Of a stretch of 64,000 bases of DNA, positions 1 to 64,000 are shown in pieces. The first letter of the stretch is position 1. Each line of letters opens with the position of its first letter. Below the pieces are notes generated by a model that searched no databases, had not been told where the DNA came from, and saw nothing but the letters and a program-made list of their open reading frames with translations. The DNA is from Ignavibacteria bacterium. GTDB taxonomy: Bacteria > Bacteroidota > Ignavibacteria > Ignavibacteriales > Ignavibacteriaceae. The translations under genes were made by a program, and so were the position numbers. Location: the NCBI GenBank assembly GCA_017302895.1, contig JAFLBV010000005.1, forward strand, positions 1 through 64,000, given 5' to 3'.

Positions 1-370
1 TTTTTGTCAATTCATCGGAGTATTAGCGATCAGCTCATAGTTCATAGATCAGAGCTCATAGCTGCCATACCCATATGTCGCCCTAAAGGGCTTTTATGAA
101 GTTTGGGTACCGGGATTCTACCCATATGTCGCCCTAAAGGGCTTTTTTTTTAGATATGAGGTGTTATTTTTGTCAATTCATCGGAGTATTGGCGATCAGC
201 TCATAGTTCATAGATCAGAGCTCATAGCTGCCATACCCATATGTCGCCCTAAAGGGCTTTTTTTTAGATATGAGGTGTAATTTTTGTCAATTCATCGGAG
301 TATTAGCGATCAGCTCATAGTTCATAGATCAGGGCTCATGCTGCCATACCCATATATCGCCCAAAGGCTT
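1..370. repeat. Three tandem copies of a composite 114-bp repeat
   Basis: Units begin at 1, 167 and 281, each with the same opening (TTTTTGTCAATTCATCGGAG). Each unit holds a four-step heptamer array (GCTCATA GTTCATA GATCAGA GCTCATA, at 33-60, 199-226 and 313-340) followed by a hairpin element reading CCCATATGTCGCCCTAAAGG and then GCTTTT. Unit 1 is longer (166 bp) because the hairpin element is present twice, near 70-95 and 121-146. Unit 3 has diverged (ATATCGCCCAAAGG). The hairpin element is the reverse complement of the elements at 30388-30462 and shares their TATGGGTA tail. No coding sequence is supported in 1-398. Confidence 0.9.
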
Positions 371-371
371 T

Positions 372-399
372 TTCAGCCTTCAACCTTCGTTATTCAACC
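372..399. repeat. Degenerate heptamer array (CCTTCAR type)
   Basis: Four consecutive 7-nt steps, TTCAGCC TTCAACC TTCGTTA TTCAACC, run up to the stop codon of the minus-strand gene at 399-692. They belong to the same class as the array at 13267-13301. Confidence 0.7.
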
Positions 400-692
400 T
401 ACTCTTTAACTTCATTCAGTTCTGTGAAGACTGGGAGGCCCTTGGACATGGCATGGAGGCGGACGGTGAATTTTTTGGTTCGTTCGTGCATTTTGTAGGA
501 ATCGTAATCCTGGTCGGAATCGAAAGAGAGGAAAATGTAAAAATGTGCGGGTTTTGCTGCACTCGTCATCGCTTTGAAGAAGTTGAGACCGGAGTGTAGA
601 TCTTTAATATTTTGAGCAAAATCGTTTACAAGTTTTGTTGTGTAATCGAGATTTTTTTTATCTACTTCGAGTGTGACGAGAATGTTTTTCAT
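399..692 (-). CDS. Small ABM-like (dimeric alpha/beta barrel) protein
   Basis: The 97-residue product looks like a single antibiotic-biosynthesis-monooxygenase (ABM/YgiN-like) domain. It has an N-terminal beta strand (MKNILVTLEV), an amphipathic helix, then a F..F.S...D...Y..H..T..F pattern and a C-terminal strand (GLPVFTELNE). Family members are small dimeric barrels, some acting as quinol or heme monooxygenases. No catalytic residue can be assigned here, so the substrate is unknown. The gene stands alone, with a heptamer array abutting its stop codon and a ferredoxin gene diverging upstream. Gene reality is fairly sure; the fold assignment is moderate. Confidence 0.6.
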   Translation of the reverse strand: MKNILVTLEVDKKNLDYTTKLVNDFAQNIKDLHSGLNFFKAMTSAAKPAHFYIFLSFDSDQDYDSYKMHERTKKFTVRLHAMSKGLPVFTELNEVKE

Positions 693-883
693 AATTTTCT
701 TGGTTTTTTATTCAAAAATAAGCAAATTGGTGGTAATACTCTTCTTATCTATTGACTAAAAGCCAAAAAATGCTTAATGTTAAAGTTGTTAAAATAATTT
801 TTTGGATATTCAGTATTCCGAAATACTTTGCCGGCGATGATGGCATAACTGTTTAGAAAATTTGTAAAAAATGGAGAAAAATT

Positions 884-1216
884 ATGGCAATAATGATAAC
901 AACCGATTGCATCAATTGCGGAGCATGTGAACCTGAGTGCCCCAATACTGCAATCTACGAAGGCGGTAGAGAATGGGAGCTTGCCGGAAAAACCTACGGT
1001 GATGGAAATGCAGCCCCTTCCGGTGCAGATGGATTCTTCTCGGGAGATTTTTACTATATCGTTCCTGACAAGTGTACCGAATGCAAAGGTTTTCATGATG
1101 AACCGCAGTGTGCGGCAGTATGTCCCGTTGACTGCTGTGTTCCGGATCCTGCTCATGTCGAAACGGAAGAAGAACTTCTAAAGAAAAAAGATTATCTCGA
1201 CGAACTCGGAAGATAA
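884..1216 (+). CDS. 2[4Fe-4S] ferredoxin
   Basis: This 110-residue soluble electron carrier has a first cluster motif CINCGACEPECP (C9, C12, C15, C19) and a second set CTEC...CAAVCPVDCC. The segment between the clusters is about 40 residues longer than in the minimal clostridial type, and the second cluster has an insertion between its second and third cysteines, as in the ferredoxins of green sulfur bacteria and their relatives. These serve as low-potential donors and acceptors for 2-oxoacid oxidoreductases and similar enzymes. A GGAG stretch lies just upstream of the ATG at 884. A terminator hairpin follows, so it is probably a monocistronic gene. Confidence 0.92.
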   Translation: MAIMITTDCINCGACEPECPNTAIYEGGREWELAGKTYGDGNAAPSGADGFFSGDFYYIVPDKCTECKGFHDEPQCAAVCPVDCCVPDPAHVETEEELLKKKDYLDELGR

Positions 1217-1240
1217 TCGCTCAACGCTTTTATTTTAATG

Positions 1241-1280
1241 AAGAAGGCGGGATAAAATTCCCGCTTTCTTCAAATTATTT
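1241..1280. terminator. Hairpin terminator after ferredoxin gene
   Basis: Arms AAGAAGGCGGGA (1241-1252) and TCCCGCTTTCTT (1259-1270) pair around TAAAAT, followed by an AT-rich stretch ending in T residues. It lies between the convergent ferredoxin gene and the CrtI-like gene and may serve both. Confidence 0.7.
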
Positions 1281-1307
1281 TTGTTTGGAATCCCGGGTTC
1301 CTTTACT

Positions 1308-2900
1308 TTACCCTAACTCCCCTTCGATTTTCCCGTTTTTATATTTCAATGGCTTGATCTTTATTTTCACCTTTTTGTTGGATACTTTTTTAAGATACCG
1401 GAAAAATTTGAAGAATCTAAATGCCCCGAATGCCATTCCGACTGTCGTAATTCCCGACATAACCGACGGAGTGATGCCCGGAATGAATAAATCCGCACCG
1501 GTAACGAAGAGGTTCTTTAGTTTGTATGGGTTGTTCACGGGTTCCCGCATTACCTTTTGAGTGGTTGGCATAACCGTACCGAAAGGATTGTATAATCCCC
1601 CTGTGCCTGACGAAGAAGGAGTAACGAATTCAATTGCCTCAATGCAATCAGGTAACTCAGGAACATACAACCGCATCAGTTGATCAAGGTATTTTTTTAA
1701 GTCGTCGATGTTGTCCGATTGTGCGAGAAAAGATTCAGGATCGTCTCCATTGATGAAAATAACCGCAAAATATCCCGCAGGCAGAGTTGAATGGGAATTT
1801 TCCGGGAACCATGGATACAGGTTACAAGCTTGAGGGATTTCATCCGGATCCGCTGAATTTGCAGGGAAAAACCGCAATATCTCCCCCTTCAGATTGATCT
1901 TTTCGCTCTTTTCATTGAATTGCAATTTGAAGACTACGGGGAAGGGGACGAACTCGTGAATCGGGAAACATCCTTTCAACCGTTCCCGTGTTTGCGTGTC
2001 AGTTACATATTCGGGCAGAGCCTTAATGCCGGAGCCCCAAAAAACTTTGCCGGCTCTCAACGAGATTTTTTCATCGGTGGTATTAATTTTAATTTCTTTG
2101 ACTCTTCTCCCGGAAATGACGATATCTTCAATGGTCCCGTTTTCAAACAGTTTTCCACCGGATGAGAGATAACTCGTTTTAAGAGAATTGTAGATGGCAT
2201 TGATTCCACCTGCAGGAGCGAAACCTCCGTTCAGAAGTCCCATCATATTGATTGCCTGAAAGATGGAGGTGGTGCCCTCGCGGCAGGATGCGAGATTCTG
2301 CAACTGCCCTGATATAACAGTTTTGAATTTACTGTCGGATGACAAAGAATTCAGATAATCTTCCGAATTCAAAGCAGCGAATTTTTTTCCGGAGACAAAA
2401 AATCTTTCTGTAATTTTGTGCAAAGTCGGGGGGAGAATAAATCTCAGCAGGTAGAAACTTGTGTAGTTTGCGGCATGTTGGATATCCTTGAAAAAGCTGT
2501 CCACATTTCCCTTTTCCTTAGGGAAAAGATTTTTCAGTCCATCCATATATTGTGCAAGATTGTCAGAAATGTTTAATCTGGCTTTTGGATAGAAGTGTCG
2601 CTCATAAATCGATGGCAATCTCTCCCAAAGAAGTTTATCATCTGTCAGGTAATCAAATATCTTCCTGACAAAGCTGTCGCTTTCCATTTGACCTGAATAA
2701 AATGAATCGACATGGATATTCTTTTCACTTTTATCAGGAGTCAGGGCAAGCCCTGTTACAAGTGCGGTCTTCTTTTTGAAGAATTTTTGCAGTATAATCG
2801 CAGACGCAAAAGAAGAAATTCCTGCGCCGATAATGATAACATCGAACTTTAACGATTTATTCAATTGCATTGGATTAAAAACAGGTAAAAGGTTTTTCAA
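1308..2900 (-). CDS. CrtI/CrtISO-like FAD-dependent oxidoreductase
   Basis: The product (530 aa) has an N-terminal Rossmann FAD motif (DVIIIGAGISSFASAIIL, about residues 19-36) and a C-terminal FAD-contact segment near residue 460 (NLFVTGADLFIPGITPSVMSG). This is the architecture of phytoene desaturases, carotenoid isomerases and all-trans-retinol saturases. The usual third glycine of GxGxxG is replaced by serine (GAGISSFAS), which CrtISO-like proteins may tolerate. The substrate cannot be read from the sequence, and no crt genes are nearby. The last residues are lysine-rich. The gene diverges from the MBL-fold gene with only about 40 bp between starts, so the two promoters must overlap. Confidence 0.75.
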   Translation of the reverse strand: MKNLLPVFNPMQLNKSLKFDVIIIGAGISSFASAIILQKFFKKKTALVTGLALTPDKSEKNIHVDSFYSGQMESDSFVRKIFDYLTDDKLLWERLPSIYERHFYPKARLNISDNLAQYMDGLKNLFPKEKGNVDSFFKDIQHAANYTSFYLLRFILPPTLHKITERFFVSGKKFAALNSEDYLNSLSSDSKFKTVISGQLQNLASCREGTTSIFQAINMMGLLNGGFAPAGGINAIYNSLKTSYLSSGGKLFENGTIEDIVISGRRVKEIKINTTDEKISLRAGKVFWGSGIKALPEYVTDTQTRERLKGCFPIHEFVPFPVVFKLQFNEKSEKINLKGEILRFFPANSADPDEIPQACNLYPWFPENSHSTLPAGYFAVIFINGDDPESFLAQSDNIDDLKKYLDQLMRLYVPELPDCIEAIEFVTPSSSGTGGLYNPFGTVMPTTQKVMREPVNNPYKLKNLFVTGADLFIPGITPSVMSGITTVGMAFGAFRFFKFFRYLKKVSNKKVKIKIKPLKYKNGKIEGELG

Positions 2901-2939
2901 TTTTATTATTTTTGCACATTATTAAAATAAAGAAAAGTG

Positions 2940-3785
2940 ATGAGAACAGGCAAATACTCTGTAAAAGTTTTTGAATCAGATTACTTTAAACTTGATGGTG
3001 GCGCCATGTTTGGAATAATTCCCAAACCCCTTTGGGAGAAAACCAATCCGGCAGACGAGGTAAACCGTATAGCCATGTCAACCCGCGTAATTCTACTCGA
3101 ATGGGATAACGAGAAAATGTTGATTGATACAGGAATGGGTGAGAAGTGGGATGCCAAATTGAGAGACATTTATGCCCACGACCCGGAAACCACACTTGAA
3201 AAGAGTCTGAAGGCGCATGGAATTTCACCATCAGAGATTACAAAAGTGTTATTGACTCATCTTCACTTCGACCATACCGGTGGTTCGGTGGTGGAAAAAG
3301 AGGGCAAATTGCAACCTGCATTTCCAAATGCCCGTTATTATGTTCAAAAAAAGAACTTTGAGTGGGGAGTAAATCCTTCCGATCGTGACCGGGGAAGCTA
3401 CATAAAGCACAACTTTCTGCCGCTTATGGAGGAGGGAGTTTTGGAACTTATTGAGGAAAAGGATTCGGAATTTATGGATGGAATCACTCTGCACACACTG
3501 AACGGTCATACCTTTGGTCAGCAGGCAGTGAAGATATCCGACGGTACCTCCACACTTTTCTTCTGTGCAGATCTTATTCCAACGCATGGGCATATACCAC
3601 TGCCATACATTATGGGTTACGATCTTCAACCGCTGGTTACTCTACAGGAAAAAAAGGAAATTCTGGCGAAGGCAGTGGAAGAAGACTGGACTCTTATCCT
3701 GCAGCACGATCCGGTAATTCCGGCTGTCAAGGTGGAAAAAACCGACAGGGGATTTAAAATTAAAGAAAAACTGTCCCAAATCTGA
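2940..3785 (+). CDS. Metallo-beta-lactamase-fold hydrolase
   Basis: The product carries the MBL signature THLHFDHTGG (about residue 102), an aspartate in FFCADLIPTHG and a late histidine in LILQHDP, giving a binuclear metal site. The overall pattern resembles the quorum-quenching-lactonase/YtnP-like branch of MBL hydrolases; the substrate is unknown. A GTG at 2937 directly precedes the ATG at 2940; the ATG is chosen. It is the first gene of a closely packed plus-strand set (MBL, Rieske, queG, rlmN, SpoU methyltransferase). Confidence 0.85.
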   Translation: MRTGKYSVKVFESDYFKLDGGAMFGIIPKPLWEKTNPADEVNRIAMSTRVILLEWDNEKMLIDTGMGEKWDAKLRDIYAHDPETTLEKSLKAHGISPSEITKVLLTHLHFDHTGGSVVEKEGKLQPAFPNARYYVQKKNFEWGVNPSDRDRGSYIKHNFLPLMEEGVLELIEEKDSEFMDGITLHTLNGHTFGQQAVKISDGTSTLFFCADLIPTHGHIPLPYIMGYDLQPLVTLQEKKEILAKAVEEDWTLILQHDPVIPAVKVEKTDRGFKIKEKLSQI

Positions 3786-3823
3786 TTATTTTGGCGAGTG
3801 AAATTGCCACAAAGGAGAATTGT

Positions 3824-4159
3824 ATGGATGAAGCTGTAAAAAAACTGTGCAAAGTAAGTGAACTCCATGAGGGCGAAGGTAAAAGATTCGTGGTGAACGG
3901 GGAGGAAATTGCCCTTTTCAAAGTTGGTGGCAAAATACATGCGCTAAGCAACATTTGTCCTCACATGCATCCGGCAGCGATCTATACAGGATTCATTGAA
4001 GACGGATATGTAGTTTGTCCAATCCATGGCTGGAGATTTGAGCTTGAGACAGGCAACAAGGAAAACGGGCACAGAGGACTAAAAGTTTTTCCTTACGAGG
4101 TGAAAAATGGCTACATATATGTCACGGTTGAAGATGAGACCCCTCATTGGAAGTGGTAG
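3824..4159 (+). CDS. Rieske [2Fe-2S] protein, NirD-like
   Basis: This small soluble Rieske protein has the ligand motifs C-P-H (CPHMHP) and C-P-I-H-G-W separated by the usual spacing, matching NirD-like and dioxygenase-ferredoxin-type domains. It is expected to bind a [2Fe-2S] cluster through two Cys and two His. The start is placed at ATG 3824 because AAAGGAG sits at 3811-3817, at good spacing; an upstream TTG at 3791 in the same frame lacks this. No nitrite reductase or oxygenase large subunit is nearby, so the partner is unknown. Its end overlaps the start of queG. Confidence 0.85.
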   Translation: MDEAVKKLCKVSELHEGEGKRFVVNGEEIALFKVGGKIHALSNICPHMHPAAIYTGFIEDGYVVCPIHGWRFELETGNKENGHRGLKVFPYEVKNGYIYVTVEDETPHWKW

Positions 4160-5097
4160 GAAATAATCAGACCGTCTCGAAATTAGCCAAAGAGATTGGA
4201 TTCGATCTTACCGGTTTTGCTGAGGTTGAACCGATCGAGTGGGAAACAGAATTTTTGCGGCAGTGGATTGGGAGAGGATTTGCAGGTGGAATGTCGTATC
4301 TTGAAAAAAATATCGATAAAAGAAATAATCCTAAAGAGATCCTGCCTTCAGCTATCTCCGTGATATCACTCGGTCTGAATTACTGGCAGTCAGGAGAGTA
4401 TACTCCCGGTATGGAAAAAGTGTCAAGGTATGCCTGGGGGAGGGACTATCACTTCGTTATGTGGGAAATGCTTGAAAAATTTGAAGCCGCACTTCGTGAA
4501 AATTTCCCCGGTTGTGAAACAAAAAGCTATGTGGATACAGGTCCTGTGATGGACAAGGTTTGGGCAGCAAAAGCTGGAATTGGCTGGCAGGGGAAGCATT
4601 CCAATATAATAAACAGGGAGATGGGGAGCTGGTTTTTTATCGCGAATGTCTTTGCGAATATCAGGTTTGACTACAGTGCACCCCTTGAAGATTTTTGCGG
4701 AAGTTGTACTGCCTGCATAGATGCCTGCCCGACAAACGCCATAGTCAGTGAATACATCGTCGACGGAAGCAGATGCATCTCATATCTTACGATTGAAAAC
4801 AAGGGAGATATCAGCCCTGAATTTGAAGGGAAAATGGATGACTGGATTTTTGGTTGCGACATTTGTCAGGATGTGTGCCCATGGAATAAGAAGTTCGGTA
4901 CAGAAACAAACAAAAAGGATTTTACAAGATTTGAAGAGACACCCGGATTGAATAAAGAGTTTGATCCCGGTTTTTTTGATCAGATTGACAACAAGGAGTT
5001 TAAAACAAGATTCGCTGAAAGTCCAATTCTAAGAAGTAAATTAAAGGGAATGAGACGAAACAGCGGTTTTTTAAGAAGAAATAAGAATAATGATTGA
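4147..5097 (+). CDS. queG: Epoxyqueuosine reductase QueG
   Basis: QueG performs the last step of queuosine synthesis on tRNA, reducing epoxyqueuosine with cobalamin and two [4Fe-4S] clusters. Cluster motifs CGSCTACIDACP (about residue 182) and CDICQDVCPW (about 239) are clear, and the N-terminal domain has the typical YLEKN...R.NP segment and VDTGPVMDK...GWQGKH. Length (316 aa) is normal though short at the C-terminus, lacking the HEAT-like extension of some homologues. The start is uncertain: TTG 4147 or GTG 4153, both inside the end of the Rieske gene. The 3' end overlaps rlmN by 8 bp, so translation is probably coupled. Confidence 0.93.
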   Translation: MEVVGNNQTVSKLAKEIGFDLTGFAEVEPIEWETEFLRQWIGRGFAGGMSYLEKNIDKRNNPKEILPSAISVISLGLNYWQSGEYTPGMEKVSRYAWGRDYHFVMWEMLEKFEAALRENFPGCETKSYVDTGPVMDKVWAAKAGIGWQGKHSNIINREMGSWFFIANVFANIRFDYSAPLEDFCGSCTACIDACPTNAIVSEYIVDGSRCISYLTIENKGDISPEFEGKMDDWIFGCDICQDVCPWNKKFGTETNKKDFTRFEETPGLNKEFDPGFFDQIDNKEFKTRFAESPILRSKLKGMRRNSGFLRRNKNND

Positions 5098-6160
5098 AAC
5101 AAAAAAAGTACAATTAAAAGGGATGACACTCCCTGAGTTAAAAGAATGGTTTGTAAAAAAGGGTGAAAAACCATTCCGTGGTGAGCAGGTTTTCAACTGG
5201 ATGTATAACTATCTGGTTGATGATGCGGATCAGATGCTGAATCTCTCAAAATCATTGAGGGAAATGATAAAAAATGAGACGATTATCAACACCCTCGAAC
5301 TGACTGATAAATCGGTATCAGGTTCTGAGGGAACGGTAAAACTACTTCTTAAAACAGCACTTGATCACCTTATAGAATGTGTAATCATCCCCGAGGATAA
5401 GAGATGTACACTGTGTGTCTCCACTCAGGTTGGATGTCCCTTGGACTGCAAGTTTTGTGCCACCGGTTTGCTCGGATATAAAAGAAATCTGACAGCCGGG
5501 GAGATATTTGATCAGTACGCAATAGCACAATCCATTTATGAGAGAGATATAACAAATATTGTTTACATGGGGATGGGGGAGCCACTTCTGAATTTTGACT
5601 CGACCGTAAAATCCCTCGAAATTTTTCAGCAGGAACTTACCAAAGCCATCAGTCTGAAAAAGATTACAGTTTCCACGGCGGGCATTGCCCCAAGAATCAG
5701 AGACCTTGCAGATACCGGGTTACGACCCAAACTTGCGCTGTCACTACATTCCTGCTTTGAGGATATTCGAACTAAAATAATGCCGATTAATGCAAAATAC
5801 TCGCTCAAGGAAAATATCGAAGCAATTGAGTATTACATTAAAAAGACGAACACGAGAATCACTTACGAGTACACCATGCTTGAGGGAATTAACGACCGGG
5901 ACAAAGATATAAAAGCACTTGGGAAACTCTGCCGGAGGATGCCCTCAAAAGTAAATATTATACCTTTCAATTCGCTTGAACACATGAATCCCGAGGGATT
6001 TTCGGGTGAACTTCGCTCCACTTCCCGGGAGAGGATCGAAGAGTTTGCCGACCGTCTGCGTGACGAATATGTAACCGTTATGGTAAGAGATACGCAGGGA
6101 GATGAAATAGCCGCCGCGTGTGGTCAACTTGCAGGAGTAACGGTTAGAAGCCATGAGTAA
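5090..6160 (+). CDS. rlmN: Dual-specificity RNA methyltransferase RlmN
   Basis: RlmN is a radical-SAM enzyme that methylates C2 of A2503 in 23S rRNA and A37 in some tRNAs. The radical-SAM motif is CPLDCKFCATG (CxxxCxxC). The upstream CVSTQVG, the GMGEPLLN SAM-binding motif and the C-terminal cysteine segment (AACGQLAG) that takes part in the covalent intermediate are all present. Length (356 aa) is usual. It overlaps queG upstream by 8 bp and the SpoU methyltransferase downstream by 8 bp, forming an RNA-modification sub-operon. Confidence 0.96.
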   Translation: MIETKKVQLKGMTLPELKEWFVKKGEKPFRGEQVFNWMYNYLVDDADQMLNLSKSLREMIKNETIINTLELTDKSVSGSEGTVKLLLKTALDHLIECVIIPEDKRCTLCVSTQVGCPLDCKFCATGLLGYKRNLTAGEIFDQYAIAQSIYERDITNIVYMGMGEPLLNFDSTVKSLEIFQQELTKAISLKKITVSTAGIAPRIRDLADTGLRPKLALSLHSCFEDIRTKIMPINAKYSLKENIEAIEYYIKKTNTRITYEYTMLEGINDRDKDIKALGKLCRRMPSKVNIIPFNSLEHMNPEGFSGELRSTSRERIEEFADRLRDEYVTVMVRDTQGDEIAAACGQLAGVTVRSHE

Positions 6161-6698
6161 CAGAAAACTCAGTCATGCGGAAATTTCGGTAAACAGGGCA
6201 AAACTTGATAATCTGGATGAAGTAAAAAAAATGCCGGTAGTTGTTTTGCTCGATTCCATTCGCAGCAGTTACAATGTCGGTTCCATCTTCCGAACTTCAG
6301 ACGGGGCAATGATAGAAAAGCTCTACCTTTGCGGCTACACACCTGCACCCCCTGTTAAGGATATTATGAAAACTTCTCTTGGTTCCACAGAAAGTGTTGC
6401 ATGGGAGTTTGTGAAAGATGCGGTGGAAGTGGTGAGAAAATATAAAGACTTGGGGTATAAAATCTCGGCTCTTGAGTTGACCGACACTTCAATCGATTAC
6501 TGTGATATTGGTGGTGAGGTGTATCCACTCCTCTTTATTTTGGGAAATGAGATTACAGGAGTTAACCAAAATCTGCTCGATTTGTGTGATTTTACTATCG
6601 AACTGCCACAATACGGGATAAAACAGTCGTTGAATGTTGCTGTAGCTTACGGAATTGCTGTCTACAGACTGAGATCGGTTTTTGACGGAAAGAACTGA
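6153..6698 (+). CDS. SpoU/TrmH-family RNA 2'-O-methyltransferase
   Basis: This 181-residue SPOUT-class methyltransferase has the knotted SAM-binding motifs: N-terminal LDSIRSSYNVGSIFRTSDG (motif 1, with the catalytic-type arginine), LFILGNEITGV (motif 2) and LPQYGIKQSLNVAVAYGIA (motif 3). It probably 2'-O-methylates a tRNA or rRNA ribose; the exact site cannot be told from sequence. It lacks a separate RNA-binding N-terminal domain, like TrmL-type proteins. It is the last gene of the operon, and its stop codon (6696-6698) directly abuts the stop codon of the convergent gene, with no room for a terminator. Confidence 0.9.
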   Translation: MSNRKLSHAEISVNRAKLDNLDEVKKMPVVVLLDSIRSSYNVGSIFRTSDGAMIEKLYLCGYTPAPPVKDIMKTSLGSTESVAWEFVKDAVEVVRKYKDLGYKISALELTDTSIDYCDIGGEVYPLLFILGNEITGVNQNLLDLCDFTIELPQYGIKQSLNVAVAYGIAVYRLRSVFDGKN

Positions 6699-7361
6699 TT
6701 AAACTGTAAAAAACTCTTCGCCGTTGTCTTTTGTGTGGATACTCAATGAACCGGCTCTTACCATCGTTACCAATGTTCTGGATGCCCTTCTTTCGGAGAT
6801 ATTCGCAGCATTTGCAAGATCCTTCACATTGATTTTTTCATGCTTCTCGAGGTAGGAAAAAACTTTTCTTTCGAGATCACCAACCGAAAATTTGACAAGC
6901 GGATTTGAAGAACTTCTCGCCTTGAGAATTCTGATCATTTGTTTCGATGCCGGGATGCTTTTATCGTTCACTCTGATATAAACCTGAGCGGTATTTATAT
7001 CAAGTTCTTCTTTATAATCCTGAATACGATGAGGTTTATTGTCTGATTCCTGAACAAAAACAACTACAAGTTCCTTTTGGTCGATATTGATGAATTGAAG
7101 AAGGAAATCGATTTTCGGGGTTATGTAGAAATTTGTGGTTTCATTTATGAACTCAAGTTCGGTTTTCTCGCTTTCAAGCCCCACCACCTTTTTGTTGTCA
7201 TTTACTCCAAAAATCAGGTAACCGCCTTTGGTGTTGGCGAATGAGATCATCACTTTGGCAATCTTCTCGGGCTCTGTAAACTTCAGTTTGAATTCTGTAG
7301 TGGTGCTCTCACCCTCCTCAATAAGATCGAGCAGGTCTCTTCGTTTGATGAAATTGCTCAA
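6699..7361 (-). CDS. Possible nested gene: AlbA_2 + winged-helix regulator
   Basis: This is an alternative start within the 985-residue frame. TTG at 7361-7359 begins SNFIKRRDLLDLIEEGESTT, exactly where stand-alone AlbA_2/Schlafen-type transcriptional regulators usually begin. An excellent GAGGAGG lies 8 nt upstream (7370-7376 on the plus strand). The product would be about 220 aa: an AlbA_2 domain (residues about 8-140) followed by a winged-helix domain (about 150-220), and would be soluble and cytoplasmic. This resolves the topological conflict of a lipoprotein carrying a DNA-binding domain. The start is inferred from the SD and the domain boundary. Confidence 0.55.
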   Translation of the reverse strand: MSNFIKRRDLLDLIEEGESTTTEFKLKFTEPEKIAKVMISFANTKGGYLIFGVNDNKKVVGLESEKTELEFINETTNFYITPKIDFLLQFINIDQKELVVVFVQESDNKPHRIQDYKEELDINTAQVYIRVNDKSIPASKQMIRILKARSSSNPLVKFSVGDLERKVFSYLEKHEKINVKDLANAANISERRASRTLVTMVRAGSLSIHTKDNGEEFFTV

Positions 7362-9656
7362 TGGTGGTACCTCCTCTTTGATTTCCTCTTTTTTAGGCTC
7401 TTCTATCGTCTTTGAAGACGGAACCGCCTGGGGTTTGGCTGCTGAGTCCTTTTTTGGAATCGCAGTCGAATCGATTTTTGGAACGATCTTTCCTGTTGAA
7501 TCCTTGATTTGAGTTGAAGTCGAATCGATTTTAGGAGTATTCCGTGCAATCGAATCGGCTTTAAGACTGTCCCTGATTACTTTAAGAGAGTCTTCAATTT
7601 TCTTTTTGATACGGGCTTTTTCTTCCTTGTAAAAGTTAACTTTTGGAAGGATCTTGTTTGTAAAGCGAGTTTGCGGATACTTTGCAACGAGTGTATCATA
7701 GACAGCAAAAGCCGAATCCAGCAATTTCAAATCATTTTCCAGAGTGAAACCGGCCGCCAAAAGTGACTTGGGAGCAGTAAATGTTTCGGGGAACTTGAGA
7801 TAAACCGAATAGTATTTCTGAACCGCCTGATGGTAATCTTTTTTCACATAAATGCCCTCGGCTTCTTCAAAAAGAAGGTCGGCAGGTGAAGCGTTAAGAA
7901 TAACTTTGGGCTTCCCGAGTTTATCAGCCGCAAGATTTACAACTGATTCGTTTTTAAAATTATCATAAACCAACTGGAAGATGGAATCAGCAGTCGATTT
8001 TTCATTTTTGTCGAGATAATAAGACCCGAGTGAAAAAAGTGCCTGACCCTTATACCTGGAGTCCGGAAATTCTCCCAGAAGTTTTGTATAATAATTATAG
8101 GCGGAGTCGGGAATTACGATTTCACCAAAAAACACATTTCCAAGGTCGAAATAGACTTTTGACAGAAGGTTTTTGAGAGAATCCGAGGTGATCTGAGGCA
8201 TCACCGGAGCCCACCCTTTTTTTAATGCAGCCACTGTGGCATTCGGGTTGTTTTGACCGGTTGGATCAGGATTGTCTCCTTGTTTCGGTCTTCCTACGAT
8301 CATTTCTTCGTCTAATGGTTCCGAAGGTTTTTCCGGAGCAGGTTTGTTTTTCAGCGAATCCTTGACAGCGAGGAGAGAATCCCTGACTTTTTTTGCTGAA
8401 TCGGTTAGTTCAACGGGAGACTTGAACAGATCTGCGAGCTTGGCATCTGCTGAATCTGCATAGAAATTGAGAGAATCCCTTTTAAATTCCATCGGGTCCT
8501 TCAAGTATGCAAGCTGCCTTGAGTAAACATAAAGATTGGTTTGCAGCCCTTCATATCGCTTGAAGAGATTCGATTTTTCTCTGATTCTCTTTACATAGTC
8601 AGCAGTTGAGGCGCTCTTTTCAGCCTTAATATAATAAATATATGCAGAATCAAAATTTTTCAGGTTGTTCTCGAACATGTCTCCCAATTCAAACCGTGCT
8701 ATTCCCGATGATACCGAGTTCAAAGTAAGTGTATCGAGAGCATAAAGCTGCCTGTAAGCCTCATCATACTGACCGAGTTTTTTAAGATTCAACCCCTTTT
8801 GGAGCATGATTTCGTCAATTTTTTCCTGATATTTAAACTCTTTTGACATTTTTTGAAGATTTTCCTGCGACTCGCCAATCTTGTTCAATGCTCTAAGGCA
8901 GATGCTGTAATTCAGGTTTGAATTATACTCAATTTCAAAAGGGGGTCCAAATCCAAGTGCCGCTTTGTAGGCTTCTGCCGCTTTTTGAGGATCATTCAAC
9001 TTTTTGAAGAAGAGCTCACCGATTTCATACTGTGCTTTTGCTGAGATGTCGTTTGAAATGTCAACTGCAACAAGGTCTCTTAATTTCTGAACGGCTTCGA
9101 GGTATTTCTCTATGAATTTTAGGTACCGTATCTCTTCGATATATACTTCTGACAACACTTCCTTGTCCTCTTCCTTGAGTGCAAGTTGCTTTGCTTCGTC
9201 GAGATATTTTAGCCCTGAATCAAATTTCTTCATTTGGAGCTCGGACTTTGCGAGCCAAAGAGTGGCATCTATAACAAGACTGCTGTTAGGTTGGGTTGCT
9301 ATGAGTTCCTGAAATTTTCGTGAAGCTTTGATGTAACTTCTCTGATAGAAAAAGGCTTTCCCTATAAGGAAGAGAGCATCATCCACATAGGAACTTTTAT
9401 TGTGGAACTGGAGAAGTTTGGAAAATTTTTCAATCACCTTCGGCAGGTTCTGATTGGCTCCGGCTGGAATTGCTGCCTCTGAAATGGCAAAAATATCTTT
9501 TCTCTCTTTGATGATCAGTTCTTCAGCATCATAGTAAAGAGTTTTTGCGTTGTGATAAAGATTGAAGTATGTTGTAAAATCCTGCCAGACACCGCATCCT
9601 GATATCAAAAAGGCGGTTGTGAGCAGGATCAGGGATTTGATTACTTTGAGCTTCAA
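6699..9656 (-). CDS. TPR lipoprotein joined in frame to AlbA/Schlafen-type regulator
   Basis: The 985-residue reading frame begins with a lipoprotein signal (MKLKVIKSLI...LISGC, Cys21) and runs through many TPR-like helical repeats (about residues 50-620), as in outer-membrane tol-pal/BamD-like scaffold proteins. A linker rich in K, D, S and P follows (about 400-460 and again 660-765). From about residue 766 the sequence changes to an AlbA_2 (Schlafen-type) domain (EFKLKFTEP, FANTKGGYLIFGVND, PHRIQDY, VYIRV) and ends with a winged-helix segment (about 915-985). A lipoprotein exported to the envelope should not carry a cytoplasmic DNA-binding domain. A strong internal Shine-Dalgarno and a TTG sit at the join, so the C-terminal part may be made separately. 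Confidence 0.8.
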   Translation of the reverse strand: MKLKVIKSLILLTTAFLISGCGVWQDFTTYFNLYHNAKTLYYDAEELIIKERKDIFAISEAAIPAGANQNLPKVIEKFSKLLQFHNKSSYVDDALFLIGKAFFYQRSYIKASRKFQELIATQPNSSLVIDATLWLAKSELQMKKFDSGLKYLDEAKQLALKEEDKEVLSEVYIEEIRYLKFIEKYLEAVQKLRDLVAVDISNDISAKAQYEIGELFFKKLNDPQKAAEAYKAALGFGPPFEIEYNSNLNYSICLRALNKIGESQENLQKMSKEFKYQEKIDEIMLQKGLNLKKLGQYDEAYRQLYALDTLTLNSVSSGIARFELGDMFENNLKNFDSAYIYYIKAEKSASTADYVKRIREKSNLFKRYEGLQTNLYVYSRQLAYLKDPMEFKRDSLNFYADSADAKLADLFKSPVELTDSAKKVRDSLLAVKDSLKNKPAPEKPSEPLDEEMIVGRPKQGDNPDPTGQNNPNATVAALKKGWAPVMPQITSDSLKNLLSKVYFDLGNVFFGEIVIPDSAYNYYTKLLGEFPDSRYKGQALFSLGSYYLDKNEKSTADSIFQLVYDNFKNESVVNLAADKLGKPKVILNASPADLLFEEAEGIYVKKDYHQAVQKYYSVYLKFPETFTAPKSLLAAGFTLENDLKLLDSAFAVYDTLVAKYPQTRFTNKILPKVNFYKEEKARIKKKIEDSLKVIRDSLKADSIARNTPKIDSTSTQIKDSTGKIVPKIDSTAIPKKDSAAKPQAVPSSKTIEEPKKEEIKEEVPPLSNFIKRRDLLDLIEEGESTTTEFKLKFTEPEKIAKVMISFANTKGGYLIFGVNDNKKVVGLESEKTELEFINETTNFYITPKIDFLLQFINIDQKELVVVFVQESDNKPHRIQDYKEELDINTAQVYIRVNDKSIPASKQMIRILKARSSSNPLVKFSVGDLERKVFSYLEKHEKINVKDLANAANISERRASRTLVTMVRAGSLSIHTKDNGEEFFTV
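7370..7376 (-). promoter_or_regulatory. Internal Shine-Dalgarno for nested regulator
   Basis: GAGGAGG on the minus strand, 8 nt before an in-frame TTG at the border between the linker and the AlbA_2 domain. Confidence 0.55.
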
Positions 9657-9730
9657 AGCCGGTTCCGAAAATTAATTTGAATCAGAAGGAATTTAGAGAA
9701 CAGTTGGAATTTATTCAATGCAAATAAAAA

Positions 9731-13164
<3,434 letters not shown>

Positions 13165-13251
13165 TTAGAGTCTGCTCCAAAAAATTATTATAACCTGTAA
13201 ATTTAGCTATATTGTCACACAATAACAATGTATATTTTTGTATGAGGAATG

Positions 13252-13308
13252 AAATCTGAATTTCTGAAGGCTGAGGGATGAAGGCTGAAGTCAGAAGTTT
13301 GAGTTGGA
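13252..13308. repeat. Degenerate heptamer array (CCTTCAR type)
   Basis: In-phase 7-nt steps AAGGCTG AGGGATG AAGGCTG AAGTCAG AAGTTTG (13267-13301) are preceded by AAATCTG and AATTTCTG. They lie in the 253-bp gap between the divergent secA and decarboxylase genes, which otherwise shows no gene. Confidence 0.75.
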
Positions 13309-13417
13309 AAATTTGTGAGGGTGATGATTATTTTGGGCCGGGTGTTTATATTTGTAAGATAACTTTTTTTATTATTTATTCTGAAAAAAGTTGAGTTTAA
13401 CGAATAATAGATGACTT

Positions 13418-13762
13418 ATGAAAATATTTACAGTGATTGGAATAATATTCCTTTCCACCTTCGTTATATCCTTCCTTGTAGCCGGTCTTATCAGACTCAT
13501 TTCCCTGGCAATAAACTTCACACGAATTCAAAAAGAAAAATCACAGGATGTCCACGAAGACCTCGCTGTGGTACAGTCTGAAGCCTCAGGTCAGGAGAGT
13601 GATCTCGAAATAGTGGCAGCTATCGGGTTGGCTATACATCAGTATCTTGAAGAAATGCATGATTACGAAAGAACAGTCATGACCATTAAAAAAGTAGTGA
13701 AACCGTACTCTCCCTGGAGTTCGAAAATTTACGGCTTAAGACAAAATCCGAAAGGGAGGTAG
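13418..13762 (+). CDS. Na+-pumping decarboxylase gamma/delta subunit (OadG-like)
   Basis: The small membrane-anchor subunit of biotin-dependent Na+-translocating decarboxylases (oxaloacetate or methylmalonyl-CoA type) is recognised by one N-terminal transmembrane helix (about residues 5-30), an acidic linker and a short alanine/isoleucine helix (EIVAAIGLAIHQYLEE). It ends with the typical tail YSPWSSKIYGLR. At 114 aa it has normal size. It is followed after 3 bp by the beta subunit gene. The carboxyltransferase (alpha) subunit and the biotin carrier, usually adjacent, are absent from this window. Confidence 0.8.
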   Translation: MKIFTVIGIIFLSTFVISFLVAGLIRLISLAINFTRIQKEKSQDVHEDLAVVQSEASGQESDLEIVAAIGLAIHQYLEEMHDYERTVMTIKKVVKPYSPWSSKIYGLRQNPKGR

Positions 13763-13765
13763 AAA

Positions 13766-14986
13766 GTGGACTTAAAAATCTTACAGGAGATATTCCCCGG
13801 AATATCCACATTATTTACTTCCGATTTGACGATTTCGATCGGAAGAATTTGTTTAATGTTGCTGGGTTTATTGCTCGTTTATCTTGGTAAAAAGGGGGTG
13901 CTTGAGCCACTTCTTATGATACCGATGGGCATAGGCATGGCAGCGGTTAACGCTGGAGTCCTGATAATGGGACCCGGAAAAACAGGGAATCTTTTCCTTG
14001 ATCCGATGGTTTCAGACCCGAAACAATTGATTGATATCCTTCAGATTGACTTTTTACAGCCGATTTATACTCTGACATTCAGCAACGGTCTTATCGCGTG
14101 TTTTGTTTTTATGGGAATAGGCGTTCTGCTTGATGTTGGGTTTCTTCTCGCAAGACCTTTCCTTAGTATGTTTCTGGCTGTTTGTGCGGAACTTGGTACA
14201 TTCCTCACTGTGCCTATCGCAATGGCAATGGGATTGAATGTGAAGGATGCGGCCTCGGTTGCCATGATTGGTGGAGCAGACGGTCCGATGGTACTTTTTA
14301 CGGCGCTAAAACTTTCACCAAAACTTTTTGTGGCGATCACAGTTGTTGCGTACCTTTACCTGGGTCTGACATATGGAGGATATCCATACCTGATCAAGCT
14401 GCTGGTACCGAAAAAGTTGAGGGCGATAAAGATGCCCCCCAAAACAAAGATCAGGCAGATATCAGCTTCGGAAAAACTTTACTTTGCCGTAATTGCCTGT
14501 ACAATCCTGTGTCTCCTTTTCCCTGTGGCAGCTCCGTTGTTTCTGTCATTGTTTGTGGGTGTTGCTGTAAGAGAAGCAGGACTGAAGCACATAGTTGATT
14601 TTATTGCCGGACCTCTTCTCTATGGATCAACTTTTCTGCTGGGACTGTTACTCGGAGTGCTTTGCGATGCTTCATTGATTCTCGATCCACAGATCCTGAT
14701 CCTTCTGGTTTTGGGCATTATTGCTCTTATACTTTCTGCGGTCGGTGGTCTGATAGGCGGGTACATCATGTATTTTATCACAGGAGGGAAATTCAATCCG
14801 GTGATAGGAATTGCCGGTGTAAGCTGTGTACCGACAACAGCAAAAGTTGCTCAGAAATCAGTTCACGAAGCAAATCCTCAATCGATAATACTGCCGGAAG
14901 CGATTGGTGCAAACATAAGCGGTGTGATAACATCAGCAATTATTGCAGGTCTATATATCACATTAATCCCGATTTTCTTCAAATAG
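13766..14986 (+). CDS. Na+-pumping decarboxylase beta subunit (OadB/MmdB)
   Basis: The integral membrane subunit couples decarboxylation of carboxybiotin to Na+ export. Signature motifs are MIGGADGPMVLF (about residue 171, with the conserved Asp), NPVIGIAGVSCVP and EAIGANISGVI (with the conserved Asn). There are about nine to eleven hydrophobic segments over 406 aa. The start is GTG 13766 with GGGAGGT a few bases upstream. Which acyl substrate is decarboxylated depends on the unlinked alpha subunit. A strong hairpin terminator follows. Confidence 0.93.
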   Translation: MDLKILQEIFPGISTLFTSDLTISIGRICLMLLGLLLVYLGKKGVLEPLLMIPMGIGMAAVNAGVLIMGPGKTGNLFLDPMVSDPKQLIDILQIDFLQPIYTLTFSNGLIACFVFMGIGVLLDVGFLLARPFLSMFLAVCAELGTFLTVPIAMAMGLNVKDAASVAMIGGADGPMVLFTALKLSPKLFVAITVVAYLYLGLTYGGYPYLIKLLVPKKLRAIKMPPKTKIRQISASEKLYFAVIACTILCLLFPVAAPLFLSLFVGVAVREAGLKHIVDFIAGPLLYGSTFLLGLLLGVLCDASLILDPQILILLVLGIIALILSAVGGLIGGYIMYFITGGKFNPVIGIAGVSCVPTTAKVAQKSVHEANPQSIILPEAIGANISGVITSAIIAGLYITLIPIFFK

Positions 14987-15001
14987 CAGATCGATACCTT
15001 T

Positions 15002-15046
15002 AAAAAAAAGGCTGCCTGATTTCACAATCAAGCAGCCTTTTTTAAT
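15002..15046. terminator. Bidirectional intrinsic terminator
   Basis: Arms GGCTGCCTGATT (15010-15021) and AATCAAGCAGCC (15026-15037) form a 12-bp stem with one mismatch. An A-run lies on the left and a T-run on the right, suiting both the plus-strand decarboxylase operon and the convergent minus-strand T9SS protein gene. Confidence 0.9.
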
Positions 15047-15096
15047 TTTAGATTGAGTATCTGTAAGAATTAAACAATCTGAATTTGATCATTCCA

Positions 15097-15131
15097 ATTC
15101 ATAACTAATAACTCATAAATCATAACTTGTA
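15097..15131. repeat. Heptamer array (RYTCATA type)
   Basis: Five in-phase steps ATTCATA ACTAATA ACTCATA AATCATA ACTTGTA lie between the terminator and the stop codon of the T9SS protein gene. Confidence 0.8.
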
Positions 15132-15134
15132 ATT

Positions 15135-18100
15135 CTACTTTTGTAGAATCATCTTTACAGTTTGAACTTTACCGCCGGCTTTTATAGTGCAAAGGTAAAC
15201 ACCCGATGCAACTGCACTTCCAAAATCATTCTTGCCGTTCCACTCGTAAGTATATCTTCCGGACTGGTGATAACCATTGGCGATTTCAGCGATTTTCTTG
15301 CCGTTTATGTCGTAGATTATCATTGAAACATTTCCTGATTCCGGCAGAGCAAACCTTATCTTTGTGGTTGGATTAAACGGATTCGGGTAGTTCTGTGAGA
15401 GCTCGAAGGCAGTCGGAACAGAATTGTCGAAATCGATAATCGCTGTGGGTGACTGAACAGTCGCTCTCATGAAATATGTTTCATTCCATGCAGACCAGGT
15501 TGTTCCGTCAAAATCCCAAGCCCGGCTGTTGTTTGTCTGATTGTAACCGAAATTTGGCCTGTTTACACCATCGTAGATCATTCCGATGAAGAAATCATTC
15601 GTTACGGTAATGTTCTGTGCCGATGTATTCCATGTGTTCCATCCAGGCACTGTTGATGCTGTTACAGGGTTGTAGTTCACCAGGTCAGCTCCCGGAGCGC
15701 CGTTTCCGGCTTTGGTTCTGACGATAGGCTTAAAAGTGGCTGTACCCGCAGTGGTTCCGGTGATATAAAAACTGATTGCCGTCAGTTTTGCGTTGGCAAC
15801 CGGAGAGGTCATCCTGTTGGCTGATCCCTGACCATTGTTTGGCCAGTTATATCCACTTAGGACGGATCCATTGTCATAGACAAGCTCTGTAATTTGACCT
15901 CCCGAACCTCCACCGATGGTTGAAGTCCAGACACTTCTTCCGTGAGTAAAGGCAACAATTTTGTTATCAGAAGCTCTGATTCTTAGATCGGAAACCACCA
16001 CATTTGGAAGTGAACTTCCGTCCCTGACCCATGAAGTGCCACCATCGGTGGTTGAAAAAACACCGAGGTCTGTGCCTGCAAACAGATTCGAAGTGGAAGC
16101 CGGATTAATAGCAAATGAATTAACCGGAATGTTTGGCAGGTTGGATGAGATGTTTGTCCAGGACACACCTGCGTTAGTGGTTTTGTAGATTTTCTGTCCC
16201 GAACTGAATCCCGAGAAAGTGGCATAGGCAACATTGCTGTTGGCGGGATCGATCACTACTTTTGTAATGTAGGAAGCAGGAAGTCCTGAATTTCTCAGTG
16301 TCCAGCTTGATCCTGCATTTGTTGTTACCTGAACACGCCCGTTTGAAGTACCCACATAAATCACGCTCGAATTTCCTTTTGCAATGGCAAGAGCTGAGAT
16401 TGTAGCACCACTTCCGCCTGTTCCGTCGCCTGTCAAATCACCAGAAATTGCAGTCCATGAAGATGCAGAATTGGTTGTTCTCCAAACGCGATAAGTACCA
16501 CCGGCTAATATCTGCGGATTATTAGGATCCATAGTGAAAGGTGAGATAAAGAGAGTTCTGTCAGTTGTCCCATCCCAGAATCCTGAACCTATGGGAATAC
16601 CGCTCATCGATTTGTTAAAAGAGGCTCCACCGTTTGTTGACTTCAAGAAGCAGAAATTGACATATTCTCCATACATCAGACTCGGGTTGTTATAGTCGAT
16701 TTCCGTTGCTCCACCATCTCCACCTATAAGTTCACTCCAGGAAGTTCCTGACGAGAAACCAAGGGTACCGTTATCCTGTGTGCCGCCGTAATATTTGGCA
16801 AGAGTTGGATGAATTGTACCATAATAGAATTGTGTGATATTCAGGCCATTGTTAAGGGATGTCCATGTACTGCCACTGTTTGTGGTTTTGTAGACACCAC
16901 CGTCATTCCCCACAATAAGGGTTGAAGAGGATGAAGGGCTGAAAGCGATTGCATGTATATCAGCGTGCATAAATGGTGGTGCGCCTGCCTGTGTGTACCA
17001 GTTGGAAATTTGAGTCCATGAAGTACCGCCATTAGTCGTTTTCCAGGCATCAAGACCGGCTGCATAAACAATATTTGCATTTGTTGGATCAATCGCAATA
17101 ATGTTATTGTACCATGCCTGTCCTGATGTGTAAGTGGTTGCACCCGAGAAAGCAGGACCAGGAATCGTAACGCTCGACCAGTTTGTCCCTTTGTCGGTGG
17201 ACTTCGAAAATACTCCGCACTCGTTCGTGCTTAGATTATGCCCTGAAATGTAAACTGTCGATGGGGATGATTTCGAGACACCTATTTCATATCTGCCGAT
17301 ACCTGATTGAGTAAAGACCTGCGACCAGTTTGCACCTGCATCGGTTGATCTTCTCACATTTGCCTGCGAAAAATGTCCAAATGAGGCATAGATAGTGGTT
17401 GGTGAAGTGGCAGCTATTTCAAGGTCCATACACCTTGCGACATTAATAATTTTGGAAAACGAAGTGCCTCCATCAGTCGATTTTAAGAGTCCGCCACCTG
17501 TTGCAGCCCAAAGGGTGTTAGTGGTTCCGTCAAATTCAAGTTTGTTGACATAGTAGAAATCGGAATTGGTAGTGGAACTCAACCTGTTCCATGTGGCACC
17601 GGCGTCGGTGGTTTTGAAGATTCCCTCGCCCCTGATTGCATCCGCGTTAAAAAAGCCTTCACCGGTTCCGGCATAAATGATATTCGGGTTGGAAGGGTCC
17701 ATAACGAGAGCACAAACTGCGATATTTTCCATCTGGTCTTTTAGAGCAGTCCAGGATGTGCCTCCATTGGTGGTTTTCCAGACGCCCCCGCCCACGGCAC
17801 CGATGTAAATAATTGATGCATTATTAGGATTTATCACGACAGCCCTTACCCTGCCTCCGATGTTGCCGGGTCCGACTTCTGACCAGGAAAGTTCCGTGGA
17901 ATTGTCAGAATTGTCGGGTCTTGTGTTGTATCGGTCAATGTGTTGAAGAGCTTCTTCACGCCAGTTTTCGGGAATCGATCCAGTGGCTGATTTTCTCTGC
18001 TCGATGAACCATTTCATTGCCTCGTCAGGGGAGCCATAGTTCAATTTGGCATTTTTCTTCTTATCAATTTTATACTGTAAATAGTCCTCCATCGTCACTA

Positions 18101-18191
18101 CACCAGAATGCTCCGTGGCATACACGAAGGCAAAAACGAGCAGGATTGTGATAGAGATAGAAGACACAAGATATTTGGATAAATTTTTCAT
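15135..18191 (-). CDS. T9SS-secreted BNR/sortilin-type beta-propeller protein
   Basis: The 1018-residue product has an N-terminal signal peptide (LVSSISITILLVFAFVYA) and a propeptide-like charged region. About 650 residues of BNR/VPS10-type repeats follow, with many copies of the S.DGG.SW or TNGGTSWT motif, as in sialidase-fold and xyloglucanase-like beta-propellers. An extra beta-rich domain spans about 770-930. It ends in a T9SS type A sorting domain beginning LSQNYPNPFNPTTKIRF. It should be secreted or anchored on the cell surface. No catalytic residues of a known glycosidase were identified. It is a close paralogue of the protein at 19505-22087, which lacks the extra domain. Confidence 0.88.
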   Translation of the reverse strand: MKNLSKYLVSSISITILLVFAFVYATEHSGVVTMEDYLQYKIDKKKNAKLNYGSPDEAMKWFIEQRKSATGSIPENWREEALQHIDRYNTRPDNSDNSTELSWSEVGPGNIGGRVRAVVINPNNASIIYIGAVGGGVWKTTNGGTSWTALKDQMENIAVCALVMDPSNPNIIYAGTGEGFFNADAIRGEGIFKTTDAGATWNRLSSTTNSDFYYVNKLEFDGTTNTLWAATGGGLLKSTDGGTSFSKIINVARCMDLEIAATSPTTIYASFGHFSQANVRRSTDAGANWSQVFTQSGIGRYEIGVSKSSPSTVYISGHNLSTNECGVFSKSTDKGTNWSSVTIPGPAFSGATTYTSGQAWYNNIIAIDPTNANIVYAAGLDAWKTTNGGTSWTQISNWYTQAGAPPFMHADIHAIAFSPSSSSTLIVGNDGGVYKTTNSGSTWTSLNNGLNITQFYYGTIHPTLAKYYGGTQDNGTLGFSSGTSWSELIGGDGGATEIDYNNPSLMYGEYVNFCFLKSTNGGASFNKSMSGIPIGSGFWDGTTDRTLFISPFTMDPNNPQILAGGTYRVWRTTNSASSWTAISGDLTGDGTGGSGATISALAIAKGNSSVIYVGTSNGRVQVTTNAGSSWTLRNSGLPASYITKVVIDPANSNVAYATFSGFSSGQKIYKTTNAGVSWTNISSNLPNIPVNSFAINPASTSNLFAGTDLGVFSTTDGGTSWVRDGSSLPNVVVSDLRIRASDNKIVAFTHGRSVWTSTIGGGSGGQITELVYDNGSVLSGYNWPNNGQGSANRMTSPVANAKLTAISFYITGTTAGTATFKPIVRTKAGNGAPGADLVNYNPVTASTVPGWNTWNTSAQNITVTNDFFIGMIYDGVNRPNFGYNQTNNSRAWDFDGTTWSAWNETYFMRATVQSPTAIIDFDNSVPTAFELSQNYPNPFNPTTKIRFALPESGNVSMIIYDINGKKIAEIANGYHQSGRYTYEWNGKNDFGSAVASGVYLCTIKAGGKVQTVKMILQK

Positions 18192-18206
18192 TTTATTGTC
18201 CGGTTT

Positions 18207-18638
18207 TTATTTTAAAACTCTGTGGAGTATCCACTTTGTATCGCTAAGGAAGAACTCTATTTTGACTTTGTCACCGGCTTTTTTCTTCGCGAAGTCCTTT
18301 AATGCCTGATTTTCGTCGTTATTGATGAGTTCCTTGTTTTCTCCAAGTCTGAAGTTGGGAAAAATTTCATATTGTCCATTCATTTCTGCGATGCTTGGAT
18401 ATGCATCATCCGCAAATATTTTTGTGACAGCAATTTTTGCAGTGTAGTCAGTTTCACTTTTTACATTCATACTCAAAACCTGCACCTCAGCAACAGTTTT
18501 GTTTGTCTGGATGGTTGTGGGCTGGTTTGGGGGATTATTTTTATTGGATGTGTCGCCGGATTCTTTGTTCGAACAATTGCAACAACCATAGAAAAAGAAT
18601 ACGATAAAAAGGATTGGAAGTGATTTGATTATTTTCAT
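18207..18638 (-). CDS. Small hypothetical lipoprotein
   Basis: The start is set at ATG 18638-18636, where GAGGAA lies just upstream and the protein begins with a clear lipoprotein signal (MKIIKSLPILFIVFFFYGC). The mature part (about 125 aa) starts with a cysteine cluster (CCNC), a short N/P/T-rich linker, then an alpha/beta-looking region with no family I recognise. It lies 15 bp upstream of the T9SS propeller gene on the same strand and so may be co-transcribed with it. An envelope role is likely; the function is unknown. Confidence 0.7.
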   Translation of the reverse strand: MKIIKSLPILFIVFFFYGCCNCSNKESGDTSNKNNPPNQPTTIQTNKTVAEVQVLSMNVKSETDYTAKIAVTKIFADDAYPSIAEMNGQYEIFPNFRLGENKELINNDENQALKDFAKKKAGDKVKIEFFLSDTKWILHRVLK

Positions 18639-18928
18639 AAGATATTCCTCGATTAATTTTGGTAATATAAGATTATTTTTTGTCAATTTGTGCATGAAAA
18701 TTAAGGCAGATGATTTAAATCATATCAAAAAGCGACTGATGCAAATATCATAAACTTGATTAGTTAACATTTAACACGGCGAGAATAAGGAAGTCGATGA
18801 TAGAAGTAAATATTCACTTGTATTTAATGGATTCAAGTTATATATTTCAAATGCATTTTGATAAAAGTCAGATTAATTATTTTATCAGATTTAATCAAGT
18901 ATCGAGTCTAATTTCGTGTCAAACAATC

Positions 18929-19144
18929 ATGAAAAAAGGTGCAAAATTGTCAACTCTCCGAACAAATGAAAAAATATTTTACGGTAAAAACGGCAAACCT
19001 GAAACGGTTTTGCTTGATTACAAGGTCTATACTGAGATGCTTGAACTAATTGAAGATTCAAAGTGTGTGAAAATCATTCAAGAAAGAGATAAAGAACCAA
19101 ATATTGACGAGAAAGATTTTTCCCGCAAATTTGGATTGGATTAA
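18929..19144 (+). CDS. YefM/Phd-like antitoxin
   Basis: The start is chosen at ATG 18929; the longer frame upstream to 18797 has no support. The 71-residue product resembles the Phd/YefM antitoxin N-terminal domain (KIFYGKNGKPETVLLDYKVY.EMLELIED), followed by an acidic tail that would wrap the toxin. Its TAA overlaps the ATG of the RelE gene (TAATG), the standard arrangement for translational coupling in type II toxin-antitoxin operons. It probably autoregulates the operon. Confidence 0.8.
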   Translation: MKKGAKLSTLRTNEKIFYGKNGKPETVLLDYKVYTEMLELIEDSKCVKIIQERDKEPNIDEKDFSRKFGLD

Positions 19145-19398
19145 TGTATACACTGGAATTCAAAAGTTCAGTTGAAAAGGATTTTAGAAAGATCCCAAAA
19201 ACACAGTTAGTGAAAATTTGGACTGAGATTCAAAAACTGAAAGATGACCCGAGACCAAAAAACTCCCGTAAACTGGCTGGTACAGAATCGGATTATCGTA
19301 TTCGGATCGGTGATTACAGAGTTGTTTATCAAATAGTTGATGATTCAAAGCTTGTTGTAATTTTTGCTACAGCACACCGAAAAGACATTTACAGATAA
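19144..19398 (+). CDS. RelE/ParE-family toxin
   Basis: This 84-residue protein has the RelE-fold pattern: YTLEFKSSVEKDFRKIPK, a helix with KL.DDPRP, then KLAGTESDYRIRIGDYRVVYQI and the closing VIFATAHRKDIYR. The RIGDYRVVY strand and C-terminal HRKD.Y match mRNA interferases of the RelE/YoeB group. It acts with the preceding antitoxin. The pair lies between two paralogous secreted-protein genes and on the opposite strand from them. Confidence 0.9.
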   Translation: MYTLEFKSSVEKDFRKIPKTQLVKIWTEIQKLKDDPRPKNSRKLAGTESDYRIRIGDYRVVYQIVDDSKLVVIFATAHRKDIYR

Positions 19399-19446
19399 AT
19401 AATCACTGTATCTAATAAAACGATCTACCCTCCCTGTAAGCTAATC

Positions 19447-19478
19447 ATAAAAAGGCTGCCCTTTTGAGACAGCCTTAC
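19447..19478 (-). terminator. Terminator of second T9SS gene
   Basis: Read on the minus strand, AAGGCTG (19476-19470) pairs with CAGCCTT (19458-19452) and is followed by a short U-run. It is placed correctly to end the minus-strand gene at 19505-22087. Confidence 0.75.
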
Positions 19479-19504
19479 AAATATTCGACTAAAGCAAATT
19501 CTGT

Positions 19505-22087
19505 TTATTTACTTAAAATCATTTTTACTGTTTTCTGGTTGTTACCTGAGACAAGTCTGCAGAAATAAATTCCCGAACTTACAGGTTTCCCGAAAGAATC
19601 CGATCCGTTCCAGTCAACTTCATATGAACCTGCATTCATCGAAGAGTTGTGGAGTGTAGCAATTTCCTTCCCTTGCAGATCATAAACCTTAATGGTTACA
19701 ACTCCCGCAACAGGGACAGAGAATCTGATTTTTGTGGACGGATTAAAAGGATTCGGATAATTCTGTAAAAGATTGAAGTCAACAGGATTATTTCCAAGTT
19801 CCTTAATGGAAGTGGCAGCAGCAGGGGTCGACCAGGTTCCTCTTCCATGTGTATGAACGAATATCTTGTCGTCTGAAGCTCTGTAATCCATATCAAAAAT
19901 GGCAACATTGGGGAGACTCAAGCCATCTCTGTACCATGTTGTTCCACCATCGGTGGTTGTGAAAACTCCAAGGTCAGTACCGGCAAAAACTGCCTCGGTA
20001 CGGGTTGGAACAACCAGAAGTGAATTCACAGGGATATTGGGCAGATTTCCTGAAATGTTAGTCCAGGTCGAACCATAGTCGGTAGTCTTGTAAACTTTAG
20101 TTCCCGCTGCAAAACCGGAATATGAGATATATGCTGTAGCTTCACTTGCCGGATCAACTACTATCCTGGTCGCATACGCAGTCGGGAGACCGTTGTCTCT
20201 GATATTCCATGAGGCGCCACCGTTCGTTGTTACCTGAACTCTGCCGTTGGTACAACCGATATATATAACATCTGAATTGCCTTTTGCAACTGCAAGTGTG
20301 GAGATTGATCCGCCTTCTGTACCCGTACCGTCACCTGTGAGATCACCTGATATGGCTGTCCAACTGGTTGCCTGATTTGTAGTTCTCCAAACTCTGTAAG
20401 TGCCACCCAATAAAATATGGGGGTTGTTCGGATCCATAACAAAAGGAGTTATGAAAAGGGTTCTGTCAGTAGTACCATCAAAAGTTCCGGGTCCAACAGG
20501 AATACCGCTCATCGATTTTACAAAATTAGCACCACCATCGGTTGATTTATAGAAACAGAAATTGGTGTACTCGCCATAGACAAATTCCGGGTTGTTGTAA
20601 TCGACTTCAGTAGCTCCACCGTCACCTCCGATGATTTCTTTCCAGTTGGTTCCTGTTTCAGAAACAAGAGTACCATTATCCTGGGCACCACCATAAAAGA
20701 TGTTTTGAGTCGGGTGAACTGCACCATAATAAAATTGTGTGATTGCGAGGTTATTGTTCAATGCTTCCCATCCGGCACCTCCGGCGAAACTTCTGTAAAC
20801 TCCGCCATCATTTCCGACATAAACTGTATTGGCATTTAGAGGATTAAAAGCAATAATATGATGGTCAGCATGTGCGAAGATAGGGTTGGTTCTTTCGGCA
20901 TCCCACTGAGAAATCTGTTCCCAGCTTGTTCCGCCATTCGTAGAGCCAAACATGTCGAGGCCCGCGGCATAGACGATGTCAGGATTGGTCGGGTGTACAG
21001 CGAGAATGTTGTTGTACCATGCCTGTTGACCCGTGTAGGTAGGGTCTCCCGAAGCAGTTGGTCCTGGTATTGTAACATCATTCCATGATGAACCACCATC
21101 GGTTGTTTTAACTAAAGCAGCACACTGGTTTGTTGTAAGATTCTGACCGGAGGCATAGGCAATCATTGGATTGGAGGGAGCAATGGCAACTACAATTCTT
21201 CCGACTCCCGAGCGTGTGAAGGAAGGAGAGAAAGATTCACCACTGTTCGTTGAGACGAGAACTCTTCCTTGCTGGCTTAACCCCTGAGCAACAAAAATGT
21301 TTGATCCTTTTATGGCAAGATCAGTAACATTTGAATTGTCGCCGAGTGATCTAGGCTGAAAGCTGCCTCCACCATCTGTCGAGTAGAAGAGACCCGCTCT
21401 GGTAGCTGCCCACAGACGCCCGTTTGAAGGGTCTATTGAAACTTTATTGACAAAATAAAAATTCTCATTCATTGTTGAACCAAGCTGTGTCCATGAAGCT
21501 CCACCATCGGTGGTCTTAAAAATTCCTTCACCTTGGAGTGCATCAACATTGAAAAAACCTTCGCCTGTTCCTGCATACAAAACATCAGAATTGGCAGGAT
21601 CTATGCACAGAGCGTTTACTGCAAGATTCTCCATCAGGTCTTTTAAGGGAGTCCAGCTTGCACCGGCATCAGTGGTTTTCCAGACACCACCGCTGGCAGC
21701 ACCAATAAAAATTGTGTTCGTATCCGTCGGGTGAATCACCATTGCCCTTATTCTGCCTCCGATGTTACCCGGACCGTGGGCTGTCCAACTAAATGCTTCA
21801 GTCGTCAGCGGATTTAGATTGAATTTCTCGATATGCTTAAGTGCATTCTCTCTCCAATCGACGGGAATGGAGCCGGTGGCTGACTTCCTTTGTTCGACAT
21901 ACCATTTTATGGCTTCGTCAGGCTGGTCATAACTCATTTTTGATGGTTGCTTTTTCTTCTCGATTTTGAATTTCAAGAAGGCGTCTTTTGTGTAAAAGCC
22001 ATCTGCCTGATTCGCAGTTTTGAAGGTTATCACAGTAAGAACTGAGATAAGAAGGATAGAAAAAAATGAAAAAGTATTGAGTTTCAT
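19505..22087 (-). CDS. T9SS-secreted BNR/sortilin-type beta-propeller protein (paralogue)
   Basis: The start at ATG 22087 is preferred over one four codons upstream because GGAG lies 7 nt before it. The product (860 aa) has a signal peptide (FSFFSILLISVLTVITF) and BNR-type repeats with S.DGG.SW/TTDGGASWT motifs through about residue 760. It closes with a T9SS sorting domain (LLQNYPNPFNPSTKIRF). It is alignable along nearly its whole length with the protein at 15135-18191, down to shared phrases such as NILAVHPTNPDIVYAAGLD versus NIIAIDPTNANIVYAAGLD. It lacks the extra domain before the sorting tail. It is predicted to be extracellular; the ligand is unknown. Confidence 0.88.
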   Translation of the reverse strand: MKLNTFSFFSILLISVLTVITFKTANQADGFYTKDAFLKFKIEKKKQPSKMSYDQPDEAIKWYVEQRKSATGSIPVDWRENALKHIEKFNLNPLTTEAFSWTAHGPGNIGGRIRAMVIHPTDTNTIFIGAASGGVWKTTDAGASWTPLKDLMENLAVNALCIDPANSDVLYAGTGEGFFNVDALQGEGIFKTTDGGASWTQLGSTMNENFYFVNKVSIDPSNGRLWAATRAGLFYSTDGGGSFQPRSLGDNSNVTDLAIKGSNIFVAQGLSQQGRVLVSTNSGESFSPSFTRSGVGRIVVAIAPSNPMIAYASGQNLTTNQCAALVKTTDGGSSWNDVTIPGPTASGDPTYTGQQAWYNNILAVHPTNPDIVYAAGLDMFGSTNGGTSWEQISQWDAERTNPIFAHADHHIIAFNPLNANTVYVGNDGGVYRSFAGGAGWEALNNNLAITQFYYGAVHPTQNIFYGGAQDNGTLVSETGTNWKEIIGGDGGATEVDYNNPEFVYGEYTNFCFYKSTDGGANFVKSMSGIPVGPGTFDGTTDRTLFITPFVMDPNNPHILLGGTYRVWRTTNQATSWTAISGDLTGDGTGTEGGSISTLAVAKGNSDVIYIGCTNGRVQVTTNGGASWNIRDNGLPTAYATRIVVDPASEATAYISYSGFAAGTKVYKTTDYGSTWTNISGNLPNIPVNSLLVVPTRTEAVFAGTDLGVFTTTDGGTTWYRDGLSLPNVAIFDMDYRASDDKIFVHTHGRGTWSTPAAATSIKELGNNPVDFNLLQNYPNPFNPSTKIRFSVPVAGVVTIKVYDLQGKEIATLHNSSMNAGSYEVDWNGSDSFGKPVSSGIYFCRLVSGNNQKTVKMILSK

Positions 22088-22274
22088 TTGACACTCCATG
22101 ATTGTTTAATACTGATCACGCATAATCCCGGTGAGGTATTATATATTTATTTGTAAACTTTGGGGTTGGGTTCGGATTCAGTAATATTAAAAAAGTAACA
22201 CCTCTAAATATAACAATAATTTAAATAAACCGTACATTTAGTTTTAATTTTTTTTCAACTTTTGAAGTTTTGAT

Positions 22275-25121
22275 TTGGCACTCTCGGAAGAGTTTAATTT
22301 ACGGTTGTTCGAACTTGTCTCCGGATATCTCCCTTCAGGGGAAATCGGGCAGTTGTCTGAGCTAATACACAAAGAGACAGTAAAGCACCACTTCCACAGG
22401 GGATGTGAGAATAATTTCTTAAAAATTTTGGAAAGCAGTTTTAACAAGGCAGCACTTGCCAGGGATTTGATAAAATTCCCTCAGCAACTTGAAGTTATTG
22501 TTTCCGTGGCAGCCAACAGTAACTATCTTTCTGATGTGCTGGTTAGAAATCCCGAATTCCTTTACCGGATATTTGATCCCACACATCTGGAATCCCGCCT
22601 TGAAAGAAACCTTTTCAGAGAGACGGTTTTTGATTCAGTTCTTAAGCAGAAATCTTTCGACCATAAAGTACGCAGAATAAAAACCTTCAAACGACAGGAA
22701 ATCCTCTCGACGGGTGTTAAAGACCTGATTGGATATATCGATCTAAAGCGGGCTACAGAGGAACTGTCAAACATGGCTGCCGTTCTGGGTGAGGCTTTGT
22801 TTCTTTGTTGTTTTGAAAAGGTATTGAAGAAGTATGAAATTGATAACATCGGTTTTCCGGAACTTGCCGGGATCAGGAAGGTTGATAAAAAAGATGAAGA
22901 ACTGTTCTCCGGGTTGACGGATTATGCAGTTATCAGTCTCGGAAAACTTGGCGGAAGTGAGCTTAACTACAGTTCCGATATCGATTTGATTGTAATATTT
23001 AATGATAATTTTCGTCTTCCCAATGGACGGGAATATTTCGAACTGCTGAATGAAACAATAATCCTGTTTACGGAATCGGCAGTCACCGTTACAGATTCGG
23101 GTTACCTTTTCAGAGTGGACTTCAGATTGCGACCCGACGGGCATGCTGCTCCTCTTGCAAGAACTTTGCGCGATACCATCCTTTACTATGAGACACGGGG
23201 AGAGAACTGGGAGCGGCAAATGCTGATTAAAGCGGGATATTTTTGTGGAAGTCAGGAGCTTTATCAGCGCTTTATTGATTCTGTTACACCTTTTATTTAT
23301 CCGGCATCTTTCTACTCTTCGCCAAAAGAGCAGGTCGCGCGACTAAGAAACACGATGCTAAGAACGATTGGCGACGATAAAAACATTAAGTTGTTCAAAG
23401 GAGGAATCAGGGACATAGAATTTGGAGTGCAGGCTCTTCAACTCCTGAACGGAGGTAAAAACAAACAATTGAGGACTGGGAATAGCCTGAGGGCGATCTC
23501 CGGGTTGCAATCGTCCAAAATCCTCACAGAAAAAGAGGCAACCTTACTAACAGATGCATACATATTTTACAGGAAGATCGAACATTATCTTCAATTGATG
23601 AATGACAGGCAGACTCATATAATTCCCGATGAAGGTGATTTGCTGCAAAGCCTCTCGAGATTTCTTGGATTCTATCATGTCGATGCCTTTAATGCAAAAC
23701 TCTCCGCATACCGCAAGGAGGTCAGGAGCATTTACGAATCGATTATCGGGCTTGACGAAACGGACCCCAAACCGGCAATTGATCTGTCTTTCTTTAGAGA
23801 TGAAGCAAAAGCGAAAAAGAATCTTCTCTTTTTGAAGGAAGGTAAGGGGTTGATTGAGATAAAGGAATTTGACTCGCGAACTACTGCTTTGTTTCTCGAG
23901 ATTGAACAAAAGCTTCTTTTCCTTCTCTCGGGGCGGAAATACCCTGACAATGCTCTTTCAAATCTTGCCAAGGTTATTCAGCGGAGTGCATTGCCGTCAT
24001 ACTGGTATGAGGCAATGAAGGACGAGTTCCTGATGGATTGCGTCCTCAACTTGTGTGAATACTCTGATTATGCCATAAATTTATTGACAGAGGATCATTC
24101 GCTTAAGGAATTGATCTTTTCAGGGAAAATTTTTGAAAAGATAGATCCTGAATCCGACTATGGTCTGAATACCAAAGCGATACTTTTCCTCTCCGCTTCC
24201 CAGTTTTTTCTTGGGTTCATAGATGAGGCAGAAGCGTCGCAACACATTTCTGATACCATCAGACTTAAGGTGGAAAAACTTCTAAAAGAATCATCACGGG
24301 GAAAAAGCGGATTTTTTGTTGCCATCGCGGGAAGTTTTTCTCTCGGGGAGATGCACCTTTTTTCCGATGTCGATTTAATAGTGGTCTGTGATGACATGAC
24401 CTCGCATCCCGAAATGGAGGAGTGGTTCATTAAGTTGCTGGCAAATATAAGGGAAGAATTGTCTCCACTTACTGCCGATTGCAGGCTCAGACCCGAAGGA
24501 AAATCGGGACAGCTCGTTTGGGACATTAAAGCTTACGAGAACTATTTCAGAAAGAGGGTTCAGATATGGGAGTTGCAGTCGCTAACCAAGATTTCCTTTC
24601 TGTACGGTGATGAAGATTTATATTCTAAATTTATCGGTCTGTTTCTTGAAAAGGTTGCGTGCCTCGATAAAGAGACACTTCGAAAAGAAATTTACGAGAT
24701 GAGAAGAAAACTTTATCCGGCCTCGTTTAGCGGACTAAATAACCTCCCCGATCTCATAAAAGGGAGAGGTGGTGTTACTGACATTGAATTTATTTCTCAA
24801 TACCTCTTACTTTTGGATTCGAATTTTCTAAAATTATTCATGGGAAAAGGTAACCGACGGGTACTCGCAGCACATCACACATCTGCAACTTTGGAGATCG
24901 AGATGATGCAAAACCTTCTGGAGGGATTTGACTTCCTCAGAAAGACAAGACTCGCTGTCGAAGTAATGTACCAGACAAGTAACAATCTTCTTCCACCAAA
25001 GGTGAAAGGGGATAAGCTGTTTAGGTTCCTGGAATTCGGCTCATATGAAGAATTGTATAATATCGTTCAAACATCGCTTAAAAAGAACAATGAAATCTTT
25101 CAAAAATTGCTTAAAGGTTAA
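22275..25121 (+). CDS. glnE: Glutamine synthetase adenylyltransferase GlnE
   Basis: GlnE adenylylates and deadenylylates glutamine synthetase in response to PII and glutamine. Both nucleotidyltransferase domains are present: GKLGGSELNYSSDIDLIVIF (about residue 222) and AGSFSLGEMHLFSDVDLIVV (about 685), each keeping the metal-binding SDxDL. The family motifs FRLRPDG, KGGIRDIEFGVQALQL and KGRGGVTDIEFISQYLLL are also clear. Length (948 aa) is normal. The only plausible start is TTG 22275, since a stop lies 12 bp upstream and no good SD is visible. Its stop overlaps the ATG of the DUF2723 gene (TAATG). Confidence 0.95.
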   Translation: MALSEEFNLRLFELVSGYLPSGEIGQLSELIHKETVKHHFHRGCENNFLKILESSFNKAALARDLIKFPQQLEVIVSVAANSNYLSDVLVRNPEFLYRIFDPTHLESRLERNLFRETVFDSVLKQKSFDHKVRRIKTFKRQEILSTGVKDLIGYIDLKRATEELSNMAAVLGEALFLCCFEKVLKKYEIDNIGFPELAGIRKVDKKDEELFSGLTDYAVISLGKLGGSELNYSSDIDLIVIFNDNFRLPNGREYFELLNETIILFTESAVTVTDSGYLFRVDFRLRPDGHAAPLARTLRDTILYYETRGENWERQMLIKAGYFCGSQELYQRFIDSVTPFIYPASFYSSPKEQVARLRNTMLRTIGDDKNIKLFKGGIRDIEFGVQALQLLNGGKNKQLRTGNSLRAISGLQSSKILTEKEATLLTDAYIFYRKIEHYLQLMNDRQTHIIPDEGDLLQSLSRFLGFYHVDAFNAKLSAYRKEVRSIYESIIGLDETDPKPAIDLSFFRDEAKAKKNLLFLKEGKGLIEIKEFDSRTTALFLEIEQKLLFLLSGRKYPDNALSNLAKVIQRSALPSYWYEAMKDEFLMDCVLNLCEYSDYAINLLTEDHSLKELIFSGKIFEKIDPESDYGLNTKAILFLSASQFFLGFIDEAEASQHISDTIRLKVEKLLKESSRGKSGFFVAIAGSFSLGEMHLFSDVDLIVVCDDMTSHPEMEEWFIKLLANIREELSPLTADCRLRPEGKSGQLVWDIKAYENYFRKRVQIWELQSLTKISFLYGDEDLYSKFIGLFLEKVACLDKETLRKEIYEMRRKLYPASFSGLNNLPDLIKGRGGVTDIEFISQYLLLLDSNFLKLFMGKGNRRVLAAHHTSATLEIEMMQNLLEGFDFLRKTRLAVEVMYQTSNNLLPPKVKGDKLFRFLEFGSYEELYNIVQTSLKKNNEIFQKLLKG

Positions 25122-27097
25122 TGGAAACAGTTAAAAAATTCTACGCCTCCATCACAACGGTTGTTGTATTCCTCGTCTATTATTCAACAATGGCTCCCTC
25201 CGTTCTTCAGATAGACACCGGAGAACTTGCTGCGGCTCAGGCTTTGGCAGGGATTGCACATCCAACCGGATATCCACTATTTACCATGCTCGGGTGGCTT
25301 TTCGCATCGATACCCCTGCCTTTTTCGGTGATTTACCAACTTAATCTTTTCGCAGCGATTGCTACCTCGATCGGTGTTTATTTCTTCATAAAGAGTCTGG
25401 GTTACATTCTTCTGAATTTCTCTGTTTTTGAAAATTTTGCAAAGACAAGAAAATCAGGCAAAAGCAAGTCTTCACGCAAAAATGAGAAATCGAAGCAGGT
25501 GGAAGTGCAGAGTGAAGAGCCCGCAAAATCAGGGTTCACATCGAATGAAATTTTGCTTTTTTCGATTCTTGGTGGATTAATCCTTGCATTTGGGAAAACT
25601 GTCTGGTTCCAGAGCACATCAGTTGAGGTATATTCACTTCATTTGGCGTTGATTTCCGGAGCCTTATACACACTTTTGAGGGCCTTTACTTTGAGTTCAA
25701 AAGTTCGCGTTGATGGGAGCAATACCGGGTTCATTTTACGGAAAGAGATACCCTGGCTTGTTTTTGCAGGTGCTCTGGCTCTTTCATTCTCAAATCATAT
25801 GACAACTCTTTTGATAATTCCGGCAACGGCTTATCTGTTTTTTGTAAGATTTAAATTACAGAAAGAGGGATTCATCACACTTGGGAAAATGCTTGCTCTG
25901 TTTTTCCCTCTGTTGATATTGCTGTATGCCTACCTTCCAATAAGGGCGGCTATGAATCCCGAAATCAACTGGGGAAATCCTGTAGATCTGGAACGAATTC
26001 TTAGACATGTTTCCGGTAAGCAATATCAGGTCTGGCTTTTCAGTTCATCGGCGGCAGCGGCAAAAAATTTCTCAAAGTTCTTTTCGGGACTCCCGGCAGA
26101 GTTCTACCTTTCACTTTTTGCTGCAATTCTTGGAATTGTTTACCTGTTAAAAAGATCTTCAAAGCTCCTGATAACTTCACTTTTACTGATTTTTGGTACA
26201 GTACTTTATGCAATAAACTATGATATCGTCGATCTCGAATCATATTTCCTTCTTGCCTATGTCGGGATATCACTTTTGGCAGTATTTGGGATCATTTGGT
26301 TGCACGAGAAAACTTCGGATATAAAGAAGACAGCGACTCTCGGGGCTGTTTTGGTTTTGGTTCAGGTTGGATTTACATATAGTTCCGTAAATCAAAGCAA
26401 TAATCTGATCTTCGAACAGTATACAAAAGCGATTCTGGATAAAGCTCCGAAAAACTCTCTTATATTCAGTTATCAGTGGGACTATTTCCTTTCCGCCTCA
26501 TATTATTTTCAGCATGTTGAAGGGCTTCGGAAGGATGTGGCGGTGATCGACAAGGAATTGCTCAGAAGATCATGGTATTATAACCAGTTAAATACATGCT
26601 ACCCGTGGCTGACGGCATCGTATAAACCCGAAGCGGATGTCTTCCTAAGGGAAGTGGTACCGTTTGAGAAGGAAATCCCGTATGAAGCTCAAATAATTGA
26701 GAAAGCATACAGGGATGTAATTCTGGCGATACTTCTGAAAAACATGAAGGACAGACCCGTATTCCTCGCTCCCGAACTCGTTGATAAAGAACTTGCGAAC
26801 AAGGAATTTGAATTGCCGCCAAATATTAAACTTGTGCCCGACCTCTTCTTTTTCCGTCTGACTGATAAAGACGAGTACATTCCGGCTCCTGATCCTGATT
26901 TTACATATCATACAGGTGGTGTGGATAATATATACACAGAGCAGATTCGTTTATTGACGGGTGCCATGCTATTAAGAAGAGCGCAGTATGAACTCTCTTA
27001 CAACAAAAAAGAGAGGGCAAAAGTCTATATTGATAAAGTGATTAAAGATTTCCCGGGAACTCAGGTTCCCCCCGAATTCATGGAAAAATTAAAATAG
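25121..27097 (+). CDS. DUF2723 membrane protein (GT-C-like)
   Basis: The 658-residue protein has about ten N-terminal transmembrane segments and a soluble C-terminal third. The DUF2723 hallmark lies at residues 29-55 (DTGELAAAQALAGIAHPTGY). The family is common in Bacteroidota and related to the protein O-mannosyltransferase-like GT-C glycosyltransferases; some members are implicated in O-glycosylation of exported proteins. A cytosolic K/S-rich loop (about 105-135) is unusual. Here the Asp-Thr-Gly-Glu replaces the usual DxGE. It is coupled to glnE by a 1-bp overlap, which says little about function. Confidence 0.85.
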   Translation: METVKKFYASITTVVVFLVYYSTMAPSVLQIDTGELAAAQALAGIAHPTGYPLFTMLGWLFASIPLPFSVIYQLNLFAAIATSIGVYFFIKSLGYILLNFSVFENFAKTRKSGKSKSSRKNEKSKQVEVQSEEPAKSGFTSNEILLFSILGGLILAFGKTVWFQSTSVEVYSLHLALISGALYTLLRAFTLSSKVRVDGSNTGFILRKEIPWLVFAGALALSFSNHMTTLLIIPATAYLFFVRFKLQKEGFITLGKMLALFFPLLILLYAYLPIRAAMNPEINWGNPVDLERILRHVSGKQYQVWLFSSSAAAAKNFSKFFSGLPAEFYLSLFAAILGIVYLLKRSSKLLITSLLLIFGTVLYAINYDIVDLESYFLLAYVGISLLAVFGIIWLHEKTSDIKKTATLGAVLVLVQVGFTYSSVNQSNNLIFEQYTKAILDKAPKNSLIFSYQWDYFLSASYYFQHVEGLRKDVAVIDKELLRRSWYYNQLNTCYPWLTASYKPEADVFLREVVPFEKEIPYEAQIIEKAYRDVILAILLKNMKDRPVFLAPELVDKELANKEFELPPNIKLVPDLFFFRLTDKDEYIPAPDPDFTYHTGGVDNIYTEQIRLLTGAMLLRRAQYELSYNKKERAKVYIDKVIKDFPGTQVPPEFMEKLK

Positions 27098-27108
27098 AAA
27101 GAAGCAAA

Positions 27109-28137
27109 ATGTTAGAATTAATTAAAAAATTAGATCCGACAAACCAGTTCGAGGTTTTGTTAAACTCTTATAAACAAATTGAAAACGCTCTCGAAAACGA
27201 GTTCGATATAAATCTTGATGTGTCGCGTATTAAAAAGATTGTCATTTCAGGTCTTGGTGGCTCTGCCATCGCCGGTGATGTTTTCTCGTTATGGGCAAAG
27301 GATGAGCTAAAAGTGCCCTTGTTTGTGAACAGAAACTACGGAGTTCCAAACTTTACTTCGGCTGATACACTTGTGATTTGTTCCTCTTACTCAGGTTCAA
27401 CGGAAGAGACTCTTTCAGCTTATGTGGCAGCCGGTGAAAAAGGAGCAAAGCGGGTTTGTCTTACCACAGGCGGGACTCTGAAGGTATGGGCTGAAAGGGA
27501 TGGAGTAACTGCCGTTCCGCTGATGCCCGGCTTTCAACCGAGGTTCGCTCTCTACACTTCATTTTTTAATATTCTAAATCTCTTTTCAAAACTCGGCCTG
27601 GTTAAGAAGGATGATGAACTTGTTGCAAGAATTGTGGAGAGATTGAAAAAGAAAGGCGAAGAGTTCTCGCAACCCGGAAATTCTGCTTACTCTATCGCTG
27701 CCGAGGTTAACGGAAAACTTCCTTTAATTTACTCTGCTGCAGGTGTTACTGATTCGGTTGGTACCAGATTAAAAGGTCAGTTTAACGAGAACGGTAAAAC
27801 TCACGCATTTCACAATATTTTCCCCGAAATGAATCACAATGAAATTATCGGATGGGAAACCTACGGTGTAATTAATGAGTCATATTTTGTATTTGAAGTG
27901 CTGGATGATACAATCCACCCCCAAATCAGAAAACGATTCGAAGTATTCAATGAGATTCTCGGTAAACTTAAAGTTCCCGTTGTCATGATTCAGAGCAATC
28001 TTCCGACATATCAGGAGAGACTGTTCGATATGATTTACTACGGTGACTGGATCACCTACTACAGGGCAATCGTGTGGGGAAAAGACCCAGTTGAAATTGA
28101 TTACATACATTTATTAAAAGAAAGACTTAAACAGTAA
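27109..28137 (+). CDS. Bifunctional phosphoglucose/phosphomannose isomerase
   Basis: This SIS-domain isomerase interconverts glucose-6-phosphate or mannose-6-phosphate with fructose-6-phosphate. Motifs are ISGLGGSAIAGD (about residue 46), VICSSYSGSTEETLSAY (about 89), and the late EMNHNEIIGWE with the catalytic Glu/His. The 342-aa length and the C-terminal PGI/PMI domain match the archaeal/bacterial bifunctional type rather than classical Pgi. It starts 11 bp after the DUF2723 gene, with the sugar supply for glycosylation as a possible link (inference). Confidence 0.92.
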   Translation: MLELIKKLDPTNQFEVLLNSYKQIENALENEFDINLDVSRIKKIVISGLGGSAIAGDVFSLWAKDELKVPLFVNRNYGVPNFTSADTLVICSSYSGSTEETLSAYVAAGEKGAKRVCLTTGGTLKVWAERDGVTAVPLMPGFQPRFALYTSFFNILNLFSKLGLVKKDDELVARIVERLKKKGEEFSQPGNSAYSIAAEVNGKLPLIYSAAGVTDSVGTRLKGQFNENGKTHAFHNIFPEMNHNEIIGWETYGVINESYFVFEVLDDTIHPQIRKRFEVFNEILGKLKVPVVMIQSNLPTYQERLFDMIYYGDWITYYRAIVWGKDPVEIDYIHLLKERLKQ

Positions 28138-28168
28138 CAGTTCGTGAAACTGGAACTTATTAAAAAAT

Positions 28169-30145
28169 ATGATAGATATAGTTAATCTCTCCCTGCAGTT
28201 TGGCGGGAAATACCTTTACAAGGATGTTAATTTTAAAATTAATGCCGGTGATAAGATATCTCTTGTTGGTTCAAACGGTACGGGAAAATCATCACTCCTC
28301 AAGATGTTGAATGGATACATCGAGCCTGAAAAAGGGGATATTTTCAAAAGGAAGAATATTGCCATTGGCTATCTTCCTCAGGAGAATGTAACCCACAAGG
28401 GGAGAACTCTCCTCGAGGAGGCTCTCGCCGGTGTTCCCAATTTGAAGGAACTGCAGGAAAAAGAAGCTGAAATAACCTCCTTGTTAAATGATCCCGAATC
28501 TGATCCCGCTGAAAGGGACGGACTTGTTGAGCAGCTCGGAGAAATTCATCTGAGGCTCGAGGAGATCGATTCCTATTCCGCAGAGGCAAGAGTTGAAAAG
28601 GTTTTGCTGGGTCTTGGATTCCAGATGAGTGATTTTGAAAAACTCACCGATCATTTTTCCGGTGGCTGGCAGATGAGAATTGCCCTCGCCAAGATGCTTA
28701 TCGCTGAAAACGATCTTTTGATGATGGATGAGCCTACAAACCATCTCGATATCGACTCCCTCGAATGGCTGACAGGTTTCCTCAAGACTTTCAAAGGTGC
28801 ACTATTGCTGGTCTCTCACGACCGCCGTTTTGTGAATGCGGTTACGAACAAAACTCTTGAGATTTTCATGAACGATTTCTCGGTTTTTAACGGCAATTTC
28901 GATCACTATTTGAAAGCAAAAGCTGAACGGGATGAGCGCCTTGAACATGAGTATGATCAGCAACAGAAAAGAATGAAAGAAATTCAAAGTTTTGTTGATC
29001 GTTTCAGATACAAATCTTCCAAAGCGAAGCAGGTGCAAAGCCGGGTGAAGATGCTGGAAAAATTTGATAAAATCGATCTTCCTGACTTTGAGAAAGGTAT
29101 TGCTTTTAAATTCCCGGAACCTCCAAAAACTGCACAGATTGTATATGAATTAAAAAATATCACAATGAGGTTTGGAGATAATCTGGTTCTTGATAAAATC
29201 GATTTACGGGTCGAAAAAGGTGACAAGATTGCGTTTGTGGGTCCCAACGGTGCGGGAAAGTCAACTCTCTCAAAGATTATTGCATCCGTTCTGAAACCAA
29301 CTTCAGGTGAAAAAATATTGGGTTACAACACTTCGATAGCATGGTTTTCACAGGAGCAGAGCGAGGTACTTGATCCCGAGCTCGATGTCCTTGAAACAAT
29401 TGCATCTGAATCAGGTGACATGACACTTCCCCAAATCAGGGCTCTTGCAGGTTCATTCCTTTTTACGGGTGATGATGTTTTCAAGAAAGTCGGGGTTCTC
29501 TCGGGTGGTGAAAAAAGCAGGGTGGCGCTTGCACTTCTTCTGTTGAAGAAAGCCAACCTTTTGATTCTGGATGAACCTACGAACCATCTTGACTACACCA
29601 GTAAGCAGGTTTTGCAGAATGCACTTGTAAAATTTTCAGGTTCTCTGATAATTGTTTCCCATGATGTCGATTTCCTTCAGCCGATCGTGAACAAGGTTGT
29701 TGAAATCAGAAGAGGCTCTTTCAAAATCTTCCCGGGTACGATTGAATATTATCTCCGCAAGAGAGGTGAAGAGATGATGGAGAGGGACAACCTCTCAGGA
29801 CGGACAGGAAGTGTCAAGACGGAAGATTCCGCTGCTGTAAACCGAAAAGACCAAAAGCGACTCGAAGCTGAATTAAGAAACCGCCGCTATAAGGCAACGA
29901 AGCATATCAATGATAAAATAGAAAAAATTGAATCAGAGATTGCTTCACTTGAGAAGAAGGTCCAGGAGTGTGAAATGGAGATGGAAAAACCTGGTTTCTT
30001 CGACAATGCCCGTGAAGCTATGCAGAAAACAAATCAGTATCAGCAACTCAAGGAAGATATCGAAAAGAAAACCGCCAAATGGGAAGCCCTTCAGTTTGAA
30101 CTGGAAGAAATTGAGAAAGCTATTGACTCAGCTATGAACTATTAG
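28169..30145 (+). CDS. ABC-F family ATPase (Uup/EttA type)
   Basis: This soluble protein has two ABC domains and no membrane part; ABC-F proteins act on ribosomes. Domain 1: GSNGTGKSSLLKML (about residue 35), signature FSGGWQMRIALAKML, Walker B LLMMDEPTNHLD. Domain 2: GPNGAGKSTLSKII (about 357), signature LSGGEKSRVALALLL, LLILDEPTNHLD. A charged interdomain linker (about 245-305) and a C-terminal coiled coil (about 560-655, K/E-rich) resemble Uup-like members. Length is 658 aa. It is the last gene of the plus-strand series from glnE. Confidence 0.95.
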   Translation: MIDIVNLSLQFGGKYLYKDVNFKINAGDKISLVGSNGTGKSSLLKMLNGYIEPEKGDIFKRKNIAIGYLPQENVTHKGRTLLEEALAGVPNLKELQEKEAEITSLLNDPESDPAERDGLVEQLGEIHLRLEEIDSYSAEARVEKVLLGLGFQMSDFEKLTDHFSGGWQMRIALAKMLIAENDLLMMDEPTNHLDIDSLEWLTGFLKTFKGALLLVSHDRRFVNAVTNKTLEIFMNDFSVFNGNFDHYLKAKAERDERLEHEYDQQQKRMKEIQSFVDRFRYKSSKAKQVQSRVKMLEKFDKIDLPDFEKGIAFKFPEPPKTAQIVYELKNITMRFGDNLVLDKIDLRVEKGDKIAFVGPNGAGKSTLSKIIASVLKPTSGEKILGYNTSIAWFSQEQSEVLDPELDVLETIASESGDMTLPQIRALAGSFLFTGDDVFKKVGVLSGGEKSRVALALLLLKKANLLILDEPTNHLDYTSKQVLQNALVKFSGSLIIVSHDVDFLQPIVNKVVEIRRGSFKIFPGTIEYYLRKRGEEMMERDNLSGRTGSVKTEDSAAVNRKDQKRLEAELRNRRYKATKHINDKIEKIESEIASLEKKVQECEMEMEKPGFFDNAREAMQKTNQYQQLKEDIEKKTAKWEALQFELEEIEKAIDSAMNY

Positions 30146-30287
30146 CTGACTTTTTCGGGACGCAGATACACGCAGAGGGGATGGTTACACGGATATCACG
30201 GATTTAACACGGATACCACGGATGGGGAATGGTTCCACGGGTATTACGGATTTCCACGGACATACGAAAAACCCTGATTTCGGAAAA
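30146..30287. repeat. CACGGAT repeats with roughly 10-bp periodicity
   Basis: CACGGAT occurs at 30188, 30197, 30208 and 30217, with further CACGGG, TACGGAT and CACGGAC variants to about 30262. The spacing alternates near 9 and 11 bp, close to one helical turn. The 529-bp gap 30146-30674 has no supportable gene and consists of this array followed by other repeats. Confidence 0.7.
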
Positions 30288-30519
30288 GGAGCGACAATCG
30301 TCTCGATTGTCCTGTCGACAAGTGAAACCCTTGTAGAGACATCCTTTTTGAACACGATAATCAAGATTAGAAAGGATGCGTTAAAGGAGCCCTTGTGGCG
30401 ACATATGGGTAGAAATTCGAGAGACCACATTTTACTGAGCCCTTGTGGCGACATATGGGTAGAAATCTGCAATCATCAATAAAAGTATCGGAAGGACAAT
30501 CGAGGACGATTGTCGCTCC
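30288..30519. mobile_element. MITE-like element with 25-bp terminal inverted repeats
   Basis: The left end, 30288-30312 (GGAGCGACAATCGTCTCGAT then TGTCC), is the reverse complement of the right end, 30494-30519, except for one inserted base. Each end is itself a small hairpin (GACAATCG paired with CGATTGTC). The 181-bp interior has no ORF of substance and contains two 50-bp-spaced TATGGGTAG-tailed hairpin repeats. Whether it moves is unknown. Confidence 0.55.
30388..30462 (+). repeat. Two REP-like hairpin elements, 50-bp period
   Basis: AGCCCTTGTGGCGACATATG plus GGTAG occurs at 30388-30412 and again at 30438-30462. The same element in the opposite orientation, with stem GCCC/GGGC, is at 70-146. 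The TATGGGTAG tail matches that of the GGCCCC-stem repeats around the transposase at 60570-61766. Confidence 0.85.
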
Positions 30520-30643
30520 TCTTCAGATTACCGGAAATTCGCGACAGGCAGGGAAATCAAACTTCAGAGATTCATCCTTCAACTCTCATACTTCAGAAAT
30601 TCGTCCTTCAGAAATTCATCATTCATCCAAAATCAAAACAGCC

Positions 30644-30671
30644 AATAGTTCATAGTTAATAGCTAATAGCT
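30644..30671. repeat. Heptamer array (RYTCATA type)
   Basis: In-phase steps AATAGTT CATAGTT AATAGCT AATAGCT lie just before the stop codon of the ROK gene. A looser TTCATCC/CTTCAGA set occupies 30560-30625. Confidence 0.75.
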
Positions 30672-30674
30672 ATC

Positions 30675-31649
30675 TTAAACTTTAATCCCTAAAAACTCCT
30701 CGGTCAACACAAGCCCGCCATAAATTGCAGCATCGTCTCGGAGATTCGTACCAACAATGGAAACGCACTTCGCAGCATCGGCAATTGAATATTTGAAGAA
30801 AGTGTTTTGGATTTTCGGGAGCATGAAATTTTCATTTGCTTCCATCATGCCGCCACCGAGGATGATGAGTTCAAAATTCATCAGGTTGTTAATTCCTGCG
30901 AGGACTCTTCCAATTGTTTTGCACGATTGGTTCACGGTTTTTACTGCAAGTTTGTCACCTGCTTCGAGAGCTTTGAAGAGAGCCTTGCTTTTAATTTCCT
31001 TGTTTTTGTCGATTCTCTCTTTTAGAACGCTCTGTTTCCCTTTTTTGATTTCTGAGACTATTTGTCTTACAACAGCGGTTCTGCTTGCCAAAGCTTCGAA
31101 ACAACCGACTTTTCCGCAGCCGCACTTCGGACCTTGTTCGTGAACATTAATATGTCCGATCTCACCGGCGACCCATCCTGAACCACGGTAGATTTTTCCG
31201 TCGATGATTAATCCGCTTCCAATACCCGTACCGATAAAAACCACGAGAACATTCTTTTTCCCTTTTGCAGCACCGTAAGCAAGTTCGCCGGCAGCAGCAA
31301 GGTTCACATCATTTTCGATAAGGACCGGGTAGGGGAGTCTGTTGTTCAGATGTTCTTTCACATTGTAGTTTTTCAATCCGAGATTGGGAGCCATTCCGAT
31401 AATTCCGGTTTCTATGTTTACAGATCCCGGAATACCGACAGCTATGGAGGCAACCTGTTCGGGTGTGATGCCTGACTGTTGAATCACCTCATTGGTCAAA
31501 TCGACGAGAGAACCGGAGAAAGACTCGTGCGAGTTGTTCTCGGGGGTTTGTTTTTTTAGGCTTGAAATTATTCCTTGGGCTGAGTTGACGACAGAAGCGA
31601 GTTTTTTGGTGCCGCCAACATCAAGACTTACGACAAATTTCGGTTCCAC
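30675..31649 (-). CDS. ROK-family sugar kinase (glucokinase-like)
   Basis: The 324-residue protein has the N-terminal phosphate-binding motif VSLDVGGTKKLASVV (about residue 8), the ROK ATP/sugar site GTGIGSGLIIDGKIYRG, the catalytic-type GEIGHINV and the zinc-binding CGCGKVGCFEALASRTAV. There is no N-terminal HTH, so it is a kinase rather than a NagC/Mlc-type repressor. Glucokinase is the likeliest activity, but other hexoses or N-acetyl sugars cannot be excluded. The gene diverges from rsmA. Confidence 0.9.
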   Translation of the reverse strand: MEPKFVVSLDVGGTKKLASVVNSAQGIISSLKKQTPENNSHESFSGSLVDLTNEVIQQSGITPEQVASIAVGIPGSVNIETGIIGMAPNLGLKNYNVKEHLNNRLPYPVLIENDVNLAAAGELAYGAAKGKKNVLVVFIGTGIGSGLIIDGKIYRGSGWVAGEIGHINVHEQGPKCGCGKVGCFEALASRTAVVRQIVSEIKKGKQSVLKERIDKNKEIKSKALFKALEAGDKLAVKTVNQSCKTIGRVLAGINNLMNFELIILGGGMMEANENFMLPKIQNTFFKYSIADAAKCVSIVGTNLRDDAAIYGGLVLTEEFLGIKV

Positions 31650-31772
31650 AATGTGTCCTTTTTAATAATGGAAATGGTCTGACTTGAAAGTCATCTAATA
31701 TTAGTAAGTTTCAGTCTCATTTTACAAAATTCTGAATCTAAAAATATAAAATTAATAGAACCCGCAAAACAT

Positions 31773-32552
31773 TTGAAGCCACTAAAAAGATTTGGTCAGA
31801 ATTTCCTGACAGACCCGCACTATATAAACAAGATTGTTGATTCATTTTCCCCCCAAAAAAATGACACTATCCTTGAGATCGGTCCCGGCAAAGGAGCGAT
31901 CACTGAAAAACTTCTTGCTGAATGCGAAAATCTTCGAGTGGTCGAGATTGATACCCGTGCTATCGAACTTCTGAAAGTAAAATTTCCGTCACTTCAAATT
32001 ATTGAAGGAGATTTTATGGAAGTGAATATCAGGGAAGTGGCGGGGAATGATAAAATCCGGGTAATCGGCAACATCCCATACAATATCACAACTCCCATAA
32101 TTTTCAAGTTGCTGGAAGAACGAGATGTCTTAAAGGATGTGATGCTGATGGTACAGCTTGAAGTGGCGAAAAGAATAACCGCGCCACCCGGAAACAAGGA
32201 ATATGGAATATTAAGCGTTGTTCTTGGCGTGTATGCAACTCTGGAATATCATTTCAAAGTACCTTCAACGGTATTTTTCCCAAAACCAAAAGTGGATTCG
32301 GCTATTATTTCACTACATTTCAACAAAGACGAATCGCTGATTAAAGATCACAAACTTTTCAGAAGGGTAGTCAGAACCGCTTTTAACCAGAGGCGAAAGA
32401 CACTTCGAAACGCTCTTTCTCCGGTTTTATCGGAAATGAAGGTTGATTATACACCCCCCGTTGACCTTGGTTTGAGAGCTGAACAGCTTACTATCCCGGA
32501 TTTTATCGGACTTTCCAACTCCCTTTGCGGGAATTTTGAAACAGATTCGTGA
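31773..32552 (+). CDS. rsmA: 16S rRNA dimethyladenosine transferase RsmA (KsgA)
   Basis: RsmA dimethylates A1518 and A1519 of 16S rRNA during 30S maturation. The sequence opens KPLKRFGQNFLTDPHYI, then ILEIGPGKGAITEKLL (SAM-binding motif I), IEGDFMEV, and the catalytic motif GNIPYNITTPIIFKLL. The C-terminal helical domain includes AFNQRRKTLRNAL. Length 259 aa is normal. The start is TTG 31773; the family begins at exactly this point and no ATG is nearby. Only 41 bp separate it from ubiE. Confidence 0.96.
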   Translation: MKPLKRFGQNFLTDPHYINKIVDSFSPQKNDTILEIGPGKGAITEKLLAECENLRVVEIDTRAIELLKVKFPSLQIIEGDFMEVNIREVAGNDKIRVIGNIPYNITTPIIFKLLEERDVLKDVMLMVQLEVAKRITAPPGNKEYGILSVVLGVYATLEYHFKVPSTVFFPKPKVDSAIISLHFNKDESLIKDHKLFRRVVRTAFNQRRKTLRNALSPVLSEMKVDYTPPVDLGLRAEQLTIPDFIGLSNSLCGNFETDS

Positions 32553-32593
32553 TTTTGTTTGTTATCATTTTATAATTATTAATTTGAGCAAGA

Positions 32594-33298
32594 ATGTCAA
32601 CCTCCTTATTCGCAAAAGAAGAAAAGAAAATTGAAGTAAAAAAAATGTTTGACTCGATAGCCTCGCGCTACGACCTTCTGAACAGGGTTTTGAGCGCCGG
32701 TGTCGATAAATACTGGAGAAAAAAGGCTCTGAAGCTTAGCAAACTCGACGGAAATTCGGTTCTCCTTGATATGGCGTGTGGTACGGGTGATGTGGCGATC
32801 CAAGCGCGAAAATATGGAGTAACAAAGATTTACGGTGCAGATTTCTCCTACAACATGCTCACACTCTTCAATAAAAAAGTTGACTGGATAAATAAAAAGA
32901 ATTTTCAGACCGCAGCCGAATTTATACCCCTTAAGGCTGATTCGGTAACAAATGTAACAGTTGCATTTGGTGTAAGAAATTTCTACGATATCCCGCTGGC
33001 ATTCAAAGAGTTCAACCGGATAATTAAAAAAGGTGGGCGGGCAACGGTACTCGAATTCGCAATGCCAAAAAACAGATTCTTCAAAGCGATCTACAAATTC
33101 TACTTCAAAAATGTACTTCCATTGGTGGGTAAAATGGTCTCGGGTCATCCCATGGCTTACGACTATCTGCCCGACTCCGTAGAAGATTTCGACAAAAATG
33201 TCGATCTCGTCAAACTCTTCAAAGAAGCCGGATTCTCAAAAGTTGACCGTCATCTTTTTACTTTTGGTATAGTGCAGGTAGTGATAGCAACGAACTAG
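32594..33298 (+). CDS. ubiE: Demethylmenaquinone methyltransferase UbiE/MenG
   Basis: This SAM-dependent C-methyltransferase carries out the final step of menaquinone synthesis. Motifs are the N-terminal MFDSIASRYDLLNRVLSAGV, SAM motif LLDMACGTGDVAIQA, FGVRNFYDIPLAFKEFNRI and VLEFAMPKN. Length (234 aa) fits. Menaquinone fits the B-type succinate dehydrogenase encoded at 51.9-55.2 kb. Its stop codon runs into an inverted heptamer repeat. Confidence 0.94.
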   Translation: MSTSLFAKEEKKIEVKKMFDSIASRYDLLNRVLSAGVDKYWRKKALKLSKLDGNSVLLDMACGTGDVAIQARKYGVTKIYGADFSYNMLTLFNKKVDWINKKNFQTAAEFIPLKADSVTNVTVAFGVRNFYDIPLAFKEFNRIIKKGGRATVLEFAMPKNRFFKAIYKFYFKNVLPLVGKMVSGHPMAYDYLPDSVEDFDKNVDLVKLFKEAGFSKVDRHLFTFGIVQVVIATN

Positions 33299-33395
33299 CT
33301 ATGAGGTATTAACTATGAACTATGAGCTGTCTTATTTTAAGAAAATGTGCAGGTTAAAAAAGCTTATAGCTCATACTTCATAGTTCATAACTAAC
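33298..33395. repeat. Inverted pair of heptamer arrays between convergent genes
   Basis: Left array: GCTATGA GGTATTA ACTATGA ACTATGA (33298-33325). Right array: AGCTTAT AGCTCAT ACTTCAT AGTTCAT AACTAAC (33361-33395). The right array is largely the reverse complement of the left, so the region can fold into a long imperfect hairpin. It may act as a bidirectional terminator for ubiE and recJ, for which no other terminator is visible. Confidence 0.75.
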
Positions 33396-35103
33396 CTTTG
33401 ACTCTCAGATCTTTTATCCTAAGTTGTGGATGCGGTTTGCATTCCCGACCGGTGTTGTCGATGGTATAGACGATATCGAGACGGGTGGATTTCTCTTTCA
33501 CCTGTTCCTCGAAGTGTCCCAGATCGAAACCGATTGCATCGAAAATTTTGTCGTTCCCGTTTTGCCTGAGTTGCAGGAGCAGATGGTTATGTCCAACTTT
33601 TCTTACGAATCCGGTGTGTGAAACATCTTCGGACAAAAATACCGGTCTTGGATTATCGGGACCGAAGGGTGCGAACTGGTGGAGAATTCTTAAAAATTTG
33701 GGGGTAATTTCGGATAGTTTGATTTTGGTATCAATTTCAATTTGCGGGATCAGATCGTCATTTTTAATTTGTTCTTTTGCCAGAATATTGAATCTTCTCC
33801 TGAACTCGGGAATGTTATCGATGTTAATCGAAAGTCCGGCGGCAGCCTGGTGCCCTCCATAATGATTCAACAGGTCACTGCAATGTTGGAGTGCTTCATA
33901 GATATTGAAATTCGGGATACTCCTTGCGGAACCTTTTGCTACACCGTCGATGGTGGTAAGCATGACAGTTGGCCTGTAATAAAGTTCAACCAGTCTGGAA
34001 GCAACAATCCCAATCACACCCGGATGCCATTCTTCCTCGTGGAGCACCAATGCCATGTCTTCTTCGAGGTCGTGGATTCTTAACACTTTCTCGAGTGCTG
34101 AGTTAAGAGTCTCCTCGTCAAGTTTTCTTCTTTCCCAGTTTTCAGTTTCGAGTAATCGTGAGAGTTCTTCGGCGCGGGAATAATCATCCGTCATCAGGAG
34201 TTCAACTGCAATTTTGGCATCGCTTAATCTTCCGGCAGCATTTATTCGCGGTGCAATCGAAAAGACAATTTGTCCGGCATTTAACTGTCCGGGTTCTATT
34301 CGGGTGGCTTTCATGAGAGCCAAAACACCCGGTCTTGGTGACTTGTTTATCAGGTCAAGTCCATACATTACGAGAATTCTATTTTCATCTGAAAGAGGTA
34401 CGATATCTGCAGCTCCTGCCATTGCGACAAGGTCCAGATATTTCATGGGAAGTGACTGTTTGCCGAGTAGTGCTGCTACAGCTTGTGCAAGTTTGAATGC
34501 TACACCCGCTCCAGAAAGATACTTGAAAGGATAGTTACAACCCGGTTTCAACGGGTCGAGAACTGCAAACGCTGCAGGCAAAACTTCCCTTGGCTGATGA
34601 TGATCGCAAATGATCATGTCAATGCCGAGAGACTTTGCGTAAGCCGCCTCTTCCACCGCAGTGATTCCACAATCTACCGATATAAGGAGAGAGGAGCCCG
34701 TTGATTTTACATAGTCGATACCATGATTGGTGATTCCGTATCCGTCACGAAGTCGATTGGGGATAAAAAACTGAACATTGGCACCCAGTTCCTTCAGGAA
34801 CATATACATAAGTGCGGTGGAGCAGGTGCCATCCACATCATAATCGCCGTAGACGAGTATTTTTTCATTTGATGTAATAGCTTGGATTACACGCCGTGCA
34901 GCAATCTGCATGCCATGCATGAGGAATGGATTGTGAAGACCTTCAAGGTCAGGCTTAAAGAAATATCTCGCTGCAGGGAAACTTTTTATGTTTCTGTGAA
35001 TCAACAGCTTAGCGAGTACTTCGGAGATGTTCAGAGAGTCTGCGAGAGATTTAATCTCGAGATCGTCACGAACAGATCTGATCTTCCACCGTTTAGTTGC
35101 CAT
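33391..35103 (-). CDS. recJ: Single-stranded-DNA exonuclease RecJ
   Basis: RecJ is a 5'-3' ssDNA exonuclease of recombination and mismatch repair. DHH-phosphoesterase motifs: ILVYGDYDVDGTCSTALMYM (about residue 80), LLISVDCGITA, MIICDHHQP (the DHH motif) and the DHHA1 segment HYGGHQAAAGLSI (about 416). The C-terminal OB-like part includes FGPDNPRPVF. Length 570 aa is typical. It lies immediately downstream of the end of the inverted heptamer array and upstream of rnpB in genome order (same strand). Confidence 0.96.
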   Translation of the reverse strand: MATKRWKIRSVRDDLEIKSLADSLNISEVLAKLLIHRNIKSFPAARYFFKPDLEGLHNPFLMHGMQIAARRVIQAITSNEKILVYGDYDVDGTCSTALMYMFLKELGANVQFFIPNRLRDGYGITNHGIDYVKSTGSSLLISVDCGITAVEEAAYAKSLGIDMIICDHHQPREVLPAAFAVLDPLKPGCNYPFKYLSGAGVAFKLAQAVAALLGKQSLPMKYLDLVAMAGAADIVPLSDENRILVMYGLDLINKSPRPGVLALMKATRIEPGQLNAGQIVFSIAPRINAAGRLSDAKIAVELLMTDDYSRAEELSRLLETENWERRKLDEETLNSALEKVLRIHDLEEDMALVLHEEEWHPGVIGIVASRLVELYYRPTVMLTTIDGVAKGSARSIPNFNIYEALQHCSDLLNHYGGHQAAAGLSINIDNIPEFRRRFNILAKEQIKNDDLIPQIEIDTKIKLSEITPKFLRILHQFAPFGPDNPRPVFLSEDVSHTGFVRKVGHNHLLLQLRQNGNDKIFDAIGFDLGHFEEQVKEKSTRLDIVYTIDNTGRECKPHPQLRIKDLRVKG

Positions 35104-35132
35104 AGTGAACTTACCGTGGAAATATAATATAT

Positions 35133-35642
35133 AGACCTGACTTGTAAGCCGGATTCTGTTCCGGTTAAAAGAAATTTCTACAAATGACTACACTTAATGG
35201 CGAGTGAGCCGAACGGAATTATCTTCCGGGTGGATACTTAAATCTTTGTACAGACAATGTCATCAGGTGTAAACTCATATTGTAAAAATTAAATAAACCG
35301 AAGGCAATCATTTATCTGGGATGAAAATTACTTTTCACCTCGAGCAGCCTACCCGAAGACATTGGACGGACAGCCCTTCATCCCGCAGAACGGGAATCGT
35401 CTTCTGCTTGGCTTTGCTCCGGACGGGGTTTACCTTGCCGAGGATGTTACCATCCACGCGGTAGGCTCTTACCCTGCCATTTCACCCTTACCCCGATTAC
35501 TCGGGGCGGTATCTTTTCTGCGGCACTTTCCGTAAATTATCCATTACAGATAACCTCCCGGGCGTTACCCGGCGTCCTGTCCTAAGGAGTCCGGACTTTC
35601 CTCTGCCGTTATAATCGCGACAGCGATTGCCAAGTCAAGTCT
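35133..35642 (-). ncRNA. rnpB: RNase P RNA (type A, with enlarged P18 region)
   Basis: The catalytic RNA of RNase P. Read on the minus strand it shows the conserved core: AGAGGAAAGTCCGGACTCC, ACAGGACGCCGGGTAACGCC, GAAAGTGCCGCAGAAAAGAT, AAGGGTGAAATGGCAGGGTA, AGAGCCTACCGCG, then AGATAAATGATTGCC and the closing ACAGAATCCGGCTTAC. The two ends pair as P1 (AGACTTGACTT with AAGTCAGGTCT). Total is about 510 nt, longer than usual, because about 143 nt (35160-35302) are inserted between the ATTGCC and ACAGAATCC blocks, where E. coli has only the few loop bases of P18. The insertion begins and ends with pairable UUCGGUU/AACCGGA. Confidence 0.96.
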
Positions 35643-35728
35643 ATAAAAATATTCCGTGATTTAAAAATTTATGAAAATTATTTACAATGAGCAAATATAC
35701 AAAAAGGGAAGGAGAAAAAACAGTTTTT

Positions 35729-35756
35729 AGTTATGAGTTATGAGTTATTATTTATT
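35729..35756. repeat. Heptamer array, left flank of four-helix-bundle gene
   Basis: AGTTATG AGTTATG AGTTATT ATTTATT; it runs across the stop codon of the gene at 35748-36113 and is inverted relative to the array at 36131-36158. Confidence 0.8.
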
Positions 35757-36113
35757 TTTTGGTTGGGAGGTCTTTTCTTTGAGGGTTTTTATTGAAGAAG
35801 TGAGTAGCCGGAGCAGTTCTTCACATTCTGCGTATATACTTTCAAATTCGATTTGTGTGAGAATTTCTGATCTGACTAATAATCTTAGCCAGAATGAGGT
35901 CTCTGAACACTCTTTTTGAGCTATGGAGAGTTTGTGTATAAAATCCGTTGTAGATTCTGCATATTTGGCTTCACTTATGTTAGCTCCGATACTTGTACCG
36001 GATTTCAGGATTTGCTTCGCGAGCACAAATTCTTTCTTCTCTGAAAGGTATCTGGAAAGTTTTACAATCCTGACAGCGAAGTCCATGCTTCTATCCTCAT
36101 GCAGAGTCATCAA
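35748..36113 (-). CDS. Four-helix-bundle protein (23S IVS / S23 family)
   Basis: The 121-residue helical protein has family features: RSMDFAVRIVKLSRYL, KEFVLAKQILKSGTSIGANI, EAKYAES..DFIHKLSIAQKE and SETSFWLRLL. This family (PF05635/TIGR02436) is found in 23S rRNA intervening sequences and as stand-alone genes, and shares its fold with the Avd protein of diversity-generating retroelements. Its function is unknown; members form pentamers with a basic surface. Here it is a stand-alone gene bracketed by inverted heptamer arrays. No reverse transcriptase or rRNA lies nearby. Confidence 0.88.
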   Translation of the reverse strand: MMTLHEDRSMDFAVRIVKLSRYLSEKKEFVLAKQILKSGTSIGANISEAKYAESTTDFIHKLSIAQKECSETSFWLRLLVRSEILTQIEFESIYAECEELLRLLTSSIKTLKEKTSQPKNK

Positions 36114-36130
36114 TCAGCCTCAAATACACA

Positions 36131-36158
36131 AACTCATAACTCATAACTCATAATTAAT
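36131..36158. repeat. Heptamer array, right flank of four-helix-bundle gene
   Basis: AACTCAT AACTCAT AACTCAT AATTAAT; its reverse complement reads as the same AGTTATG/ATGAGTT series found at 35729-35756. Confidence 0.85.
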
Positions 36159-36163
36159 AAACG

Positions 36164-36898
36164 CTATTCGTCCATCTCTCCCGCTTCATTGGCGATTTCG
36201 GCAGACACGATGATTCTTCCGCAGTATTCGCAGGTGAACATACGGGCGTTGCGTCTGATTTCAAGTTGTCTTTGGGCAGGTATGATGGTCTGGCAGCCGG
36301 AGCAGGCGTTTCTTCTGATTCTTGCAACGGCGAGTCCTTTTTTGGCGGAGCGGACACGGGTGTAGAGAGAATAATCACTCTTCTTCATTTGGGCGACGAG
36401 AGACTCTCTCTGCTTCAGGAGTTTTTGCTCTTCCATTGCGTTGTTTTCTTTGATGAGAGCCAGTTCATTACGCTTGTGTTCGAGGTCTTCTTCAAGTTCA
36501 GCAACTTTGGGGTTGAGGGCTGCAATCTCTTCGTCAACTTTTTCCATGGTTGAAACAAGGAAATCACTCTCTTTTTCAAGTCTGGTACATTCAGCATCAG
36601 CAGCGTCAATCGACTTTGTGATGGTGTCGTACTCTTTATTGTTCCTTACTTTATAGAGCTGTGCTTTGGCTCTTTTCTGATTGTCGAGAAGTTCTTTGAT
36701 TTTCTCATTGTTTGCTTCTCTTCTTTCGACTGCATCAACTCTCTGAGCCACCATTTCTTCTATGGTTTGTTTGAGGGTTTCCAATCTTGATTCGAGAGCT
36801 TCAACTGTAAGAGGAAGGTCACCTCTCTGCTCTTCGAGTTTGTCTATACTTCTGTCTATCATCTGAACCTGATAGAAAAGCACCAAGTTATTTTTCAA
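36164..36898 (-). CDS. Coiled-coil zinc-ribbon protein (COG1579/DUF164)
   Basis: The 244-residue protein has a long antiparallel coiled coil (about residues 10-185, heptads of L/E/K) and a C-terminal zinc ribbon, CSGCQTII...FTCEYCGRII. It contains the conserved basic segment AQLYKVRNNKEYDTITKSID. Family members are predicted nucleic-acid-binding proteins of unknown role and are often next to nif3-like genes, as here: the gene starts 15 bp after the Nif3-like gene on the same strand. Confidence 0.9.
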   Translation of the reverse strand: MKNNLVLFYQVQMIDRSIDKLEEQRGDLPLTVEALESRLETLKQTIEEMVAQRVDAVERREANNEKIKELLDNQKRAKAQLYKVRNNKEYDTITKSIDAADAECTRLEKESDFLVSTMEKVDEEIAALNPKVAELEEDLEHKRNELALIKENNAMEEQKLLKQRESLVAQMKKSDYSLYTRVRSAKKGLAVARIRRNACSGCQTIIPAQRQLEIRRNARMFTCEYCGRIIVSAEIANEAGEMDE

Positions 36899-36913
36899 TG
36901 TATATTCTCCTAT

Positions 36914-38029
36914 TTAAAAATTGAAGTAGTGGACAGGATTCTCATCACCGTCATAAATAAAAACTTTTGTGTCCTCGTTTTCTTTTACCAGAAAATCATC
37001 GAGTTTTTTCTTCATTTCCTGAAGTACCGGGACCTCAGTTTCAAAATGTCCTGCATCCACAATCAGAATGTCATCTTCAGCATCCTGAAATGTGTGGTAT
37101 TTTATATCCGCTGTCACGAAGGCATCGCAACGGGCGGCAGCGGCATCCTCCCAGTATTCTGAGGCGGAACCTCCAAATACAGCCACTTTTTTAATCTTTT
37201 TGCCTGTCAGTTTTGAGTGTTTCAAAGATTTGCAGCCGAGACCTTTGGCGATATGCTCCAAAAAGGCTGTTTCCTCCATCTCTGCGGGCAATGTTCCGAT
37301 AACTCCCATTCCATAACGGGTTTCATCATTTTTTAACGGGTAGATATCGTAAGCGGGTTCTTCATAAGAGTGAACACTTTTCATGGCATTCACAACTTTT
37401 TTTACATTTCCTTCGTTTACCAGCACTTCAAGACGGACTTCTTTCACTTTTTCAAAAGCTGATTTTTGACCGACAGAGGGATTGCTGTTTTCGCTGCCAA
37501 CGAAACTTCCTGTTCCCGCTGAAGTGAAACTGCAGTTTGTGTACTCACCGATTACCCCACCTCCTGCGGAAAAAATTGCAGCAGAAACGACATCAACATC
37601 ATTTTCAGGCACAAAAACCACCAATTTCATCGACTTGCCTGATACAGGTTTCAAATACGACAAATTCGAAAGATTTAGTTTTTTTGCCAACTGGTGGTTT
37701 ACTCCGTCATGGGTGAAATCGAGGTTTGTATGGTAAGAAAGGAGGGTAAGATTGTTTTGAATAAGTTTGTATATCAATTTTGAAGTTCTGCCTGAGTCCG
37801 GGGTTATCTTTTTTAGAGGGGAAAAGATCAGCGGGTGGTGGCTGATTATCAGGTTGCACTTCAATTTCTGTGCTCGCTCGAGGGCATCTTCGGTAACATC
37901 AAAACAAAGCAAGACTCCGGTTACCTCCTGTCTGCCTGAGCCGACCAGCAATCCGGTGTTATCCCGCTCCCATTGGATGAACTTTGGTGCCCAACTTTCA
38001 AAAAAAATTGATATTTGTTGTACTGTCAT
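36914..38029 (-). CDS. Nif3-like dinuclear metal-centre protein (YqfO type)
   Basis: The 371-residue product has the Nif3/DUF34 metal ligands IISHHPLIF (about residue 60), HTNLDFTHDGVNHQLA and the C-terminal DAGHFETE. A PII-like insert lies between about residues 130 and 235 (LVVFVPENDVDVVSAAIFSAG), as in B. subtilis YqfO. Proposed roles (GTP cyclohydrolase-like, hydrolase) remain unsettled for the family. The ATG is only 3 nt after the U-run of an upstream terminator hairpin, so no Shine-Dalgarno is present; the N-terminus nonetheless matches family starts (ISIFFESWAPKFIQWERDN). Confidence 0.92.
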   Translation of the reverse strand: MTVQQISIFFESWAPKFIQWERDNTGLLVGSGRQEVTGVLLCFDVTEDALERAQKLKCNLIISHHPLIFSPLKKITPDSGRTSKLIYKLIQNNLTLLSYHTNLDFTHDGVNHQLAKKLNLSNLSYLKPVSGKSMKLVVFVPENDVDVVSAAIFSAGGGVIGEYTNCSFTSAGTGSFVGSENSNPSVGQKSAFEKVKEVRLEVLVNEGNVKKVVNAMKSVHSYEEPAYDIYPLKNDETRYGMGVIGTLPAEMEETAFLEHIAKGLGCKSLKHSKLTGKKIKKVAVFGGSASEYWEDAAAARCDAFVTADIKYHTFQDAEDDILIVDAGHFETEVPVLQEMKKKLDDFLVKENEDTKVFIYDGDENPVHYFNF

Positions 38030-38032
38030 AAG

Positions 38033-38063
38033 AAAAAAAAAGCACTTCGTAAACGTGAAGTGC
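38033..38063 (-). terminator. Intrinsic terminator abutting the nif3-like start codon
   Basis: On the minus strand, GCACTTC and GAAGTGC (38063-38042) form a perfect 7-bp stem around ACGTTTAC, followed by nine T residues (38041-38033), then CTT and the ATG at 38029. It is suited to end transcription from ispG. Confidence 0.85.
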
Positions 38064-38239
38064 GGTAAATAAAACGGTAACTAAAAAGCGTTGCTGTTGT
38101 TAGGTATAAATTGTCTAATTGGTTTTTTCGTCATTTTGCAAAGTGTAAACATAAACTTTACAAAAATATAAATTTTTCGTTACATGGCAAAATATACCTG
38201 AAAGTTTATAATGAAATTGCAATACATTAAGGCAAACAA

Positions 38240-40231
38240 TTAAACCGGTTCCACCCAGTTATCATCTTCTTTAATGAGATCAATCAGTTTGTCGACTGCA
38301 AATTCGGTAGCTATTGCTTTAGTAACCACTTCTTTTCCACGGTAAAGAGTAATTTTTCCGGGACCGCTTCCTACATAGCCATAGTCTGCATCAGCCATTT
38401 CACCGGGTCCGTTCACAATGCAACCCATGATGGCGATTTTTACACCTTTGAGGTGAGAGGTTCTTTTACGGATCATTTCGGTCGTTTCCTGCAGGTCAAA
38501 AAGGGTTCTTCCGCAAGAGGGGCATGCAATATATTCCGTTTTGGAAGTTCTTACTCTGGCAGCCTGTAAAATTCCAAATAGCACTCTGTTCACAGTTTCG
38601 GTATCATGATTGAACTCAGGTTCCGTACTCTCAACCGTAACGAATACACCATCACCAAGACCATCTATAAGCAAACCGCCAAAATCGGTTGCGGGGTAAA
38701 GGAGAAAATTTTCCGGGTTAATATTCTTATAGTGACGATGGAGTACTACAGGATTCCTGATTTCATTTTGAATCAATTCAAAGAAAAACCTTCTCTGTTC
38801 GGGAAGTCCGTGTTCGTTATTCGTTCCGAGGAGAATTATAGTGTATGCATCCTCTTTAAGATGGTTAATGACTTCATTGTTAAGTTCAGGAAGTGAAATG
38901 CTCAGAAATTTGAAAAGAAGCTCGGGATCATTTTCCGAGAGATATTCCTCTTTTGTGAGTACAGGGAGAGATCTACCCTTGTTTTCGAGGTTCTTCCAGA
39001 AATTATAAGTGAAAATCCCTCTAGATCCGTGAGGCAGATCAAACCCGGGCAGATTTTCGCCAAAGTAAAAATAATCGCTCGCCTGGTCGTTCATATTCCA
39101 CTTGTCTGTTGGTTCATCATAAAAATAACCAACAGAAGCCAAAGATTCAGGTTTTGAGACATCGGCGTTTGATAAATCGGAAACAACAACAGGAACCGAA
39201 CTTCCACCAACATTTAAGAGCTGGAGGGTTTCTCTCCTTTTGTAATCGAATGGATTTATTGGAGAGACACCTGCTTCCGGTATTGGGGTATGGCTTTTTC
39301 TGTTATCGTATCTGTTGGCAAGGGCTATGGCAACGGGGGATTCGAATTCAGGATCTTCCGTCAGGCTGACCCTTATTGTATCTCCCAAACCATCTTCAAG
39401 GAGGGCACCAATTCCAAGAGCAGATTTAATTCTGCCATCTTCGCCTCCACCGGCTTCGGTTACACCGAGATGAAGCGGATAATCCATTCCCTCTTCCTCC
39501 ATTTTACTTACAAGCAGTCGATACGCTTCGACCATTACCTGTGTATTGCTTGCTTTCATTGAGAGGACGATATTGTGGTAATTTTGAGCGCGGCAGATTC
39601 TTACAAACTCGAGTGCTGATTCCACCATGCCCAAGGGAGTATCACCAAACCGGCTCATTATTCTGTCGGACAGGGAACCGTGGTTTGTACCGATTCTCAT
39701 GGCTGTACCATATTCCTTGCAGATCTTAACGAGGGGAGTGAACCTCGTCCTGATTCTGTCAACCTCTGCCATGTAGGTTGCGTCATCGTACTCAATTACT
39801 TCAAATCTTTTTCTATCGACATAATTTCCCGGATTTACCCTTACTTTTTCCACAATTCTTGCAGCGAGTTCTGCTGCGTTTGGAGTGAAGTGGATGTCTG
39901 CAACGAGAGGAGTGTTGTATCCCCTTGCCCGTAGTTCATTTTTAATAACTTCGAGGTTCTTTGCTTCTTTCAGGCTCGGAGCGGTTATTCTTACCAGTTC
40001 ACAACCGGCTTCGATCATTCGAATCGACTGTTCCACAGTGCCTTTTGTATCCATTGTGTCAGTTGTGGTCATGCTTTGAATGCGGATGGGATTCGAACCA
40101 CCAATTCCGATATCCCCAACTTTCACTTCCCGGGTTAAATATCTGGAATATTCTGTCAATGAATTGCAATATTTTTTTAGAGCATAAACATTGTTGGTCA
40201 ACAGCACTTTTGGATCAAAAATTTGTGTCAT
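38240..40231 (-). CDS. ispG: 4-hydroxy-3-methylbut-2-enyl-diphosphate synthase IspG (long form)
   Basis: IspG converts MEcPP to HMBPP in the non-mevalonate isoprenoid pathway using a [4Fe-4S] cluster. The N-terminal TIM barrel includes GGSNPIRIQSMTTTDT, PLVADIHFTPNAA and RVNPGNY. The C-terminal Fe-S domain holds CPSCGRTLFDLQ and GCIVNGPGEMADADYGYVG. At 663 aa it is the long form with a large insert (about residues 300-560), as in Bacteroidota, Chlorobi, Chlamydia and plants; short-form enzymes are near 370 aa. It supplies isoprenoids for menaquinone. Confidence 0.96.
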   Translation of the reverse strand: MTQIFDPKVLLTNNVYALKKYCNSLTEYSRYLTREVKVGDIGIGGSNPIRIQSMTTTDTMDTKGTVEQSIRMIEAGCELVRITAPSLKEAKNLEVIKNELRARGYNTPLVADIHFTPNAAELAARIVEKVRVNPGNYVDRKRFEVIEYDDATYMAEVDRIRTRFTPLVKICKEYGTAMRIGTNHGSLSDRIMSRFGDTPLGMVESALEFVRICRAQNYHNIVLSMKASNTQVMVEAYRLLVSKMEEEGMDYPLHLGVTEAGGGEDGRIKSALGIGALLEDGLGDTIRVSLTEDPEFESPVAIALANRYDNRKSHTPIPEAGVSPINPFDYKRRETLQLLNVGGSSVPVVVSDLSNADVSKPESLASVGYFYDEPTDKWNMNDQASDYFYFGENLPGFDLPHGSRGIFTYNFWKNLENKGRSLPVLTKEEYLSENDPELLFKFLSISLPELNNEVINHLKEDAYTIILLGTNNEHGLPEQRRFFFELIQNEIRNPVVLHRHYKNINPENFLLYPATDFGGLLIDGLGDGVFVTVESTEPEFNHDTETVNRVLFGILQAARVRTSKTEYIACPSCGRTLFDLQETTEMIRKRTSHLKGVKIAIMGCIVNGPGEMADADYGYVGSGPGKITLYRGKEVVTKAIATEFAVDKLIDLIKEDDNWVEPV

Positions 40232-40416
40232 GGCAGGGTTTTATTTTTCAAAAATTAAAAGAATCAAAAATTAAATTTAAATATATCTTCTGAAGAGTTA
40301 TTTTTGTGAATAAACTTAAAAGGAAAGAATAAAGTTCATAGTTCCGGCGGAATGAGAAAAAGGTAAAACCAGTTTACCGGTCCGTTTCTTCCGCTTCTGC
40401 TCTGTAAAGTCAAACG

Positions 40417-42324
40417 ATGCAAATATCTGAAGAAAAAATCCAAGAAGTATTACTGGCCGCCGATATAGTTGATGTGGTGTCGAAGTTTGTCCGTTTGAAG
40501 CGGTCGGGTTCCAATTACAGCGGACTGTGCCCGTTTCATTCCGAGAAGTCCCCTTCGTTTATGGTGAGCCCTAAAAAGCAGATTTATAACTGCTTTGGTT
40601 GTCACAAGGGGGGAAATTCGATAAAGTTTTTGATGGACTACAGCAATCTTTCCTTTTTGGATGCTGTTCGTGAACTCGCCCGCGAATATGGAGTGGATTT
40701 ACCCGTTCAGGACGAAAAAACGAATGAAGAACAAAAAAAGTTTGAAGAATATTACGATCTTACAAAAGCCACAATCCGTTTTTTTGCTGAACAGCTTATT
40801 CAAAATCCTGACAACAAACATATTCTTGAGTATCTCCGGAACCGGAAAATCAATGATGCGTCAATCAAAAATTTTAGTCTAGGTTACGCACCCGGTGTGC
40901 GGGGGAAGCTGATTGATTTTTATAAAAAAGGCGGGTTCGACCAAAGAAAAGCAATTGAGCTTGGTTTTCTGGGTGAATCCGAGGGGAAAATATATGAGAG
41001 ATTTGCCGGCAGACTGATATTTCCAATTTTCTCTCATCACGGACGGGAAATCGGGGCAGGTGGCAGAATTCTCGAAAAGCGGACAGATACGGGGAAATAT
41101 ATCAACTCACCCGAAAGTCCGATATACAACAAATCGCGGGTACTCTATGGACTTTCCCACTCGAAAGATGAAATACGCAGACTCGATCAGGTCATCGTAG
41201 TTGAGGGATATCTTGATGTGATCTCCCTTTTTCAGAATGGGATAAAGAATATTGCGGCTGTTTCTGGGACAGCACTTACCGATGAGCAGGTGAAACTCCT
41301 TTCATCATACACGAAAAACATTTACCTTCTTTTCGATTCGGATCCTGCCGGTTATAAAGCTGCGATGAGAAGCATTGAAGTGGTGCTCAGACACAATTTG
41401 AATTTGATGATAATGTCACTTCCTGAGGGTGAGGATCCGGATTCCTTCGTTCATAAATACGGTGCCAAAGAATTTTTGGAATTCGTTAAAAATGCAAAAG
41501 AGTTTATAGATTACCAGTATCTCGCGTTTGAAAAAGGGGGCTGGTTCAATAATCCCGACAAGATGACAGAGGCAATAAAGGAGATGGTGCGTCCCGTTGC
41601 TCTCATCCCTGACGAACTCAGACGAACAGTTCTGATCAAAAAAATTGCTGAAAAATTCCAGTTCCGTGAAAGAATTCTCGAAGAGGAAGTTAACAGGATC
41701 AGAACTCAGGATGTGGAGCAGCGACACTTCGAACCGAGGGAAAGACTGCCTCAGCAGGGTGAAAAAAGGGGAGAGACCGGTACCGCTGTTGCTAAAAGTG
41801 ATGAATATTCAGGGCATCAGACAAAAACTGCCACCGAGTTAAATGAAATTGAGCTGATAAGATTGATGTTTGAAGGGGACGAGCGGGTGTTGCAGTTTAT
41901 TTTCCAGTTTATCAGACCGGAAGAATACACCGTACCGATACATTATGGTATCGCGGAAAAAGTTTACGAGGAGTTAGAATCGGGTACAATCCCTTCTGTA
42001 AAAAATCTTCAGGGAAGGTACCTGGAAGAGGAACAAGCGTATATTATGAATCTCGTCTTAGAAAAACACAGAATCAGCGAGCACCTCGAAGACTTGCTCC
42101 CTGTGAATCCCGCAGCAGCCCTGTCAATTTTTACGATTGATTCAGTAAAAAAATTCAGACTTTTGCGAATCGATCAGGCAATCAAAGATATTCAGGCAGA
42201 TATTGCCCGGACTTCGAACCCGCAAAAAACAAGCGAACTCGCCTTGGACCTCCGTACCTGCATGGAAGAGAAGAAGGACATTAACCGGATAATGGAAGAG
42301 ATTAAAGCTGACCTGATTCCGTAA
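40417..42324 (+). CDS. dnaG: DNA primase DnaG
   Basis: The 635-residue primase has an N-terminal CHC2 zinc finger (CPFHSEKSPSF...QIYNCFGCHKGG, about residues 41-69), a Toprim catalytic core (VIVVEGYLDVISLFQNGI, LLFDSDPAGYKAA) and a C-terminal DnaB-interacting region. Length is normal. It appears monocistronic here; the usual rpoD neighbour is missing. Its stop codon abuts the stop of the convergent DUF5009 gene without a single spacer base. Confidence 0.96.
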   Translation: MQISEEKIQEVLLAADIVDVVSKFVRLKRSGSNYSGLCPFHSEKSPSFMVSPKKQIYNCFGCHKGGNSIKFLMDYSNLSFLDAVRELAREYGVDLPVQDEKTNEEQKKFEEYYDLTKATIRFFAEQLIQNPDNKHILEYLRNRKINDASIKNFSLGYAPGVRGKLIDFYKKGGFDQRKAIELGFLGESEGKIYERFAGRLIFPIFSHHGREIGAGGRILEKRTDTGKYINSPESPIYNKSRVLYGLSHSKDEIRRLDQVIVVEGYLDVISLFQNGIKNIAAVSGTALTDEQVKLLSSYTKNIYLLFDSDPAGYKAAMRSIEVVLRHNLNLMIMSLPEGEDPDSFVHKYGAKEFLEFVKNAKEFIDYQYLAFEKGGWFNNPDKMTEAIKEMVRPVALIPDELRRTVLIKKIAEKFQFRERILEEEVNRIRTQDVEQRHFEPRERLPQQGEKRGETGTAVAKSDEYSGHQTKTATELNEIELIRLMFEGDERVLQFIFQFIRPEEYTVPIHYGIAEKVYEELESGTIPSVKNLQGRYLEEEQAYIMNLVLEKHRISEHLEDLLPVNPAAALSIFTIDSVKKFRLLRIDQAIKDIQADIARTSNPQKTSELALDLRTCMEEKKDINRIMEEIKADLIP

Positions 42325-43779
42325 TCAACTCCTCCAGAATATTTTATATTTTGTGAAAAGTTTAACAATATACGCAAGCGCAAGAGTGACAAGGAATCCC
42401 TTCAATGCACCAAGTACAGGGGTGGTGAGGTACTGGTTCATCAGGCCTTCTATTGCAAGCAGCCCCAAAACAGGAGTTATCAGGTTTCCGCCGCCGGCAT
42501 AGGCAATCATTGGATTTTGTCCGCTGTCGATCAGGAGTCCCATCCAGCTCTTTTTCTTGAAGAAATCTATTAGCAGTGATGAGAAAATTATAAAGTAAAG
42601 AGCGAGCCCTGAAGTCAGGAAATAGTAACTCATGGTTGAGTGGTCTTTCTTGATTCCTCCTTCGAAAGGTTCGAGGAAGAACCCGAGAATGAACCAGAAT
42701 GAACCCCAGATAAAAAGTTGTTTGAGGATATTGTAATAGTCTCCCTTTATTTCCTTAATCAGCACCCATGAAGCTGCCACCAGAGTAAGACCTCCGATAA
42801 ATCCCTGCCAAACCCATCTGTTATAAAGAGTTACGAGGGAGAGCACAATGAACCCTGCCATAAAAAGCATAAGCCAGAATGCTTTTGTTTTATACTCTGA
42901 GAAGGTTTCGTTGATCACGGAAGTGTTGGTCTTCATCATTTTAATTATGATATCTCCCGCGATTGTTCCGGGTATCACAACAAAAAGGTACTTGAGGAAA
43001 TTTACATTTACAACCCAACCCGATGGTTGAAGTGAAGCGAGATCTTTTATAAAACCTGCATCGGAATTGTGGGAGAGTCTGATTGCAAGAATTATCGCCA
43101 TGATTCCGAGTCTTAATAAAATATTCTCTCGGGTGAAAATCCAAATCAGTGAGCCGGCAACCGAAACATTCGCAAGAACGGCAATAATAATGTCAAAACG
43201 GGACATTTTGAAGCCTGAACCGTCGGGGTATGTGACAAGAGCGAGAAGAACAGCGATTCCAACCCAACCGGCACTTCTCAGCATTAGTCCGGTATTTTTG
43301 GATATTGATGAGGGGAATCGCCAGAAAATGAGAAAAAGCAGTCCGAATCCCAACAAAGCAATCAGATAAGTAACTGCATCAGGACTTTTGCTCATCACAT
43401 GCGGACGAAGGTGCTGGATTGCAATCGCAAAAAATGAGAGCAGTACCCCTCTTTTGAATATCTGAATTATCAAATCAGTTGAAACTTTACCGTCTTTAAT
43501 TTTTTTCGAGAGAGCAAGGGGGAATGCTGCCCCCATGGCAAAAAGGAAGAAAGGGAATACGAGGTCAACCCATGTGATTCCTGGAAGTGTCGGATTAAAT
43601 TTATGTGCCGGCGGCGGAATCTGAGCATGATACATCCAGCCCGGGAGGTTGCCCCAGGAAATTCTCCCTGATAATATCATGGTAAGAATTGCAAAGCCTC
43701 TTAGTGCATCAAGTGCGTAGGAACGGATGCCGGTTTTCTCTTCCAAAGTTCTGCCTCTCAAAATTCTAAAATCTCTCAT
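42325..43779 (-). CDS. DUF5009 / heparan-N-acetyltransferase-like membrane protein
   Basis: The 484-residue multipass membrane protein (about 11-12 segments) opens with SYALDALRGFAILTMILSG, typical of COG4299/DUF5009 proteins, which are related to heparan-alpha-glucosaminide N-acetyltransferase (HGSNAT). The extracytoplasmic histidine loop (WMYHAQIPPPAHKFNPTLPG) and the ITWVDLVFPFFLFAMGAAFP segment are also family-like. It probably transfers acyl groups across the membrane to a sugar; the substrate is unknown. Its neighbours give no clue. Confidence 0.85.
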   Translation of the reverse strand: MRDFRILRGRTLEEKTGIRSYALDALRGFAILTMILSGRISWGNLPGWMYHAQIPPPAHKFNPTLPGITWVDLVFPFFLFAMGAAFPLALSKKIKDGKVSTDLIIQIFKRGVLLSFFAIAIQHLRPHVMSKSPDAVTYLIALLGFGLLFLIFWRFPSSISKNTGLMLRSAGWVGIAVLLALVTYPDGSGFKMSRFDIIIAVLANVSVAGSLIWIFTRENILLRLGIMAIILAIRLSHNSDAGFIKDLASLQPSGWVVNVNFLKYLFVVIPGTIAGDIIIKMMKTNTSVINETFSEYKTKAFWLMLFMAGFIVLSLVTLYNRWVWQGFIGGLTLVAASWVLIKEIKGDYYNILKQLFIWGSFWFILGFFLEPFEGGIKKDHSTMSYYFLTSGLALYFIIFSSLLIDFFKKKSWMGLLIDSGQNPMIAYAGGGNLITPVLGLLAIEGLMNQYLTTPVLGALKGFLVTLALAYIVKLFTKYKIFWRS

Positions 43780-43839
43780 TCAAAACTAAACATAATTTGT
43801 AAATGGCAGAGAATTTGAGAGGACGCGGAAACCTACAGA

Positions 43840-43874
43840 GCTATGAACTTTGAACTATGATCTATAAGCTGACT
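43840..43874. repeat. Heptamer array (RYTCATA type)
   Basis: GCTATGA ACTTTGA ACTATGA TCTATAA GCTGACT. It lies in the 360-bp gap 43780-44139, which has no gene and probably holds the promoters of the flanking divergent genes. Confidence 0.8.
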
Positions 43875-44029
43875 CGGGATTAATGTCGGTTGCGGGAAAC
43901 AGTGACTACTTTATTCGTAAAACCGCTACATAAATATTTTCGAAAAACACTAAAAATTACCACAAAAATTTGCCAAAGCTTTCATAATTTTGCTTTTAGG
44001 GTATTTTGCAACTAATCAAAAAAATGAAA

Positions 44030-44087
44030 TTGAAGTATGAAGTTTGAAGTAGTTCATTGTTCATACCTCAAACCTCATAGCGCATAG
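44030..44087. repeat. Back-to-back inverted heptamer arrays
   Basis: TTGAAGT ATGAAGT TTGAAGT (44030-44050), two bases, then TTCATTG TTCATAC CTCAAAC CTCATAG CGCATAG (44053-44087). The second set is roughly the reverse complement of the first, giving a potential cruciform about 50 bp before the lipoprotein start codon. Confidence 0.75.
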
Positions 44088-44139
44088 CTTTCCAAAGCAG
44101 GATGAATTTAATAAATCAAAAACGAACGAGAAAAAATTT

Positions 44140-46863
44140 ATGATCCAAACGATACTAAAAATGGTTACTCTTTTTGCGGTGTCAATATTTATGGTATTTA
44201 TTCAAGGTTGTGCTTCTGTTGACAATCCTGTACAAGTGTTGCCGAGCGGTTCCATTCAGGTTGTTACAACCGCGGACGCTAAATGCATACTTTACAAATC
44301 GAGTGATATAGTATCTGAATGGACAGGATCAAAATTAATTCCGGGTTTGGCTGAAGGTACCTATAAAGTTAAGATTACTTCCGATAAATTCAACTCGTCT
44401 TTTGAAGAAAGTTTTGAGCTTGGTGTAAACCAGAAAAAAGTTGTTGAGACTGCCACCGGGTCATTAGACATTAGACTCAAATCCGATTTTACATGGGAAG
44501 TTACAAAAGATAATAAATCCCTTTTTTCCGGAAAAGGAAGCCTGAAAATTGATACAATTTGGACCGGAGCCTACAAAGTTAAACTGGGCGTCCCGGGAGT
44601 CCCTGATTTTTTGACCAGGGACATTACGGTATCAAAAGCACAAAACTTCATTTTGGAGATGGAATCCGGAAAACTGGATGTAAGAATTCCATCAACAATG
44701 GAAGCCGTTCTTTCGCTTAATGACTCGACTGAATTATACCGGTGGAATGGCAGGAGGATAATCGATTCACTGTGGGCAGGTGCCTATCAGATAAGAATAA
44801 AAGTACACCCGCTGGTTCCCGATTACACAACCAATATTACGATTGTAAAACAGCAGACAAAAGTGGTTGAACTCGATTATGCGAAGCTGGATGTCAGAGC
44901 CAGGAATCAGATGGAATGTGTTCTGTTTCGGGGGACTACAGAGCTTGACCGCTGGTATGGAAGCCGGCGATTTGACTCTCTCTGGGTTGGGGATTATTCC
45001 GTGAAGATAAAAGCTAATCCGTTGCTGCCTGAATATTCAACAAGTTTTACGCTTATAAAACAGCAGGTCAAAGTAATCGAACTCGACTACGGCACGCTCG
45101 ATATCAGGGTACCAGGTCAGATGGAATGTGTGTTGTTAAGAGGCACTACAGAACTGGAACGATGGAACGGCAGCAGAAAGTACGATTCTCTTTGGATTGG
45201 CGATTATACAGTAAAGATAAAGGTTAATCCCTTGCTCCCTGAATATTCCACAAGTTTTACTTTGGCCAAACAGCAAACCAAAGTGGTTGAACTTGAATAC
45301 GGAAAACTGGATGTCAGGGTTCAGAGTCAGATGCAGTGTGTTTTGTTGAGGGGAACTACAGAAGTTGAGCGATGGAACGGCAGCAGATTATTCGATTCAC
45401 TTTGGGTAGGGGATTACACAGTAAAAGTAAAAGTGAATGCGTTACTCCCTGATTATGTAAGCAATGTGACGATTGTGAAACTTCAAACCAAAACGGTTGA
45501 ACCCCCCATTGGCAGTTTCACGATAAAAACAAAAAGTGATTATAAAAACACTCTGTTGATGGATGGAGTGGAACAACACGCATGGTCAGGTACCAAAGAT
45601 TTTAATCCTTGGCTTGCCGGCAGTTACACTTTAAAGAGTCAAATGTTCGCAGGAGCCCCTGCCCCGAGTACTAATTTTACTATCAATCAAAACGAGAACA
45701 GGATAATTGAGTGGGAGACGGGAAGTATAAATGTTATCGCTCCCGGCTCCACATGCAAACTAAAAAGAGACTTGGTCGATCAGTTCGCATGGCAAGACAG
45801 CAGACTGCTTGATTCCCTGATTACCGGTTATTACACTGTTGAAATTCAGGAACCAAACTCACCATTATGGTTCGGGGATTTCAATTTGATCAAAGACGAA
45901 CAAAAGACTGTAAGTATACCGTATGGCTCAGTTCAGATAACATCCAATATATCAACTACAGTAACAAAATTGATTTACAACGGAACGACTTTAAAAACTC
46001 TGTCGGGTAACGGAACAATCTCAAACATAGTACCCGGAAATTATACCCTGAAGGTGGAGGCCCCTGATTATCTAAGTCAGACGGAAAATATTACAGTAAT
46101 CAGCGGACAAAACCAGCCGAGGAGTTATGAGTTACAGCAGGACTATTCTCAGATGGTATTCATTCCGGGAGGCACTTTCACGATGGGATGCACAGCCGAT
46201 CAAGGAATATGCCTCGATAACGAGCGACCGTCACATCAGGTTACACTTTCAGCATATGAAATAAGAAAATTTGAAGTTAATCAGAAGGAATGGCTGGCAG
46301 TGATGGGAACCAACCCTGCCAATTTTATCGGCAACAGCAAACCCATTGAATCCGTAACCTGGTACGAAATCATCAATTTTTGTAATTTATTGAGTACGAG
46401 AGAAGGACTTACACCCGTTTACACAATTAACGGCCTTGTTGTGACTGCAAACTTAAGTGCAAACGGCTACAGACTGCCAACAGAAGCCGAATGGGAATAT
46501 GCCGCAAGAGGTGGAGCACAGTCGACTAATACTCTCTACAGTGGAAGTAACAACATCGATGCCGTGGCATGGTACAGTGGTAACTCGAATAACACCACAC
46601 ATGATGCCGGGGAAAAGAGCCCGAATCAACTGGGGATTTACGGAATGAATGGAAATGTTTGGGAGTGGTGCTGGGACTGGTATGGTGATTACTCGGCGGC
46701 AAGTCAAACAAATCCGACGGGCCCAGAAACAGGTACCCACCGTGTGGCTCGTGGTGGAAGTTGGAGCAGCAGTGCTCAGTATTCCCGCGTGGCTGTCAGG
46801 TACAATTTCGCCCCCAACCTCAAGTACGACTTTCTGGGTTTCCGCGTTGTAAGAACGAGATGA
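44140..46863 (+). CDS. Lipoprotein with nine 70-aa repeats and FGE-like domain
   Basis: The 907-residue protein begins with a lipoprotein signal (VSIFMVFIQGC). Nine beta-rich repeats of about 70 aa (residues about 37-665) follow, each opening with G.LD(I/V)R and containing W.GS...DSLW.GDY.VK; they look PEGA-like. Repeats 4-6 are nearly identical, with a DNA period of exactly 210 bp. The C-terminal domain (about 665-907) is FGE-sulfatase/SUMF1-like: MVFIPGGTFTMG, YRLPTEAEWEYAARGG, GMNGNVWEWCWDWYGDY, RGGSWSSS...GFRVVR. The catalytic cysteine pair of true formylglycine-generating enzymes is not present, so it is probably a binding domain. It is predicted to sit on the outer envelope; the partner is unknown. 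Confidence 0.87.
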   Translation: MIQTILKMVTLFAVSIFMVFIQGCASVDNPVQVLPSGSIQVVTTADAKCILYKSSDIVSEWTGSKLIPGLAEGTYKVKITSDKFNSSFEESFELGVNQKKVVETATGSLDIRLKSDFTWEVTKDNKSLFSGKGSLKIDTIWTGAYKVKLGVPGVPDFLTRDITVSKAQNFILEMESGKLDVRIPSTMEAVLSLNDSTELYRWNGRRIIDSLWAGAYQIRIKVHPLVPDYTTNITIVKQQTKVVELDYAKLDVRARNQMECVLFRGTTELDRWYGSRRFDSLWVGDYSVKIKANPLLPEYSTSFTLIKQQVKVIELDYGTLDIRVPGQMECVLLRGTTELERWNGSRKYDSLWIGDYTVKIKVNPLLPEYSTSFTLAKQQTKVVELEYGKLDVRVQSQMQCVLLRGTTEVERWNGSRLFDSLWVGDYTVKVKVNALLPDYVSNVTIVKLQTKTVEPPIGSFTIKTKSDYKNTLLMDGVEQHAWSGTKDFNPWLAGSYTLKSQMFAGAPAPSTNFTINQNENRIIEWETGSINVIAPGSTCKLKRDLVDQFAWQDSRLLDSLITGYYTVEIQEPNSPLWFGDFNLIKDEQKTVSIPYGSVQITSNISTTVTKLIYNGTTLKTLSGNGTISNIVPGNYTLKVEAPDYLSQTENITVISGQNQPRSYELQQDYSQMVFIPGGTFTMGCTADQGICLDNERPSHQVTLSAYEIRKFEVNQKEWLAVMGTNPANFIGNSKPIESVTWYEIINFCNLLSTREGLTPVYTINGLVVTANLSANGYRLPTEAEWEYAARGGAQSTNTLYSGSNNIDAVAWYSGNSNNTTHDAGEKSPNQLGIYGMNGNVWEWCWDWYGDYSAASQTNPTGPETGTHRVARGGSWSSSAQYSRVAVRYNFAPNLKYDFLGFRVVRTR

Positions 46864-46873
46864 TGGGTTTGAG

Positions 46874-47017
46874 TTATTCCAAAGAGTCGTAATCGATTTC
46901 AGGAATGGAAGTCAAATCATCCGGGATTTTGAGTTTTGACGAAGGATTTTTAACCACTTTCAAGCTTAATACTCGAATTAGTTGAATAGGAAGATTACGA
47001 CTTGAGGCAAATAACAT
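46874..47017 (-). CDS. Possible small ORF divergent from AbiE operon
   Basis: A 47-codon frame (MLFASSRNLPIQLIRVLSLK to the end IPEIDYDSLE) starts 3 bp from the inverted repeat at 47020-47052. It has no recognised family and no good SD. The acidic C-terminus looks protein-like, and the frame could be a gene remnant. Weakly supported. Confidence 0.25.
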   Translation of the reverse strand: MLFASSRNLPIQLIRVLSLKVVKNPSSKLKIPDDLTSIPEIDYDSLE

Positions 47018-47019
47018 AA

Positions 47020-47052
47020 TTTGTCGCAAAAATTTGCTAAATTTGCGACAAA
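47020..47052. promoter_or_regulatory. Palindromic operator upstream of AbiE pair
   Basis: A perfect 11-bp inverted repeat, TTTGTCGCAAA (47020-47030) and TTTGCGACAAA (47042-47052), is separated by 11 bp and ends 14 bp before the antitoxin ATG. AbiEi antitoxins are known to bind inverted repeats in their own promoter, so this is a likely autoregulatory site. Confidence 0.65.
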
Positions 47053-47066
47053 AAAAAGATTCTAAA

Positions 47067-47681
47067 ATGACAGAACCAATTGAAAAACAAATAGTTAGGA
47101 AAATTAAAAAAGCCAAGAGGGGCACGCTTTTTTTTGCTGATGATTTCTCCGGTATTGGGAATACCAAAACCATTAATAAATGCCTTGAGAGATTAGTAAA
47201 TTCTGGAGTATTATATCGGGTCGCAAGGGGAATATTTATTCGACCGAAAGTGGATAAAATTGTTGGCTTGATAATTCCCGGTGTCGATGAGATTGCTGTG
47301 AGCATTGCAAAAAGAGACAGGGCAAGAATTTTGCCAACCGGAAGCTTTGCATTATATAAGCTGGGATTGACTACTCAGCTACCTCTAAATATAGTATACT
47401 ATACCGATGCCTCTGCCCGTAAAATCAGAATTGGAAACTTTACAATTACCTTTAAGAAAACCAGCGCAAAAAATCTGTCGAGGATTGGCAATATCAGTAA
47501 GCTGGTGATTCAAGCGATTAAGGATATCGGAAACGGTAAGGTTACAAAAGAGGAAACAGAGAAAATTATAGAATTATTGAGGAATGAAAAACCCTCACAC
47601 TTGGAACATGATTTAAGACTTGCACCTAAATGGATAAAAGAGTTGATCGAAGGGAGGATGAAAAATAGTGTCAATGAGTGA
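47067..47681 (+). CDS. AbiEi-like antitoxin (DUF6088 type)
   Basis: The start at ATG 47067 is preferred over the longer frame because the upstream part overlaps the inverted repeat. The 204-residue product has an N-terminal winged-helix-like segment (KIKKAKRGTLFFADDFSG, INKCLERLVNSGVLYRVARG, FIRPKV) and a C-terminal domain with TGSFALYKLGLTTQ and KTSAKNL. This matches antitoxin/transcriptional regulator proteins of AbiE (type IV) systems. It overlaps the downstream toxin gene by 14 bp; an AGGGAGG within its end serves that gene. Confidence 0.82.
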   Translation: MTEPIEKQIVRKIKKAKRGTLFFADDFSGIGNTKTINKCLERLVNSGVLYRVARGIFIRPKVDKIVGLIIPGVDEIAVSIAKRDRARILPTGSFALYKLGLTTQLPLNIVYYTDASARKIRIGNFTITFKKTSAKNLSRIGNISKLVIQAIKDIGNGKVTKEETEKIIELLRNEKPSHLEHDLRLAPKWIKELIEGRMKNSVNE

Positions 47682-48711
47682 AAGTACAAATCTGAGCGAG
47701 TGGCTAAAACTAACCGATACTGAGAAGAAAAATCTTTTTACCGCCACGGGCAACAAGGTTGGATTGCCTGCAGTGGCAGTTGAAAAAGATTGGTGGGTCG
47801 TACAAACACTCTCCCTGATTTCCTCAATGGAATGTGCAGAATCGATACTCTTTAAAGGAGGCACTTCATTAAGCAAGGGATGGAACCTTATCAAACGATT
47901 TTCAGAAGATATCGATTTGGCATTAGACAGGAGTTTTCTCGGATTTACGGGACAACTCAAAAAATCAGAAATAAGACGACTTAGAAAGGCATCATTCGAT
48001 TATATCACCAACATCTTCCTGAGAGAGCTCGAGGAAAAATTTAACGAGGCAGGTTTTGATCATGTCTCAGTAAATGATGTTAAGGTTGCTAATCACGATC
48101 AGGATCCTACCATAATCGAAATTTATTACCCAAAACTTACTGAGAAGGACTCATATATGAGACCCGGCCTGTTGGTTGAAATTGGGTTTCGTTCATTGGG
48201 TGAGCCAAACACAAAGAGGTCTTTCCGATCGATGGTGGCTGAAAATTTCTCATCTGCTGCATTTGCCGATAAACCGCTATCCATCTCAACCGTTAATCCC
48301 GAGAGGACTTTCCTCGAGAAAATATTTTTATTGCACGAAGAACATCAGAAACCCGGGGATAAAATTCGAATTCAACGAATGAGCCGACACCTATATGATA
48401 TTCAGATGATTTGTAAAACAGAATTTGCTGATCGGGCTTTTGAGAATCCTGAACTTTATAAAAATATAGTCAATCACCGTCAAAGATTTACTCGCATTTC
48501 CGGAATAGATTACAGTAAGCATTCTCCTGCCTCAATCAGGTTTATTCCTCCGGAAAATTTGCTTCGCGTATGGGAATCGGATTATATCCGAATGAAAGAA
48601 AATATGATTTACGGGGAATCTTCATCCCTTGATGGATTAATTCAGGAGTTATCTGATTTACAAAGCAAAATTAATCGACTGGATTGGCAATTGGAGCTTG
48701 AAGAAAGATAA
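47668..48711 (+). CDS. AbiEii-type nucleotidyltransferase toxin
   Basis: The 347-residue protein carries the minimal nucleotidyltransferase signature of AbiEii/DUF1814: LFKGGTSLSKGW (about residue 62) followed by FSEDIDLALDR (about 76), with the metal-binding D-I-D. The family includes toxins that transfer nucleotides to tRNA (MenT-like) and gives abortive phage infection. The start is probably GTG 47668, 10 nt after GGAGG; ATG 47674 is the alternative. It forms a two-gene operon with the AbiEi-like antitoxin. Confidence 0.88.
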   Translation: MSMSESTNLSEWLKLTDTEKKNLFTATGNKVGLPAVAVEKDWWVVQTLSLISSMECAESILFKGGTSLSKGWNLIKRFSEDIDLALDRSFLGFTGQLKKSEIRRLRKASFDYITNIFLRELEEKFNEAGFDHVSVNDVKVANHDQDPTIIEIYYPKLTEKDSYMRPGLLVEIGFRSLGEPNTKRSFRSMVAENFSSAAFADKPLSISTVNPERTFLEKIFLLHEEHQKPGDKIRIQRMSRHLYDIQMICKTEFADRAFENPELYKNIVNHRQRFTRISGIDYSKHSPASIRFIPPENLLRVWESDYIRMKENMIYGESSSLDGLIQELSDLQSKINRLDWQLELEER

Positions 48712-48794
48712 AGAACAGATTGTGCGAGGAACTAAAGCTAAAACTTCAACCTGTTGAACCTCACAGCACAAATTTTAAACCTCAAAAAACAAAT

Positions 48795-49427
48795 TTATTT
48801 CTGGATATTCCCCCCTTGATCAAACAAATCCAGTCCAATAATGTGATCGATAAATGTTTTTCTGTGGTAAGGTGTTGGTCCATATTTCTTAAGAGCGGCT
48901 ATGTGGTCTTTGGTGGGGTATCCTTTGTTGTGATCCCAACCGTATTCGGGGTATATTCTTGAGAGTTCGAACATGGCATCATCCCGGGTCACTTTCGCAA
49001 TAATCGAAGCAGCAGCAACGGAAAGTGATTTTGCATCTCCTTTTACGATGGGGAGAAGTGAAACATCAGACTCGAAAGATTTATTTCCGTCAACGAGGAT
49101 AATCCCGGGTTTTGTGGTAAGCGATTCCACTGAAATCCTCATGGCTTTCAGGGAGGCTCTTAGAATATTTATTCTGTCAATTTCTTCGGCGTCAATTGCT
49201 GTAAATCTTACCGTAAGTGCATAAGTATAAATTACCTCTTTCAATTCCCGCCGTTTTTTATCGGTCAGTTTTTTCGAGTCGTTTATTTCAGGCAGATCGA
49301 GTTCAGGGGGGAGTATAACAGCGGCAGCCATTACAGGTCCCGCAAGAGGTCCTCTACCTGCTTCATCTGTTCCTGCGAGAAATTCGGTATTAAATCTGAT
49401 CCGGTAAAAATCGTCGAATGTTTTCAT
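48795..49427 (-). CDS. rnhB: Ribonuclease HII
   Basis: RNase HII removes ribonucleotides from DNA. Motifs: LAGTDEAGRGPLAGPVMAAA with the catalytic Asp-Glu, INDSKKLTDKKR, the third acidic residue in IILVDGNK, and VKGDAKSLSVAAASIIAKVTRD. The start is set at ATG 49427, whose ATGA overlaps the stop of the upstream UbiA gene; the longer frame (to 49469) lies inside that gene. Length is about 210 aa. Confidence 0.94.
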   Translation of the reverse strand: MKTFDDFYRIRFNTEFLAGTDEAGRGPLAGPVMAAAVILPPELDLPEINDSKKLTDKKRRELKEVIYTYALTVRFTAIDAEEIDRINILRASLKAMRISVESLTTKPGIILVDGNKSFESDVSLLPIVKGDAKSLSVAAASIIAKVTRDDAMFELSRIYPEYGWDHNKGYPTKDHIAALKKYGPTPYHRKTFIDHIIGLDLFDQGGNIQK

Positions 49428-50242
49428 AAGCCGAACAATATCGCCACGATTCCGAGAATCATGATCCATTTAAGATTTCGACTTATCACCGTATAATCTT
49501 TTTTCCAGCTTGCCTTTCTCACAGCATCCATGCATGACATTATACCGGGAGCAACGGACAAAGAAATGATGACAAGATACTCAATCTTGTACACCTGAAA
49601 GACAAAAGGGAGGAACACAAGAACAACCAGCACAAGGCTCAGTATGGAAATTAATTTTTTTGATGCATCCAGACCGAAGACGATGGGAAATGTAGTCACT
49701 TCAGTCGCTTCATCACCCTCCATATCCTCAACATCCTTTACAATTTCCCGTATCAGATTGATGAAAAATGAGAAAATGAAGGGGAAGAGCACTCCGCTGT
49801 AGTTGTCTACTGCAGAGGCACCGAAAACGAAGATCAATCCTGTGAAAAACGCCACCGTGATGTTTCCCACCAATGGAATGTTTTTGAGATAATATGAGTA
49901 GAAAAAAATGACAATGGAGGACAATGCCGCAATAACCGCCGGGATCATTCCGGCGAGGGATGCAAAAAATATTCCCCCCATTTTGGTGAAAAGATAGAGC
50001 CGCATCGCTGTTGTCTCGGAGACCTTGCCCGAGGGGAGGGGGCGATCCGGACGGTTGATTTTATCCGTCTCCACATCCAGAATATCGTTGATGATGTTGC
50101 CACCGGCGGCTACAAGTCCTGCCGATATTCCGATGAGACTGCCAAAAAAGAGGACGGTGTCGGAGTAAACTCCACCCATAGCAATAAAGACAGAGAGGAA
50201 TCCCGAGATAAAAGTAATGATAAAATTGACGGGTCTGAACAA
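49424..50242 (-). CDS. UbiA-family prenyltransferase (DGGGP-synthase-like)
   Basis: The 272-residue integral membrane prenyltransferase has both aspartate motifs: NDILDVETDKINRPDRPLPS (about residue 52) and DVEDMEGDEATEVTTFP (about 167), with about eight transmembrane segments. The first motif and overall size resemble the digeranylgeranylglyceryl-phosphate-synthase/chlorophyll-synthase branch more than MenA, but this is a by-eye judgement. Its prenyl acceptor may be a glycerol phosphate, quinone precursor or other. It overlaps rnhB by 4 bp (ATGA). Confidence 0.8.
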   Translation of the reverse strand: MFRPVNFIITFISGFLSVFIAMGGVYSDTVLFFGSLIGISAGLVAAGGNIINDILDVETDKINRPDRPLPSGKVSETTAMRLYLFTKMGGIFFASLAGMIPAVIAALSSIVIFFYSYYLKNIPLVGNITVAFFTGLIFVFGASAVDNYSGVLFPFIFSFFINLIREIVKDVEDMEGDEATEVTTFPIVFGLDASKKLISILSLVLVVLVFLPFVFQVYKIEYLVIISLSVAPGIMSCMDAVRKASWKKDYTVISRNLKWIMILGIVAILFGL

Positions 50243-50377
50243 AGTGAGCAGGGAATACCTCTTTATTTGAGAAAATTAGATTGAGAAAATATCGTCACAA
50301 ATATAAAAAAACATATATTAAAATGTTATTTTTTGATATTTTGTAACCGAAAAAGTTTTCACATAAGAGAGGAAAAA

Positions 50378-51736
50378 ATGAAGAGAACAATACTACTTCT
50401 CTCCGTACTTGTGTTGATGGTTTTTAACCTCAATGCACAAATGAGCAACTTCCCCGATTTTAGTCACTACCCCGGGGCAGGAACAGGAAATGTTGAAGGC
50501 AGTGCCGGTCTTCTTTGGATTGACGGTAAGCCCCACTATAATCTGAGGTTCACTCCCGATATCAGTTTTGCGAAATTTGGTGTAGGACTTGATCTCAATC
50601 TTGAATTCACACCGGAAGGCAAACTTCGTGATGAGAATTACAAGACCGCTTCACAAATTCTTTCGATCATCCGTTATGTCAGATACGGTGAAAAGAAGGA
50701 TGATATTTTTGCAAAAGTTGGTATGATAGATTATTATACATTGGGACAGGGAAACCTGATTTACATGTATAACAACAGTTCCAGTTTCGACAACAGAAAA
50801 ACAGGTTTCAACTTTGATGTCGATCTGGGTAAATGGGGATTTGAGTCGATGTACAGCGATTTTGCTGCAGGCGGTGTAGCGGGTCTTAGAGGTTATGTTC
50901 GACCTCTCCGTTTCTCCGAAGCTGCCGCAAAGATACCTGTAATCAGCAACCTCGAAGTGGGTCTCTCCTTTGCCGGTGACTTCAATGAAAAAGCCGGTGT
51001 TCTGAAAGGTTATTATGATGCCAAGGGAGATTTCCTTGTAACTGAAAAGAAAAGTTCGGTAAGCGGATTCTCGGTTGATCTTGGTTTACCGGTTGTTAAA
51101 TCGGATATGTTGAGTGTGGATCTTTTTACAAACTACACAAAAATGTCTGATTACGGTTCGGGAGTAAATGCCGGCTTCATGCTCTCCTTAAACGGACTTG
51201 GAATGGTAAAACTTTCAACCAAGTTTGAAAGAAGATTCAACGAAGGTAAATTCCTTCCTTCATACTTCGACGGTTTGTATGAGATCGAAAGATTTGCGAT
51301 CATGGGTGGTGCACCTGCAGGAAAGATCATGGCGCTCGAATTCATGGGCGAAAGTGACAACGGCTGGTTTGGCGCGCTTAGAGCAGATATTGCAAATTAT
51401 GCAGTAGTTTACGGAAGTTACCAAAGACTCGACAAAACTCCAAAAAGTGGTATTTTACAACTTAAAACTGACCTTTCTCCAAAGGACGGAGCTTATGTTC
51501 TCTATGCCGGTTATGAAAAATCAGGTATTCAGGATGAATCAGAGCTCTTCACCACTGATGAAAGATCACACGCTTATGTTGAAGTGGGTTACAAACCCTA
51601 CAAGTACCTCATTGTATCGCTTGTATATCATTGGACATATCTGCCAATCAGAGATGCATCGAACAATGTGGTTGGTTACGAACCTCAGAAGAGAATTGAA
51701 CCAAGAGTCAGTTTCGTAATGCCATTTAAATTCTAA
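50378..51736 (+). CDS. Outer-membrane beta-barrel protein (porin-like)
   Basis: The start is set at ATG 50378, preceded by AGAGAGGA and beginning a clear signal peptide (MKRTILLLSVLVLMVFNLNA). The mature protein (about 430 aa) is rich in alternating aromatic and polar residues, with repeated strand-like segments (GKWGFESMYSDFA, GYKPYKYLIVSLVYHWTY) and a C-terminal phenylalanine (VSFVMPFKF), as for an outer-membrane barrel. No family name is secure. It lies upstream of sdhCAB, separated by about 175 bp with a weak hairpin, so it may or may not be linked to C4-dicarboxylate uptake. Confidence 0.75.
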   Translation: MKRTILLLSVLVLMVFNLNAQMSNFPDFSHYPGAGTGNVEGSAGLLWIDGKPHYNLRFTPDISFAKFGVGLDLNLEFTPEGKLRDENYKTASQILSIIRYVRYGEKKDDIFAKVGMIDYYTLGQGNLIYMYNNSSSFDNRKTGFNFDVDLGKWGFESMYSDFAAGGVAGLRGYVRPLRFSEAAAKIPVISNLEVGLSFAGDFNEKAGVLKGYYDAKGDFLVTEKKSSVSGFSVDLGLPVVKSDMLSVDLFTNYTKMSDYGSGVNAGFMLSLNGLGMVKLSTKFERRFNEGKFLPSYFDGLYEIERFAIMGGAPAGKIMALEFMGESDNGWFGALRADIANYAVVYGSYQRLDKTPKSGILQLKTDLSPKDGAYVLYAGYEKSGIQDESELFTTDERSHAYVEVGYKPYKYLIVSLVYHWTYLPIRDASNNVVGYEPQKRIEPRVSFVMPFKF

Positions 51737-51911
51737 AGATCAAAAATAAAGCCTAAAGGCACTTTTTTGACGGTTTTTGAGTTTGAATATATACTCTGAA
51801 ATCAATAAATTCAGGCATTAAATTAATTTATCAGGGCGGTTGTTCCTTCCGGGTTCAACCGTCTGTTTTGTTAAAAAAACACTACATTTCAATTTTTCGG
51901 AGATCAATGTA

Positions 51912-52571
51912 ATGGGATGGTTTTTGCGGTTTTTGAGCTCTTCGATTGGCCAGAAATTTGTATCCGGTCTAACGGGGCTCTTTTTAATTTCCTTCCTGCT
52001 GGTGCATCTCGCCGGTAATTTTCAACTTTTCAAGAATGATAACGGGGTTGCATTCAATGCTTACTCTGAATTCATGTCAACCAATCCAATTATCAGAACG
52101 CTCGAGATTGGTCTGGTTTTGGGATTCGTTTTCCACATGTTCATTGGTACCAAACTCTGGCTGAAAAACAAGGCTGCAAGACCAGTGGCTTACGCAGTCA
52201 GGGATGCAAATGCAAACAGTGCGTGGACTTCCCGTTCGATGTTTTTGAGTGGTTTGATTATAGTGGTTTTTCTTGTTATCCATCTGAGAAGTTTCTTTGT
52301 CGAGACCAGATTTCTTGGGCAGCATGATATGTATAAGCTGGTAGTTGAAGCTTTCAAACAACCAATTTATTCCGGATTTTATGTGTTTGCAATGGCCCTG
52401 CTGGGGTTACACCTCAACCACGGTTTTCAGAGTTCGTTTCAGACCTTCGGTCTTCTTGGGAAGAAATATTCTCCTGTGATAAAAGGGCTGGGTTTGGCTT
52501 TTGCGATCATTGTTCCCCTTCTATACGCTATCATTCCACTCTATTTTTTATTTAACCTGGGAGGTAAATAA
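51912..52571 (+). CDS. sdhC: Succinate dehydrogenase cytochrome b subunit (B-type SdhC)
   Basis: The start at ATG 51912 has GGAG about 10 nt upstream and begins the family-typical [20 protein letters not shown]. The 219-residue protein has five transmembrane helices and the histidines expected for two hemes b ([46 protein letters not shown]). This is the single-subunit anchor of B-type succinate:quinone reductases found in Bacteroidota and Chlorobi, which use menaquinone. Its TAA overlaps the ATG of sdhA. Confidence 0.94.
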
Positions 52572-54484
52572 TGGCTTTAGATTCGAAGATCCCTTCCGGA
52601 CCAATCGAGAAAAAGTGGTATAACCACAAATTCGACCTTAAACTTGTAAACCCTGCAAACAGAAGAAAATATCATGTTATAGTAGTCGGTACGGGTCTTG
52701 CTGGAGGTGCGGCTGCAGCTACTCTTGGTGAAATGGGATATGAAGTTTCGGCTTTTTGTTATCAGGACAGCGCCCGGAGAGCTCACAGTATTGCTGCTCA
52801 GGGTGGAATAAACGCTGCTAAAAATTACAGAAATGACGGCGATTCGATTTACAGACTTTTTTATGACACCGTAAAAGGTGGTGACTATCGTGCCCGTGAG
52901 GCAAATGTTTACCGTCTTGCAGAATTGAGCGTAAACATCATCGACCAGTGCGTGGCACAAGGTGTTCCATTCGCAAGAGAATATGGCGGATACCTTGATA
53001 ACCGCTCATTTGGTGGAGCACAGGTTTCGAGAACATTTTATGCAAGAGGACAGACCGGTCAGCAGTTGTTGCTGGGTGCATACAGCGCACTTTCCCGCCA
53101 GGTTGGCCTCGGTCAGGTTAAGATGTATGAACGCCACGAAATGCTGGATGTCGTTATGATCGACGGGAAAGCCCGTGGAATTATAGCCCGTAACATGGTT
53201 ACAGGTGAAATTGAGAAACATGCAGCAGATGCAGTGATTCTCGCAACGGGTGGATACGGTAATGTCTATTACCTTTCGACTAATGCCAAAGGTTGCAACA
53301 CAAGTGCCATCTGGCGTGCTCACAAAAGAGGAGCCTTCTTCGGAAATCCCTGCTTTGTGCAGATACATCCGACTTGTATTCCTGTAAGCGGTGAACACCA
53401 GTCGAAACTTACTCTCATGTCAGAGAGTCTAAGGAATGACGGACGGGTGTGGGTTCCGCTGAAAAAAGGTGATACAAGAAAAGCTCAGGATATCCCCGAA
53501 GCAGAAAGGGATTACTATCTCGAACGCCGTTACCCTTCATTTGGTAACCTGGTTCCGAGAGATGTTGCCTCCCGTGCTGCCAAACAGGTATGTGATGAAG
53601 GCAGAGGAGTTGGTGCTTCCAAGATGGCGGTTTATCTCGATTTTGCAGATGCCATTAAAAGACAGGGCAAAGCCAAAATTGAGGAGAAATATGGCAATCT
53701 TTTCGACATGTACTATGAAATAACGGATGAAAATCCTTATGAAGTACCGATGAGAATCTATCCTGCAGTTCATTACACAATGGGTGGATTGTGGGTTGAC
53801 TACAACCTTATGACCACAGTTCCCGGACTCTTTGCTGCAGGTGAAGCCAATTTCTCGGATCACGGTGCGAACAGGCTTGGTGCCTCTGCATTAATGCAGG
53901 GTCTTGCCGATGGCTATTTTGTACTTCCCTCTACTGTCGGCGGATATCTTGGCTCAAACACATTCCCGAAAGTTACTACAGATGCACCTGAATTTGAAGA
54001 AGCTGTGAAGAATGTCAAGTCAGGCATCGACAAACTTCTTTCAATAAAAGGTACAAACTCTGTTGACTATTACCACAAAAAACTCGGTAAGATAATGTGG
54101 GACAAAGTCGGTATGGGAAGAAACGAGACAGGACTGAAAGAGGCAATCTCAGAAATTCAAACGCTGAGAGAAGATTTCTGGAAAAATGTCAGAGTTCTCG
54201 GAGTAAATGAAGAGTTGAACCAGTCACTTGAAAAAGCGGGACGGGTTGCAGATTTCTTTGAACTCGCCGAACTTATGGCCAAAGATGCACTCAACCGTCG
54301 TGAATCGTGCGGTGGTCACTTCAGAGAGGAATCTCAGACAGAAGACAATGAAGCCAAAAGAGATGATGAAAACTTTAGTTTCGTATCAGCCTGGGAATAC
54401 AAAGGTGCCGGAAAAGAACCTGAACTTCACAAAGAAGAGTTGACATTCGAATACTGCAAACCCAGCCAAAGAAGCTACAAATAG
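52571..54484 (+). CDS. sdhA: Succinate dehydrogenase/fumarate reductase flavoprotein subunit
   Basis: The 637-residue catalytic subunit has the FAD-binding motif [20 protein letters not shown] (about residue 37), the covalent-FAD histidine in [15 protein letters not shown], the active-site segment HPTCIP...[13 protein letters not shown], and [11 protein letters not shown] and [20 protein letters not shown]. It works with SdhB and SdhC to oxidise succinate or reduce fumarate. Length and motifs are typical of the B-type enzyme. It is 15 bp upstream of sdhB. Confidence 0.97.
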
Positions 54485-54499
54485 GAAGGAGATGTAAAT

Positions 54500-55240
54500 A
54501 TGAACTTTAAGTTGAAAATATGGCGTCAAAAGAATTCGAAAGATTCAGGCAGATTTGTTGATTATTCGGTAGCTAATATTTCTGAAGACACATCTTTCCT
54601 TGAGATGCTCGACATCCTGAACGAGGACCTTATCGCCAAAAATGAGGAACCTGTAGCATTCGATCACGACTGCCGTGAAGGTATTTGCGGGATGTGCAGC
54701 CTCCACATAAGTGGCAGACCGCACGGTCCGCGACAGAAAGTGACTGCGTGCCAGTTGTTTATGAGATCCTTCAAAGAAGGTGAGACCATTACTGTCGAGC
54801 CATGGCGTGCAAAACCGTTCCCTGTAATTAAGGATTGCATCACAGATCGTTCGGCTTTCGACAGAATAATGCAGTCGGGTGGTTTTATTTCTGCTAGCAC
54901 GGGTTCTGCTCCCGATGGTAATGCAGTTCCGATTCCCAAAAAGGATGCTGAGCTTGCTATGGATGCTGCTGCCTGCATCGGATGCGGGGCATGTGTTGCC
55001 GCGTGTAAAAATGCCTCAGCCATGCTGTTTGTTGCAGCAAAAGTCTCACACCTCGGTCACCTTCCTCAAGGGAAAGTGGAAAGGAAAGAGAGAGTGCTCA
55101 ACATGGTTGCTCAGATGGACAAAGAAGGTTTCGGATCATGTACAAATACTTACGCGTGCGAAGCTGAATGTCCAAAAGGTATCTCAGTAGCAAATATTGC
55201 ATTCCTCAATCGTGAATACCTGAAAGCAGGTTTATCGTAA
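54500..55240 (+). CDS. sdhB: Succinate dehydrogenase iron-sulfur subunit
   Basis: The 246-residue subunit carries the [2Fe-2S] motif [20 protein letters not shown] (about residue 57), with a later C in TACQLF. The two remaining clusters are in [20 protein letters not shown] and [16 protein letters not shown]. It relays electrons from SdhA to the cytochrome b subunit. A strong terminator follows directly. Confidence 0.97.
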
Positions 55241-55261
55241 GCGGATATATATTTAATAACG

Positions 55262-55298
55262 GGCTGTCGGCGGTGATATTGCCCGACAGCCTTTTTTG
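55262..55298 (+). terminator. Intrinsic terminator of sdhCAB
   Basis: A 9-bp perfect stem GGCTGTCGG/CCGACAGCC (55262-55270 with 55283-55291) is followed by six T residues. Confidence 0.93.
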
Positions 55299-55305
55299 TT
55301 AGAAA

Positions 55306-56637
55306 ATGATGTTTAAAGAAAAAGCAGCAAAGTTACTAAAACTCAACAGCGAACTGATATCCGGTTCGCCGGTTAATGAATTTTTGATTGAAGAGCTTGA
55401 ATCCATGGGTATTCATCCGGCATTCATCAAATATCTTTGGGCTGAAAGCATTTTGGAAGGTGAAAAAGGGGACGGCTTAAGAGTGTCAATTTCGAAGGAA
55501 GAATTGTTAGTCATTTTGAAAAAGGCTGCTGTCTTCAATTTAAATTTTCTTTTTAACCCCGTATTCCTTCTGAAGAAGCATATCTTTTCCTCTAAAGACG
55601 GTGTAAATCCGGGGCTCCTGACCGATCTTCGAAACAGAGTTTACTATTTTAGATATTATATTGATATCCTGGAGAAGCTGCAGAAGTCAGGTAAACTGGT
55701 TGAATCGGATTATGATGAGACGATGCAGAAGGTAAACAAAAAGCTCCTGGATGGTAATTTCAATTCCATTATCTCAGACGGTGTGGATGCCTTAAGTCAC
55801 TTCTTCAATTATAAAGATGAGTTCCCTTCTCTCGATAAGGAATGTATGAAGCTCTTCCTCCTTTCAAGAGGATTGAATGATGCATACGAAAAGTTACTCC
55901 CTCATTATGAGAAGAAAGAATTATTAAGTGTCTGGAAAATAAAGGATGTTCTTACAGGGGATGAAACCTCAATTTTTGATACCCATCTTGAAATAACCAG
56001 AGAAATCAAACCACAGCGACCGGTTCTGGCACCACTTCCACAAGAGGAGTCTCCCGCTATCGCAAATCAGGGGACTCAGGAACCCGTTCCGGTGATCGAA
56101 AAAAAACAGGAAGACCGTCCTTCCATTGATTTTAAGAGGGAAGAGCAGGTAAGAAAAGCTCCGGAAACGATGTCTTCAAAAACAATTGAAGAAACTATTT
56201 CCGCTCCCAAAAAGAAAATTGAGTTCGAGGAGGTGGAAGAGCCCGGGGTGATTAAGCCAAGTGATGATGCAATGGAGATTATTTCAAAACTGCCATCGAT
56301 AAATGATGAACCACAGGTTAGGATAATTGATGACGAACCTGTTCAACGATATGAATTCAGTTTCCCTCCCAGGGTGGATCCCGAAATTTCGAATGTGAAG
56401 GAGAAAAAGAATATTTTGTCGCTCCTTGATCAGGATGAAAGTTTGAAGATAATTCAGCATATCTTTGATGGTGATCATTCCGACTTTTTCAGCAGCATCG
56501 AGGCTCTTGAAAAATGTGCAGGTATAAGTGAGGCACGAAACCTTCTCTCAATCATTTTTGCGAATGCAGGATTGAGCGAAAAAAACAAGTATGCGCGTTT
56601 ACTAACAGAAAAAACAGAAAGAAGTTTTACGGGTTAA
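55306..56637 (+). CDS. Hypothetical protein with disordered middle
   Basis: I do not recognise this 443-residue protein. It has no signal peptide or transmembrane segment. The N-terminal 230 residues look alpha-helical, with conserved-looking LDKECMKLFLLSRGLNDAYE. Residues about 230-370 are low-complexity, rich in E, P, K and I, and probably disordered. The last 70 residues (LLDQDESLKIIQHIFDGDH...LEKCAG..EARNLLSIIFANAGL) form a compact helical domain. It starts right after the sdh terminator and ends 3 bp before obg, so it is probably co-transcribed with obg. A scaffold or adaptor role is possible but unproven. Confidence 0.7.
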   Translation: MMFKEKAAKLLKLNSELISGSPVNEFLIEELESMGIHPAFIKYLWAESILEGEKGDGLRVSISKEELLVILKKAAVFNLNFLFNPVFLLKKHIFSSKDGVNPGLLTDLRNRVYYFRYYIDILEKLQKSGKLVESDYDETMQKVNKKLLDGNFNSIISDGVDALSHFFNYKDEFPSLDKECMKLFLLSRGLNDAYEKLLPHYEKKELLSVWKIKDVLTGDETSIFDTHLEITREIKPQRPVLAPLPQEESPAIANQGTQEPVPVIEKKQEDRPSIDFKREEQVRKAPETMSSKTIEETISAPKKKIEFEEVEEPGVIKPSDDAMEIISKLPSINDEPQVRIIDDEPVQRYEFSFPPRVDPEISNVKEKKNILSLLDQDESLKIIQHIFDGDHSDFFSSIEALEKCAGISEARNLLSIIFANAGLSEKNKYARLLTEKTERSFTG

Positions 56638-57639
<1,002 letters not shown>

Positions 57640-57661
57640 ACAAACCTAATCGAGGTATAAT

Positions 57662-58510
57662 ATGAGAATCCATAAGTATAGTGCGGTTGTCCTATCAGTC
57701 GCATTTACATTCTTCATTTCAGCCTGTTCCAGCCTTGGACTGAATATATTTTCAGACGCTGATGAAGTATCACTGGGGTCCAATGTCGCTGCAGAAATAG
57801 CAGCAGACCCGAAGGAATACCCCATATTCAGGGGTGATCCTGCAGTAAAGCAATATTTGAACGACAGGATTTTTTATCATCTTCTTCAATCAAATTCGAT
57901 TACCAAAAAAAATGTTTACACCTATCAGTTGGAAATTATCGACAGACCCGATGTTCTAAACGCATTCGCCCTTCCGGGTGGAAGAGTTTATGTTTATACA
58001 GGACTCTTGAAGTATCTTGATTCTGAAGCTGCACTCGCCGGTGTTCTTGGACACGAAATCGCACACGCCGAACGGAGGCACGCAACCCAGAGAATGACCG
58101 CACAGTATGGCACATCAATGTTGATCGGCCTTGTTTTGGGTCAGAATCCCAACAAGTATGTGGAAATTGCAGCAAATCTTTTTGCCGGTTTATCTTTGCT
58201 CTCCAACAGCCGTTCGAATGAGGATGAAAGTGACAAGTATTCAATCGAATACCTGAAAGACACCCGCTATTATCCCGGTGGGGTGAAATTCTTTTTCGAA
58301 AAGATGAGAGATGACGGAAAAGTCAGTTCCAAAAGTGGCGGACTTGAGACATTTCTTTCCACCCATCCCGATCCGATTGCAAGAATTTCAAGTACAGATC
58401 AGCGACTTAAAGAAAAAGGTATGGCAGTATTTTCCTACACAAACTACGCCGGACAAGGTGTATTCAGAGAAGAGTACAAAAGAAACATTATCGATAAATT
58501 GCCAAAATAG
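57662..58510 (+). CDS. M48-family metalloprotease lipoprotein
   Basis: The 282-residue protein has a lipoprotein signal (VLSVAFTFFISAC), the zinc motif GHEIAHAERRH (HExxH, about residue 135) and the third ligand region SNSRSNEDESDKYSIEYL (Glu in NEDESD). The ALPGGRVYVYTGLL segment is typical of the M48 BepA/LoiP group that degrades or assists outer-membrane proteins. GAGG lies before the ATG. The S9 peptidase gene follows after 9 bp, suggesting a two-protease operon. Confidence 0.93.
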   Translation: MRIHKYSAVVLSVAFTFFISACSSLGLNIFSDADEVSLGSNVAAEIAADPKEYPIFRGDPAVKQYLNDRIFYHLLQSNSITKKNVYTYQLEIIDRPDVLNAFALPGGRVYVYTGLLKYLDSEAALAGVLGHEIAHAERRHATQRMTAQYGTSMLIGLVLGQNPNKYVEIAANLFAGLSLLSNSRSNEDESDKYSIEYLKDTRYYPGGVKFFFEKMRDDGKVSSKSGGLETFLSTHPDPIARISSTDQRLKEKGMAVFSYTNYAGQGVFREEYKRNIIDKLPK

Positions 58511-58519
58511 AGAAAATTC

Positions 58520-60556
58520 ATGAGAATCTTTGCAACCATCATTTTTGCCGTTTTATTCGTTTTTTCCGCTGTTCCACAGGATAAAAAACCACTGACAGCC
58601 GAAGATATCTGGAAAATGAAACGAATCGGAAGTTTTGTTGTAAATCCTGCAAAAACCGAAGCGTTATTTTCAGTAACCACTTACGACGCATCCAAAAATG
58701 AATCCGAAAGCGACCTTTTTCTGCTTGATCTAAAGACTTCCGAATACAGAAAGTTTACTTCAAGCAAGGGGGGTGAATCATCACCTGTATGGTCACCCGA
58801 CGGGAAAAAGATCGCTTTCGTTGCAAAGAGAGAAGGTGATGAGCGGGGACAAATCTATATCATCTCCCGTGAGGGTGGGGAAGCAGTTCGCCTTACCGAA
58901 ATGCCACTCGGCGCCACCTCGATAAAGTGGTTCCCCGATGGGAAGAAAATCGCCTTTGCTGCAAATACATATCCTGAAGCTCAGGGAAATCTTGATACTC
59001 TGAAAAAGCTTATTAAGGCCAAAAAAGAGAACAAGGTTACCGCAAAAGTCACCGAAGACAGATATTATCGCTACTGGGACAGTTGGCTGACTGACGGATT
59101 TGTTACGCATCTTTATGCAGTAGATGTTGCAACCGGAAAAGTGACCGATCTTACCCCTGCAAACGAAGCAATACTCTCAGCAGGGGGAAGTGGTGCGGAT
59201 TACGACATTTCACCTGACGGTGGGCAGATCGTACTTTCGGCAAATGTAACACCAAAACCATATTTTAAAGAATTGAATTTCGACCTCTTCCTCCTTAAAA
59301 CTGATGGCAGTGGTAAAATGGAAAACATCACCGTCAGCAATTTGGCAGGTGATGGAAGTGCCCGCTTTTCACCGTGTGGCAATTTTATTTACTACCTTAA
59401 AACACTCGATGTGAATAAACTCGCGGAGAACAACAAACTCTCAAGATTCGAACTTTCCTCTAAGAAGGATACACTTCTTACTGCAAAAATTGATCTTTCA
59501 ATTGGTGAATTTGAATTTGATGCAAAAACAGGCACCATTTATTTTGCATGTGATTATAAAGGACGGACAGGAATTTTTAAAATCAATCCTGATGGTGGAG
59601 ATTTACAAAATGTTTTCGCGGACGGTACTAACAGCAGCGTCGATCCCGATAGCAATATGGTCTGGTTTCTGAATCAGAACAATACTACTCCCCAAAGAAT
59701 TGTGTCTTATGATCAGTCTTCCAAAAAGCTCAACAAAATTGTCGATCTGAACGAAGAGCTGACAGCAAAAATCCAATTCGGGAAATTTGAAGAGCATTAT
59801 TATATCGGTGCAGACAAAGATTCTGTGCAGCTTTTCCTCCTTTATCCCCCAAACTTTGATAAGACAAAAAAATATCCCCTTATTCACCTCATTCATGGTG
59901 GTCCACACGGAGCATTTAGCGATGATTTCCATTACAGATGGAATTCACAGGTTTTTGCTGCTATGGGGTATGTGGTTGCGATGGTTAATTTCCACGGGAG
60001 CACAGGATTCGGAGAGAAATTCGCTGAATCAATCGTGGGAGCCCACGGTGACAAACCATATACCGACATAATGAATGCCAATGAATTTCTTTTCGACAAG
60101 TTCGATTTTATTGATGAAAACAAGGTCGGAGCTGCCGGTGGGAGTTACGGAGGATATCTTGTGAATTACATCTCCGGACAGACGAATAAATTTTCGGCTC
60201 TCGTTTCTCATGCCGGTGTTTACAATTATTACGGGCAGTTTGCCTCGGATATGACTCACTTCCGTGAACTTGCTTACGGCGGTGCTCCCTGGTACAATCA
60301 GGAACAGGTTCTTAAGTACAGCCCGTCATCATATGCAAACAAGATGATTACACCAATGTTGGTCATTCACGGCGAAAAGGATTATCGTGTAGTTGTCACA
60401 CAGGGACTTGAGTTATACGGTGTCCTTAAAGGGAAGGGTGTTCCTGCCCGTCTCGTCTATTTCCCCGACGAAAACCATTGGGTGATGCAGGCGCAAAATT
60501 CTATCTTCTGGTACAAGGAAGTAAAAGACTGGTTCGACAGATTCTTGAAATTATAA
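58520..60556 (+). CDS. S9-family serine peptidase (prolyl oligopeptidase type)
   Basis: The 678-residue protein has a probable signal peptide (TIIFAVLFVFSAVPQ), an N-terminal beta-propeller with WSPDGKKIAFV-type blades, and a C-terminal alpha/beta-hydrolase domain. The catalytic triad is visible: Ser in GGSYGGYLVNY (about residue 538), Asp in HGEKDYRVV (about 619) and His in DENHWV (about 652). This is the DPP/acylaminoacyl-peptidase-like branch, probably periplasmic. The gene ends 13 bp before the hairpin-repeat cluster. Confidence 0.94.
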   Translation: MRIFATIIFAVLFVFSAVPQDKKPLTAEDIWKMKRIGSFVVNPAKTEALFSVTTYDASKNESESDLFLLDLKTSEYRKFTSSKGGESSPVWSPDGKKIAFVAKREGDERGQIYIISREGGEAVRLTEMPLGATSIKWFPDGKKIAFAANTYPEAQGNLDTLKKLIKAKKENKVTAKVTEDRYYRYWDSWLTDGFVTHLYAVDVATGKVTDLTPANEAILSAGGSGADYDISPDGGQIVLSANVTPKPYFKELNFDLFLLKTDGSGKMENITVSNLAGDGSARFSPCGNFIYYLKTLDVNKLAENNKLSRFELSSKKDTLLTAKIDLSIGEFEFDAKTGTIYFACDYKGRTGIFKINPDGGDLQNVFADGTNSSVDPDSNMVWFLNQNNTTPQRIVSYDQSSKKLNKIVDLNEELTAKIQFGKFEEHYYIGADKDSVQLFLLYPPNFDKTKKYPLIHLIHGGPHGAFSDDFHYRWNSQVFAAMGYVVAMVNFHGSTGFGEKFAESIVGAHGDKPYTDIMNANEFLFDKFDFIDENKVGAAGGSYGGYLVNYISGQTNKFSALVSHAGVYNYYGQFASDMTHFRELAYGGAPWYNQEQVLKYSPSSYANKMITPMLVIHGEKDYRVVVTQGLELYGVLKGKGVPARLVYFPDENHWVMQAQNSIFWYKEVKDWFDRFLKL

Positions 60557-60569
60557 CTGATTAATAATT

Positions 60570-60861
60570 GGCCCCGCCCGGGGTCAAGTATGGGTAGAGA
60601 AATCGACAAACAATTGAAAAATTGGCCCCGCCCGGGGTCAAGTATGGGTAGAGAAATCGACAAACAATTGAAAAATTGGCCCCGCAAGGGGTCTTGTCTG
60701 GGTAGTAACGAATTCATAAATTGGGTTGGCCCCGTCAGGGGTCTTGTATGGGTAGAGAAATCGGCGAACAATTGAAAAATTGGCCCCGTCCGGGGTCAAG
60801 TATGGGTAGCAATCGGCGAACAATTGAAAAATTGGCCCCGTAAGGGGTCAAGTATGGGTAG
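60570..60861 (+). repeat. Left array of six REP-like hairpin repeats
   Basis: Units begin at 60570, 60624, 60678, 60728, 60782 and 60834 (period 50-54 bp). Each has a stem GGCCCC/GGGGTC with a variable 4-nt loop (GCCC, GCAA, GTCA, GTCC, GTAA), then a tail AAGTATGGGTAG and an AT-rich spacer (GAAATCGACAAACAATTG). All point toward the transposase gene. The last tail ends 3 bp before its ATG. Confidence 0.95.
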
Positions 60862-60864
60862 ATT

Positions 60865-61314
60865 ATGTCATATTCAACATTCACACAAATATATTTACAC
60901 ATAGTTTTTGCAGTTAAATCAAGAGAAAAAGTTCTCAAATCAACATTTCGTCAAGAAGTGTTAAAATTCATTACCACAATGATTCAAGATCGCAAGCACA
61001 AAGTGCGTGAAATCAACGGTGTCGAAGATCATATACATATCCTCATCGGGTATAATCCCAATCAATCTCTTCCCGACTTGATCCGCGACATCAAATCAGA
61101 ATCATCAAAATTTATAAACGAAAAGCGATTTATTCGCGGGCATTTTAGTTGGCAAGAGGGTTACGGTGCTTTTTCCATTGGGAAAACGGAGTTGGATAGA
61201 ATTCATACATATATCCGTAATCAGGAAGTGCATCATTTGGAAGAAAGCTCTATTTCCGAGATTAGGCGCTTTCTCGCATCTTACGGGCATGAAAACCCGG
61301 AAAATTATAAATAA
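60865..61314 (+). CDS. Y1 (HUH) transposase, IS200/RAYT family
   Basis: The 149-residue protein has the single-strand HUH nuclease fold: LHIVFAVKSREK at the start, the HUH motif DHIHILIG (His56 and His58), the region SWQEGYGAFSIGKTE, and the catalytic tyrosine Tyr116 in HTYIRNQEVHH. All active-site residues are intact. Such enzymes cut and join hairpin-ended single-stranded DNA; TnpA-REP members process REP palindromes. The short length and absence of tnpB are consistent with IS200 or a RAYT. The gene begins 3 bp after the last left repeat and is followed by the right array after 18 bp. Confidence 0.93.
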   Translation: MSYSTFTQIYLHIVFAVKSREKVLKSTFRQEVLKFITTMIQDRKHKVREINGVEDHIHILIGYNPNQSLPDLIRDIKSESSKFINEKRFIRGHFSWQEGYGAFSIGKTELDRIHTYIRNQEVHHLEESSISEIRRFLASYGHENPENYK

Positions 61315-61332
61315 TCCACCCATGCACGACCT

Positions 61333-61766
61333 CTACCCCTACATGACCCCTTTCGGGGCCGACACAATTATTGATTTTGTTTCTACCCCTACATGACTCT
61401 ACCCATACTAGACCCCTTTCGGGGTCAATTTTTCAATTCTTCGCCGCTTTTTACCCATACGCGACCCCAAGCGGGGCCGTCTTTATAAATGGAATTTATG
61501 ATGCAGCTACCCCTACATGACCCCTTTCGGGGCCGACACAATTATTGATTTCGTTTCTACCCCTACATGACCCCTTTCGGGGCCGACACAATTATTGATT
61601 TCGTTTCTACCCCTACATGACCCCTTTTGGGGCCGACACAATTATTGATTTCGTTTCTACCCATACACGACTCTACCCATACTAGACCCCTTGCGGGGTA
61701 AATTTTTCAATTCTTCGCCACTTTTTACCCATACACGACCCCATTCGGGGCCGACTTTATATATGG
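61333..61766 (-). repeat. Right array of REP-like hairpin repeats (inverted)
   Basis: The same repeat family occurs here in reverse orientation. There are three near-perfect 50-bp units (61507-61556, 61557-61606, 61607-61656), a fourth at 61333-61382, and units at 61399, 61451, 61673 and about 61726 whose spacers (TTTTTCAATTCTTCGCC) match the left-array type. Partial tails sit at 61383 and 61657. Read on the minus strand each has stem GGCCCC/GGGGTC and a (T)ATGGGTAG or TAGGGGTAG tail. No gene is supported between 61315 and 61782. Confidence 0.93.
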
Positions 61767-61782
61767 AATTCGATGGTGTCGT

Positions 61783-62298
61783 TTAATGTGGTGATTTTTT
61801 AATCAGAAGTTCGTATAATACGACTGATACCATAATAAGGAATGAAATGTAGATAAGGGTGGATGAGATTGCGGTAAGGTAGATGAAGTTTGGGTGAACA
61901 AATCTTACCAGCCAGATGCCTCCGAATGTAAAGAGGGTTGAGAAGAGTGGTTCGATCATGAAGAAACCTTTCCAGAAACCTGATATGGTTGAATTAAACC
62001 AAAAGATTCCACCGAGTGCGAGAAAGATAAATGCAAAGCCAAAGAGATGATTGTGCGTCGTAATCAGGAGCTCTGAAACCGGTTTTTCATATTTTTCTGG
62101 AATATCAAACTCATCGGTTTTGCCGGACTCCGAGCCGTTAAAATGTTCGACTGCCTTGTCGGGTTGGTAACTTGTATTGTGATAAAGAAATATCAGACCC
62201 GTTGCCACTGCGGCTGAAAGCAGAATCGTAAAAGCTGCCAGGAAGATTTTGATGTTTTTTGGCAGCAAATGAAGTTTGATGTTTAATATTGAATCCAA
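61783..62298 (-). CDS. Four-helix membrane protein of flavin redox cluster
   Basis: The 171-residue protein has four hydrophobic segments (about residues 18-40, 83-103, 115-133, 138-162). An extracytoplasmic loop of about 40 residues after the first contains acidic residues and leads to ELLITTHNHLFGFAF. Histidines in THNH and near RFVHPNF could bind heme, but this is not established. I know no firm family name. It is the third gene of a minus-strand set after the porin and FMN-binding genes, 12 bp apart, so it may be the membrane partner of the FMN protein. Confidence 0.7.
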   Translation of the reverse strand: MDSILNIKLHLLPKNIKIFLAAFTILLSAAVATGLIFLYHNTSYQPDKAVEHFNGSESGKTDEFDIPEKYEKPVSELLITTHNHLFGFAFIFLALGGIFWFNSTISGFWKGFFMIEPLFSTLFTFGGIWLVRFVHPNFIYLTAISSTLIYISFLIMVSVVLYELLIKKSPH

Positions 62299-62310
62299 AT
62301 TATTCCCTCT

Positions 62311-62853
62311 CTAAAATATTTCGTGAAACAGAACTGCGAGTTTTTTAATGCCTTTTGAGACTGAATTGGCAGAAATTGTAGCTCCTGAAATTGAGTCTAT
62401 TGCCTTCCCGACAGTATAATCTGAATCTTTATTTTTCCCTTTGAATTGTTTGTTCCAGCCTTTGTCAGCAACCTCTCCACCGTACTGTTCCCTGTATTTT
62501 ACGATGTGGGAGGAGCGAATATTTCCTTTCGTATCAAACAACACAAGAAATGTGATCGGCATTGCTTTGCCGTACACATTGTCGAGGAGTCCGTACGAGG
62601 TGACTTTCCCTTTGTTGGAGATTGTATAGATGTATATAAAGTCATTTGCGAATTTTTGCTTTGCGGCAGATTCCGCATTCTTTTTTGCTTTAGCGGGGAT
62701 GGTATATTTCTCCTGTTTGATGGAGACACCTTTCCCCATTTCAGAGCGGATTATTGACTCTGTCAGTTCTTTTATCTCCTGCCCGCGGGTTTGATTCCAC
62801 AGGCAGGAAATGGCAATAAAAAATGTAAGTGTGATTATTTTTTTAGTGGTCAT
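62311..62853 (-). CDS. Exported FMN-binding domain protein
   Basis: The start is set at ATG 62853, 1 bp after the porin stop and beginning a signal peptide (KIITLTFFIAISCLWNQTRG). The mature part (about 155 aa) is an FMN_bind domain with the flavinylation motif D-S-I-S-G-A-T near the C-terminus (AIDSISGATISANSV), where the threonine is expected to be covalently linked to FMN by ApbE. It would serve as an extracytosolic electron carrier. ApbE is not encoded in this window. The longer frame upstream overlaps the porin gene and is not supported. Confidence 0.87.
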   Translation of the reverse strand: MTTKKIITLTFFIAISCLWNQTRGQEIKELTESIIRSEMGKGVSIKQEKYTIPAKAKKNAESAAKQKFANDFIYIYTISNKGKVTSYGLLDNVYGKAMPITFLVLFDTKGNIRSSHIVKYREQYGGEVADKGWNKQFKGKNKDSDYTVGKAIDSISGATISANSVSKGIKKLAVLFHEIF

Positions 62854-62854
62854 A

Positions 62855-63928
62855 TCAGAACATGTATCCGACGCCGAGATTGAATGACTTTGTTTCTTCA
62901 TCATTCGATTTTCTCTTTTTGGAACTGAAATCGACTTTAAGTACGATGTTATCAAGCGGAAGGATATTTAATCCGAACATGAATTGAGTATAAGCGAAAT
63001 CATCCGGTTTCAGGTTTGTATTTCTAACCGATGATGCGGTGTTGTAGAAAGAATATCTTACAAACGGGATTATTTGCCATTCAGATTTAATGAATCTGTT
63101 GATGTCGTAACCAAGGTCGAAGTAGTAACCTGTGGAAGTTTCAACCGATCCTCTGTTGTAGTTGATCATTGCTCCCTCTGCTGTTGCAATGAGGCCGTCT
63201 TTGCTGTACTTTGCATGGAGCTCAACAAGATTAAATTCAATGGTGGAGGAATCACCTCTGGCTTTGTTGTAAGTTGCTGAAGCTCCTGCTTTGAAAGCTG
63301 AAGAGATGTTATAGTCGAGTCGAAGTGTGTACATGAGATCGGTTGCATCTGCAAGATAACCTTTTCTTCTTCCGCTTCGAAGGGCCGATGCAGGTGAAAA
63401 CTTCTCGCTGTTCAATCCTTCCATAATGTTGAAGGTATATTCCAAACCTTTGTAACTTCCGAAAACTGAAGCACCGTTCCCATACCATGTGGTAGGGATG
63501 ATGGCATTGTGGTAGTCAGGTCTTTCAACTCCAAAGAAGGTCGGAGGCTCATGAATTTCGTTGATTATTCCTACAGGAGCAAGAACGACACCGGCTCTGA
63601 ATCCGAGATAGTTGTAAGGAAGATAGCTGACATACGCCTGCTCAAGTTCCACTTCGCCATTTCCACCGCTAACGAAGTTGTGCTCCAGTTCGAGTTCGGC
63701 TTTGAATGACCATTTTTCTGAAAATGAGTGACTGAAGAAGAGGACGAATCTGTGAAAATCGAGTTTCTTTTCAGCTTTTTTTGTATCGAATGTATTATTG
63801 TTATAATGCAGTTCTCCATATCCACCGACACTGGTCTTTGGGGTAAAAAAATCATCCTGGGCGAACAGGCTTGTTGTCATGAGTATAACAAGGATAAGGA
63901 GGGGTTTAAATTTATTGGCATAGTACAT
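62855..63928 (-). CDS. Outer-membrane porin (OprO/P-like)
   Basis: The 357-residue protein has a signal peptide (FKPLLILVILMTTSLFAQ) and a beta-barrel pattern: VGGYGELHYNNNTFD, HRFVLFFSHSFSEKWSFKAE, VELEQAYVSYLPYNYLGFRAG. The C-terminal strand ends in F (GVGYMF). The segment resembling GVERPDYHNAIIPTTWYGNG is common in porins related to phosphate-selective OprO/OprP, but selectivity cannot be inferred. It is the first gene of the cluster with the FMN-binding and membrane proteins. The 72 bp upstream to the window end are AT-rich and probably hold the promoter. Confidence 0.85.
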   Translation of the reverse strand: MYYANKFKPLLILVILMTTSLFAQDDFFTPKTSVGGYGELHYNNNTFDTKKAEKKLDFHRFVLFFSHSFSEKWSFKAELELEHNFVSGGNGEVELEQAYVSYLPYNYLGFRAGVVLAPVGIINEIHEPPTFFGVERPDYHNAIIPTTWYGNGASVFGSYKGLEYTFNIMEGLNSEKFSPASALRSGRRKGYLADATDLMYTLRLDYNISSAFKAGASATYNKARGDSSTIEFNLVELHAKYSKDGLIATAEGAMINYNRGSVETSTGYYFDLGYDINRFIKSEWQIIPFVRYSFYNTASSVRNTNLKPDDFAYTQFMFGLNILPLDNIVLKVDFSSKKRKSNDEETKSFNLGVGYMF

Positions 63929-64000
63929 AAGAGGCTAACTTTCATTGTTTAATGTTTGTATTAAGATTAAGTCTAAATAACAATAGCAAATATAAGAAAG

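Follow-up and report, generated by a model that had tools for sequence, protein, structure and literature searches.

The genome of the Ignavibacteria bacterium GCA_017302895.1 harbours, on contig JAFLBV010000005.1, a long minus-strand frame that joins a lipoprotein and an AlbA_2 protein, and the question is whether this locus gives one protein or two. The frame was found in the window, which is the whole stretch of 64,000 nucleotides analysed here. An earlier note on this DNA had reported that a TPR lipoprotein runs without a stop into an AlbA_2 part, and the frame at 9656-6699 (minus strand) and the Pfam matches agree with it. Starting at a TTG, the frame encodes 985 aa, with a predicted mass of 112 kDa for the full precursor and 110 kDa for the mature protein. 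Its main parts are:

6699..9656, minus strand: one frame, open over 985 codons, that joins a PorW/SprE-like lipoprotein to an AlbA_2-winged-helix protein
7362..9656, minus strand: lipoprotein part of 765 codons, with lipobox LISGC, then TPR repeats and finally a charged tail of low complexity (about residues 690-765)
6699..7361, minus strand: candidate nested gene for an AlbA_2 (Schlafen-like) and winged-helix protein of 220 aa, with invariant E18, E23 and D55

The lipobox LISGC was read directly in the sequence of the lipoprotein part, and Pfam detected TPR repeats in the N-terminal part of the frame. The top NCBIfam match of the lipoprotein part is T9SS PorW/SprE (NF052312), with 131.6 bits (E 4e-38). 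Because this score does not reach the curated cut-off of 250 bits, the protein is called PorW/SprE-like. Eight other members of the order are likewise under this cut-off, at 116-172 bits. The genome also possesses a type IX secretion system, including SprA (798 bits) and at least 150 T9SS C-terminal tails among the matches listed. A lipobox together with TPR arrays in a T9SS-bearing genome, by which PorW/SprE proteins are recognised, is thus present, and the upstream product would be a PorW/SprE-like outer-membrane lipoprotein of this system. On the strand of the lipoprotein gene, a P-II nitrogen regulator gene and secA lie directly upstream of it (9731-13164, minus strand), and secA is found upstream in all three congeners too.

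In the C-terminal part of the frame, SLFN_AlbA_2 (PF04326) was identified at residues 783-903 (2e-23), with 83-88 bits over a gathering cut-off of 25.3. It is followed by a weak winged-helix match (TrmB, residues 926-970, E 0.0014), which is under the cut-off; the model of this C-terminal domain has three helices and two strands, and weak Foldseek matches to ArsR/MarR-type folds. From the internal start onward a self-contained fold is predicted (mean pLDDT 92.9), and the stand-alone product of 220 aa would have a mass of 25.3 kDa. The AlbA_2 domain aligned with SLFN14 (E 2e-12) and also matched a chain deposited as CbCash. Residues E18, E23 and D55, invariant in 88 of 88 orthologues of the order, align with E205, E210 and D248 of SLFN13, mutants of which show abolished or diminished RNA cleavage (PMC5862951). 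The AlbA_2 assignment of the earlier note stands, and its label "DNA-binding regulator" is uncertain, because the carboxylates that make up the Schlafen RNase site are all three retained in the domain. To judge from these residues, an RNA-directed role of the protein is as likely as transcription control. The search against a defence-system library revealed no match for the AlbA protein. The gene is near-universal in the order and uncharacterised, and its product may be an RNase instead of a transcription regulator.

A search for the AlbA protein covered 164 genomes of the order Ignavibacteriales and found its gene in 147 of them. Whether relatives carry two separate genes here, as the earlier note had asked, can be answered with yes: the AlbA gene is separate in 145 genomes, and it is fused only in the window genome and in a sister species of the same genus (G003), with no further fusion among the 164. 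The open frame comprises 990 codons in these two genomes vs 118-280 elsewhere, mostly 216-261. No second AlbA copy was detected in the window genome (E<=1e-3).

In all, 89 stretches around the AlbA gene were examined. The AlbA gene lies directly after the PorW-like gene in 51 of the 89, the two fused genomes included, and about one gene away in another 30, which indicates that the neighbourhood is old and the fusion young. The PorW-like gene was not found in 8 of the 89 stretches. The intervening gene is a glycosyltransferase-51 transglycosylase in both stretches checked, and in another there is a short stretch without identification. The neighbourhood spans three families of the order, which suggests a functional link with the cell envelope. 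The PorW-like proteins of many members of family f1 (L037, L039, L040, L052, L053, L060 and others) end in a conserved basic motif, W-N/D-P-R-K/R..., which is missing in the genus of the window genome, where the lipoprotein frame overruns.

At the junction of the two parts, the following elements were identified:

7369..7375, minus strand: internal Shine-Dalgarno (SD) sequence AGGAGGT, within GAGGAGG at 7370-7376; its duplex with the 16S tail of this genome has -13.3 kcal/mol
7359..7361, minus strand: internal TTG start codon, where unfused orthologues have their ATG

This is the layout from which the earlier note had proposed a stand-alone start, GAGGAGG (7376-7370), 8 nt and TTG (7361-7359), or equivalently AGGAGGT, 7 nt and TTG; the coordinates and the start of the orthologues are both in agreement with it. 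The AGGAGGT sequence is fully complementary to the 16S tail of the genome (GGATCACCTCCTTTCT), with a duplex energy well beyond the -7.4 kcal/mol of the unfused congeners. The product from TTG 7361 has the length (220/221 aa) and the N-terminus of the orthologues, MSNFIKRRDLL in the window genome vs MGNFIKRRDLL and MGDFIKRRDLL in the congeners. No NTG other than TTG 7361 is present in codons 691-801 of the window genome's frame, and use of the next in-frame starts, GTG and ATG at codons 802-803, would delete the invariant E18 and E23. Two features expected of an in-frame nested gene were found: a longer frame that contains an SD with its start codon, and orthologues starting at the same residue.

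The use of SD sequences was evaluated over about 464 kb of the genome, with 130 sampled unambiguous true starts and 5048 in-frame internal NTGs. AGGAG or GGAGG precedes 14 of the true starts vs 70 of the internal NTGs, being about eight times commoner at true starts, and SDs are in real but modest use in this genome. A first survey of 37 window genes with poorly defined starts revealed almost no SD use. Duplexes of -13 kcal/mol or stronger were detected at none of the 130 true starts and at five of the 5048 internal NTGs. The bare motif AGGAGGT-N4-10-TTG is not enriched genome-wide (67 places vs 63 for the reversed control) and was discarded as evidence; what counts is position and strength. 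Ribosomes keep the anti-SD sequestered in Bacteroidia, where a very strong SD is active at rpsU (PMC9976891). Since SD use is modest here and the anti-SD is sequestered in Bacteroidia, the strength of the internal SD is not convertible to a rate of initiation. The SD may also be partly incidental, GAG GAG codons being common in the acidic tail. For rpsU (bS21) of the window genome (L173), the start seems to be a TTG and the SD is weak (-4.0), whereas a very strong rpsU SD has been reported for Chlorobia and Flavobacteriales. A simple tie to the bS21 autoregulation of other Bacteroidota was rejected, as rpsU has only this weak SD.

In distant relatives, the lipoprotein and AlbA are encoded by two separate genes. 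The unfused congeners (G001 and G002) also possess two genes, with an overlap of 79 nt in different frames: the lipoprotein is read in the +1 frame for 79 nt beyond the ATG of AlbA before its stop is reached. Two elements of the window genome correspond to this overlap:

7362..7368, minus strand: SD-TTG spacer, net +4 nt compared with the two unfused congeners, merging the frames
7283..7285, minus strand: former lipoprotein stop, now out of frame; TGA here, with TAA at the corresponding site of G001 and G002

The lipoprotein tail of both fused species is in the same alignment frame as that of the congeners through GAGGAG (EEPRK...CAGGAG pairs in frame with EEPKK...GAGGAG); from there, 9 nt lead to the AlbA start vs 5 nt in G001 and G002, where the start reads AGGAG, 5 nt, ATG. 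The indel is therefore placed after the SD, and slippage on poly-A before the junction was rejected as the cause. The alignment indicates that the frames were merged by a net gain of 4 nt between the SD and the AlbA start, in one event or several. The earlier note had suggested that the upstream stop was lost; it was not mutated away, the insertion put it out of frame. TGA 7285-7283 is still present, partly because the Leu-Lys codons of AlbA force those bases. The tail has not regained a stop, and the sites are too few to judge selection on the fusion.

Between the two fused species, dN/dS is 0.046 for AlbA vs 0.034 for lipoprotein residues 1-680. The distance of AlbA to 84 outgroups is 0.44 for fused and unfused congeners alike, and the fused forms retain 56 of the 59 highly conserved AlbA columns. 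These comparisons indicate that AlbA has been under strong constraint since the fusion, evolving as slowly as in unfused species. Across the whole gene, no stretch unchanged between the two fused species is longer than codons 752-782, which span the internal start (P = 0.001 for such a run at the start site and 0.03 for one anywhere, in a test on one species pair, there being only two fused genomes). The starts of genes are often conserved for other reasons.

The in-frame nested gene suggested by the earlier note is in line with the 145 separate orthologues and with the TTG that matches their N-terminus, and very probably the locus gives two products, a 110 kDa fusion and a 25 kDa AlbA protein made by internal initiation. 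In the ancestor of the genus, the lipoprotein frame would have overrun the AlbA start by 79 nt in a different frame, and in the lineage of the window genome and its sister the 4 nt gained between the AlbA SD and start would have brought it into the AlbA register. Ribosomes from the lipoprotein start would now read on to the AlbA stop, and the resulting 110 kDa lipoprotein would carry an AlbA tail in the periplasm that serves no purpose. The initiation site of AlbA, with AGGAGGT, 7 nt and TTG, has been retained, and the 25 kDa protein would still be made from it and keep its original job in the cytoplasm. The frames, the homology, the indel and the conservation are seen directly in the sequences; synthesis of both proteins and their opposite locations are what we infer from them.

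Published work on related proteins bears on such a tail. In F. johnsoniae, secretion does not require the disordered C-terminal end of SprE, of which the last 112-113 residues are dispensable, and SprE tagged C-terminally with HaloTag is fully functional (PMC10994853). PorW of P. gingivalis binds PorN through a C-terminal extension that many homologues lack (PMC8754138). As the SprE C-terminus is dispensable and tolerates a tag, the fusion is plausibly tolerated, and the 220-residue tail on the periplasmic side is, by this analogy, plausibly harmless ballast.

Synthesis of the full-length fusion only, with the AlbA domain in a periplasmic role or as a dead tail and the SD as a by-product of Glu codons, is unlikely. 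The single frame is open and common to two species, and GAG GAG in an acidic tail yields SD-like sequences by chance, as the bare motif at control level illustrates. However, a dead tail would decay, and AlbA remains constrained as in unfused relatives, with no acceleration and the invariant residues intact; the genome has no other copy of a gene that nearly all relatives possess, and nowhere is the gene more conserved than around the start. It is very improbable that the fusion is a sequencing or assembly error concealing the two-gene layout of the congeners. Errors often shift a frame by 1 nt, and both genomes probably come from metagenomes, but the fused frame is shared by two genomes with differences at 263 of 2958 positions (8.9% DNA divergence between the window genome and its sister species), which hence are separate sequences. 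Moreover, the net change is 4 nt, the spacer is without a long homopolymer, and the upstream A6 run is in the congener frame.

Recoding can hardly be the explanation either. A +1 shift near the end of the lipoprotein would lead to the TGA of TTGA and terminate the lipoprotein there, with coupled reinitiation at AlbA; in both fused species the +1-frame TGA does overlap the TTG, and an A6 run is located about 35 nt upstream. Nevertheless, no recognised +1 shift signal is present, the A6 run is not positioned as a classical zero-frame slippery heptamer, in the window genome the +1 frame does not open before -44, and there is nothing that requires a shift to be explained. Within the nested-gene reading, the arrangement may have been kept as regulation, with lipoprotein-translating ribosomes crossing the AlbA start and the unusually strong SD, in a phylum where the anti-SD is often hidden, admitting only particular ribosomes or low traffic; this we consider unlikely. 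If it were true, a Schlafen-like protein, perhaps an RNase, would be made inversely to the synthesis of the secretion system.

Taken as a nested gene, the locus completes a natural series from separate genes over an out-of-frame overlap to an in-frame fusion, in which a gene becomes nested with its own start kept. The series also illustrates how a dispensable C-terminus permits nesting. The output of gene callers would be a single 985-aa "lipoprotein-regulator fusion", and a protein that is nearly universal in the relatives would go unnoticed. The analysis also points to PorW and AlbA genes being neighbours across the order, with the Schlafen-type triad intact.

Similar to PorW/SprE (PMC8754138, PMC10994853), the lipoprotein part has a lipobox, TPR repeats in the N-terminal half, a low-complexity C-terminal tail and a T9SS-bearing genome. 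It differs in its NF052312 score (131.6 vs 250 bits) and in the C-terminal AlbA_2 protein, which in the sampled relatives is attached only in the sister species. The nested protein shares the AlbA_2 fold and the E-x4-E ... D carboxylate triad with Schlafen/AlbA_2 proteins, such as SLFN13, SLFN14 and the bacterial DIP2311 (PDB 3lmm), but it has just one short AlbA_2 domain, with a winged-helix-like domain behind it, and no Schlafen pseudo-dimer, and its activity is putative. In-frame internal translation starts are an already known phenomenon, of which this locus is a new instance. As with Cas11b of the archaeal type I-B CRISPR system (PMC11899642), a shorter C-terminal protein would be translated from its own start in the same frame. 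Cas11b is a subunit of the same complex as the longer product; here, two ancestral genes with products in opposite cell locations would have been merged by an accidental joining of frames.
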